From Candidatus Geocrenenecus arthurdayi (GTDB lineage: Archaea; Thermoproteota; Nitrososphaeria_A; Caldarchaeales; Wolframiiraptoraceae), in assembly GCA_023539395.1 (NCBI GenBank), contig JAKCEX010000008.1, positions 1-40,915 on the forward strand: a stretch of 40,915 nt of DNA, written 5' to 3'. Within the stretch, counting starts at the first letter, position 1. Each line of letters opens with the position of its first letter. The notes under the pieces are model-generated. The model saw only the letters and a list, made by a program, of their open reading frames with translations, ran no database searches and had not been told where the DNA came from. The translations under genes were made by a program, and so were the position numbers. This document shows, in pieces, positions 1 to 40,915 of this stretch.

Positions 1-2
1 GA

Positions 3-638
3 TTGTACGTAGCAAGGAGTGAGAATGCTTACTTAACTTGGAGTATCGTATTGATTAATGTTATTGTTTTTCTTCTAGTTAGGATGAACCCACGTCTTAT
101 CTTGGAGTTTGCAACTATCCCCTTACTGACTATTAGATTTTCTGAGCCTTATAGGTTACTGACTTCTATGTTTATCCACTTTGATGTTCTTCATCTTTTC
201 TTTAACATGTTCGCTCTCTTCATATTTGGACCAGATATTGAGAAGGTTCTCGGAAAACTTCGTTACCTAGCATTATACTTTATAAGCGGTGTAATGGCTG
301 CTATCATCCATGCATACTACATCTTTATCTTCTTCCCTATCATGACGTTATTAACTAGTCCTGCAATCGGTGCTTCAGGTGCAATTTATGGTGTAATGGC
401 TGCGTATGGTGTATTATTTCCTATGAGGAGACTGATTGCTTTCATAGGTTTCCCAATAGTAGCCCCAGCAGTAGTTGTAATTGTAATACTTGCTTTAACA
501 CAGACACTGTATGCTTTAGTGGCTCCATATTCTCAAGTTGCTTATGCAGCTCATGTTGGAGGATTCATAACAGGGCTAATCATTACACTTGCCTACAAAC
601 CAGGTTTAAGAAGGATAATCCCCTATAGATATTTCTAG
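3..638 (+). CDS. Rhomboid-family intramembrane serine protease (5' end may lie outside the window)
   Basis: Polytopic membrane protein of about 211 residues with roughly six hydrophobic segments, the compact rhomboid core. The catalytic pair is visible: Ser125 in GASG and His184 in AYAAH. The HxxxN motif of helix 2 is present as H64 and N68. Rhomboids cut transmembrane segments of substrate proteins inside the membrane; the substrate is unknown here. The first usable codon is a TTG at position 3, but the frame is open to the window edge, so the true start may be upstream. The next genes (nuoBCD) run the same way about 100 nt downstream; no functional link is evident. Confidence 0.9.
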   Translation: MYVARSENAYLTWSIVLINVIVFLLVRMNPRLILEFATIPLLTIRFSEPYRLLTSMFIHFDVLHLFFNMFALFIFGPDIEKVLGKLRYLALYFISGVMAAIIHAYYIFIFFPIMTLLTSPAIGASGAIYGVMAAYGVLFPMRRLIAFIGFPIVAPAVVVIVILALTQTLYALVAPYSQVAYAAHVGGFITGLIITLAYKPGLRRIIPYRYF

Positions 639-740
639 GAATAATATTGCATTCACTATATTGAGTGTTATACAGACTTAAATATGGCCCTCACCCTAGA
701 AGAAGTTGACATATACAATAAGGTAGCAGAGGTCATGTAA

Positions 741-1400
741 ATGGTTCTTGACCAATTTAATCTTACTAGAAGGATCCCGAAGAAGACTGGTGTATTTGGT
801 TATACTCTTGCTTACTCAAAAGATATTATTGAGGCTATAGTTGAAGAAGTTATTCCAGATGATGAAAGAGAGGATGCAATTAAGGAGTATGGTTTAGGGA
901 AACCAGTAAAGATTATTAAGGGTGGAGAGACACATTATGTTCTTCAAGTTATTAAAAACAATTCTTTAATCCGTTACCTCGTTAACTGGGGTAGAATGGC
1001 TTCTCTATGGCCAGCTCATTTAACAACTGCATGTTGTAGTGTAGAGTTTGGAGCGGTCTCAAGTTCGAGATATGACCCAGAGAGGTTTGGGTGGATACCT
1101 GCCACAGGAACCTTGAGGCAGTCAGACGTATTGTTGATAGAAGGAACAGTAAACATGAAGATGGCTCAAAGAGTTAGGATTATTTATGATCAAATGCCAA
1201 ACCCCAAATGGGTTATAGCTATGGGGGCATGCGCAATCTCTGGTGGTCTCTACGCTAAAGACTCTTACAATGTCTTACAAGGATTGAATGACATAGTCCC
1301 CGTGGATGTATATGTTCCAGGATGCCCACCTAGACCTGAAACATTATTTCAGGGATTCCTACTTCTAAGAGACAAGATATTGAAATCGAGGTTGGAGTAG
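741..1400 (+). CDS. nuoB: NADH-quinone oxidoreductase-like subunit B (NuoB/FpoB, 20 kDa Fe-S subunit)
   Basis: Carries the terminal 4Fe-4S cluster (N2) of complex I-type enzymes, which passes electrons towards quinone. The four ligands are all present: tandem Cys98-Cys99 in TTACCSVEFG, Cys164 in MGACAISGG and Cys195 in PGCPPRPE. About 70 residues precede the conserved core, making it longer (219 aa) than minimal NuoB proteins. The ATG at 741 has a GAGGT ribosome site 8 nt upstream. It is the first gene of a tight nuoB-nuoC-nuoD run with 1-2 nt gaps. No electron-input module or membrane subunits are in the window, so the donor cannot be told from here. Confidence 0.95.
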   Translation: MVLDQFNLTRRIPKKTGVFGYTLAYSKDIIEAIVEEVIPDDEREDAIKEYGLGKPVKIIKGGETHYVLQVIKNNSLIRYLVNWGRMASLWPAHLTTACCSVEFGAVSSSRYDPERFGWIPATGTLRQSDVLLIEGTVNMKMAQRVRIIYDQMPNPKWVIAMGACAISGGLYAKDSYNVLQGLNDIVPVDVYVPGCPPRPETLFQGFLLLRDKILKSRLE

Positions 1401-1401
1401 G

Positions 1402-1896
1402 ATGACATGGGAGAAACTCAGAAAGATAATAGATGATGTAAAGGAAAAGTTTGGAGAAGATCTAGTGAGAGAAGTATACGTAGAGGGAAAGATAGCTAAG
1501 ATTGTAGTAAAGAAAGAGTCTATAGTTGAAGTTGCAACATACCTTAGAGATACACATAAGTTTGACCATGTTAAGGGTGTAACAGGAGTGGACTTATCAA
1601 GATTAAGAGAAGGTGGAGGACCATATATCGAGGTATTATATCACCTCGGGAGTTTAGAAGATCCAGAATTGGATGACGTTATACTAAACATGTCAGTGAT
1701 ACTTGATATAGAAAACCCGATGATGAACTCTCTATATTCTATCTGGCCGAGTGTCGAGTTCCATGAAAGAGAAGTCTACGATATGCTGGGGGTAATATTC
1801 AACGGTCATCCAAAATTAGAAAGGATACTTCTCCCCGAGTACTGGATGGATATTCCACCTCTAAGGAAAGAATACAAGGTTCCTGGGAGAGAATAA
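1402..1896 (+). CDS. nuoC: NADH-quinone oxidoreductase-like subunit C (NuoC, 30 kDa subunit)
   Basis: Peripheral-arm subunit that packs against NuoD in complex I and related ferredoxin or F420H2:quinone oxidoreductases. The 30-kDa signature is clear near residues 119-150: the HEREVYDMLG motif, then GHP and the ILLPEYW segment. 164 aa is the normal length for a stand-alone, non-fused NuoC. Its ATG lies one base after the nuoB stop and its stop is two bases before nuoD, so translation is almost certainly coupled. Confident by family resemblance. Confidence 0.94.
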   Translation: MTWEKLRKIIDDVKEKFGEDLVREVYVEGKIAKIVVKKESIVEVATYLRDTHKFDHVKGVTGVDLSRLREGGGPYIEVLYHLGSLEDPELDDVILNMSVILDIENPMMNSLYSIWPSVEFHEREVYDMLGVIFNGHPKLERILLPEYWMDIPPLRKEYKVPGRE

Positions 1897-1898
1897 TT

Positions 1899-3119
1899 AT
1901 GGTTTTGGAAGGAAAAAAGAAGATAGAAGTGTATGATACGGGTGGGCCGAGGTTAACATTCAGTTATGGTCCACAGCATCCTGGTACAGGTCACTTCAGG
2001 ATGATCGTAACCATCAGCGGGGATACAGTCGTAGACCTTGAACCTGATCCAGGTTTCGTTCATAGAGGTGAAGAGAAAATGGCTGAGTATAAAACATGGA
2101 TAACGAATATTCCACACTTGGAGAGACCAGCTATTCTCGATGCTGCTGGCATGGTTATACCGTATTGTTTAACAGTTGAGAAACTCATGGATGTAGAGAT
2201 ACCTGAGAGAGCAAAGTATCTTAGAACTATAGTAGCTGAATTAGACCGTATCGCAAGCCACTTGTATTGGTTCTCACTCTACGGAGTATTTCTAGGTCAC
2301 ACAACCATGTTCCTATGGTGTGTAAGTGATAGAGAATTCATTCTAGATATCTCTCAATTGATAACGGGTCAGAGGTTTACGCATGCATACTATGTACCTG
2401 GAGGGGTTAGAAACGATGCTCCCAAGCAGGTTCCTAAAGGATTAGTTAAAGAATTCAAGTATTACTATTCAAGATTGATAGGTAAAGAACCTAGCCAGGA
2501 AGAGCTGAGTGAAGACTTTAACAAGTATGTTTTAGCTGTAACGCATTTCATGGATCTAAGACTTGACCACTATTATGAAATGTTCTTTAATAGTGAGATA
2601 TTCCTTGAGAGAGTACGTAACATAGGTGTTTTAAAGAGGGAAGATGCGATTAAGCTAGGTGTTCCTGGAACTACTCTCAGAGCTTCGGGAGTAAAGTATG
2701 ATACTAGAGTGAATGACCCCTACGATGCCTATCCATTCTTAAAGTTTGAGATACCTGTCAGGAATGAAGGAGATTGCTATGCTAGAGCAATAGTTGGATA
2801 CCAGGAAATAAGAGAAAGCTTGAAGATAATTAGACAAGCAGTTGAGCAGATGCCTGAGGGGCCATTCAAGCTAAAACAACACCCAGTAGTGATAAAGGTA
2901 CCGAAGGGTGAAGCATTAGGTAGGGCTGAAGCAGCAAGAGGAGAGATAATCTACTATATTGTAAGCGATGGTACAGATAAACCATACAGGCTTAGAATGA
3001 TAACTCCGAGTTTTAGACTTCTACCAGCCTTAAAACACCTTACAATAGGTGCTAGAATTGCAGACATACCACCAATATACTGGAGCCTAAACTACTGGCC
3101 CGTAGAAGCAGATAGATAA
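1899..3119 (+). CDS. nuoD: NADH-quinone oxidoreductase-like subunit D (NuoD, 49 kDa subunit)
   Basis: Forms the quinone-binding cavity with NuoB. The N-terminal YGPQHPGTGHFR motif (about residues 23-34), the PGFVHRGEEKMAE segment and a helical core rich in conserved His/Arg are typical. The paired CxxC motifs of NiFe-hydrogenase large subunits are absent, which argues for a respiratory Nuo/Fpo-type subunit rather than a hydrogenase. 406 aa is full length. The C-terminus (YWSLNYWPVEADR) keeps the final DR but diverges from the usual ending. No nuoH, I, J, K, L, M or N follows: the operon stops here against a convergent tRNA gene. Confidence 0.95.
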   Translation: MVLEGKKKIEVYDTGGPRLTFSYGPQHPGTGHFRMIVTISGDTVVDLEPDPGFVHRGEEKMAEYKTWITNIPHLERPAILDAAGMVIPYCLTVEKLMDVEIPERAKYLRTIVAELDRIASHLYWFSLYGVFLGHTTMFLWCVSDREFILDISQLITGQRFTHAYYVPGGVRNDAPKQVPKGLVKEFKYYYSRLIGKEPSQEELSEDFNKYVLAVTHFMDLRLDHYYEMFFNSEIFLERVRNIGVLKREDAIKLGVPGTTLRASGVKYDTRVNDPYDAYPFLKFEIPVRNEGDCYARAIVGYQEIRESLKIIRQAVEQMPEGPFKLKQHPVVIKVPKGEALGRAEAARGEIIYYIVSDGTDKPYRLRMITPSFRLLPALKHLTIGARIADIPPIYWSLNYWPVEADR

Positions 3120-3149
3120 AGTAACTAACAATTGTAGTGTTGTAGTATA

Positions 3150-3269
3150 TAGCCCGGGCCGGATTCGAACCGGCGTCCCCGGGTTTCTTCTCTATGCGGC
3201 CAATGATCCAAAGCCCGGGATCCCTAGCCCTCTTCTGACCAGATAGCTTGGCCGCTAGACGACCGGGCT
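3150..3269 (-). tRNA. tRNA-Gln (anticodon UUG) with two apparent introns
   Basis: Read on the minus strand. The acceptor AGCCCGG pairs perfectly with CCGGGCT, the T-arm is GCCGG-TTCGAAT-CCGGC, the anticodon loop is CTTTGGA (anticodon TTG) and the discriminator is A; CCA is not encoded. The gene is 120 nt, too long unless two segments are removed. A 23-nt insert after position 37 (3185-3207) brings CCGGG and CCCGG together as the anticodon stem. A 24-nt insert in the D-loop (about 3224-3247) must go to give the standard GTCTAGCGGCCAAGGAT D-arm. The A1-U72 pair suits archaeal tRNA-Gln, which is made by amidation of Glu-tRNA. Intron ends are inferred and can shift by a base. Confidence 0.85.
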
Positions 3270-3390
3270 TCCACTTTCTACTTATTGCAAGGTAGTTTTT
3301 GTAGTTTTTGGATATGGTATATTAGTGTCTTTAGGGTTATCGAGGGTTTATAGAATTAAATATAGCTGTGAATTTTCTTTCCATAAAACT

Positions 3391-3402
3391 TTTACTTAAA
3401 TA
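3391..3402 (+). promoter_or_regulatory. TATA box for the ahaH-atpC ATPase genes
   Basis: TTTACTTAAATA is centred about 30 nt before the ATG at 3428, which predicts a transcript starting only a few bases before the start codon. This is the usual leaderless arrangement in crenarchaea. Position and base composition are the only evidence. Confidence 0.55.
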
Positions 3403-3427
3403 GACGAAGATTATCTCTTATCTAGGA

Positions 3428-3760
3428 ATGAGTAGTAAGTCTATCTCTGCAGCTATCTCGATCTTAGAAGATTTTGAGAAGAAGATTGATGAAATACTTT
3501 CTGAGAGTGAAGATTTCAAAAAGAAGATTCTAGAGATTGCAGAAGAAGAATCGAGAAAGATCCGGGAGAAAATAGTTTCCGAGATTAGAATCGAGCTTGA
3601 TAACTTATTGAGGAATATTGAGGAGGAAGCTCAGAGAGAAGCTGAACAGTTATTAAAGAAAGCAGATGAAGAAGCTAAAAGAATCAAGGATAGATTTCAC
3701 AGTAAAATAGATGAGATAATTAACCAAGTCTTGAAGATTTTATTTGAGGGAGAAGGCTAG
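3428..3760 (+). CDS. A-type (archaeal V-type) ATPase subunit H, peripheral stalk
   Basis: A 110-residue, highly charged protein that is almost entirely predicted coiled coil, with runs such as IREKIVSEIR and EEEAQREAEQLLKKADEEA and no hydrophobic segment. This is the shape and size of the archaeal ATPase H (G-like) stalk subunit, which pairs with subunit E to hold the catalytic head against the membrane stator. It is directly followed by the subunit C gene, which supports the call. Sequence identity in coiled coils is weak evidence, so the assignment rests partly on context. The other A-ATPase genes (I, K, E, F, A, B, D) are not in the window. Confidence 0.75.
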   Translation: MSSKSISAAISILEDFEKKIDEILSESEDFKKKILEIAEEESRKIREKIVSEIRIELDNLLRNIEEEAQREAEQLLKKADEEAKRIKDRFHSKIDEIINQVLKILFEGEG

Positions 3761-3761
3761 C

Positions 3762-4823
3762 ATGTCAACTACAAAGCTTGGAAGCCTCTACTCAATAGTA
3801 CGAACATATGCTCTGAAGGGGATGCTGCTTGAATACCCAATATACGAAGATCTATCCAATTCAAGGAATCTTGGAGAGATGGTTGATAAGCTGAGACCAA
3901 CAATCTACGGTAATGTGTTCGGAGAACCACCTAAACCATTAACCTCTGAGAATCTTGAGAAAATCTTTCTGACAAGCTTGATAGATACGGAGTACTCGCT
4001 TATCAAGTATATTCCTAGAGCTGTATTTCTTGAAAAATACTTTCTCAGACATATTTTCAGGAATCTTAAGATTATCCTTAAAGCTAGAGCTTTAGGAACA
4101 CCATATGAAGAAGTATCCCCAAAGATAAATCTTAGAGCTGAAGAACATCTTAAGATGAGAGACTTAGTTGTTAAAGCATTAGTTGAGAAAGAGTTAGAGG
4201 CTACTGTAGAGACTCTTAGAAACACACTTATGTATAGAGATCTATTAAATGCATTAGAAATTTACCAGAAAGAGAAAGACCCACTAATATTCGAGACATC
4301 ACTAGATAGGTCTTTCTATGAACAGCTATTCTATGCAATTAAGAAGATGAGGAGAGATGAGAGAAAACCATTAGAATCATTGTTAGCATATGAAATCGAT
4401 GGATACATATTAACAGCAGCATTAAGATCTAAACTCTGGAATCTAACGCCAGCTGAAGCAAGAAAATTCATGTTATCTTCTGGAGTAAGAATTAATGGTA
4501 GAATGATTGAGAGAATGGTCCAAGCCGCAAACATTGAAGAAGTGCTTAGAGAGTTAGAAGATACATACTATGAAGACCTCTTAAAGATTATAGATCTTTC
4601 TCAGCCTCTAAGGACGGTAATTTCTATAGAATCATGGTTTAAAGAAGAATCCATAAAAAAGGCTAAGAAAACGTTCCTGCAGGATATATTCAAGCTGGCT
4701 ATCATATACTCATTCATAAAACTTAAGGAAGTAGAAGTGAAGAACCTATCAGCGATAGCATTCGGAATAGAATATGGACTAACATCTTCCGAGATACTTG
4801 AAAATGTTAAAAGAATAATTTAA
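3762..4823 (+). CDS. atpC: A-type ATPase subunit C (V-ATPase subunit d family)
   Basis: Roughly 353-residue, all-alpha protein of the AtpC/subunit d family, the cap that joins the central rotor shaft to the membrane c-ring. Visible features are the N-terminal YSIVRTYALKGMLL helix and three repeated helical bundles. The ATG at 3762 is preferred over an upstream in-frame TTG at 3744: it falls right after the subunit H stop (3758-3760) and has a GAGGG ribosome site at 3745-3749. Co-transcribed with subunit H. Length fits the family (about 340-360 aa). Confidence 0.85.
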   Translation: MSTTKLGSLYSIVRTYALKGMLLEYPIYEDLSNSRNLGEMVDKLRPTIYGNVFGEPPKPLTSENLEKIFLTSLIDTEYSLIKYIPRAVFLEKYFLRHIFRNLKIILKARALGTPYEEVSPKINLRAEEHLKMRDLVVKALVEKELEATVETLRNTLMYRDLLNALEIYQKEKDPLIFETSLDRSFYEQLFYAIKKMRRDERKPLESLLAYEIDGYILTAALRSKLWNLTPAEARKFMLSSGVRINGRMIERMVQAANIEEVLRELEDTYYEDLLKIIDLSQPLRTVISIESWFKEESIKKAKKTFLQDIFKLAIIYSFIKLKEVEVKNLSAIAFGIEYGLTSSEILENVKRII

Positions 4824-4848
4824 GATAATTCTTCTATTTTTAGGAGCT

Positions 4849-5064
4849 ATGAAAAAGCGAATATACAAAGTCGTAGTATGTAGGAACTGTGGCCACATCC
4901 AGATAACTTATGCAGAAGCTAGCTATCGATGTTTCAAATGCGGTAAGATAGTAACGATAGATAGCGACATAGTCATGCTGAAAACATTCGACCCCTTAAA
5001 GGCTAGAGAGAAGCTTATTAGTTTATGGTCTGCCAAGCAGATAGAATTTAAGAAGCTGAAATAA
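4849..5064 (+). CDS. Small zinc-ribbon protein, DUF1922-like
   Basis: 71 residues with a rubredoxin-like knuckle pair, CxxC at Cys11/Cys14 and CxxC at Cys28/Cys31, which should bind one zinc ion. A basic helix (LKAREKLISLWSAKQIEFK) follows. This layout of a beta ribbon then one helix resembles the archaeal DUF1922 family; the molecular role is not known. It begins 25 nt after atpC on the same strand and may be read through from it. Nucleic-acid binding is possible but is only a guess from the fold. Confidence 0.75.
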   Translation: MKKRIYKVVVCRNCGHIQITYAEASYRCFKCGKIVTIDSDIVMLKTFDPLKAREKLISLWSAKQIEFKKLK

Positions 5065-5160
5065 CGTAGATGAGAAATAGATACTGGGTTTTGAAGTATT
5101 ATTGGTATTAATGTAGAGTAAACTTTTTGTGTACCTTGAGACCGTAAATATTGGAATATC

Positions 5161-6000
5161 ATGCTATTAGGAGCACATGTTTCAATATCAGGAACAATAG
5201 ATAAAGCTGTAGATAGAGCTCGTGAACTTGGATGTACTACTTTTCAGATATTCACAAGGAATCCTAGAGGCTGGAAAGCAAAAAAATTGAGTAATCGGGA
5301 AATTGAAGAATTTAGGAAAAAGATGAAAGAATTTAATTATTCTATTGCTGTTTCCCATATGCCTTATCTCCCCAATATTTCTTCTCCAATACAGGGAACT
5401 TTCAAGAAGTCTGTATCATCACTCATACAAGAACTTGAGAGAAGCGGAGAGCTTGGATTAAAATACTTAGTCGTACATATCGGGAGTCATCTAGGTAAAG
5501 GGCTTGAAGCAGGAATAAAGAAAGCAGCAGAAGCTGTCAATACAGCTCTCAGTAAGGTAGACAATAATGTAATAGTCTTGTTAGAGAATATGGCTGGACA
5601 GAGGAATAGCGTCGGCTCAAGATTTGAAGATATAAGAAGGATACTAAACATGATCGAGTATCCAGATAGAATTGGAGTATGTGTAGATACTTGCCATGCT
5701 TTTGCAGCAGGATACGATTTTAGAACTAGAGAAGCAATAGAAAATACTCTTAGAGATTTTGATGAGATAATAGGTTTAAAACTACTAAAAGTAGTGCATA
5801 TCAATGATTCAAAAGGAGATCTTGGATCTCATCTTGACAGGCATGAGCATATAGGAATGGGGAAGATAGGTGAAAACGGTTTTAGAGAATTATTCCACAA
5901 CCCACATATCAGAGATTTACCATTGATTCTTGAGACCCCAGTAGACTCAAGGGGAAATTTTGCAACAAATCTAGCTAAGTGCAAAGAGCTATATCTATAA
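5161..6000 (+). CDS. nfo: Endonuclease IV (AP endonuclease)
   Basis: Cuts the DNA backbone 5' to abasic sites in base-excision repair. The 279-aa TIM-barrel protein shows the three-metal site of the Nfo family in order: GAHVSISG at the N-terminus, VVHIGSHLGKG, LENMAGQ, CVDTCHAFAAGYD, VVHINDSKG followed by DRHEHIG, and LILETP near the end. Length matches bacterial and archaeal Nfo (about 280). The ATG at 5161 gives the canonical N-terminus MLLGAHVS. The gene stands apart from its neighbours; abasic-site repair is expected to be in demand in a thermophile. Confidence 0.96.
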   Translation: MLLGAHVSISGTIDKAVDRARELGCTTFQIFTRNPRGWKAKKLSNREIEEFRKKMKEFNYSIAVSHMPYLPNISSPIQGTFKKSVSSLIQELERSGELGLKYLVVHIGSHLGKGLEAGIKKAAEAVNTALSKVDNNVIVLLENMAGQRNSVGSRFEDIRRILNMIEYPDRIGVCVDTCHAFAAGYDFRTREAIENTLRDFDEIIGLKLLKVVHINDSKGDLGSHLDRHEHIGMGKIGENGFRELFHNPHIRDLPLILETPVDSRGNFATNLAKCKELYL

Positions 6001-6014
6001 TCTACGTGGTTTAT

Positions 6015-6443
6015 ATGAATAGGCTTGTTAAATTAATCTCTAAGATACTGAGAAGATTGTTCTCGGCAGAGTTTCTCAAGTTTAATATTGTTGGAGGATT
6101 TGGAATCTTAGTTAACATGGCTGCATACATTGTTCTAAAAGATTGGCTTCAAGTATATTACATGATTTCTGGAGCATTAGCTACAGAGGTCGCTATAATC
6201 AATAATTTTATCCTTAACGATTTATGGACTTTCAGAAATAGGAATACGAAGGTAAATGTATGGGTTAGAGCTGGATTATTCCATCTCTCACGTCTTCTGG
6301 GAATGGGTGTAACTCTTGGAGCACTATACATATTGGTTGATTTCTTCAAGTTGAATGATCTACTAGCTTACTTCTTCAGTATAGGCTTAGGTGTCTTAGC
6401 CAACTTTTATACTAGCGATATCTATGTATGGTCTCAGAAATAG
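6015..6443 (+). CDS. GtrA-like membrane protein
   Basis: About 142 residues with four predicted transmembrane segments and the GtrA-family pattern: an FKFNIVGG-like start to helix 1, an AIINNFILNDLWTFR segment after helix 2, and NFYTSDIYVW at the end. GtrA-like proteins are thought to flip lipid-linked sugars or to help polyprenyl-glycosyltransferases, but no glycosyltransferase is next to it here. The ATG at 6015 is chosen over an in-frame upstream TTG inside nfo. Its 3' end overlaps the convergent thiW gene by 32 nt. Confidence 0.8.
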   Translation: MNRLVKLISKILRRLFSAEFLKFNIVGGFGILVNMAAYIVLKDWLQVYYMISGALATEVAIINNFILNDLWTFRNRNTKVNVWVRAGLFHLSRLLGMGVTLGALYILVDFFKLNDLLAYFFSIGLGVLANFYTSDIYVWSQK

Positions 6444-7020
6444 TTGAGCTAGGTATCTGGACTCTCTTCATAGTTGATGTTAGAGTAGTTATTATGCCCA
6501 ATCTATCTAGAGTTAGAATTACCACGTAACCTATGATCGAACCTGGGATAGAGCTTGCAGCCCATCCAGCCCAGAAGATAGGTAAAAGGCTTAGAACACC
6601 TTGCTCCCTAATCATACCAGTAAGCCTTACATCACCTATTAGTGGTGCGAAGATGAGAAGTGAAAATGTTCCACCTATTAAAACTGTTCCAATAGGTTCT
6701 AGAAACGCTGCAGAGTATTTTATGAATCTATTCTTTGCACGTCTTGTGAGTTTGTATCCTAGTCCTACAAGTATTGCTCCAGGTATCCCTCCTGGGAAAG
6801 CATATAGAGTTCCTATTCCAAGCATATTTCTAATTGATCCAATAAATATTGCTGCAACCGCTCCCCACCATGGCCCGATTGTTACTCCACTTAGTACATT
6901 TACGAAGTGCTGGGTAGGATAAGCTTTCGTTGTAATGAACTGGAACCAGAAGAATGGTGCTAGAGATACTCCTAACGCTGTAAATACAGCTAATAAAGAT
7001 ATCTTCTTAGTATCTATCAT
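6412..7020 (-). CDS. thiW: ThiW, substrate-binding (S) component of an ECF-type thiamine-precursor transporter
   Basis: 202-residue integral membrane protein with about five or six hydrophobic segments. Features typical of ThiW are the YPTQHFVNVLSGVTIGPWWG segment, then GSIRNMLGIGTLYAFPGGIPGA, a loop-helix block shared with other ECF S components. ThiW is thought to bind hydroxyethylthiazole, a thiamine precursor; this comes from its association with thiamine genes in bacteria. The ECF ATPases and T subunit are not in the window. ThiD-ThiN lies 2 kb away, consistent with thiamine salvage. Start: ATG directly after AGAGGCGGAG, with an AT-rich TATA-like stretch at 7048-7060. Confidence 0.85.
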   Translation of the reverse strand: MIDTKKISLLAVFTALGVSLAPFFWFQFITTKAYPTQHFVNVLSGVTIGPWWGAVAAIFIGSIRNMLGIGTLYAFPGGIPGAILVGLGYKLTRRAKNRFIKYSAAFLEPIGTVLIGGTFSLLIFAPLIGDVRLTGMIREQGVLSLLPIFWAGWAASSIPGSIIGYVVILTLDRLGIITTLTSTMKRVQIPSSTISETIHRYR

Positions 7021-7221
7021 CTCCGCCTCTTAGATGATTAAGCATCCTTATAATTTATGCTATAAGTGGCTTATACCATTATTTTTATTGGGTTTAATAA
7101 TGTTCATTAAAACGCCTCAATTTTGAATACTTCCTAACGTATTCTTATCTCCAAATCATTAGATAAATTATCAATCGCAAAATTCTTAGTCTAGTTGAGA
7201 GGAATTAATCTACAGAAGAGG

Positions 7222-8547
7222 ATGTATAGAAAGAAAGTAATCATTATGGGTGCAGCTGGAAGGGATTTCCATAATTTCAACATGTATTTCAGAGATAATC
7301 CATTCTATGAAGTAGTCGCATTTACTGCTGCTCAAATACCTGGATTAAGTGGTAGAATATATCCACCAGAACTCTCAGGGGAAAACTACCCTAATGGTAT
7401 TCCAATATACTCTGAGGAGATGCTCACCGAATTAATCAGGAAATATAATGTAGATTTAGTTGTTTTATCTTACAGTGATTTAACCCATGAAGATGTAATG
7501 CATAAAGCTTCAGAAGTCTTAGCTGCTGGAGCGGATTTTATGCTCCTCGGTCCGAGGAGTACTATGCTTGAATCAGATGTACCTGTTATAGGAGTTACAG
7601 CTGTAAGAACTGGTGCTGGGAAGAGCACAGTTACGAGAAGACTAGCATCAATACTGAAGAAACATAATGTAAAATTCAATATCGTCAGACATCCTATGCC
7701 ATATAGTAGATTACTGAGATACAGAGTACAGAGATTCAGCTCATTTGAGGATCTTGAGAGATATGAGTGTACAATTGAAGAAAGAGAAGAATATGAACCA
7801 CACTTAGAAATGGGAAATACTGTTTATGCTGGAGTCGATTATAGAGAGGTTTTAAGAGAAGCCTCAAAAAATGTTGATGTTATTTTATGGGATGGTGGAA
7901 ATAATGACTTCCCATTCTTTAAACCAAGCATACTTGTAACAGTTGCAGATGCTCTTAGACCAAATCAAGAAATCTCAACATATCCAGGAGAAGTAAACGT
8001 TAGGATGGCTAATGTTGTTGTAATTAACAAAGTCGATTCAGTAAGCCGAGAGAACGTGAAGATAATTGAAGAGAATATTAGGAAGATAAACAAGAATGCA
8101 TTAATAATTAAAGCATCATCTAAACTTTATTTACCAAATCCTAAAGCTATCGAAGGTAAGAAAGTCCTCGTTGTAGAAGATGGTCCTACAGTAACACATG
8201 GGGGCATGAGCTACTCTATAGGGTTTATTGCTGCTAGGATGTATAATGCAGGAGAAGTTATAGATCCTAGAGATTACGCAGTTGGATCTATCAAGGAAGT
8301 ATATCAAACCTATAAGCATCTAGGTCCAGTTCTTCCAGCTATGGGTTATAGTAAAGAACAGATTAAGGAACTCCAAGAAACAATCAACAATATTGACTGC
8401 GACCTAGTTATCCTCGGTACACCCATAGACCTTGGAAGATTAATAGAATTGAAAAAACCATATGTAAAGGTTAGATACGAGCTTGAAGAAGTTAGTAAAC
8501 CAGACCTTGAAGATGTTTTAAGAATATACGGTATATTAAAGAGTTGA
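7222..8547 (+). CDS. Cyclic 2,3-diphosphoglycerate synthetase-like GTPase (COG2403 type)
   Basis: About 441 residues. The N-terminal VIIMGAAGRDFHNFN is a Rossmann-type motif, followed near residues 120-145 by a P-loop (GVTAVRTGAGKST) and later by VVINKVDS, a GTPase NKxD motif. Homologues in methanogens make the thermoprotectant cyclic 2,3-diphosphoglycerate; in crenarchaea the family is common but its product has not been shown, so the enzyme name should be read as family only. An in-frame TTG at 7195 is an alternative start; ATG 7222 fits the family N-terminus better. A TATA-like GATAAATTATC is at about 7161. The next gene overlaps its stop codon. Confidence 0.8.
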   Translation: MYRKKVIIMGAAGRDFHNFNMYFRDNPFYEVVAFTAAQIPGLSGRIYPPELSGENYPNGIPIYSEEMLTELIRKYNVDLVVLSYSDLTHEDVMHKASEVLAAGADFMLLGPRSTMLESDVPVIGVTAVRTGAGKSTVTRRLASILKKHNVKFNIVRHPMPYSRLLRYRVQRFSSFEDLERYECTIEEREEYEPHLEMGNTVYAGVDYREVLREASKNVDVILWDGGNNDFPFFKPSILVTVADALRPNQEISTYPGEVNVRMANVVVINKVDSVSRENVKIIEENIRKINKNALIIKASSKLYLPNPKAIEGKKVLVVEDGPTVTHGGMSYSIGFIAARMYNAGEVIDPRDYAVGSIKEVYQTYKHLGPVLPAMGYSKEQIKELQETINNIDCDLVILGTPIDLGRLIELKKPYVKVRYELEEVSKPDLEDVLRIYGILKS

Positions 8548-9092
8548 ATACTTTGGAGGAGTTCCTTAAAAAGAAAACTCTACTAGTAGGAGATGTCGGT
8601 TCAGGTAAAACAGCATTCCTTGCAGAATTCTTGAAATTTCTAATAGAAAAAGGTTATTCAGATGATATTACAATCATTGATATAGCTCCATCGAGGATCC
8701 ACGGGGTAGGAGGGTCGGTAAGAGAATATACAGAGTATGTTCTAAGGGTTAGGTATCTTAGATTAGAGAGAGTATGGGCACCTAGATTGATGGGGAAGAC
8801 TAGAGAAGAAGTACTAAAGTATGCAGAAGAGAATAGAATCAATATTGAATCTTTGATTAATACATATCTATCTAATCCAACCAAGATACTCTTAGTAAAT
8901 GATTTAACAATATACCTACATGCTGGAGACGTTACTAGAATAATAGACTTGATAAATACAGCTGAAACATTCATGGCCACTGCATATGAAGGAGAAAAAC
9001 TGAAGGACGATAAAAACTCAGGTATAACAGAAAGAGAAAGAAAACTACTAAACCTATTAAAAGAGAAAGTAGATATTATCAAGAGGTTTTAA
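8544..9092 (+). CDS. Small P-loop NTPase of unknown function, coupled to the cPGS-like gene
   Basis: 182 residues starting with TTG, four bases overlapping the previous stop. The N-terminus has a clear Walker A motif, LVGDVGSGKT (about residues 14-23), and a hydrophobic strand KILLVNDLTIYLH near residues 113-125 that could be Walker B. The middle part IAPSRIHGVGGSVREY is glycine-rich and looks conserved in type, but I do not recognise the family. The tight coupling suggests it works with the cPGS-like protein. It lacks the domains of ABC, AAA or RecA proteins, so no role is assigned. Confidence 0.75.
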   Translation: MNTLEEFLKKKTLLVGDVGSGKTAFLAEFLKFLIEKGYSDDITIIDIAPSRIHGVGGSVREYTEYVLRVRYLRLERVWAPRLMGKTREEVLKYAEENRINIESLINTYLSNPTKILLVNDLTIYLHAGDVTRIIDLINTAETFMATAYEGEKLKDDKNSGITERERKLLNLLKEKVDIIKRF

Positions 9093-9119
9093 CGCTCTAT
9101 GATAAGCCTCTTGTATACA

Positions 9120-9127
9120 AATATATT
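9120..9127 (+). promoter_or_regulatory. TATA box for thiDN
   Basis: AATATATT is centred about 31 nt before the ATG at 9155, predicting a transcript start around 9150 and an almost leaderless mRNA. A CTGAGA string just downstream is too isolated to be a TPP riboswitch. Confidence 0.55.
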
Positions 9128-9154
9128 AAAGACTGAGAGAATCCTAGAGTAGAT

Positions 9155-10513
9155 ATGAGGATTCCTAGAGCATTAACAATTGCTGGTTCAGACTCAGGTG
9201 GAGGTGCAGGTATTCAAGCAGACTTAAAGACCTTTGCAGCTTTAGGAGTCCACGGTATGTCTGCTATAACAGCTATTACAGCTCAGAATACAAGAACTGT
9301 TACTATGATACATGATATCCCAGTTGAGATGGTTCGTGAGCAGATAAGAGTAGTAGTTGAGGATATAGGTGTAGATGCAGTAAAGACTGGTATGCTTCAT
9401 ACAGTAGAGATTATATCTGCAGTCGCAGATGAAATAGGAAAGATTAATGCACCAGTAGTTATAGACCCTGTAATGATTGCGAAAAGTGGTGCTAGACTAC
9501 TGAGAGAAGAAGCAGTAAATACTTTAATTGAAAAACTAATCCCTCTAGCTACAGTAATAACACCAAATGCTAGGGAAGCTGAAGTACTAGCTAAGATCAG
9601 GATTAAAGACGTAGATGATCAGAAGAAAGCCGCTGAAGAGATTTCATCTCTAGGTCCAAAAGCCGTAGTTATTAAAGGAGGACACATCAATGGGAGAGAA
9701 GCTGTAGACGTACTATATTATCAAGGAGAGTTTAGAATCTATGTAGGAGAACGTATCGATACGAAGAATACTCATGGAACAGGATGTACCTTCGCCTCAG
9801 CAATAGCTGCTCAACTAGCTAAAGGATACAGTATTCCTGAAGCTGTTCAAACAGCTAAGGAATTCGTTACATCCGCCATTAGATACAGCTTACCTATTGG
9901 TAGTGGACATGGCCCCGTAAATCCAACAGGTAAAGTTGTTAAAGAAGCTGAGAAATTCAGAGTACTAGAGAATCTTAGGAATGCAGTGAACGTAATTGAA
10001 GAGTCTGATTGGGTGGCGGATTTCATACCTGAGTCTCAGAGTAATCTAGTAATGGCTATAGAGAATCCAGAAAGCTTAGATGATATTGCAGGTATACCTG
10101 GTAGAATAGTTAAAGTAGATAGTAAAGCTAGAGCATCATCATGCCCATGGTTTAATTCATCAAAACATGTAGCCTCAGCAGTCTTAACTATAATGAGATA
10201 CTACCCTAATCTCAGGTCAGCGATAAACATCAAATATAGTGAAGAAGTAATATCAGCTGCAAAGAAGCTGGGATACATAGTAAGTAGCTATGATAGGAGG
10301 GAAGAACCTCCTGAAATTAAATATGCTGAAGGAAAAACAATACCATGGGGTGTTAAGACAGCCCTTGAAAAAATCGGGTGGAGAGCTCCAGACCTTATCT
10401 ATCATCTTGGAGATTGGGGTAAAGAACCAATGATACTAGTATTCGGAGAGGATGCTTTAAGAGTTTTAGAAAAACTAGAGAAGATTGCTAGAATCTTAAG
10501 AAATAATAAGTAG
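9155..10513 (+). CDS. thiDN: ThiD-ThiN fusion: hydroxymethylpyrimidine (phosphate) kinase and thiamine-phosphate synthase
   Basis: Two domains of thiamine synthesis in one 452-residue protein. Residues 1-260 are ThiD, a ribokinase-fold enzyme phosphorylating HMP and HMP-P, with AGSDSGGGAGIQADLK at the N-terminus, VIDPVMIAKSG and the anion-hole motif GTGCTFASAIAA. Residues about 270-452 are ThiN, the archaeal thiamine-phosphate synthase that replaces ThiE, with DWVADFIPESQSN, SSCPWF and HLGDWGKEP motifs. The fusion couples HMP-PP production to joining with thiazole phosphate. ThiW nearby would supply the thiazole part. The fusion is typical of archaea. Confidence 0.95.
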   Translation: MRIPRALTIAGSDSGGGAGIQADLKTFAALGVHGMSAITAITAQNTRTVTMIHDIPVEMVREQIRVVVEDIGVDAVKTGMLHTVEIISAVADEIGKINAPVVIDPVMIAKSGARLLREEAVNTLIEKLIPLATVITPNAREAEVLAKIRIKDVDDQKKAAEEISSLGPKAVVIKGGHINGREAVDVLYYQGEFRIYVGERIDTKNTHGTGCTFASAIAAQLAKGYSIPEAVQTAKEFVTSAIRYSLPIGSGHGPVNPTGKVVKEAEKFRVLENLRNAVNVIEESDWVADFIPESQSNLVMAIENPESLDDIAGIPGRIVKVDSKARASSCPWFNSSKHVASAVLTIMRYYPNLRSAINIKYSEEVISAAKKLGYIVSSYDRREEPPEIKYAEGKTIPWGVKTALEKIGWRAPDLIYHLGDWGKEPMILVFGEDALRVLEKLEKIARILRNNK

Positions 10514-10619
10514 GTGAAGCCCAGAATTTTGCTAAAAAGCTCTAGACAGATCATTCACCTACGTCTTCTCAAACATTATTACTGAAGTATCAAAGAATAT
10601 GACCTAGATTTTAGTTCTA

Positions 10620-12140
10620 TTATCTAGGTATTGCCTCTAGGTTTACTTCAAGCCTTCTGGCTAGCTTAAGTAGCTTATTCTGACATTTCCTCAGATAGAT
10701 TCTATAGTATTTTTCAGGAATGTAGATCCTTACCGTATTTTCATTCTCCTCAATCCTGAATTCTGGAATATACTTATGTAGGAAGCTACTTATCTGCCTC
10801 GTAGGAGTACTTAATTCTTCTACAAACTTCTTTACTGGTACTACGAAGGTTCTCTCACCGAAAACATAGAGCTCATACTTAGGTTCACCTGAGAGAAAAT
10901 CTCTAACGATAACTGTTGGTCTAGCTAAGTCTGCTTTCTTTAAGCCTGATGGAACCTTCACAGCCATCTCTAAAGTGTATATCTCAGATACTTCTCCCTT
11001 ATCCATGAAGATTACGGTGTCTATTATAGATGGTAGGACTCCTACATCTACTTTATTAGCGATCCTCTGTATAGCATCTATAGGTGTTGTTGCATGGATT
11101 ACTCCAACCATCCCTATTCCAGCAAATCGGAGATCTATAAAGAGGTCGAAATCTTCTGAGCTTCTAATCTCATCGAAGATTGTATAATCTGGTCTACTTA
11201 GTAGGAGAACATCATGTAGCTCATCCTCTTTTGAAGAAGACTTAGAATATTGTGTAATATCTGGAGAGAGATGCAGGTCTCTAGGGCTCTCAATAGTCTT
11301 AACTATCTTATTCATCTGTCTATAGTATTCAGCTAGAGCTTGAGCAAAAGTTGATTTACCCATTCCAGGTGGACCAGCTATAAGTATACCTTCAGCATGG
11401 TTTTCAAGTCTCTCGACTACTTCTAAGGGTAGATTATAATCTCTTAGATTCTTCTTTAATATTGGTCTAACTACTGTTAGCTCAAATCCATCTGAAAAAG
11501 GTGGTCTAGTAACGACTATTCTATAATCTCTAAGCTGGAATATCTTTACATTAGGTTTATCAATCTCTAGGAAAGCGTTTATTCCAAAAAATGTATAGGC
11601 TTCTTTCAGAAGGTGAGCTATTAACAACTCTAATTCTTCACGATTCATAGGCTTATCGGAGATTTCTTGAAGCCTCCATCTGCCGGGAATCCCTCTTTTA
11701 ACTCTTGGTGGTAAACCTTCTTTCAAGTGGACGCTCATAACATCTTCAGAGAATAGTTCGTCTATCTTGAAAGGTGGTGGGGGAAGCTCATACAGTACTC
11801 TTATACCTATCGATTCAGCTAATTTGGCTGTTGTAGGATCACATGTAATTAAGATTGCATCAAGCTTTTTAGCTTCATCTAGAATGCTTAGCCTATCATT
11901 TCCAAAGCTTTCTACAGATGAGCCAGTGTATATTATTTCAACATTACAGCTTCTACAAGCCTCCTCTAATTCTTCTAAGCCTCTTATAGCTAATGTATCC
12001 CCTTGAGATGCTTGCTTCTCAATCTCCATCAATATTGCTCTATGAATTATCAATCTTCCTCTAATCAAGCCTTCTCTCACTAGATATGATGCTGACTTAA
12101 GCTGAATTGCTGAGACATCTACTAACCAGATATCTCCCAT
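10620..12140 (-). CDS. PIN-domain/PilT-type ATPase with C-terminal KH-like region
   Basis: 506-residue archaeal protein of the PINc-ATPase family (COG1855 type). Residues 1-120 form a PIN nuclease-like domain with conserved acids D8, E39 and D101. Residues about 240-420 are a PilT/VirB11-like ATPase with Walker A AGPPGMGKST (255-264) and Walker B TIFDEIR (320-326), followed by GVIHATTPIDAIQR. The last 80 residues look like a basic KH-type RNA-binding module. The family is near-universal in archaea; a role in RNA handling is inferred from the domains, not proven. Single gene; its stop lies 106 nt from the convergent thiDN stop. Confidence 0.9.
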   Translation of the reverse strand: MGDIWLVDVSAIQLKSASYLVREGLIRGRLIIHRAILMEIEKQASQGDTLAIRGLEELEEACRSCNVEIIYTGSSVESFGNDRLSILDEAKKLDAILITCDPTTAKLAESIGIRVLYELPPPPFKIDELFSEDVMSVHLKEGLPPRVKRGIPGRWRLQEISDKPMNREELELLIAHLLKEAYTFFGINAFLEIDKPNVKIFQLRDYRIVVTRPPFSDGFELTVVRPILKKNLRDYNLPLEVVERLENHAEGILIAGPPGMGKSTFAQALAEYYRQMNKIVKTIESPRDLHLSPDITQYSKSSSKEDELHDVLLLSRPDYTIFDEIRSSEDFDLFIDLRFAGIGMVGVIHATTPIDAIQRIANKVDVGVLPSIIDTVIFMDKGEVSEIYTLEMAVKVPSGLKKADLARPTVIVRDFLSGEPKYELYVFGERTFVVPVKKFVEELSTPTRQISSFLHKYIPEFRIEENENTVRIYIPEKYYRIYLRKCQNKLLKLARRLEVNLEAIPR

Positions 12141-12267
12141 TCACTATTCGACCACTCTTGTCTATCTAATCTATGAACTACTACTTAATAAATTCCACTA
12201 TTCTTACCAATGAAGACTAGCATTGGAAACGTAAAGAATCCATGTTTAAACAGAATATATAATTCTC

Positions 12268-12573
12268 TTAAGATTTAGTCTTTTCAATTTTGTATTTAAC
12301 GATGAATTTATTATCTCCAATCTGTTTATAGTTTTTTAAAGATGCTACATAATCACTCGTTACTCTCTCCATTTCATAGATGAAATCTTCAAGATAATCT
12401 ACGAAGCCGCAGGTATGACATAATGTCCCAGAAATCTCCAGCAATACTTCATCACCATTTATATTCAAGAGTTTAGCTTCTGCTACCGTCCTCCTATACT
12501 TGTTGTATTCTTCAATAGTTTTTTCTACGACTTCTTCCAGCCTCATACCTGTCTCGATACTTATAGGATTCAT
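12268..12573 (-). CDS. Conserved-looking unknown protein with one CxxC
   Basis: 101 residues, with an N-terminal amphipathic helix (RLEEVVEKTIEEYNKYRR), a central beta-like part (KLLNINGDEVLLEISGTLC) and a single CHTC pair at Cys52/Cys55 that could bind metal only with a partner, since no second pair exists. The C-terminal half is basic. I do not recognise the family. It is divergent from trm5; its ATG (12571-12573) lies directly against the possible trm5 start. Codon use resembles the neighbours, so it is probably a real gene. Confidence 0.65.
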   Translation of the reverse strand: MNPISIETGMRLEEVVEKTIEEYNKYRRTVAEAKLLNINGDEVLLEISGTLCHTCGFVDYLEDFIYEMERVTSDYVASLKNYKQIGDNKFIVKYKIEKTKS

Positions 12574-12610
12574 GTTTTTAAGGTTTCTCTACAACAATAG
12601 TTTAGGAAAA

Positions 12611-13660
12611 TTGGAAGAAAAGATAGCAGTTAAAGTCGTGAAATCCAAAGCTGAAGAAGTAAGAAGAAAACTAAAACTACTCGGGTTAATTGATAATGAT
12701 TTTAAGCCTAAGGTTGAAGAAGACTATGTCTTCTTTCCACTGAAGACCACTAATGGTTTAGATGTCTTAACAAAAGATTATTCTCTTGAAGTTGCCTCAA
12801 CATTCTTTAAGAGACGTTCGGAGAAGGCTAGGAGTTTAAGAGAAGCCTTGGTGAATATCCTTCCTGAGAAACTCCATCAATATATTCCATCATCAATCGA
12901 TTTTGTTGGAGATGTAGCTTTAATACATATACCAGAAGAGCTTGAAAGTTACAGTAAGGAGATAGGGAGAGTAGTAATGGAGATCTATCCAAGAGTTAAG
13001 ACGGTCCTCTCTAAGCAAGGTGAAACGATTGGAGAATACAGGATAAGAATGTTCAATGTAATCGCAGGTAGACTGGATACCGAGACTATCCATAGAGAAC
13101 ATGGATGTATCTATAAACTAGACATAATGAGAACATTCTTTAATCCTAGAATGAGCGGTGAGAGGCTGAGAGTAGCGCAACTAGTTAAAGATAATGAAGA
13201 TGTTTTAGATATGTTTGCAGGTATTGGGCCATTCTCAATCTTAATAGCTAAGAAGAATTCAACAGTAAAAGTTACAGCTATTGAGTTAAATCCAGATGCA
13301 TACAGGTATCTGTTGACGAATATATCGTTGAACAAAGTTGAAGATAGAGTTAGAGCTATACATGGAGATGTAAGACAAGTGCTAAGAGGCATTGAAACAG
13401 TTTATGATAGAATAATAATGGATCTACCATTTGATTCCTTAAAATTCCTTGGTTTAGCATTAAGTAAACTAAAAAAGAATGGAGTGATCCACTTATACCA
13501 TGTTGAAAGTGGAGAAGACCCGATTAGCAGAGCTTCCACAAGAGTAGCTAAGTTAGCTGAAGAGTTAGGTTATAAAGTAGAATTAATATACTCACGTCGA
13601 GTACTTGAGGTAGCACCCTTAAAATTCATCATAACCCTGGACTTGATGAAAACAAACTGA
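12611..13660 (+). CDS. trm5: tRNA (guanine37-N1)-methyltransferase Trm5
   Basis: Methylates G37 next to the anticodon, preventing frameshifting, using S-adenosylmethionine. N-terminal D1 region about residues 1-75, then the Rossmann methyltransferase domain: TFFNPRMSGERLRVAQL, SAM motif LDMFAGIGPFSI, ELNPDAYRYL, and catalytic motif IIMDLPFDS (NLP/NPP position). An in-frame ATG at 12572 would add 13 residues (MFLRFL...) but the TTG at 12611 matches the start of known Trm5 proteins better, and a GTTTTTAAGG stretch at 12574-12583 could be its TATA box. Start therefore uncertain; product confident. Confidence 0.9.
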   Translation: MEEKIAVKVVKSKAEEVRRKLKLLGLIDNDFKPKVEEDYVFFPLKTTNGLDVLTKDYSLEVASTFFKRRSEKARSLREALVNILPEKLHQYIPSSIDFVGDVALIHIPEELESYSKEIGRVVMEIYPRVKTVLSKQGETIGEYRIRMFNVIAGRLDTETIHREHGCIYKLDIMRTFFNPRMSGERLRVAQLVKDNEDVLDMFAGIGPFSILIAKKNSTVKVTAIELNPDAYRYLLTNISLNKVEDRVRAIHGDVRQVLRGIETVYDRIIMDLPFDSLKFLGLALSKLKKNGVIHLYHVESGEDPISRASTRVAKLAEELGYKVELIYSRRVLEVAPLKFIITLDLMKTN

Positions 13661-13789
13661 AAGCCTGGGATGTTTTAAGTCTGCCCACTCCATACTTGCC
13701 ATCTTAATTTAAGAGATTAATCATAATCTAAAAAACACTCTTTAGAACGTAGCCCATATTAAAAGTAATAATTTATACGTCTGAATAAG

Positions 13790-13798
13790 CTATATAAT
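13790..13798 (+). promoter_or_regulatory. TATA box for fen
   Basis: CTATATAAT is centred about 26 nt before the FEN-1 ATG at 13820, so the transcript probably begins within a few bases of the start codon. Confidence 0.6.
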
Positions 13799-13819
13799 TT
13801 GTAGAGAGTTGAGGCTTAG

Positions 13820-14854
13820 ATGGGTGTTAAACTCGGAGACTTAATTCCAGAAGAAGTTATTGAGAAGCTTAACCTAGAGGACCTAAGAGGAAGGGCTATA
13901 GCTCTAGATGCATACAATATGCTGTACCAGTTTATCACTATAATACGTGGTCAGGATGGTAGACCACTAATGGATAGGCATGGAAGGATTACAAGCCATC
14001 TAAGTGGATTATTCTTTAGAGTTATAAATTTCTTAAAAGTAGGTATGAAGCCTATCTTCGTCTATGATGGTAGACCACCTGAACTTAAGAAACAGGCTGT
14101 AGAGAAGAGAATGGAGAGGAGGGCTGAAGCAGCTGTACTCTATCGTCAAGCATTAGAAGAAGGTAGGATTGAAGAAGCAAGAAAATATGCTCAACAAGCA
14201 GCTACACTTGATGAGTTTATAGTTGAGAGTTCTAAGACTCTAATAAGCTTAATGGGGCTACCGGTTCTACAAGCTCCAAGTGAAGGTGAAGCTCAGGCAG
14301 CATACATAGCTTCGAGGGGGGATGCTTATGCTTCAGCATCTCAAGATATGGATTCTCTACTTTTTGGTTCACCTAGACTAGTTAGGAATCTTTCAATAGT
14401 TGGTAGGAGGAAGCTTCCAGGTAGAAAAGAATATGTTGAAGTTGTACCTGAGCTCATACACTTGGATAAGCTTCTAAATACTTTGAAGATAAGTAGAGAG
14501 CAATTAATAGATATTGGGATACTTGTTGGAACCGATTACTGGGAGGGGGTTAAGGGTATCGGTCCAAAGAAAGCTCTTAAATTAATCAAGGATTACGGGA
14601 CTGCTGAGAATGTTTTAAAACACTTGAAGATAGAAGTTGATGTAGACCTAGAACAGATTAGAAATATATTCTTAAAGCCAAATATACTGGAATCCTACAA
14701 GATAGAATGGTCTGAGCCTAACTACCAAGCTATTGAAGATCTCTTATGTGGAGAGTATGATTTCTCAGTTGAGAGAGTTAGGAAAGCATTAAATGAGTTA
14801 CAGAATACATTAAGAGAAGAAAGAGGAAAAACCAGTCTAGATGCATGGTTTTGA
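13820..14854 (+). CDS. fen: Flap endonuclease FEN-1
   Basis: Structure-specific nuclease that removes 5' flaps during Okazaki-fragment processing and repair. 344 residues, the family length. The XPG-N domain starts at MGVKLGDL, and the acidic metal ligands are visible: D30, D83 (FVYDGRPPELK), E155 and E157 (APSEGEAQAA), D176 and D178 (SQDMDSLLFG). A helix-hairpin-helix motif (GVKGIGPKKALKLI) follows. The C-terminal TSLDAWF is a PCNA-interacting PIP box. Single gene with its own TATA box. Confidence 0.97.
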   Translation: MGVKLGDLIPEEVIEKLNLEDLRGRAIALDAYNMLYQFITIIRGQDGRPLMDRHGRITSHLSGLFFRVINFLKVGMKPIFVYDGRPPELKKQAVEKRMERRAEAAVLYRQALEEGRIEEARKYAQQAATLDEFIVESSKTLISLMGLPVLQAPSEGEAQAAYIASRGDAYASASQDMDSLLFGSPRLVRNLSIVGRRKLPGRKEYVEVVPELIHLDKLLNTLKISREQLIDIGILVGTDYWEGVKGIGPKKALKLIKDYGTAENVLKHLKIEVDVDLEQIRNIFLKPNILESYKIEWSEPNYQAIEDLLCGEYDFSVERVRKALNELQNTLREERGKTSLDAWF

Positions 14855-14948
14855 AAGTAGCAGAATAATTAGTAGTAGAAAAATTGGAAGTTAAGATATC
14901 ATAGGAATCTCTAAAAGCGATACCCTCAGATACGATAAACTCTCCCTT

Positions 14949-15188
14949 TCAAGTCTTAGTTAGCAATTCAATTAACTTCTTTTCTTCATCTAAGCTTAAT
15001 ACTCTTACTTTATCATGGATCTCCAGCTTCATTAATATGCTTCTAAGTTCAGACTGGGTTACTTCTATACCTCTCTTTCTTAATTCTTCAAGAAGATTTT
15101 CTTCTAAAGCTTTCCCCCCCATTCTCTGGAGTGCTTCCATTACTTTTGAATATAACTCACTTCTAAGAACTGTGTGCTTCTTGCTCAA
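14949..15188 (-). CDS. Small winged-helix-like protein downstream of cdc48
   Basis: 79 residues, helical and basic, with a pattern resembling a winged-helix domain: helix ELYSKVMEALQRMG, helix ALEENLLEELRKRGI, recognition-like helix TQSELRSILMKLEI, then a short wing (DKVRVLSLDEEKKL). I cannot name a family. It starts 16 nt after the cdc48 stop and is surely in the same transcript, so it may assist or regulate the AAA ATPase. The sequence holds a run of seven G at its Gly-Gly codons, a possible slippage or sequencing-error spot. Confidence 0.7.
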   Translation of the reverse strand: MSKKHTVLRSELYSKVMEALQRMGGKALEENLLEELRKRGIEVTQSELRSILMKLEIHDKVRVLSLDEEKKLIELLTKT

Positions 15189-15204
15189 TGTTTTGAATCT
15201 TCTC

Positions 15205-17379
15205 CTAACCTATCATTGTTAATTGTTTCTCAGTATACCTTAGGAACTCTCTAACTCTCTCATACTCTCTTACCATCTGGGGTGATATGCTAGGCTTAAC
15301 TATTTTTAATGCTTCTTCAAAATCTTCCCTAGTTACGTATTCTGCTTCGATATTCTTTCTAAGACTGTTTAAAGCTGCTTCTCTACAGAGTGATTCTAAA
15401 TCTGCTCCTGAATATCCTTCAGTTCTAGCAGCTAATTCTCTTAGATTAACATCGTGAGCTAGAGGCATCTTCCTAGTATATATCTTGAGGATAGAATACC
15501 TAGCTTTCTCATCAGGTGGAGGTACATAGATTAATCTATCAAGCCTTCCAGGTCTCATAACTGCTGGATCTATCAAGTCAGGTCTATTTGTTGCACCGAT
15601 AACTATGACATCTGATAATTCTTCTACTCCATCCATCTCTGATAAGAGTTGGCTTGAGACCCTGTTAGTTACTCCTGAAGAATCGTCTACCAAGTCTTTT
15701 CTAGGTATGACTGATTCAATCTCATCAAAGAATATTATGCATGGTGCAGCTTGCCTTGCTTTCCTAAATATTTCTCTTATAGCTTTCTCTGATTCTCCTA
15801 CCCATTTATTGAATATCTCTGGCCCCTTAACACTTATGAAGTTTGCTTCAGATTCTGTAGCTATAGCTTTCGCAAGTAATGTTTTACCGCATCCAGGTGG
15901 CCCGTAGAGGAGTATTCCTCTAGGAGGCTTAATGCCGAATTTCTCAAACTTTTCAGGATATTTTAGTGGCCACTCAACTGCTTCTACGAGTCTCTGTTTT
16001 ACTTCTTCTAGACCTCCAACATCTTCCCATCTAACGTTAGGTATCTCAATCTCTACTTCCCTCAATGCTGTAGGTGTTATCTCCTTAAATGCGTCTAGGA
16101 AGTCTTTCATCGTAACTACTAGGCTATCTAGTATCTCAGGTGATATATGTTCTTCATTAAAATCTATACTTGGAAGTATTCTTCTAATTGCTTTCATTGC
16201 TGCTTCACGGCATAATGCTGCTAGGTCTGCTCCAGTATATCCTCTAGTCATCTCTGCGAGTCTATCTATATTTACATCTTCTGCGAGAGGCATACCACGA
16301 GTATGTATTTGCAGTATCTCTCTTCTACCTTTCTTATCAGGTATGCCTATCTCTATCTCCCTATCAAATCTTCCAGGTCTCCTAAGAGCAGGGTCTAGAG
16401 CATTAGGTCTATTTGTTGCACCAATAACTATTACCTGACCTCTCGCTTCTAAACCATCCATTAAAGCAAGTAGCTGAGCTACAACTCTCTTCTCAACTTC
16501 TCCTGTTACTTCACTCCTCTTAGGAGCTATAGCATCGATCTCATCAATGAATACTATACTTGGAGCTTCTTCTTCTGCTTTCCTAAAGATCTCTCTAAGC
16601 CTTGCCTCTGTTTCACCATAATATTTATTCATAATCTCTGGACCATTGATTAGAATGAAGTTTGCTTCAGCTTCTGTAGCTACAGCTTTTGCTAGAAGAG
16701 TCTTACCGCATCCAGGTGGACCGTATAGTAAGACACCTTTAGGAGGCTCTATCCCAAGCTTCTGGAATAATTCAGGATATCTAAGAGGTAGTTCTATCAT
16801 CTCTCTAATTCTCTGTATCTGTTCTTGCAGTCCACCAATATCTTCATAAGTTACGCTCGTCCTAAATGCTTTCTCTTGTATTATCTTGCTGTGTACTACA
16901 AGCTTAGTCTTAGGTGTAATCTTAACTACACCTGTAGGTCTCGTCTGAATAACTGCAAAGGTGAATAGGTTCCCAAAGAATAGTACTGGCACAATATTCT
17001 TCTGTACTAAGGGATACTCGATAAGTCTACTCTTAACTAATCTAGTAAAGTTTTCATCTGGTTTAACTGTTGTATTAACTGGAGCGAGTACTACTAGTTG
17101 AGCTTCTCTCACATCTGCTTTACGTACTATGACCCAGTCATTTAATGCTACACCTGCATTGCTCCGTATGTATCCATCAATCCTGATAACATCTTTCTCA
17201 TCTTCAAGGTATCCAAGCCAGAGGGTTGCAGCAGCAACTTTCTTCCCTCTAATCTCAACCATATCACCTGTCTGGAAACCTGCGCTAGCTCCCACTTCTC
17301 TATCTATTCTAGCTATACCATACCCAACGTCTCTCTGCCTAGCTTCAGCAACTCTAAGCCGTAGTTCCTTAGCACTCAT
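15205..17379 (-). CDS. cdc48: CDC48/VAT-type AAA+ ATPase (p97 homologue)
   Basis: Hexameric unfoldase that extracts and unfolds proteins, probably feeding the proteasome. 724 residues: N-domain (double-psi barrel plus four-stranded part) 1-175; D1 AAA domain with Walker A GPPGCGKT 220-227, Walker B VFIDEID 276-282 and arginine-finger region RRPGRFDR; D2 with Walker A 493-500 and IIFFDEIE near 548-555. It lacks a C-terminal HbYX tail (it ends QLTMIG), so docking on the 20S proteasome by that motif is not expected. Preceded by a good TATA box; the small winged-helix gene follows in the same transcript. Confidence 0.97.
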
Positions 17380-17403
17380 CCTTACTCTACTTACCTTATC
17401 TAG

Positions 17404-17412
17404 TATTTAAAT
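17404..17412 (-). promoter_or_regulatory. TATA box for cdc48
   Basis: On the minus strand ATTTAAATA is centred 29 nt before the ATG (17377-17379), the spacing expected for a leaderless or very short leader transcript. Confidence 0.6.
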
Positions 17413-17601
17413 GAAAACTTCTAGAAAATCAATTAACTTTGATTAGAATTTTGAGAATCGTAAGAAAGATTATATCCTACTAGTCGGCTGAAATCTTCTA
17501 GATAAGTTTTAATTGTATTGAGTCAAACATCATTATACTTTATGAGGAGTTTGAGAACCCGCCTAGCGCATATTCTTCCAAAATTTGTGATATGCTATAT
17601 T

Positions 17602-17874
17602 CTAAGAGCTAGCTCTACTCATTGAGATTATTTCGAGTTCTCCTACTTCTTCAAAACCTTTCAAGTAATCCTCTAATATGTTTGGGTAGCCTTCTTCATC
17701 AGGTATCTTGAATAAAGCATTTATTACATTAAGCCCAAAGACGAATGGCTCAGTCTCTACAGAGATAAGCTCAATATTTTGAGGAAGATTAGACTTCATC
17801 TTTAACAATAAGTTCTCTATGTTTACAGATTCATCGAGAGGCATTATCCTAACAAGTACTACTACTTTCTTCAT
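17602..17874 (-). CDS. ef1b: Elongation factor 1-beta (aEF1B), nucleotide exchange factor
   Basis: Exchange factor for EF-1A, returning it to the GTP form. The 90-residue product starts MKKVVVLVRIMPLDESVN and contains PFVFGLNVINALFKIPDEEG, both typical of archaeal EF-1beta, a ferredoxin-like single domain without the eukaryotic N-terminal part. The start at 17874 is chosen because the frame upstream (24 residues) overlaps the zinc-ribbon gene and is unlike the family. It lies 7 nt after that gene, a pairing common in crenarchaea. Confidence 0.92.
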   Translation of the reverse strand: MKKVVVLVRIMPLDESVNIENLLLKMKSNLPQNIELISVETEPFVFGLNVINALFKIPDEEGYPNILEDYLKGFEEVGELEIISMSRASS

Positions 17875-17881
17875 TCTCAAT

Positions 17882-18055
17882 TCACGGTCCTTCAAACCCG
17901 CATGATGGGCATATGTAGGGTTTAGCAAGCTCCCTACATATCTCACATCTCCATATCTTTACTCTTCCACAATTAGGGCATGGGAAATTTACAGCTGATT
18001 CTCCAGGAGCTATCGGCTTATTACATGATGTACAGACTACTGCCCGCCTACTCAT
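17882..18055 (-). CDS. Archaeal zinc-ribbon protein with four CxxC motifs
   Basis: 57 residues from the ATG at 18055 ([13 protein letters not shown]). Four CxxC pairs (CTSC, CPNC, CEIC, CPSC) can bind two zinc ions, the pattern of the small archaeal double zinc ribbons (HVO_2753-like) found next to the EF-1beta gene and thought to bind RNA or ribosomes. An upstream in-frame ATG at 18097 would add 14 residues but lies in the likely promoter. Function not established; the conserved pairing with aEF1B suggests translation. Confidence 0.88.
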
Positions 18056-18217
18056 ACTGTCTCTCCATTCTAAATCTACAATATAAAGTAATCCCAATCT
18101 TTCTAAATCAATTCAGCATTCTTCTAGGAACTGGTAACAAACTACTATAAAATTAACTTAGTTGGATTAGAATAAGTATTTTAAGAAAATGGTTCAGGGT
18201 ATTATTCGGGTGAAGAG

Positions 18218-18388
18218 TTGGGTTTAAAAGAATTCATTAAGAATTCCATAATTTTGTTTAAGTTAGCTAGGAAGCCTTCTAAGGATGAATTTCTACTTGC
18301 ATTGAGGATAACTCTAATCGGGGTAGCAGTTATCGGCGTAATAGCATTTATTATAAGGTTCGTGGCATTAGCTATCCAAGGAGTATAG
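18218..18388 (+). CDS. secE: Preprotein translocase subunit SecE (Sec61 gamma)
   Basis: Short gene of 56 codons, begun by TTG with GGTGA five bases upstream. The product is GLKEFIKNSIILFKLARKPS, then DEFLLALRITLIG and one transmembrane helix, with FIIRFVALAIQGV at the end. This is the amphipathic-helix-plus-single-TM layout of archaeal SecE, which clamps SecY. Its place immediately before spt5/nusG is the standard gene order and confirms the call. The gap to spt5 is 12 nt. Confidence 0.92.
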   Translation: MGLKEFIKNSIILFKLARKPSKDEFLLALRITLIGVAVIGVIAFIIRFVALAIQGV

Positions 18389-18400
18389 GGTAGAGGGATA

Positions 18401-18898
18401 TTGTCTCAAGGTTCTCCAAGATACTTTGCAGTAAAAGTAACCGTAGGTCAGGAGAGGAATGTAGCCAGGATCATTGAGAGTAAAATCATTAGGGAGATTA
18501 TACAGGATGGGAAGGTAGTTGGAAGAGAGATTGTAGTAGATGGTGTATACTCTATAATAGCTCTACCGAATATCAAGGGATACATATTCATTGAAGCAGA
18601 TAGTAAGGAGAAAGTCTCATTAGTAACTCAAGCAGTAAGGCATGTAAAATCTAGACCTGCTTTAGTAGTTAAGAAGGAAGAGATTATGCAGCATCTAGTT
18701 GAGAAACCAGTTATTGAGACAATCTCAATTGGAGACATAGTTGAAATAGTTGCTGGACCACTAAGAGGGATATATGGTAGAGTAGTAAGAATAGATAAAC
18801 CTAAAAATGAGCTTACGATAGAGCCTACGGATGCTGCCTTCCCCCTCCCAATCTCCATCTCAGCTGACCAAGTACGTCTAACCAGACCTTCCAAGTAG
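18401..18898 (+). CDS. spt5: Transcription elongation factor Spt5 (archaeal NusG)
   Basis: Binds RNA polymerase over the DNA cleft with Spt4 and raises processivity. 165 residues: NGN domain (about 1-100, with RYFAVKVTVGQERNVAR and IKGYIFIEADSKE) and a C-terminal KOW domain (about 105-160, with GDIVEIVAGPLRGIYGRVVRID). The TTG start at 18401 has GAGGGA just upstream. Second gene of the secE-spt5 pair; the rpl11-rpl1-rpl10 genes follow after an unusually structured gap. Confidence 0.94.
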   Translation: MSQGSPRYFAVKVTVGQERNVARIIESKIIREIIQDGKVVGREIVVDGVYSIIALPNIKGYIFIEADSKEKVSLVTQAVRHVKSRPALVVKKEEIMQHLVEKPVIETISIGDIVEIVAGPLRGIYGRVVRIDKPKNELTIEPTDAAFPLPISISADQVRLTRPSK

Positions 18899-18945
18899 AT
18901 GTATGTGAGCTCCCCAAAACTATTCACGCAGTACTACAACCATCT

Positions 18946-19080
18946 AGAGGTTGGCTTAAGCTGATGTATCCAACCTATGAGTAGTAAATCTGTAGGCTCG
19001 TAGGTTAGATCTAACTCATTCAGAGATTGGCTCAGACGACTATCGCCACCAGTCTTGATAGCTAATATAGCTCATCAGAT
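18946..19080 (+). other. Structured spacer between spt5 and rpl11 (possible RNA element)
   Basis: The 293-nt gap holds dense inverted repeats. AGGTTGG (18948-18954) pairs with CCAACCT (18970-18976). AACCTATGAG (18972-18981) pairs over ten positions, one G-U, with CTCGTAGGTT (18997-19006). ATGAGT (18977-18982) pairs with ACTCAT (19014-19019). TGATAGCT (19057-19063 region) pairs with AGCTcATCA ending at 19077. The first three helices compete for the same bases, as in a switch. AGAG(G/A)TTGGCT occurs twice (18946 and 19022). No tRNA, rRNA or coding frame fits. It could be an spt5 3' leader/terminator or a small RNA. Confidence 0.4.
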
Positions 19081-19144
19081 AAAACTCTATTTTTAACCTA
19101 CATTAGATAAATAGTTATATACAGTCAAGTTTAACTTTAAGATG

Positions 19145-19156
19145 GTTTTTAATTTA
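19145..19156 (+). promoter_or_regulatory. TATA-like element for rpl11
   Basis: GTTTTTAATTTA sits about 50 nt before the chosen start. This would give a leader of about 27 nt, long enough to include the strong GGAGGTG ribosome site at 19188-19194. A second AT-rich candidate (GTTATATAC) lies near 19114-19122. Confidence 0.4.
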
Positions 19157-19203
19157 CTGAGTCAGATTAGCTTAATAACCAGCTAACGGAGGTGGTAATT
19201 AAA

Positions 19204-19683
19204 GTGCCTGAGAAAACTGTCCGATTCCTCGTACCAGGTGGTGAGGCAAATGCTGGTCCACCTATAGGTCCAGCTCTCGGTCCACTAGGTGTAAATGTTC
19301 TACAGATAGTTGAGGAGATAAATAGGGTTACCTCAGAGTTTAGAGGTATGAGAGTTCCAGTAGAAGTAACCGTTAACACTGATACTAAGGAATTCAAAGT
19401 CGTAGTTGGAACACCTACTACCGCTGCTCTAATAGTCAAGGAGGCTGGAGTAGAGAAGGGTTCTAAAATGCCTGGTAGAGAAAATATTGGTGGGTTAACC
19501 CTAGACCAGGTTATAAAGATAGCTAGAGTAAAGATTGATGATATGCGTGCTAAGAATTTGAAGTCTGCTGTTAAACAAGTACTCGGTACATGCTTAAGCA
19601 TGGGTGTAACGGTGGATGGTAAAAACCCCAGAGAAGTAATTAAAGAGATAGATCTAGGAGTACATGACGATAAACTAGTGTAG
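19204..19683 (+). CDS. rpl11: Large-subunit ribosomal protein uL11
   Basis: Binds 23S rRNA at the GTPase-associated centre and forms the base of the stalk with L10-L12. 159 residues with the family core VPGGEANAGPPIGPALGPLG, the hinge, and the C-terminal rRNA-binding part (GTCLSMGVTVDGKNPREV). GTG at 19204 is preferred to the upstream GTG at 19192 because the ribosome site GGAGGTG covers the latter and stands at the right distance (9 nt) from the former. It also gives the usual MPEKTVRF-like start. rpl1 follows after 222 nt, a larger gap than usual. Confidence 0.95.
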   Translation: MPEKTVRFLVPGGEANAGPPIGPALGPLGVNVLQIVEEINRVTSEFRGMRVPVEVTVNTDTKEFKVVVGTPTTAALIVKEAGVEKGSKMPGRENIGGLTLDQVIKIARVKIDDMRAKNLKSAVKQVLGTCLSMGVTVDGKNPREVIKEIDLGVHDDKLV

Positions 19684-19905
19684 AATATCTGGAGATTGAA
19701 GTCATGAATCTTTATGGTTTAGAGATTCTAGAAGATTAACTGTAGAAGTGATTGAGCTGGATATGAGAGGATCGATTTAGAATATCATGCTTATAATTTT
19801 CTAAGACGGCTTCTAATTCTTGCAATTTTAACTATGCCTCACCCGTCATGTGTGGGAACGATTATCCTTATATTAACCTGGCTTCTGGAAGGTATGTGAA
19901 GAAGA

Positions 19906-20571
19906 ATGTCTAAAGCTTTAGAGAAGAATCTTATTGAAGCAATTGAAGAAGTAAAGAAATCTACTAAGCCTAGGAGGTTTAAGCAGAGTATAGAGCTTCT
20001 GATCAATATTGAGGGTGTAGACCTAAAGAAGCCTGAGAATAGATTTGTTGAAGATATTGAGCTCCCGAATGGTTTAGGTGGGAAGAAGAGAAGAATATGT
20101 GTAATAGCTACGCCAGCTCTAGGATCTGAAGCGAGAAGGATTCCTGAGATCGATAGAGTAATAGAAAGAGATGAATTAGAATCGCTGGTTGGGAATAAGA
20201 GAGCTGCAAAGAAGATTGCATCTCAGTATGATTATTTCTTAATTGACCCTCCACTGATGGGTTTAACGGCTAAAGCTCTCGGAGCAGCATTAGGTGGTAG
20301 AGGTAAGAGACCTATCCCAATACCTCCTGGAGCAAACATCGCAGATCTTGCTAAGAAATATAGTAAGACGGTAACCGTTAATGTTAGGAAGAATCCTCAG
20401 GCTATGTGTATGATAGGTGTTGAAGACATGGATACGAGAAGCTTAGTAGAGAATGCTTTAACAGTAATATCTAAGATTGCCGATAGGTTAGAAAAACACT
20501 ACAATAATATTAAATCCATATATGTAAAGAAAACGATGGATAAACCTGTCAAAGTCATATTAGAGGAATGA
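19906..20571 (+). CDS. rpl1: Large-subunit ribosomal protein uL1
   Basis: Forms the mobile L1 stalk that handles the exiting tRNA. 221 residues, usual archaeal length; the N-terminal KSTKPRRFKQSIEL segment, the central domain (FLIDPPLMGLTAKALG, GGRGKRPIPIPPG) and the final INIESIYVKKTM-like block are family features. ATG 19906 is preceded by GGTATGTGAAGAAG. In many archaea L1 represses its own mRNA; the leader here has a G-rich hairpin, but I could not establish an L1 site. It belongs to the rpl11-rpl1-rpl10 stalk protein cluster. Confidence 0.95.
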   Translation: MSKALEKNLIEAIEEVKKSTKPRRFKQSIELLINIEGVDLKKPENRFVEDIELPNGLGGKKRRICVIATPALGSEARRIPEIDRVIERDELESLVGNKRAAKKIASQYDYFLIDPPLMGLTAKALGAALGGRGKRPIPIPPGANIADLAKKYSKTVTVNVRKNPQAMCMIGVEDMDTRSLVENALTVISKIADRLEKHYNNIKSIYVKKTMDKPVKVILEE

Positions 20572-20580
20572 AGTAAAAAA

Positions 20581-20622
20581 GAGGATATACAGAGAATAAT
20601 ACTTATCTTAACAGATATCCTC
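20581..20622 (+). terminator. Inverted repeat just after rpl1
   Basis: GAGGATAT (20581-20588) and ATATCCTC (20615-20622) are perfect 8-base complements separated by 26 nt, starting 10 nt after the rpl1 stop. It may fold at the mRNA 3' end as a processing or termination signal, or be an operator; no T-run follows directly, so a classical terminator is doubtful. Confidence 0.35.
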
Positions 20623-20837
20623 CTATATCCCGGTTGGATTGAGGCAGAAGCTAGGCTTAAAAACTTTAAAGATACTAATACATCATAGTGATTGCAAAGT
20701 ACTAGATTTTCTACGCCGAAGAGGAATAGAGGCAGAATTTAAGAAAGTTAGGATAAGCGATTACCACTCAACACATCTATTAAAGCTGTCTTAACCCTAT
20801 TCAGAAGGCTCAGTTAAACGATATTCCTGGTTCATAC

Positions 20838-21242
20838 ATGCTTCTACCAGGTAATTATCTCTGGGTTACAGTTGAGAGCTGTCAGTATTGTAAGGTCCTT
20901 TCTAAGCTTCCTATAATAATTGAATCTGTATCTTATTCTGAATCTTTAGGGATTATAGCAAAAATAATAGTACCTGGTAGGCTATTCCAGAAGAAACTCA
21001 TTGAGAGTTTGGTTAGTAAAGGTTTAGACGTAGAAATTCTATCAGTCCATGATTATGTAGGTTACGAGTTAACTCAGAGGCAATTAGAAGTCTTAAATAC
21101 AATCCTTAAATCAGGCTACCTAGACTCTAGAAAGAATGTTAAAATGAAAGATGTAGCTTTCCTCTTAGGTGTAGATGCTTCTACAGTTTCTAGAATATTT
21201 AAAGCTGCATTAAAGAAAGTTCTCCTTAAGATTCTAGACTAA
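20838..21242 (+). CDS. HTH_10 (bacterio-opsin-activator-type) transcription regulator
   Basis: 134 residues. The C-terminal half has the HTH_10 pattern: YELTQRQLEVLNTILKSGYLD, then KMKDVAFLLGVDASTVSRIFKAALKKVL, a helix-turn-helix of the bat family. The N-terminal 70 residues form a small alpha-beta sensor-like domain with a CQYC pair at Cys15/Cys18 (VESCQYCK), possibly a metal or redox site. It sits in the stalk-protein cluster between rpl1 and rpl10, where such a gene does not belong, right next to an oxidase fragment. Its regulon is unknown. Confidence 0.82.
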   Translation: MLLPGNYLWVTVESCQYCKVLSKLPIIIESVSYSESLGIIAKIIVPGRLFQKKLIESLVSKGLDVEILSVHDYVGYELTQRQLEVLNTILKSGYLDSRKNVKMKDVAFLLGVDASTVSRIFKAALKKVLLKILD

Positions 21243-21284
21243 GAGATGAAGAATAGAGAGACATAAATAATATGTGCGACCTTC

Positions 21285-21509
21285 GTGAGTGGTCTGGTAA
21301 TGGGGTTAAGCATGGGGCTTGCTGGAACTCTTGGAATGTTGAGGAGGACTCTCTACCCGATGGGGCTTGGACCATATGAGCCTTACATGTTCTACGCTAC
21401 AGTGGGAGCATTAATGTTAGCTTTAGGCTTCATAGTCTTCTTAGTAAATATTCTCAAAACAGTGAAGATAACCGACTTAGTAAAGATAATCTTCTCCTCC
21501 AAGTATTAG
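21285..21509 (+). pseudogene. C-terminal fragment of a heme-copper oxidase subunit I
   Basis: 74 residues from GTG 21285. The sequence contains GLAGTLGMLRRTLYP, then YEPYMFYATVGALMLALGF and IVFLVNILKT. This follows the end of terminal-oxidase subunit I (helices XI-XII): a Gly-rich helix, the GMxRR turn, a Tyr-Pro loop and a last helix with GF-FLxN. The helices carrying heme and copper ligands are missing and an in-frame stop lies at 21264, so it cannot be an oxidase. It is most simply a relic left after loss of the gene; a small reused membrane protein is the alternative. A T6 run follows at about 21541. Confidence 0.6.
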
Positions 21510-21683
21510 AATAGTCTTCAACTCATAAAATTCCCTACTCTTTTTTGAAATACTTCTATCATTGAGAATCCTAGTAAACAATTTTGATGAACAAAGTGGT
21601 TAGAATATTCTCAAGTTCAATGTTTTAAGTTTTTTAAGTAGGTTGAATAATCAGTATTCGAGCTATTGTGATCTAGAGGTGTG

Positions 21684-22559
21684 ATGCTGGTCTTGCATAG
21701 TCAAGCTGCTACTATGAGAGTTCAGAAGTGGAAGATTAATGAAGTAAATGAGTTAGCTGATCTTATCGAGAAGCACAAGGTGGTAGCAGTCTTCAAGTTG
21801 ACAGGCTTAAGAGCTAACTTGATACATGAGATTAGGAAGAAGCTTAGAGGTACCGCTATAATACGTGTAACTAAGAAGACTCTCTTCATTAAAGCTGTAG
21901 AGAAAACAGGTAAAAGAGAATTGGCTAAGCTTATAGAAGATTTACGTACACCAGTTGGGTTCATCTTCTCAAATATAAGTGCATTTAAACTTAAGATCCT
22001 GCTAGATAAGAATAAGATACTAATGCATGCTAAAGCAGGTGAGAAAGCAGATGTAGATGTAATCATCCCAGAGATGAATACTGGTTTACCGCCTGGACCG
22101 ATACTAAGTGATTTCGGTAAACTGAAGATACCAACTAGGATTGAGGGTGGACAGATATGGATTGCAAAAGATACTTTAGTAGCTAGGAAAGGTGAAGAAA
22201 TATCCCCTCAATTAGCATCTCTCCTCGCAAGACTAGACATAAAAGCAGTTATGAAAGGAATAACTATCGATAAAGCTTATGAAGACGGAGTTTTAATCAC
22301 AGGAGAAAGCCTTGCGATAGATTTGGAGAAAGTAAAGAATGAGATTATTGAAGCAGGGAGCTCAGCTATCAGACTAGCGGTTGAGATGGGTTATGTTACA
22401 AGGGAAACGATCCAGTTCATATTAGTTAAAGCTGCTAGGGAAGCAAGAATACTCGCTGTTGAATTAGCTTTACCATCTAGAGAAGTAATACGAGATATAA
22501 TCATGAAAGCTGAAATCATAGCTACGAAGCTTAAGGAAGCACTAGAGTTAAAGAAATAG
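21684..22559 (+). CDS. rpl10: Large-subunit ribosomal protein uL10 (P0), short form without acidic tail
   Basis: Anchors L12 dimers on the ribosomal stalk. About 291 residues: rRNA-binding domain (about 15-120, with ELADLIEKHKVVAVFKLTG, IRKKLRGTAIIRVTKKTLF), the inserted P0 domain (TGLPPGPILSDFGKLKIPT, GGQIWIAKDTLV) and a long helical spine that carries L12. It ends LKEALELKK, without the charged linker and GLxALFG tail seen on most archaeal P0 proteins. Start: ATG 21684 after GAGGTG; TTG 21693 is possible. The stop is 12 nt from the convergent alaS stop. Confidence 0.93.
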   Translation: MLVLHSQAATMRVQKWKINEVNELADLIEKHKVVAVFKLTGLRANLIHEIRKKLRGTAIIRVTKKTLFIKAVEKTGKRELAKLIEDLRTPVGFIFSNISAFKLKILLDKNKILMHAKAGEKADVDVIIPEMNTGLPPGPILSDFGKLKIPTRIEGGQIWIAKDTLVARKGEEISPQLASLLARLDIKAVMKGITIDKAYEDGVLITGESLAIDLEKVKNEIIEAGSSAIRLAVEMGYVTRETIQFILVKAAREARILAVELALPSREVIRDIIMKAEIIATKLKEALELKK

Positions 22560-22571
22560 TCTTATCGTCTC

Positions 22572-25355
22572 CTAACCTTTGAGAACCTCCCCAATAACTT
22601 CTAAGATTATTTTTCTTAAAGCTTCTTCATCTACATCATTTTGTAGTACTCCTTGACCAAGCTTACTCTGTCCTCCAGCTCTACCACCTATTCTAGATGC
22701 AATCTTGCTTGCAAGTTCTCCTGCATGTAAACCTAGATTCTGAGCTTCTTCATTACATACTATGAGTATACTTGGTTTCTCCCCACCATAAACAGCTATA
22801 AAACATTTAGGCTGTGGAGGCCCTATCAATTCATCTGAAATTGCGAAAACATATTCTTTATCATCTTCTCTTTCTCTAGATACGTATATTCTCAGTTTAT
22901 CAAACTCTAAAGATTTAATGGATAATTCCTTCGCTCTATATTTTGCAGCAATCTTAATGAATGAACGATATCTTCTTCTAAGGTCTCTAAGCTCATTAAT
23001 TGTTTCCTGAAGCTTTTGTAAGATGCTGGCTGAAGGTGTCTCAAGCATCATTGATGCTTCAGAGATAATCTTCTCATTCTCCTGAATATATGGTAGAGTT
23101 GATGTACCTGCTGTAAAGATTAGTCTCTCAACTCCTTCTTGTATTCGCTCTGTTCTTACTATCTTTATTAATCCTACATCTTCTGTACTCTCACAATGTA
23201 TTCCTCCACATGCTTCTGCATCCCACCCAGGTATTTCTACTACTCTAATAATCGCTGATGGGACTTCTCCTCCCTGGTATAATGTGAAACCGTAAATTTT
23301 TTCAGCTTCATTTCTATCCATCCATTTAATAATAACTGGAATTCTACTCATAACGATGCCGTTAGCTAGGTGTTCAATCTTCTCTAAATCTTCTCTAGTT
23401 AATCTCTTATGATGGTATATGTCAAGTCTAGCTTTATCTGGTTCTTTTTCAGCTCCTGCTTGCCAAGCATGTTTTCCTAAGACTCTTCTAGCAGCTCCAA
23501 GTATTATGTGTGTAGCTGTATGATGCCTCATTAATCTAAGCCTTCTCTCTCTATCTAATTCTCCTTCGATCTCTATTCCTGAAGGTGGTATGAGACCTTC
23601 CACTTTATGTAAGATTACTCCACCACTAAGTAGTATAGCTTCTGTAACTCTTGTTCTATTATCCCCCCATTTAAGGAATCCATTATCTGAAGCCTGCCCA
23701 CCGCTTGTTGGATAAAACAATGTTTGATCTAAGATAACGTAGTTGTCAACTGTTCCTAAGACCTTAGCTTTAAAATTGAATTCAAGAGGGCGTTCATAGA
23801 ATAGCTTCTTAGTAGCAGGGTAGTTCTTTACTTTCTCTTCAAGAATTCTTATCCAATCTTGTGTTGGTGCTTCAACTGCTTTTAGATGTCTTGAAGCTAC
23901 AAGTTCATAGAAGTTCTCAGGGATACTTATCTTCAGATTCATTTTTTCAGCTATCTGTTTAACGAAGTCTGGTGTTAGACCTTTCTCATCATACATTCTT
24001 ACCAAGAATTCTGTAGGTAACTCTTCCATTCTTGTCTTCAACTGTTTAATTTCCCTCTCAACATAAGCTGCTCCACGCTTTATAGTCTCCCTAAACTTGT
24101 TTATTTCTGATTCAATTATCTCGATTGTTTCATTTCTTATCTCTTCTAGATGTGGGAAGTCTCTAGCCCAATAATTTATCTGTAAATCTATTAAGTCGAC
24201 TAGCTTATCTGCTGAGTTAATGAATTCTAATAATCTATATGCTTTCCTTATGAGTAGCCTTGCTAGATAACCAACTTTAACGTTTGAGGGGACAACTCCC
24301 TCGCTAATTATGAAGGTTATAGACTTGGTATAATCTAGGAGAGCGTAGATTCTCTCTAAAGGAATTATTTCTCTCTCGATAACTTCTAAGGGTATCCCAG
24401 ATCTTTCAGATACGATTCTCCGAGCTTCATGAATAGTCTGATTAGCTTTAGGAGTTACGAGTGCTGTATATGGTGAATAAGCTTCTAGGAGTTTTCTATC
24501 GGGTTTAGGTAGTTCTATTATCTTTTCTAACTTTGGGTATAGTTCTCCATATATTGCATCAAAGCAGCTAGGTGTCCCTTGGCTAAACCATGCGAATCTT
24601 TCTATTCCGTAACCTGTATCTACTGTTCTTATCGGTAATTCGATAAGCCCACTATCTAATGTTTTATACTGCATGAATACTAGAGTAGCTAATTCAAGCC
24701 CATATGAAATAGTTTCAAAACATGGTCCAGCATTTCCTCCACCACTCCATATAGATTCTTTATAGATTATCTCTTCTTCAGGTATGCCGTATTCTTCTCT
24801 AACGAATTCATGATAGTATCTTACAGTATCTTCTTTCCAGTAGACTTCTTTATCAGGGTAGTTGAAAGCATGTGCTCCACCCATCTCAAATATTGTTAAG
24901 TGTCTACCGAAGGTTAACCCAACCTTGTCTACGTCTACTAGCCTTATACATGGCTGGCTAATAACTAGAGGGTTTGCGGGTGGCGGAGCTATACCTGAAG
25001 TAACAAATGGCTGAAAATCTACAATACTTGCATCAGTTAAGAACATGTCTGTTCTCCATCTAGCTACGACTGGATAAGGCTTAATGATTCTATGACCCCT
25101 CTTCTCAAAGAATCTTAAGAAAACTTCCCTAGAGCCTCTAACATCTAATTTCTTTTTTGCTAGATTCCTGCCAACGAATTTGTATTCCTCGCAAGGCGAT
25201 TCACCACATACATCTCTATCAGGATTAACAGTCCAGAAATATTCTCCACAGACCCTACACTTTTTTCTAATGTACCCTCTCTCTTTGAAAAACTCTAGAG
25301 AGTATGCTTCAGCATCACGAAGTCTATCAAAAGTAACTAATGCCTCATGAGGCAT
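22572..25355 (-). CDS. alaS: Alanyl-tRNA synthetase, archaeal type
   Basis: Charges tRNA-Ala. 927 residues. The N-terminal zinc-binding insert typical of archaeal AlaRS (CRVCGEYFWTVNPDRDVC) is followed by the class II catalytic core (GHLTIFEMGG-like segment, VDTGYGIERFAW), the editing domain with HHTATH and CGGIHCESTEDVG, and the C-Ala domain near the end (GGRAGGQSKLGQG). The start follows GGGGAG by five bases. In crenarchaea alaS commonly follows rpl12 downstream of rpl10; here the two are on the opposite strand from rpl10. Confidence 0.96.
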   Translation of the reverse strand: MPHEALVTFDRLRDAEAYSLEFFKERGYIRKKCRVCGEYFWTVNPDRDVCGESPCEEYKFVGRNLAKKKLDVRGSREVFLRFFEKRGHRIIKPYPVVARWRTDMFLTDASIVDFQPFVTSGIAPPPANPLVISQPCIRLVDVDKVGLTFGRHLTIFEMGGAHAFNYPDKEVYWKEDTVRYYHEFVREEYGIPEEEIIYKESIWSGGGNAGPCFETISYGLELATLVFMQYKTLDSGLIELPIRTVDTGYGIERFAWFSQGTPSCFDAIYGELYPKLEKIIELPKPDRKLLEAYSPYTALVTPKANQTIHEARRIVSERSGIPLEVIEREIIPLERIYALLDYTKSITFIISEGVVPSNVKVGYLARLLIRKAYRLLEFINSADKLVDLIDLQINYWARDFPHLEEIRNETIEIIESEINKFRETIKRGAAYVEREIKQLKTRMEELPTEFLVRMYDEKGLTPDFVKQIAEKMNLKISIPENFYELVASRHLKAVEAPTQDWIRILEEKVKNYPATKKLFYERPLEFNFKAKVLGTVDNYVILDQTLFYPTSGGQASDNGFLKWGDNRTRVTEAILLSGGVILHKVEGLIPPSGIEIEGELDRERRLRLMRHHTATHIILGAARRVLGKHAWQAGAEKEPDKARLDIYHHKRLTREDLEKIEHLANGIVMSRIPVIIKWMDRNEAEKIYGFTLYQGGEVPSAIIRVVEIPGWDAEACGGIHCESTEDVGLIKIVRTERIQEGVERLIFTAGTSTLPYIQENEKIISEASMMLETPSASILQKLQETINELRDLRRRYRSFIKIAAKYRAKELSIKSLEFDKLRIYVSREREDDKEYVFAISDELIGPPQPKCFIAVYGGEKPSILIVCNEEAQNLGLHAGELASKIASRIGGRAGGQSKLGQGVLQNDVDEEALRKIILEVIGEVLKG

Positions 25356-25801
25356 TGTATCTCCCCGCTAAACTCTTTAAATCAGGATACTTTAAATTAA
25401 GTTTTTCCTTTTTTACATCTATAAGCTGTTTCTGTTATATCATACATGTGTTATCATGTTTTATGCTGCCAGTCTAAGTCTTTAAGACTTGTCTGAGAGA
25501 TATTTTATAACTATGGCTTTCTGGAGAATGTTAAGAATTGGCTCCATATGTAATAAAGTTGAAAGATTCATTGGATACTTGGAGGAAGAATAGTCGACCC
25601 ATCATAGAGTAAGAGAACATTTAACGAACTAGCAATCTCAAGCTGTTCCTAACATTATATCATTAACTATCAGGATGAAGTGCATGTAATATGCTTATCT
25701 AGGCACTTTGAGGTCAAGCAAAGGTAATGCTTTAGACTTCTAGAAATAACTAGGTCTAGGGAGATAATAAGTTAGTCTTCAGCTCCTTATAAGTTATCTG
25801 G
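25356..25801 (-). other. 446-nt spacer between rpl12 and alaS
   Basis: The part next to alaS (25360-25410) holds its ribosome site and AT-rich TATA candidates (GATTTAAAG, AATTTAAAG on the minus strand), so alaS is probably transcribed separately from rpl12. The rest has no tRNA or rRNA and no convincing frame. A 26-codon frame at 25513-25593 (plus) and a hairpin AAGTGC/GCACTT near 25676-25712 are the only structures seen. This is a wide gap for two genes that are usually close. Confidence 0.5.
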
Positions 25802-26113
25802 TTATCCGAATAGTGCGCTTAATCCAGCTAATGCTTCTTCTTCCTCTTTCTTTTCTTCCTTCTTCTTTTCTTCAGCTGGCTTGGCTTCAGCTGTTACTGT
25901 TGGTGCTGGTGCAGCTGTAGTTACAGTAATAGGCATAAACGTAGCTGACTTCAGTATTTCATCGATATTTACTTCTGAGATAGCTGCAACGAGAGATTTA
26001 ATTCTAACTTCATCTGGGTTTATACCAGCTGCTGCTAACACCTTCTTTAGATTTTCTTCGTTTATTTGTTTTCCCGCTTTGTGAAGTAGGAGAGCAGCAT
26101 AAACATACTCCAT
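25802..26113 (-). CDS. rpl12: Large-subunit ribosomal stalk protein P1 (archaeal L12)
   Basis: Dimeric stalk protein that recruits translation factors. About 103 residues: the N-terminal dimerisation domain [19 protein letters not shown], the [19 protein letters not shown] helices, an Ala/Pro hinge, a Lys/Glu-rich linker and the factor-binding tail LAGLSALFG. The ATG at 26113 gives the universal [10 protein letters not shown] start; the longer frame to 26143 runs into the presumed TATA box (ACTTAAAA, 26144-26151). It is on the strand opposite rpl10, together with alaS, suggesting an inverted block. Confidence 0.93.
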
Positions 26114-26273
26114 AATTATCGTATAGAGTTTATTTATTCTCATTTTTAAGTATTATCCAGCTTCATAAAGAGAAAGTGGGGTCAGCTGAGTTTTAATGAA
26201 CTCTAGTCGATATGGTATAATAAAATGGGTTACCATGAATGCTCAATTTCTTGTAGCTCGTCAATATTAATAT

Positions 26274-26282
26274 GTATATAAG
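26274..26282 (+). promoter_or_regulatory. TATA box for fumC
   Basis: GTATATAAG is centred 29 nt before the ATG at 26307, the arrangement for a leaderless transcript. Confidence 0.6.
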
Positions 26283-26306
26283 TGGGCTTTAAGATCCGAT
26301 ATCAAT

Positions 26307-27716
26307 ATGGGTAATATTAGTTATAGGGTTGAGGAAGATGCATTAGGTGAAGTGGAGATCCCAGCAAATGCTTATTATGGCATAAATACTGCCCGTGCTA
26401 TTCAAAACTTCCAGATCTCTGGACTACGCCTTCCAAGGAACTTCATTAAAGCTTTAGGATTGATAAAATACGCTGCTGCAAAGGCGAACATGCAATTAGG
26501 TTTACTTGAAAGAGAGAAAGCTGAAGCAATAATGAAAGCATCTATGGAGGTAGCCGAGGGTAGATTTGATGAACAATTCCTAGTAGATGTTTTCCAGACT
26601 GGTTCTGGAACTTCTACAAACATGAATGCTAATGAAGTTATCGCGAATAGAGCAATAGAAATACTTGGAGGTAGAATAGGTGACAAGAAATTAATACATC
26701 CAAATGACCATGTAAATATGTGTCAATCAACAAATGATGTCTTCCCAACTGCGATAAATGTATCAGTCGCAGATTCCATCATTAACGATCTTCTACCTAG
26801 TCTTGAGATTCTGAAGAATACTCTAGAGTCTAAGGCAAGCGAATTTGAAGAAGTTATTAAGTGTGGTAGAACCCATCTCCAAGATGCTGTTCCAATAACT
26901 TTAGGACAAGAATTCAGTGGATACGCATCTGCTATAACTCATGGAATCGAAAGAATAAAGAAGAATCTAGATGAATTACTGGAGCTACCGATTGGTGGAA
27001 CAGCAGTAGGGACGGGGTTAAATGCTCATCCAGACTTCGGTAAGCTGGTTGTAGACGAATTATCTAGATTGACTGGAATACCTTTTAGAATAGCTAGGAA
27101 TAGATTTGAAGCTCTACAATTGAGGGATTCATGCGTATCTATTAGTGGAGTTCTAAAGACTATTGCTGGAAGCATCTTGAAGATATGTAACGATCTAAGA
27201 CTACTAAGTTCAGGACCTAACACTGGTTTAGGCGAGATAGAGATACCAGCTGTTCAGCCAGGTTCATCTATTATGCCTGGTAAGGTTAATCCAGTAATTC
27301 TTGAGAGCACTATGCTTGTATGTGTAAAAGTTTTAGGAAACGACTTATCTATTACATTAGCTAATCAACTAGGTGAACTAGAGCTAAACATGGGTATGCC
27401 ATTAATAGCCTACGACTTACTCCAATCTATACAAATACTAGCAAATTCTTCTAGGAATCTAGCTACCAAATGTATTAATGGAGTTGCTCCAAACGTTGAA
27501 AAATGTAGATACTATGCTGAAGTCAGCCCATCTTTAATAACTGTTATAACACCATTCATAGGATATGATTTAGCTGCAAAAATAGCTAGGAGAGTAGTAA
27601 GAGAGAAGAAAACCATTAGAGAAGCATTAATTGAAGAAGGGTTTAATGAAAGAGAATTAGATGAGATTCTAGATCTTAAGAGATTAACGAGGGGAGGCAT
27701 TATTAGAAAAAGATAA
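26307..27716 (+). CDS. fumC: Fumarase, class II
   Basis: Interconverts fumarate and malate in the citric acid cycle. 469 residues, standard for the homotetrameric, iron-free class II enzyme. Features in order: N-terminal IPANAYYGINTARAIQNF, FQTGSGTSTNMNANEV (substrate-binding), CGRTHLQDAVPITLGQE with the catalytic His region, and the family signature GSSIMPGKVNP that includes the catalytic Ser loop. Fumarase rather than aspartase is favoured by TGSGTSTNMNANEV. It has its own TATA box; the MFS gene follows 57 nt later on the same strand. Confidence 0.93.
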   Translation: MGNISYRVEEDALGEVEIPANAYYGINTARAIQNFQISGLRLPRNFIKALGLIKYAAAKANMQLGLLEREKAEAIMKASMEVAEGRFDEQFLVDVFQTGSGTSTNMNANEVIANRAIEILGGRIGDKKLIHPNDHVNMCQSTNDVFPTAINVSVADSIINDLLPSLEILKNTLESKASEFEEVIKCGRTHLQDAVPITLGQEFSGYASAITHGIERIKKNLDELLELPIGGTAVGTGLNAHPDFGKLVVDELSRLTGIPFRIARNRFEALQLRDSCVSISGVLKTIAGSILKICNDLRLLSSGPNTGLGEIEIPAVQPGSSIMPGKVNPVILESTMLVCVKVLGNDLSITLANQLGELELNMGMPLIAYDLLQSIQILANSSRNLATKCINGVAPNVEKCRYYAEVSPSLITVITPFIGYDLAAKIARRVVREKKTIREALIEEGFNERELDEILDLKRLTRGGIIRKR

Positions 27717-27773
27717 AACTCCGCATATTAGTATTCAATTGGATAGGTGTAAAAACTGTTAGAAAAGAAGCTT

Positions 27774-28955
27774 ATGTTTAAGGTATTCATAACACTCGGG
27801 GTCGTGTCACTACTTGGAGATATAGTATATGAAGGCGCTAGATCTGTTTCTGGAGCATACCTTAACTTTCTAACTGCACCTGCAATAGCTGCTGGACTCC
27901 TAGCTATAGGAGAAGTCTTAAGCTACCTAATGAGGCTGCTAGGCGGCATAATAGCTCAGAAGACTTACTCACCGAGAAGATTCTGGAGCTTAATATACAT
28001 TGGCTACTCCGTTAACCTAGCTATACCACTACTTGCATTAACTGATTACTGGCTTATTGCTTTAATCTTATACTTCATTGAGAGATTAGGTAAAGGGTTG
28101 AGGGCACCCGTAAGAGATGTACTCCTTTCAGAAGTCTCTGAGGGTATAGGTAAAGGTAAGGGGTTCGGCATTCATGAAGTGATAGACCAGCTAGGAGCAA
28201 TTGCTGGACCGTCAATTCTAGGTATTTTACTAGCATATCATCCTGATGAGCTTGGAATAGGTTTTAAGATAGGGTTTTCTATACTTGGAATACCTGCAAT
28301 ACTTTCCATGGTTGCAATTTCTTATGCTTACATTAATTATCCAAATCCTAGAAGTGTAAGCTTAGAGAAGACAAGTTTAACAACTAAGAAGTTAGGGAGA
28401 AATTACTGGGTCTATTTAGTAGGTTCAACTGCAGCTGTTACAGGGTTAATTTACTGGGGATTCATATCATACTATCTTCAAGACTTAGCAAAGATTAACA
28501 TAATTCATCCTAGTGAGATTGCATTTCTTTATCTTATAGCTATGGCCTCTGATGCAATTATAGCATTCCCAATAGGATTACTATACGATAAGTATAGAAG
28601 TTTCTCATTGTTACTTACACCAATTACAGCTCTGTTTATCCCATTATCCTTGTTTATACATATTGAAAGAGCTTCTCTATATTTCGCTTCTATTCTATGG
28701 GGTCTATCGATGGGCGGTGTTGAAACAGTTATGAGAGCATCCGTTGCAGACATCGTTGATTACTCTTCAAGACCGATAGCCTACGGGATATTCTCAACCG
28801 CTATAGGATTCTCCATCCTAGTCAACGGTATAGTTAGCTCTCTCCTATATCAAATAGGGAAGATTAACTGGATAATATTGATGACACTAATCCTAGAGAT
28901 ACAAGCAATAATCACTTATGGGGTATTGATTAAGCTTGAAAAACATAGAAAATAA
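27774..28955 (+). CDS. Major facilitator superfamily transporter
   Basis: 393 residues with about 11-12 hydrophobic segments. The N-terminal GVVSLLGDIVYEGARSVSG resembles the start of MFS proteins, and the loop 2-3/4-5 area contains RLGKGLRAPVRDVLLSE, a variant of the RxGKGxR loop seen in several archaeal and bacterial MFS permeases. The substrate cannot be predicted. It follows fumC closely and may be read through from it. A dicarboxylate cargo would fit but is only a guess from position. Confidence 0.85.
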   Translation: MFKVFITLGVVSLLGDIVYEGARSVSGAYLNFLTAPAIAAGLLAIGEVLSYLMRLLGGIIAQKTYSPRRFWSLIYIGYSVNLAIPLLALTDYWLIALILYFIERLGKGLRAPVRDVLLSEVSEGIGKGKGFGIHEVIDQLGAIAGPSILGILLAYHPDELGIGFKIGFSILGIPAILSMVAISYAYINYPNPRSVSLEKTSLTTKKLGRNYWVYLVGSTAAVTGLIYWGFISYYLQDLAKINIIHPSEIAFLYLIAMASDAIIAFPIGLLYDKYRSFSLLLTPITALFIPLSLFIHIERASLYFASILWGLSMGGVETVMRASVADIVDYSSRPIAYGIFSTAIGFSILVNGIVSSLLYQIGKINWIILMTLILEIQAIITYGVLIKLEKHRK

Positions 28956-28957
28956 AA

Positions 28958-29899
28958 CTAAAAAGATATCATTAACAGCTGGCTTATTACGTGAGATATA
29001 AAGTAAATCAGGAGTACTACAATTGCAGCTGTCGTCCCACTAAGCCTTCTACCATAAGCTGTTAAAGCTATCAAGAATGGAAGACTAATAGATTGCGCTA
29101 TAATCATGTAGAGGTCTCTTATCTGATAGTATCCTGGTTTCCCAGGCTCTGGGAGTAAGTGGAGGTTAAAGAACCTATTTAATGCTAGAAGACCTGGATA
29201 GAAAATCATTGGAATTATAGCGATAATTAGTGAGGAGAAGAATTTTAATTCCTCATTTAGAGAGCTTAAAGCGATACTCTTAATACTGTCCATAGTCTTT
29301 CCTACACCTTTATAATGGAATAATCGACCGGAGATTAGTATTGAAATAAATGTTAGAAGTAGATACATTATTACAAGGTTTCCAAGATACTTAGCTACAA
29401 TCTCGAATATATTCGTGGACGATTCATAAATATGTAAGATTAAGGGCGTAGTCCTAGTATAGATTAGCAAAAGTATACTGACCATTATTGAGAGTGTAGA
29501 TGTTATAACCCTGAGGCCAGTACTCTCGTATAATGGAGAGAATAACCAGATAGGGAAAAACATATTGGTTAACAGCTTCATGAATCTACTAGGAGGCTTT
29601 GGTTTTAACAAATCTAGAGAGAGAACGCCACCCTCTTTCAAAACCCTGTAGACTCTCTCACCCTCTTCTGTTAAAGTATAGTTTCTATCTTCATCTTGCC
29701 TAACGAAATCTTTCAACTGTCTAAGGTTATAGTATAGTGACCCTGTGCTTATCTTTAGCATGTCTCTTAAAGTTGTTGCACTTATTTTCCCTGCATCCCC
29801 GATGGCCAATATGATTCTCCTCCTAGTCTTATGCCTTAGAAGCCAGACAAGCTCATCTTCACTAGTTGAGTCAATGGAGCCTAGAGGCAAAGCATTCAC
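28958..29899 (-). CDS. Membrane-anchored winged-helix protein (possible one-component sensor-regulator)
   Basis: 313 residues from a GTG start. Residues about 15-95 form an ArsR/PadR-like winged helix: ELVWLLRHKTRRRIILAIG, SATTLRDMLKISTGSLYYNLRQL and YTLTEEGERVY. The remaining 200 residues hold about five hydrophobic helices, resembling the Yip1-type membrane region found behind HTH domains in some archaea. DNA binding tethered to the membrane is inferred. Its stop is 2 nt from the convergent MFS gene stop. TATA TTTAAAAT (29924-29932, minus) predicts a leaderless GTG start. Confidence 0.75.
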   Translation of the reverse strand: MNALPLGSIDSTSEDELVWLLRHKTRRRIILAIGDAGKISATTLRDMLKISTGSLYYNLRQLKDFVRQDEDRNYTLTEEGERVYRVLKEGGVLSLDLLKPKPPSRFMKLLTNMFFPIWLFSPLYESTGLRVITSTLSIMVSILLLIYTRTTPLILHIYESSTNIFEIVAKYLGNLVIMYLLLTFISILISGRLFHYKGVGKTMDSIKSIALSSLNEELKFFSSLIIAIIPMIFYPGLLALNRFFNLHLLPEPGKPGYYQIRDLYMIIAQSISLPFLIALTAYGRRLSGTTAAIVVLLIYFISHVISQLLMISF

Positions 29900-29975
29900 T
29901 CTCTGAACAGTAAAATGTACACTAAATTTTAAACTTGACTATATCGGTAGAGATAAATTCTGTAGTATTACTTAG

Positions 29976-29986
29976 CTTAAATATAT
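29976..29986 (+). promoter_or_regulatory. TATA box for the AbrB-type gene
   Basis: CTTAAATATAT is centred about 46 nt before the ATG at 30027, giving a leader of about 20 nt that contains the GAGGT ribosome site at 30012-30016. It forms a divergent promoter region with the membrane winged-helix gene. Confidence 0.5.
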
Positions 29987-30026
29987 CTTTTTCACTAATT
30001 TATCTAGAGAAGAGGTATGCAGAAAG

Positions 30027-30602
30027 ATGAGCTGGGTCGAAGATAGCGTAGTATTCAGGGGGGCGATAAGGAGAAGTGGGAACAGCTTAGTTATCACTAT
30101 CCCCTCAGAATTATCACAAAGGCTTCTTCTTAGAGAAGGTCAAGAATTTATCATATATGGTATAGGTAGGAAGAGACCAGAATTTGAAGGTGGTTTACAA
30201 GTTTATCTAGGATACTTTATAATTCATGAGAAAGTATTCGTAGCGAGAATGAAGATTGAGGTATCAGACGGAAGCTTTGAGAAATTCAGCTCAATAATTA
30301 AAGAATTCCAGGAAGCGTATTCTCTAACAGATATTAGATATAAGCAGAGTAGTTCTTCTATTGTAGAGACTGAGCTATATTTCGGAGCATTAACCGATAG
30401 GGGGGTTATTAGACCTAAGACTAGGGAAGAGGTAGAAGAAATAGCTTCATCTATGGAGTTTAAGCTTAGGCTTGAAGGATTCAAAGTACTAGAAAAAGAA
30501 ATTCTAGAGAAGATTATTGAGAAGAGGAATATAGATCCAGCCACGATCTCTAAAGCACCCTACAAGGTTACTGAGATAGTTAGATGGCGGTGGGAGATAT
30601 AG
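30027..30602 (+). CDS. AbrB/SpoVT-type DNA-binding protein with a long unknown C-terminus
   Basis: 191 residues. The N-terminal 45 residues match a swapped-hairpin AbrB domain: VVFRGAIRRSGNSLVITIPSE, then LLLREGQEFIIYGIG. In small archaeal AbrB proteins this is nearly the whole protein; here about 140 further residues follow (charged, alpha/beta, ending EIVRWRWEI) that I cannot place. It is 33 nt upstream of the EndoQ-type gene and probably co-transcribed. Regulation of the nuclease gene is possible but unproven. Confidence 0.75.
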   Translation: MSWVEDSVVFRGAIRRSGNSLVITIPSELSQRLLLREGQEFIIYGIGRKRPEFEGGLQVYLGYFIIHEKVFVARMKIEVSDGSFEKFSSIIKEFQEAYSLTDIRYKQSSSSIVETELYFGALTDRGVIRPKTREEVEEIASSMEFKLRLEGFKVLEKEILEKIIEKRNIDPATISKAPYKVTEIVRWRWEI

Positions 30603-30635
30603 TTTTATCTAATACTGGGGAGGCCCTTCATAAGT

Positions 30636-31916
30636 ATGAAGCTTATCGCAGACCTCCATCTCCATAGTAAGTATTCTGGGGCCACATCCCAGAGAATGAA
30701 TATTACAGAGCTCGTAGATTTTGCGAAGATAAAAGGATTAGACATTCTAGGTACAGGAGATGCTCTTCATCCAAAATGGATAAGAGAGCTTGAGAAAGAA
30801 CTAGAGTATATTGGAGATGGAATATACATTTCTAGAAGAGATGAAAAAACCTATTTTATCATACAAGTAGAAGTTGCAACTATACATCAGTTTAATGGTA
30901 AATCAAGAAGAATACATCACGTAATCCTTATGCCTAACTTAGAAGTTGCTATACAACTCTCTGAAGATTTAAGAAAATATGGAGAAATAGAATCTGACGG
31001 GAGACCAATTCTTAACATAAACCCTGCTGAGCTAGTTGAGATTGTAATGGAGGTAGATAAGCAGAATATAGTTTTCCCGGCTCATGCTTGGACTCCTTGG
31101 TGGAGTATGCTTGGAGCATTCAGCGGGGTAGACCATATTAGAGAATGCTATCAAGACATGGTGAAAAACATTTACGCCGTAGAAACAGGCTTAAGCAGTG
31201 ACCCTCCAATGAACTGGAGAATAAGCTGGCTAGACAACTATACTCTTGTAAGCTTTAGCGATTCACACAGCCCATATCCATATAGGCTTGGGAGAGAAGC
31301 AGTAGTATTTAATCTATCGAAGCCAAGTTACAGAGAAATACTTGAAGCATTAAAGAATAAGGATCCATCTAAGATATTAATGACTATTGAAGTCCCCCCA
31401 GAATATGGAAAATACCATTGGAGTGGTCATAGAAATTGCAGCTTCGGTCCAATAGAACCTGAGGAAGCAAAGAGAGTAAATTATAGGTGCCCCGTATGTG
31501 GAAGAAAACTTACAAAAGGAGTTGATGATCGTGTAGAAGAACTTGCAGACAGGTCTAGAGGATACATCCCGGAAAATAAGATAAACTACATACACTTAAT
31601 ACCTCTACAAGAATTAATCGCCTTAAGCATGGGGATTCAAGTAGAAAATGAATCAAAACTCAATAGTAGCAAGATATGGAGTGAGTATGAAAAATTAATT
31701 AACACATTTGGAAATGAATTCAAAATACTATTAGAAGTAAAAGAAGAAGAAATAGAGAGAGTTGGTGGAAGAAAGCTTGCAGGATTAATATCTTTCATGA
31801 GACAAGGTAAACTTAAGATTATCCCAGGATATGATGGTGTATACGGAAAGCTTGTCGTGGAACATGAACAGCAGGGAAAACCAATAAACATTAGAAAGCT
31901 TGAAGATTACTTCTAG
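30636..31916 (+). CDS. Endonuclease Q-type PHP-domain nuclease (TIGR00375 family)
   Basis: 426 residues. PHP phosphoesterase domain at the N-terminus with the metal motif DLHLHSKYSG, later GTGDALHP, and FPAHAWTPWW and FSDSHSPYP further on. A zinc-finger segment with Cys residues follows near residues 266-290 (NCSFGP, CPVCGRK), then a helical C-terminus. This is the domain order of EndoQ, which nicks DNA 5' of deaminated bases (uracil, hypoxanthine) and abasic sites, as shown for Thermococcales. It is a second lesion-repair nuclease in this window besides nfo. Confidence 0.85.
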   Translation: MKLIADLHLHSKYSGATSQRMNITELVDFAKIKGLDILGTGDALHPKWIRELEKELEYIGDGIYISRRDEKTYFIIQVEVATIHQFNGKSRRIHHVILMPNLEVAIQLSEDLRKYGEIESDGRPILNINPAELVEIVMEVDKQNIVFPAHAWTPWWSMLGAFSGVDHIRECYQDMVKNIYAVETGLSSDPPMNWRISWLDNYTLVSFSDSHSPYPYRLGREAVVFNLSKPSYREILEALKNKDPSKILMTIEVPPEYGKYHWSGHRNCSFGPIEPEEAKRVNYRCPVCGRKLTKGVDDRVEELADRSRGYIPENKINYIHLIPLQELIALSMGIQVENESKLNSSKIWSEYEKLINTFGNEFKILLEVKEEEIERVGGRKLAGLISFMRQGKLKIIPGYDGVYGKLVVEHEQQGKPINIRKLEDYF

Positions 31917-32019
31917 ATCTAACGTAAAAAGCCTTAGCATTTAGTTACAAAATCTAACTATCTACGACTATAATAGCATGCTATTAATTAATACCTGTAA
32001 TAAAAGATCTCTTATAAAA

Positions 32020-32231
32020 ATGAAGAATCAAGTACATATCAATGGTAAAGTATATCTACATGCTTTCAGGATAAGGAACATATCCTTGAAATCAACTTAT
32101 CCTACAACTTCTATCTCTTAAGCATAATCCTACAAGACACTGAGATAGATGAAGGATTAGTACCCCCCAAGGATTCAGTAGATAAAGTCTCAACAGGATC
32201 AATTAAGTCATTAGTTAAAAAGATAATACAT
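32020..32231 (+). pseudogene. Possible frameshifted gene remnant before tRNA-Thr
   Basis: The 320-nt gap after the EndoQ gene (31917-32237) contains two partial frames of protein-like composition. One starts at ATG 32020 (MKNQVHINGKVYLHAF) and stops near 32121. The other has no start codon, opens near 32050 and reads QDKEHILEINLSYNFY... through KSLVKKIIHL towards the tRNA. A single one-base shift near 32065 would join them into one frame of about 70 codons. I see no family match. It may be a decayed small gene, or chance. Confidence 0.3.
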
Positions 32232-32237
32232 CTAGAT

Positions 32238-32342
32238 AGCCCCGGGCGGGATTTGAACCCGCGACCTGCGGCTTTCCTGCAAACTTAACAAGTTTTCATC
32301 AATGATACAAGGCCGCCGCTCTACCCGCTGAGCTACCGGGGC
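32238..32342 (-). tRNA. tRNA-Thr (anticodon UGU) with a 32-nt intron
   Basis: Minus strand. Acceptor GCCCCGG/CCGGGGC, D-arm GCTC-AGCGGGTA-GAGC, anticodon stem GCGGC/GCCGC, loop CTTGTAA (anticodon TGT), T-arm GCGGG-TTCAAAT-CCCGC, discriminator U as expected for archaeal tRNA-Thr. The intron (32264-32295) sits at the canonical 37/38 position and contains a perfect hairpin AAACTT-GTT-AAGTTT. CCA is not encoded. Confidence 0.95.
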
Positions 32343-32540
32343 TCAACACTACAATATTGAAACTAAACATTCTCCTTTTTATGTTTAATTTTCTTCGATG
32401 AGCAGTAACAGAAGGGGGAAAAGACATTTCTCAAAGACTTAAAAACAAAACAGACTCAAACTATGAACTATCTTATTAAGGCTATCAAAATCTAATAACT
32501 ACCATACATTTATACATTAAAGAAAACAACGGATAGAAGC

Positions 32541-32615
32541 GGGGCCGTGGTCTAGCTTGGCTATGACACGCGGCTCGGGCCCGCGAGATCCTGGGTTCAA
32601 ATCCCAGCGGCCCCA
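32541..32615 (+). tRNA. tRNA-Pro (anticodon CGG), no intron
   Basis: Acceptor GGGGCCG/CGGCCCC, D-stem GTC/GAC, anticodon stem CGCGG/CCGCG with loop CTCGGGC (anticodon CGG), T-arm CTGGG-TTCAAAT-CCCAG, discriminator A. 75 nt and uninterrupted, unlike its two neighbours. CCA is not encoded. Confidence 0.96.
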
Positions 32616-32717
32616 CATAATATGTAATCTGAGAAAACCACTTAACGTTATGCGTTAATGAGATTATTTATTCACTGAAAATCAAAAGATCTTCATAGAT
32701 GTTTAGAGTCATCTTAA

Positions 32718-32807
32718 TGGGCCCGAGGGGACTTGAACCCCTGTCCTCCGGCTCTCTACGAGTCTTCACCGCAGGCCGGCGCCATGTCCATTCTAGGCCA
32801 CGGGCCC
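32718..32807 (-). tRNA. tRNA-Arg (anticodon GCG) with a 15-nt intron
   Basis: Minus strand. Acceptor GGGCCCG/CGGGCCC, D-stem GCC/GGC, anticodon stem CCGGC/GCCGG, loop CTGCGGA (anticodon GCG, codon CGC), T-arm AGGGG-TTCAAGT-CCCCT, discriminator A. A 15-nt insert (32754-32768) after position 37 must be removed to close the loop. CCA is not encoded. Confidence 0.94.
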
Positions 32808-32958
32808 ATTCCTATGTATAGCTAGGTTTTTCCCGATTCTTCTATTTTTACTTAGACTATTTAAACAGTAGATTGGCCAAGAGGCTTTCTTAAAGTCTAT
32901 TTTTCAAGTTAATAGCGTTTTTAAGTGGTGTTTTTATCTCCATGTGGTGAGCTCTATC

Positions 32959-32967
32959 TTTATATGG
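32959..32967 (+). promoter_or_regulatory. TATA box for the pyr operon
   Basis: TTTATATGG is centred about 33 nt before the GTG at 32996 and predicts transcription from about 32989, leaving a very short leader. This is one reason to accept the GTG start of pyrF. Confidence 0.45.
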
Positions 32968-32995
32968 TGGAGTATCATATGTTGAGAAGGGTTTT

Positions 32996-33727
32996 GTGGG
33001 CTATTGCCCAGAAGGGAGAGCTCCTTTAAAATTATGGAGATTAGCTGAAGATAGAAGTAGTAGGTTGATTTTAGCATTAGATGTCATAGATGGGTCTCCC
33101 TTCAAATGGGGGGATAGAAGTCTTCTTGATAGATGCTTCAGACTGCTTGATAGCTTAAGAGAATACATTGTAGGTGTTAAGATAGGTTTTCCACTACTAT
33201 TATCAATCGGTGTTAGTGGGGTAAGAGAGATAATAGCAGATTTTAAGGGAGAATTCTACTTTCTATCAGATTTTAAGATAGGAGACATACCAGAAATAGC
33301 TACGTATACTGTGAGTTCTCTACAAGACCTAGGATTTGATGGTGCAACTATACACTTATTTCAAGGAGGTTTAACAAGGATAACTAGAGACTCTATTGAT
33401 TTATTCGGAGTATTAATGATGAGCCATCCTGAAGCAATACTCTTCGAAAAGAACTTTAATGAATTAATTAATGAAGCATTAAAAGCCAGAGTAGATGGTG
33501 TAATTGTTGGAGCAACTAAGAAAGAATACATACAAAAAGCTAGAAAAAAGATACCTCAAAAAACGATCTTGTGCCCAGGTATAATAACTCAGGGTGCTGA
33601 ACCTAGTCAAGCCTTAAAGTATGGTGGAGATTTTGAAATAATTGGAAGAGCAATTACAGCATCTACTGATCCTATCTTATCTACTAGAAAAATCCTAGAG
33701 GTTGAGAGAGGTGTACTCCAAAGATAG
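32996..33727 (+). CDS. pyrF: Orotidine 5'-phosphate decarboxylase
   Basis: Last step of UMP synthesis: decarboxylates OMP. 243 residues with the TIM-barrel motifs LILALDVIDG (substrate Asp), VGVKIG, the catalytic FKIGDIPEIATYT (DxKxxDxP; Asp-Lys-Asp network), and the phosphate-gripping GIITQGAEPSQAL and EIIGRAITAS. About 22 residues precede the barrel when started at GTG 32996; TTG 33064 would give a shorter, also viable protein. First gene of pyrF-pyrE-pyrK-pyrD, each overlapping the next. Confidence 0.93.
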   Translation: MGYCPEGRAPLKLWRLAEDRSSRLILALDVIDGSPFKWGDRSLLDRCFRLLDSLREYIVGVKIGFPLLLSIGVSGVREIIADFKGEFYFLSDFKIGDIPEIATYTVSSLQDLGFDGATIHLFQGGLTRITRDSIDLFGVLMMSHPEAILFEKNFNELINEALKARVDGVIVGATKKEYIQKARKKIPQKTILCPGIITQGAEPSQALKYGGDFEIIGRAITASTDPILSTRKILEVERGVLQR

Positions 33728-34298
33728 GTTAGCAGAAATCCTAATATCTACTAACTGTGTAAAATTTGGAGAATTCATTCTTAGCTCAGGAGCTAAGAGT
33801 AATGTTTATGTTGACATGAGGAAGATAATATCTCATCCAGCTGAATTCATGGAGTTGATTAGGATTTATGCAAGAATGGTAAGCAATTTAAAGTTTGATA
33901 TCTTAGCGGGTGTAGAATCTGGGGGGATACCATTTGCTACAGCAATTGGAGTAGAACTAAAGAAGCCAATAATATATGTTAGGAAAGAATATAAGAATCA
34001 TGGATTAAAGAAGATTATCGAAGGAGAATACAAAGAGGGAGATATAGCGTTAGTCATTGATGATGTATCTACAACAGGCAGCTCTATTGCCAGAGCCGTA
34101 GAAGCCTTGAAGTCAAACAACTTGATAGTCTACGATGCATTCGTTATCGTTGATAGAGAAGAAGGAGCAAGAGAGAAACTACAACAATTAAACATCGAAT
34201 TACATTATTTGATAACACTTAGAGAGATTCTCTCTCTGATGTCTCAGCAAGCCTCGATACCTTATACTAAGGAGATTAGGGGGAACCGCCATGAATAA
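33711..34298 (+). CDS. pyrE: Orotate phosphoribosyltransferase
   Basis: Joins orotate to PRPP to give OMP. About 195 residues; the PRPP-binding motif VIDDVSTTGSS is clear, as are FGEFILSSGAKSNVYVDMR at the N-terminus and VRKEYKNHGLKKIIEGEY, the flexible catalytic loop with its Lys residues. The start is GTG 33711 or TTG 33702; either overlaps pyrF by 17-26 nt, so the genes are translationally coupled. Its stop overlaps the pyrK start. Confidence 0.94.
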   Translation: MYSKDRLAEILISTNCVKFGEFILSSGAKSNVYVDMRKIISHPAEFMELIRIYARMVSNLKFDILAGVESGGIPFATAIGVELKKPIIYVRKEYKNHGLKKIIEGEYKEGDIALVIDDVSTTGSSIARAVEALKSNNLIVYDAFVIVDREEGAREKLQQLNIELHYLITLREILSLMSQQASIPYTKEIRGNRHE

Positions 34299-35154
34299 TA
34301 GATCATCCATGAACAAACCCTTAAACGATGAAGCAGGAAGCATACAGCTACCTCGCCAGACTCAATCAAGATATATCCTTGGAGAAGTATATAGCATAAG
34401 GCAGCTAACTCCATCCATTAAAGAATATACTATTAAGCTTGAAGAGGAGATTAATCCAAACCCAGGGCAATTTGCAATGCTCTGGATACCCAACATAGGA
34501 GAGATACCCCTAAGCTTTGCAGATTATTCTACAGGGACTGTAAAATTCATTATTTGCAGAGTAGGCTTCGTCACCACCTATATTCATCGGAATATCCTTG
34601 TCGGCTCAAGAGTATTCTTAAGAGGTCCTCTTGGAAACGGTTTTACATTATGCTCATTGAAGAACTGCTTATTAATAGGAGGGGGATACGGGCTTGCGCC
34701 ACTCTATTATCTAGGTAGAATACTAGCTATGAATAATTGTAGATTGAAGACTTTGTTGGGATTTAAGAATTCTAGCGATGTATTCTATGTTAGTGAATTC
34801 AGTGAAATCTCCGATACTTATATCTCAACCGAGGATGGTGAAGAAGGATTTAAAGGAACAGTAGTAGATATGGTGAGAAAAATTCTAGCAGAGGAGACAT
34901 TCGATATAGTTTATGTATGTGGGAGAGAACAAATGTTAATGAAAGTGGTTAAAGAATGTTCAGCAAAAGGTATGAAGACTGAGGCTTCTCTTGAGAGAAT
35001 AATTAAATGTGGAGTAGGTCTCTGCGGGTCATGCTCAGTTGAACCCCTAGGATTAAGAGTTTGTAGAGATGGTCCAGTATTTGACGGTAGACTTCTATTA
35101 AAGCTTGAGGATCCTTTGAAAAATAATAGGGAAGAAATATGTATAAAGAATTAA
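34291..35154 (+). CDS. pyrK: Dihydroorotate dehydrogenase electron-transfer subunit (PyrK-type)
   Basis: FAD and 2Fe-2S protein that carries electrons from class 1B dihydroorotate dehydrogenase. 287 residues: ferredoxin-reductase-like FAD domain (GQFAMLWIP, EIPLSFADYS), nucleotide-binding domain (LIGGGYGLAPLYYL, YVCGREQMLMKV) and a C-terminal four-cysteine cluster site (KCGVGLCGSCSVEP...RVC). The first 25 residues are polar and not part of the fold; a second in-frame ATG exists at 34309. Overlaps pyrE by 8 nt and pyrD by 16 nt. Confidence 0.9.
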   Translation: MNNRSSMNKPLNDEAGSIQLPRQTQSRYILGEVYSIRQLTPSIKEYTIKLEEEINPNPGQFAMLWIPNIGEIPLSFADYSTGTVKFIICRVGFVTTYIHRNILVGSRVFLRGPLGNGFTLCSLKNCLLIGGGYGLAPLYYLGRILAMNNCRLKTLLGFKNSSDVFYVSEFSEISDTYISTEDGEEGFKGTVVDMVRKILAEETFDIVYVCGREQMLMKVVKECSAKGMKTEASLERIIKCGVGLCGSCSVEPLGLRVCRDGPVFDGRLLLKLEDPLKNNREEICIKN

Positions 35155-36113
35155 AAAATCTAGATTATTTCTGTAAGATGGGTTTTCCAGAGGATCTTTC
35201 AATAGATTTAGCAACATCTATATCAAAGCTATCCCTCCGAAATCCTACAATATTAGCTTCTGGGATATTAGGGTCGTCTTGCAGTTTATTGAAACGTATA
35301 GAGGACGCTGGAGCAGGTGCATTAACTACTAAGACTATTACTAAGAATCCACGTGAAGGCTACGTAAACCCTGTATTCGTAGATCTTGGCTATGGTTACC
35401 TGAATGCAATAGGTTTAAGGAATCCAGGAGCAGATAATTTCAGTAAGGAACTCTCCAAAGCAAAGAAAAACATCCAGATACCAATAATAACTAGTATTGG
35501 GGGGAGTAGCATAGAAGAATTCATGTATGTAGCGGAGAGAATGTTAGAATCGGGTTCCGATGCTTTAGAGATTAACCTCTCTTGCCCTCATGTTGAAGGA
35601 TACGGTCTAGACATCGGCTCCGATATAAAACTAACACAGCAGATAATAAAACAGTTAAAAAGTATATCTTCGAAGCCATTATTTGCAAAGATTTCATTAC
35701 ATCAATCTCGAATAGATATTCTAGAAAAATATATTGATGCAGGTCTTGATGGTATATCAGCTATCAACACTGTGAAAGCTTTAGCAATCAATATTAAAGC
35801 ATTATCTCCCATTCTCTCGAACATCGTTGGAGGATTATCAGGACCATGTATAAAACCTATAGCCTTAGCAGTCGTATACGAAATCTATAGAGAATTCCCA
35901 GATATACCAATTATTGGAGTTGGAGGAATACAGAGCCCTGAAGATGCAGTTGAGATGATCTTGGTTGGAGCATCCGCAGTTGGTATAGGCTCAGCCATAG
36001 TTAGAAAAGACCTAGAAATATTTAGGGAGATAACGAGGGGAATTGGAAAATTCATGCTTGAAAATGGATTCAAATCTATAAGAGAGCTCATAGGATACAT
36101 ACATAGAAGATGA
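35139..36113 (+). CDS. pyrD: Dihydroorotate dehydrogenase, class 1B catalytic subunit
   Basis: Oxidises dihydroorotate to orotate with FMN. 324 residues. Typical segments: NPTILASGILG, TTKTITKNPREGYVNP, YLNAIGLRNPG, the class 1 active-site motif NLSCPHVEG with the base Cys, and the FMN-phosphate motif GVGGIQSPEDAVEMILVGA...VGIGSA. Cys rather than Ser at the active site and the adjacent pyrK show a class 1B, two-subunit enzyme. About 18 residues precede the barrel. The operon ends here; purP-like starts 112 nt on. Confidence 0.95.
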   Translation: MYKELKNLDYFCKMGFPEDLSIDLATSISKLSLRNPTILASGILGSSCSLLKRIEDAGAGALTTKTITKNPREGYVNPVFVDLGYGYLNAIGLRNPGADNFSKELSKAKKNIQIPIITSIGGSSIEEFMYVAERMLESGSDALEINLSCPHVEGYGLDIGSDIKLTQQIIKQLKSISSKPLFAKISLHQSRIDILEKYIDAGLDGISAINTVKALAINIKALSPILSNIVGGLSGPCIKPIALAVVYEIYREFPDIPIIGVGGIQSPEDAVEMILVGASAVGIGSAIVRKDLEIFREITRGIGKFMLENGFKSIRELIGYIHRR

Positions 36114-36225
36114 CCATGATATAGATTCCACAACTGGAGATTATGCTTCACAACAATATCTATGTCTAAGCCCACCGAGACCATAGGAAAAAGATTATTA
36201 TCCTAACCTTATGACTAATTGATAG

Positions 36226-37365
36226 ATGAAACGTAAAGATGAGATAACTAGTATCTTAGGAAAGTATTCTAAGAACCAATTAACGATAGGTATTCTCGGG
36301 ACGCACTCTGCCTTAGAAGTATGTAGAGGAGCAAAGGATGAAGGTTTCAAAACAGTAGTTATATGTCAGAAGAAAAGAGAAAAAATCTACTCTAATTATT
36401 TTATCTCTAGAGAGAGGTTCGGAAAGAGGGTCGGCATTATTGATGATGTAATAATCTTAGAAAGATTTAGAGATATAGCTAGAGATGAGGTTCAAGAAGA
36501 GCTTAGGAGGAAGAATACAATATTGATTCCACATAGAGGACTATCTGTATACGTAGGATACGAAGTAATAGAAAATATGTTAAGAGTACCGATCTTCGGA
36601 AACAGATACCTTTTAAAGATCGAAGAAAGAGGAGTAGACTTCGACCAATACAAGTTATTGGATAAAGCAGGAATACCATATCCGAGGATCTATAGAAGTC
36701 CTGATGAAATCGATAGGCCTGTAATAGTTAAAGTATCTGAAGCAGTCAGAGAATATGAAAGAGCTTTCTTCCTAGCTTCCTCCCCTAGGGAGTTTGAAGA
36801 AAAATCAAGAGATCTTATAGAAAAGAAGCTAGTAACGAGACAAGCTATCGAGAAAGCAGTTATCGAAGAATTAATAGTAGGAGCATACTTCAATTTTAAC
36901 TTCTTCTATTCTCCACTAGATGGAGAGATCGAGCTGCTTGGAATAGATATGAGGAGGCAGACGAACCTCGACGGATTGTTAAGGCTGCCTGTTACTCAAC
37001 AGTTAGAGGTATTGAAGTTTATAGAGGTTAGAAATATCGAAGTAGGTCATATAGCTTGTACTATTAGAGAATCTCTGCTTGAAAGAGCATTTGAATTAGC
37101 TGAGAGATTTGTGAAGACTACTCAGGATACCTGTCCACCTGGAGTCATAGGACCGTTTGCTCTTCAGAGTATAGTAGTCCCTGGCCCCCCTCAAGAGGAA
37201 ATTATAGTATATGATGTTAGCGTAAGAGTTCCAGGATCTCCAGGCGTAAAGTTTACTCCGTACTCTGAGAATCTATGGGGTTTCCCTATAAGTGTTGGTC
37301 GAAGAATCGCTATGGAGATTAAAGAAGCATTAAGAGAAGATAGATTAGAGGAGGTTCTTACATGA
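36226..37365 (+). CDS. PurP paralogue with degenerate ATP-grasp active site
   Basis: 379 residues aligned over its whole length with PurP (N-terminal LTIGILGTHSALEVCRGAKDEG; middle VPIFGNR; C-terminal VIGPFALQS and VGRRIAMEIKEAL). Several positions conserved in active PurP differ: the HGS motif is HRG, the glycine-rich loop GAKGGRGYF is SEAVREYERAFF, and the SARIVAGTN motif is SVRVPGSPG. It is therefore unlikely to form formyl-AICAR on its own. It overlaps the intact purP by 4 nt, so a role as partner or regulatory subunit is plausible. Some archaea encode several PurP groups of unsettled function. Confidence 0.85.
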   Translation: MKRKDEITSILGKYSKNQLTIGILGTHSALEVCRGAKDEGFKTVVICQKKREKIYSNYFISRERFGKRVGIIDDVIILERFRDIARDEVQEELRRKNTILIPHRGLSVYVGYEVIENMLRVPIFGNRYLLKIEERGVDFDQYKLLDKAGIPYPRIYRSPDEIDRPVIVKVSEAVREYERAFFLASSPREFEEKSRDLIEKKLVTRQAIEKAVIEELIVGAYFNFNFFYSPLDGEIELLGIDMRRQTNLDGLLRLPVTQQLEVLKFIEVRNIEVGHIACTIRESLLERAFELAERFVKTTQDTCPPGVIGPFALQSIVVPGPPQEEIIVYDVSVRVPGSPGVKFTPYSENLWGFPISVGRRIAMEIKEALREDRLEEVLT

Positions 37366-38462
37366 TTAGTAGAAGTGAAATATTAAGCACTCTATCACAA
37401 TACAATGAATCAGATATTAAGATAGGGACACTATGCTCTCATTCCTCTCTCCAGATATTTCATGGGGCTAGAAGAGAAGGTATACCATCAGTAGGAATAG
37501 TGTTGAAGGAGAATAAACCATACTATGAAAGCTTCACTAATGCTCTTCCAGAGATGTTCCTAGAGGTTCAAGACTATAAAGAAATAATGACTGATAATTT
37601 TCAGAAAAAACTGATTTCGGAAAATGTAATCATTATTCCACATGGATCATTAGTAGAGTATATTGGAGCAGAGAATCTTCTAGAAAGATTTAGAGTGCCC
37701 ATGTTCGGTAACAGATTAACATTGTACTGGGAAAGTGATAGAAGGAGACAGAGAAGATGGCTTAAGGAAGCTGGAGTGAACTCCCCGACTATCTATGAGA
37801 ACCCCTCCAATATTGATAAGCCTGTAATCGTTAAACTCCACGGCGCAAAAGGTGGAAGAGGATATTTCAAAGCTTCCAACTCACAAGAATTCTTTACAAA
37901 GTTTAACGAGCTTAGAATGAGGAAACTCATAAGCAGCTTAGACGATATAATTATAGAAGAATTCATAGCTGGAGTAAGATATTATCCCCACTTCTTCCTC
38001 AGCATCCTTGAAGAAAAGAATCTACCAGGCTTGGACGAAGGGAGACTAGAACTTCTTGGGATAGACCGAAGACTTGAAGTTATTGATGAAATACATAGAG
38101 GATTACCCCTAATTATTGAAGATTACCTAGATTATACCGTGACAGGGAATGTCGGCGTAGTTGTTAGAGAAAAATACCTGGTGGATCTACTAAGATACGC
38201 TGTCAGAATTGTTTCTTCCGCTAGGAAACTCTTTTACCCAGGTTTAATCGGCCCATTCTGTTTAGAAACTATATATAATCCAGCTAGAGGATTCATCGTG
38301 TTCGAAGTTTCAGCTAGAATAGTGGCTGGAACAAATCTGTACCCAGATGGTTCTCCATACTCAACATACTACTATGATGAACCTATGTCTATGGGTAGGA
38401 GAATAGCGAAAGAGATAAGGAGAGCAGTTAATCTAAATTCTTTACATAAACTAGTTTATTAG
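37362..38462 (+). CDS. purP: Formate-dependent AICAR formyltransferase PurP (5-formaminoimidazole-4-carboxamide-ribotide synthetase)
   Basis: Folate-independent archaeal enzyme of the purine pathway: AICAR + formate + ATP give FAICAR. 366 residues, family length. Catalytic features are intact: IGTLCSHSSLQIFHGA, PHGSLVEYIG, the ATP-grasp loop KLHGAKGGRGYFKAS, IIEEFIAGV, ELLGIDRRLE, and FEVSARIVAGTN near the end. Starts within the stop codon of the degenerate paralogue. guaB, acting two steps later on IMP, follows 124 nt downstream. Confidence 0.94.
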   Translation: MISRSEILSTLSQYNESDIKIGTLCSHSSLQIFHGARREGIPSVGIVLKENKPYYESFTNALPEMFLEVQDYKEIMTDNFQKKLISENVIIIPHGSLVEYIGAENLLERFRVPMFGNRLTLYWESDRRRQRRWLKEAGVNSPTIYENPSNIDKPVIVKLHGAKGGRGYFKASNSQEFFTKFNELRMRKLISSLDDIIIEEFIAGVRYYPHFFLSILEEKNLPGLDEGRLELLGIDRRLEVIDEIHRGLPLIIEDYLDYTVTGNVGVVVREKYLVDLLRYAVRIVSSARKLFYPGLIGPFCLETIYNPARGFIVFEVSARIVAGTNLYPDGSPYSTYYYDEPMSMGRRIAKEIRRAVNLNSLHKLVY

Positions 38463-38521
38463 AAAGTAAGCAATCAACGACGATTAGATAAGCTGAACAT
38501 GCAACTTTATTAAACCATGTA

Positions 38522-38556
38522 ATCTTTTATTATCTGGTTGAGATAAAAGATATATT
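38522..38556 (+). promoter_or_regulatory. guaB promoter with a 9-bp inverted repeat (candidate operator)
   Basis: ATCTTTTAT (38522-38530) and ATAAAAGAT (38543-38551) are perfect complements with a 12-nt spacer, about one helical turn plus. The right arm runs into the TATA candidate TATATT (38551-38556), where TFB/TBP bind, so a dimeric regulator here would block transcription. The binding protein is unknown. TTCTAG is repeated directly downstream. Confidence 0.45.
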
Positions 38557-38586
38557 CTAGTTCTAGATTATCGTGAGAGGGATTTC

Positions 38587-40044
38587 GTGGTTAAGGTTTT
38601 AGAAGATACAGGGTTATCTTTCGATGATGTTCTCCTAATACCCAGAAAATCATCTATAGCTTCTAGAAGGGAGATCGATACAAGGTCTAGGTTTACTCAA
38701 AGAATTATGATAAATATTCCTATTGTATCTGCAGCAATGGATACTGTTACAGAGTCTGCTATGGCTATAACTCTTGCAAGAGAAGGTGGAATAGGAGTTA
38801 TACATCGTTTCATCCCTCCTGAGAGGCAAGCAGAAGAAGTAGCTAAAGTAAAGAGAGCAGATAATGTAATCATTGAGAAGCCTATAACCATAGCCCCAGA
38901 TAGAACAATTGGAGAAGCAAGAGAACTTATGAGAACCCTCGGGATAAGCGGGTTGCTAGTTGTAGATCCTGAAAATAGGCTTCTAGGGATCCTTACAAGA
39001 AGAGATGTATTATTCGAAGCCGACTCTACACCTGTAAGTAGATGTATGACCCCTAGAGAAAGAATGATTGTTGCTGAATCAAACATATCTTTAGAGGAAG
39101 CTAAGAATATCTTCAAACAATATAAAGTTGAGAAGATACCTATAGTTGACCGAGAGAACAGAGTTAGAGGATTAATAACATGCGTCGACCTATTAAAGAG
39201 AGAAGCCTACCCTAATGCTTCCAGGGATTCTAAGGGTAGATTACTTGTCGCAGCCGCAATAGGCGTAAAAGAGAAAGAAATAGACCGTGCAAAGCTTCTG
39301 GTAGAGGCTGGAGCTGATGCAATAGTGATAGATGTTGCACATGGGCATACAAGCATGTGTATTGAGACTATAAAGAAGCTTAGAAGAATCTATGGAGATA
39401 ATGTAGAGATAGTTGCAGGCAATGTTGCTACAGCTGAAGGTGTTGAAGATCTTGCCTCAGCAGGAGCAAACGCTGTAAAAGTAGGCGTAGGACCGGGCTC
39501 CGTATGTACAACGAGGATAGTTGCAGGTGTAGGTGTACCACAATTATCTGCTATTCTTGAATGTGCTAATGCAGCTGAGAAGATGGATGTACCAATTATA
39601 GCTGATGGAGGTATACGTGAAAGCGGAGATATAGTTAAAGCATTAGCTGCAGGAGCTTCCTCCGTCATGATAGGTAGGTTGCTAGCTGGAACAGATGAGA
39701 GCCCTGGAGCAGTAGTAGTTAAGAATGGTAGAAGATACAAAATCTATAGAGGTATGGCTTCAATATATGCTATGCTAGGTAGAGAGGCTAGGTCTAGGGA
39801 AGATCCTACAGAAGCATTGATAGATGCTTCTGAATATTCATACTATGCTGAAGGTGTCGAAGCATACATACCATACACTGGCTCAGCTTCAGAGATGATA
39901 AAGAAGCTAGTTGCAGGATTAAGATCTGGAATGAGCTACCTAGGTGCGAGAACTATACCTGAACTAAAACATAACTCTATATTCATTAGAGTTACACAAG
40001 CAGGAATAAGAGAAAGCATGCCTCATGATGTTGAAGTAATCTAG
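38587..40044 (+). CDS. guaB: Inosine 5'-monophosphate dehydrogenase
   Basis: Oxidises IMP to XMP, the committed step to GMP. 485 residues: catalytic barrel interrupted by two CBS domains (about 98-206) that in many IMPDHs sense purine nucleotides. Active-site loop [15 protein letters not shown] with Cys307, [20 protein letters not shown] for phosphate binding, and the mobile flap after [16 protein letters not shown] start with GAGAGGG five bases upstream. It has its own promoter after the purP pair and ends the nucleotide-synthesis block. Confidence 0.96.
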
Positions 40045-40140
40045 TGTAGCATCTCAGGAGTACCACCCTACTCTATCCTCGGAAACATAAACAAACCATC
40101 CTAAAAATAATGAAGTAAATAAAATAATTTAGGGAGAGTG

Positions 40141-40256
40141 GCTGGCCGATGAGTTATAGTAGTTGCTCGGCTAGCGGGAGATCTAGATTTCACCACTCTC
40201 TGGAGTATTACTTCAAACCCTACTAGCCTCACAACTTTTACTGCTCATCGGCCAGC
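40141..40256 (-). ncRNA. Candidate bridge RNA / seekRNA of the IS110-like element
   Basis: Read on the transposase strand. GCTGGCCGATGAG (40256-40244) pairs perfectly over 13 bp with CTCATCGGCCAGC (40153-40141). Inside, AGU/ACU pairs, then AGUUGU (40236-40231) with GCAACU (40166-40161), tandem G-A/A-G mismatches, GGCUAGU (40228-40222) with GCUAGCC (40175-40169), and GGG (40220-40218) with UCC, leaving a loop of about 38 nt. G-U pairs and sheared G-A mismatches make the minus-strand RNA fold better than the plus strand. Loop bases GAGAGUGG (40200-40193) are complementary to 40141-40134. The stem overlaps the last transposase codons. No expression evidence. Confidence 0.6.
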
Positions 40257-40915
40257 AGGGTCGTTGATTGTCTGGTCGTCTGCTATAAAATATGCTTTCC
40301 TAAACATCTTCAGTATCCTTGACTGTATCTTGTATATTGCTTTCATTTGTGGTAGAGAATAGACGATCCCTCTGAATTCTTCTGGGACCTCCCATTTATC
40401 TCTCCATCGTTTTGCATTAATGTAAATGTTTATAGCTAGCTGAGATAGATGATTGCGGATATGGTAGTTGTATCTTCCATTGTTACGGTTTGGCGTTAAT
40501 CCTACGAACTTCTTAAGAATATTCAATGGTAGATGTAATGGTAGTTTTATCGTTAATATAGCGACTTCAACACTATCATTGAATCCAAGTAGTCTACAAG
40601 CCTCCTTATAAATAGTGTTATCAGAAAGCATCTCAATAATCTTCTCTGCGAGCTTCTTTTTATCCTCCTCCATTAGTCTTATGTCGTCTCTCAGCCAGTC
40701 ATACCCATCATTCCTAACCCACTGCTTCAATGCCTTAATCCTCCTAGATAATAGCTCGTACTCGTTGATCAACGGTTGTACTTTTATCTTCTTTTCTATC
40801 TCTTCGATTGTTAAAGCCCTAAAACATTCTCTAGGAATCTTTGAAAGCATCAATGCATCAACTTCATCAGACTTCCTTACATTATTCTCTCTTCTAAGCT
40901 TCTTCAACATACTTG
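40245..40915 (-). CDS. IS110-family-like transposase (partial, N-terminus beyond window)
   Basis: At least 222 residues. Near the visible start, NNVRKSDEVDALML matches the KTDxxDA end of the RuvC-like DEDD domain of IS110 transposases. A coiled middle region and the Transposase_20 domain follow: LLGFNDSVEVAILTIKLP and FVGLTPNRNNGRYNYHIR. In IS110 enzymes the GLxP motif is followed by a Ser-Gly holding the catalytic serine; here it reads Asn-Gly. The protein ends NDPAGR, with its last codons inside the basal stem of the ncRNA candidate. The reading frame is open to 40915. Confidence 0.75.
   Translation of the reverse strand, partial: SMLKKLRRENNVRKSDEVDALMLSKIPRECFRALTIEEIEKKIKVQPLINEYELLSRRIKALKQWVRNDGYDWLRDDIRLMEEDKKKLAEKIIEMLSDNTIYKEACRLLGFNDSVEVAILTIKLPLHLPLNILKKFVGLTPNRNNGRYNYHIRNHLSQLAINIYINAKRWRDKWEVPEEFRGIVYSLPQMKAIYKIQSRILKMFRKAYFIADDQTINDPAGR

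What the first reader, a model, noticed from the sequence alone, without database searches (positions are those of the whole stretch)
40134..40200. Loop-to-flank complementarity that looks like a guide:donor match
GAGAGTGG in the apical loop (40200-40193, minus strand) is perfectly complementary to CCACTCTC (40141-40134), which lies just beyond the basal stem at the presumed element end and contains a CT dinucleotide like the core of characterised IS110 sites. Either this is the donor guide pairing with the element terminus, or it makes a pseudoknot in the RNA. Both are informative, and it also places the element boundary.
Basis: partly seen in the sequence, partly recalled or inferred. Interest (0 to 1): 0.7.

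Follow-up and report, generated by a model that had tools for sequence, protein, structure and literature searches.

The report
Guide RNA of an archaeal transposon

Summary
The 8-mer pair is real: GAGAGTGG, minus strand 40200-40193, against CCACTCTC, 40141-40134. CCACTCTC is kept in sister copies whose loops cannot pair with it, and loop-to-flank pairing is no better in own than in swapped pairs. GAGAGTGG is largely the loop and 3' arm of a small inner hairpin. The element end is not at 40134: in four congeners guaB runs straight into purA; here inserted DNA starts at the guaB stop, about 40045.

Two strands of an internal loop read the target. The left strand (40216-40207) is complementary to ATTACTTCAA at guaB; the right strand (40186-40181) repeats the abutting CTAGAT. 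Across related copies, own loop-to-flank matches far exceed swapped ones. For one copy the site spelled by the two loops is found uninterrupted in two relatives.

It works like an IS1111/IS110 seekRNA or bridge RNA. The transposase clade is very divergent: it fails curated IS110 cut-offs and lacks the Ser-Gly motif and inverted repeats. Related copies use either guide order, and three abut intron-bearing tRNA genes.

The parts
40245..40913 (-). C-terminal 222 aa of a divergent IS110-like transposase; the 5' part is cut off by the contig end
   Evidence: ORF; full-length relative in own genome L012:4240-5154; weak match to NF033542 IS110 RNA-guided transposase for that relative, E 4.5e-5, below the curated cut-off
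40142..40255 (-). guide hairpin, overlapping the transposase stop codon; long outer stem with an internal loop and a small inner hairpin
   Evidence: fold z -4.68 for the surrounding 181 nt; 32 pairs kept in 9 copies, 6 with changes on both sides
40207..40216 (-). left guide strand TTGAAGTAAT, complementary to the right half of the target
   Evidence: 10-nt match at the guaB end; same strand of the loop enriched for own-flank matches over all copies
40181..40186 (-). right guide strand, CTAGAT, repeating the left half of the target
   Evidence: 6-nt match abutting and overlapping the left-guide match at guaB
   Evidence: MFE structure
40134..40141 (-).
   Evidence: same stretch in L010, L011, L012b and, as CCCCACCCC.., in other copies
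40045..40141 (-). right tail of the inserted DNA, about 97 nt, from the hairpin to the guaB stop
   Evidence: guaB-purA synteny broken here only in this genome among five of the genus
40031..40044 (-). target site CTAGATTACTTCAA (minus strand) at the guaB stop codon
   Evidence: matches to both guide strands; uninterrupted CTATATTACTTCAAC in relative G001

Best explanation
The feature is the guide hairpin of an RNA-guided transposon of the IS110/IS1111 kind, encoded just after the transposase gene on the minus strand. The two strands of one internal loop read the target: the left strand (TTGAAGTAAT) would pair with one DNA strand of the right half-site, the right strand (containing CTAGAT) with the other DNA strand of the left half-site, the two readings overlapping at the junction. 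In this window the target was the guaB stop codon, where guaB normally runs into purA, and the element landed there. Shown from sequence: conserved hairpin, synteny break, loop-flank matches in many copies, and empty sites agreeing with the prediction for copy L086. Inferred: that the hairpin is transcribed, that the transposase binds it, and that it pairs with the DNA.
For: Left strand against right flank: 9 of 33 copies have an exact run of 9 nt or more against 1.39 in flank swaps within base-composition groups, p<5e-5; far flank null. Right strand against left flank p=0.003. Independent set of 25 copies from other families repeats it. L085: 12-nt and 10-nt matches on the two sides. L086: joined guides predict a nadK-nob1 junction that is found uninterrupted in G012 and G014. 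L146: joined flanks form an intact tRNA-Asn by ARAGORN, matched by both guides. Window: 10-nt plus 6-nt matches at the exact synteny break. Hairpin pairing conserved with changes on both sides.
Against: Many copies match nothing, which I put down to decay. Loop limits were set by hand and spans chosen partly after looking. One control orientation (complement of the right strand) reached p=0.02. The window's left junction and purA are missing from the assembly. The right-strand match in the window is only 6 nt and contains a palindrome. A second 8-nt copy of the right half-site lies in the tail at 40112-40119. No expression or activity data.
Confidence: 0.85

Rival explanations
1. One reading: GAGAGTGG in the loop recognises CCACTCTC at the element terminus, as a donor-binding loop would.
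For: Perfect 8-nt complementarity in the window.
Against: L010 and L011 keep CCACTCTC and lack GAGAGTGG; own pairs no better than swapped; element end is about 90 nt further out; in four copies with both ends placed, the only 8-nt complement to an end is the left guide itself at the RE and one AGTAAAAG match at the LE of L085.
Confidence: 0.04
2. The two 8-mers form a pseudoknot in the RNA of this copy.
For: Both lie on the same strand and within one likely transcript.
Against: Not kept in sister copies, and it competes with the inner hairpin predicted by folding.
Confidence: 0.08
3. The hairpin is only a terminator or an inverted-repeat end of the element, and the loop-flank matches are chance.
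For: A T-rich run follows the hairpin in many copies. Loops and spans were chosen by hand.
Against: Own pairs beat swapped pairs in two separate data sets with mostly null controls. The nadK-nob1 junction was looked up after the prediction and agreed. Matches fall at the synteny break in the window and inside a tRNA gene in L146.
Confidence: 0.05

Closest known systems
IS1111 group with seekRNA (Siddiquee et al. 2024, PMC11187229)
   Same: Non-coding RNA downstream of the transposase gene; two short guide segments, the one complementary to the top strand lying 5' of the one complementary to the bottom strand; their matches overlap in the target.
   Different: No inverted repeats of 7 nt or more, beyond one A-rich match, in the outer 70 bp of four copies; transposase far below profile cut-offs and without the Ser-Gly motif; some copies use the other guide order.
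IS110 / IS621 bridge RNA (Durrant et al. 2024, PMC11208160; Hiraizumi et al. 2024, PMC11208158)
   Same: A target loop whose two strands read the two DNA strands and share the core; RuvC-like acidic residues in the transposase.
   Different: Bridge RNA of IS621 has separate target and donor loops and lies upstream; here one loop, downstream, with no donor loop found; S241-type Ser-Gly motif not found.
1,868-bp insertion sequence at Caldiarchaeum tRNA-Thr(GGU) (Sugahara et al. 2012, PMC3293823)
   Same: L132 (G024) has the same anatomy: an 813-bp (270 aa) ORF next to tRNA-Thr(GGU) with an intron near position 24/25; its loops spell the tRNA-Thr exon sequence without that intron.
   Different: That paper proposed a pNOB8-type plasmid origin and its passages read here mention no guide RNA. 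The identity with L132 is inferred from anatomy; the clones were not compared base by base.
TIGR-Tas (PMC12045711)
   Same: Single-unit guide RNA with two spacers reading the two DNA strands, in proteins structurally related to IS110.
   Different: TIGR RNAs come in arrays and direct binding or cleavage; here one hairpin sits in a transposable element.

Membership tests
IS1111 group | Long non-coding region with the RNA downstream of the transposase gene | tested here: met
   Hairpin directly after the transposase gene in the window and related copies
IS1111 group | Guide order: top-strand complement 5' of bottom-strand complement, overlapping in the target | tested here: inconclusive
   Met in the window, L085, L086, L066, L138; opposite order in L139, L146 and others
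IS1111 group | Subterminal inverted repeats of 7-17 bp | tested here: not met
   No repeats of 7 nt or more in L085, L086, L146; one A-rich 7-mer in L138
IS110/IS1111 transposases | Match to DEDD_Tnp_IS110 or NF033542 at the curated cut-off | tested here: not met
   Best E 0.015 (Pfam) and 4.5e-5 (NCBIfam), 22.7 bits against a cut-off of 140
IS110/IS1111 transposases | Acidic catalytic residues of the RuvC-like domain | tested here: inconclusive
   YVDT and KSDxxD conserved in the window's family; the first D of KSDxxD is replaced in most copies of other families
IS110/IS1111 transposases | G--P----SG motif with the nucleophilic serine | tested here: not met
   Motif reads GLTPxKNNGRY; a tyrosine is shared by all aligned proteins except L164 and L165
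IS110 bridge RNA | Separate donor-binding loop | tested here: not met
   One internal loop; no convincing complement to the element ends apart from the guides
IS110/IS1111 | RNA bound by the transposase; circular intermediate | not testable with these tools
   Needs experiment

The most novel reading that the evidence does not exclude
A separate, so far unnamed clade of RNA-guided recombinases in Caldarchaeales, which lost the serine loop of IS110 enzymes (perhaps using the shared tyrosine), uses one roughly symmetric guide loop in either orientation, and carries captured host DNA at its right end. Where the target is a tRNA gene, the right end supplies the tRNA 5' half with an intron, so that insertion restores the tRNA while breaking up the guide's own target. 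That would make these elements a source of tRNA introns.
Probability: 0.3. Interest if true: 0.88.

Novelty: new variant of a known kind. Interest (0 to 1): 0.7.

Why it matters
It extends RNA-guided transposition to an archaeal group with a transposase that current profiles barely see. Targets can be predicted from the RNA and checked against empty sites in relatives. The lack of the IS110 serine motif raises a direct question about the chemistry. The tRNA cases suggest a mechanism for a tRNA disruption reported in 2012, and link guide-directed insertion to tRNA introns.

Tried and rejected
(2) An H/ACA-like topology, both loop strands complementary to the same DNA strand: considered when both strands matched right flanks, dropped because in L085, L086, L066, L138, L139 and L146 one strand is repeated and the other complemented. 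(3) First passes with short flanks and unfixed boundaries gave only weak enrichment; longer tails and stratifying by base composition resolved it. (4) Left half of the window element in contig C77: that contig holds an N-terminal piece at another gene, not at purA. (5) purA in the own genome: not found by DNA or by Pfam profile. (6) Pfam for the upstream small ORFs: nothing. (7) Solved structures: nothing. (9) The first protein scan of genome contigs found nothing; the alignment scan named two hosts. (10) Profile-profile comparison with ordinary archaeal IS110 proteins was weak (E 0.088, thin profiles).

Full report
What was claimed. Both 8-mers are there.

Setting. The window is a whole contig (G000:C30). 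On the minus strand the C-terminal 222 aa of a transposase (40913-40245) run in from the contig end. Its stop codon lies within a long hairpin (40255-40142; the surrounding 181 nt fold with z -4.68). Over nine close copies the hairpin keeps 32 pairs, six of them with changes on both sides, and slid versions lose the pairing, so it is probably kept as RNA structure. Related copies with the same layout occur in the own genome, in the same genus and family and in other families of the order. Two hosts could be named from matching contigs: Candidatus Wolframiiraptor gerlachensis (G016) and Nitrososphaerales archaeon KUA_Bin06 (G001). The order name Caldarchaeales is my inference, from these names and from the Caldiarchaeum paper.

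L010 and L011 have CCACTCTCCCTAAATT after the hairpin, L012b TCACTCTCTCCC, and none of them has GAGAGTGG in the loop. Over 33 hairpins, complementarity between the apical region and the next 25 nt is no greater in own than in swapped pairs (summed p=0.82; >=8 nt p=0.36). In the window GAGAGTGG is the loop end and 3' arm of an inner hairpin, a position filled by other sequences in other copies. The pair is best taken as chance.

What the loop really matches. The region between the outer stem and the inner hairpin has a left and a right strand, and both vary between copies. In L085 (G016) the right strand repeats 12 nt of the left flank (GGGAAATAGGTT) and the left strand is complementary to 10 nt of the right flank (GTTTAAGCCT); the flanks share ATAGGTTT. 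In L086 the two matches are CTTAGCCGAG and GCTTCTTTCT. Joined, they predict a direct nadK-nob1 junction. That junction was then looked up in relatives: G012 has CCTAGCCGAGCTTCTTCCTG and G014 has CTTAGCTGAGCTTCTTTCTAA, in agreement. Over all copies, permuting flanks within base-composition groups, left strand against right flank gives 9 copies with runs of 9 nt or more against 1.39 expected (p below 5e-5). The far flank is null, and so are most control orientations; one, the complement of the right strand, reached p=0.02 on two measures. Right strand against left flank gives p=0.003. An independent set of 25 copies from other families repeats the pattern.

The window's own target. The left strand TTGAAGTAAT (40216-40207) is complementary to ATTACTTCAA at the guaB end, and the right strand holds CTAGAT, which at guaB overlaps that match (minus strand 40044-40039 and 40040-40031). 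In four congeners guaB is followed almost at once by purA, and G001 reads CTATATTACTTCAAC at the same place. Here guaB is intact to its stop and then inserted DNA begins, so the right end of the insertion is at about 40045, some 97 nt beyond the hairpin. The tail contains about 42 nt like the asd gene. The left junction and purA are not in the assembly, so only one side could be checked.

Both guide orders. In several copies the strands are used the other way round: left strand repeated in the left flank, right strand complementary to the right flank. Examples are L139, and L146, where the two halves are tRNA-Asn and the joined flanks are read by ARAGORN as an intact tRNA-Asn. Right strand against right flank is enriched in both data sets (p below 5e-5). 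L135 and L139, in one genome, share their left-end sequence but match by opposite strands. The IS1111 seekRNAs tested in the paper have one order and its IS110-type example the other. Use of both by one scaffold is suggested, not proven.

tRNA cases. L132, L145 and L146 sit next to tRNA genes interrupted in or near the D arm, and their loops spell uninterrupted exon sequence. L132 has the anatomy of the 1,868-bp insertion described at Caldiarchaeum tRNA-Thr(GGU), whose insert included an intron at 24/25 and ended at tRNA position 27 (PMC3293823). That the element's right end brings a tRNA 5' half with an intron is an inference.

Family. It works like an IS1111 seekRNA (PMC11187229) or a bridge-RNA target loop (PMC11208160). 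As a member it fails tested features: curated profile cut-offs, the Ser-Gly motif, which carries the nucleophile S241 in IS621, and inverted repeats. I therefore call it a divergent relative and a new variant, not an IS1111 member. Whether this clade has been described was checked only in the open library.

Limits. Loop limits were set by hand and spans chosen in part after looking. Many copies are decayed and match nothing. A second 8-nt copy of the right half-site lies in the tail (40112-40119) and is unexplained.

Noticed in passing
window 40052-40093 (+): About 42 nt in the element's tail resemble the middle of the asd gene, which is intact elsewhere in the genome (L014). It may be host DNA carried along from an earlier site.
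   Followed up: partly
window 40112-40119 (+): A second copy of TGAAGTAA, 8 nt of the left guide strand, lies inside the tail, about 70 nt from the guaB match. Unexplained.
   Followed up: no
L066 and L070 (G001), right flanks: The tail of L066 holds the 3' end of a gene that reads like prefoldin beta, which L070 has at greater length; the two then diverge. This looks like captured flanking DNA.
   Followed up: partly
L146, L145 (G028) and L132 (G024), right ends: tRNA genes interrupted in or near the D arm stand at the right end of these elements, while the guides match the uninterrupted exon sequence; a tRNA 5' half also stands left of L146.
   Followed up: partly
L168 (G000:C77) 1253-1594; L088 2903-3187; L090 3510-3815: A small ORF of about 94-113 aa precedes the transposase gene in several copies. 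No Pfam match.
   Followed up: partly
alignment A1, residue 231 of L012:4240-5154: A tyrosine is shared by the aligned transposases, except L164 and L165, near where IS110 enzymes have their Ser-Gly motif.
   Followed up: partly
L168 (G000:C77), contig end: The N-terminal end of another copy interrupts a gene that reads like a HEPN-domain protein (named by eye, not by profile search).
   Followed up: no
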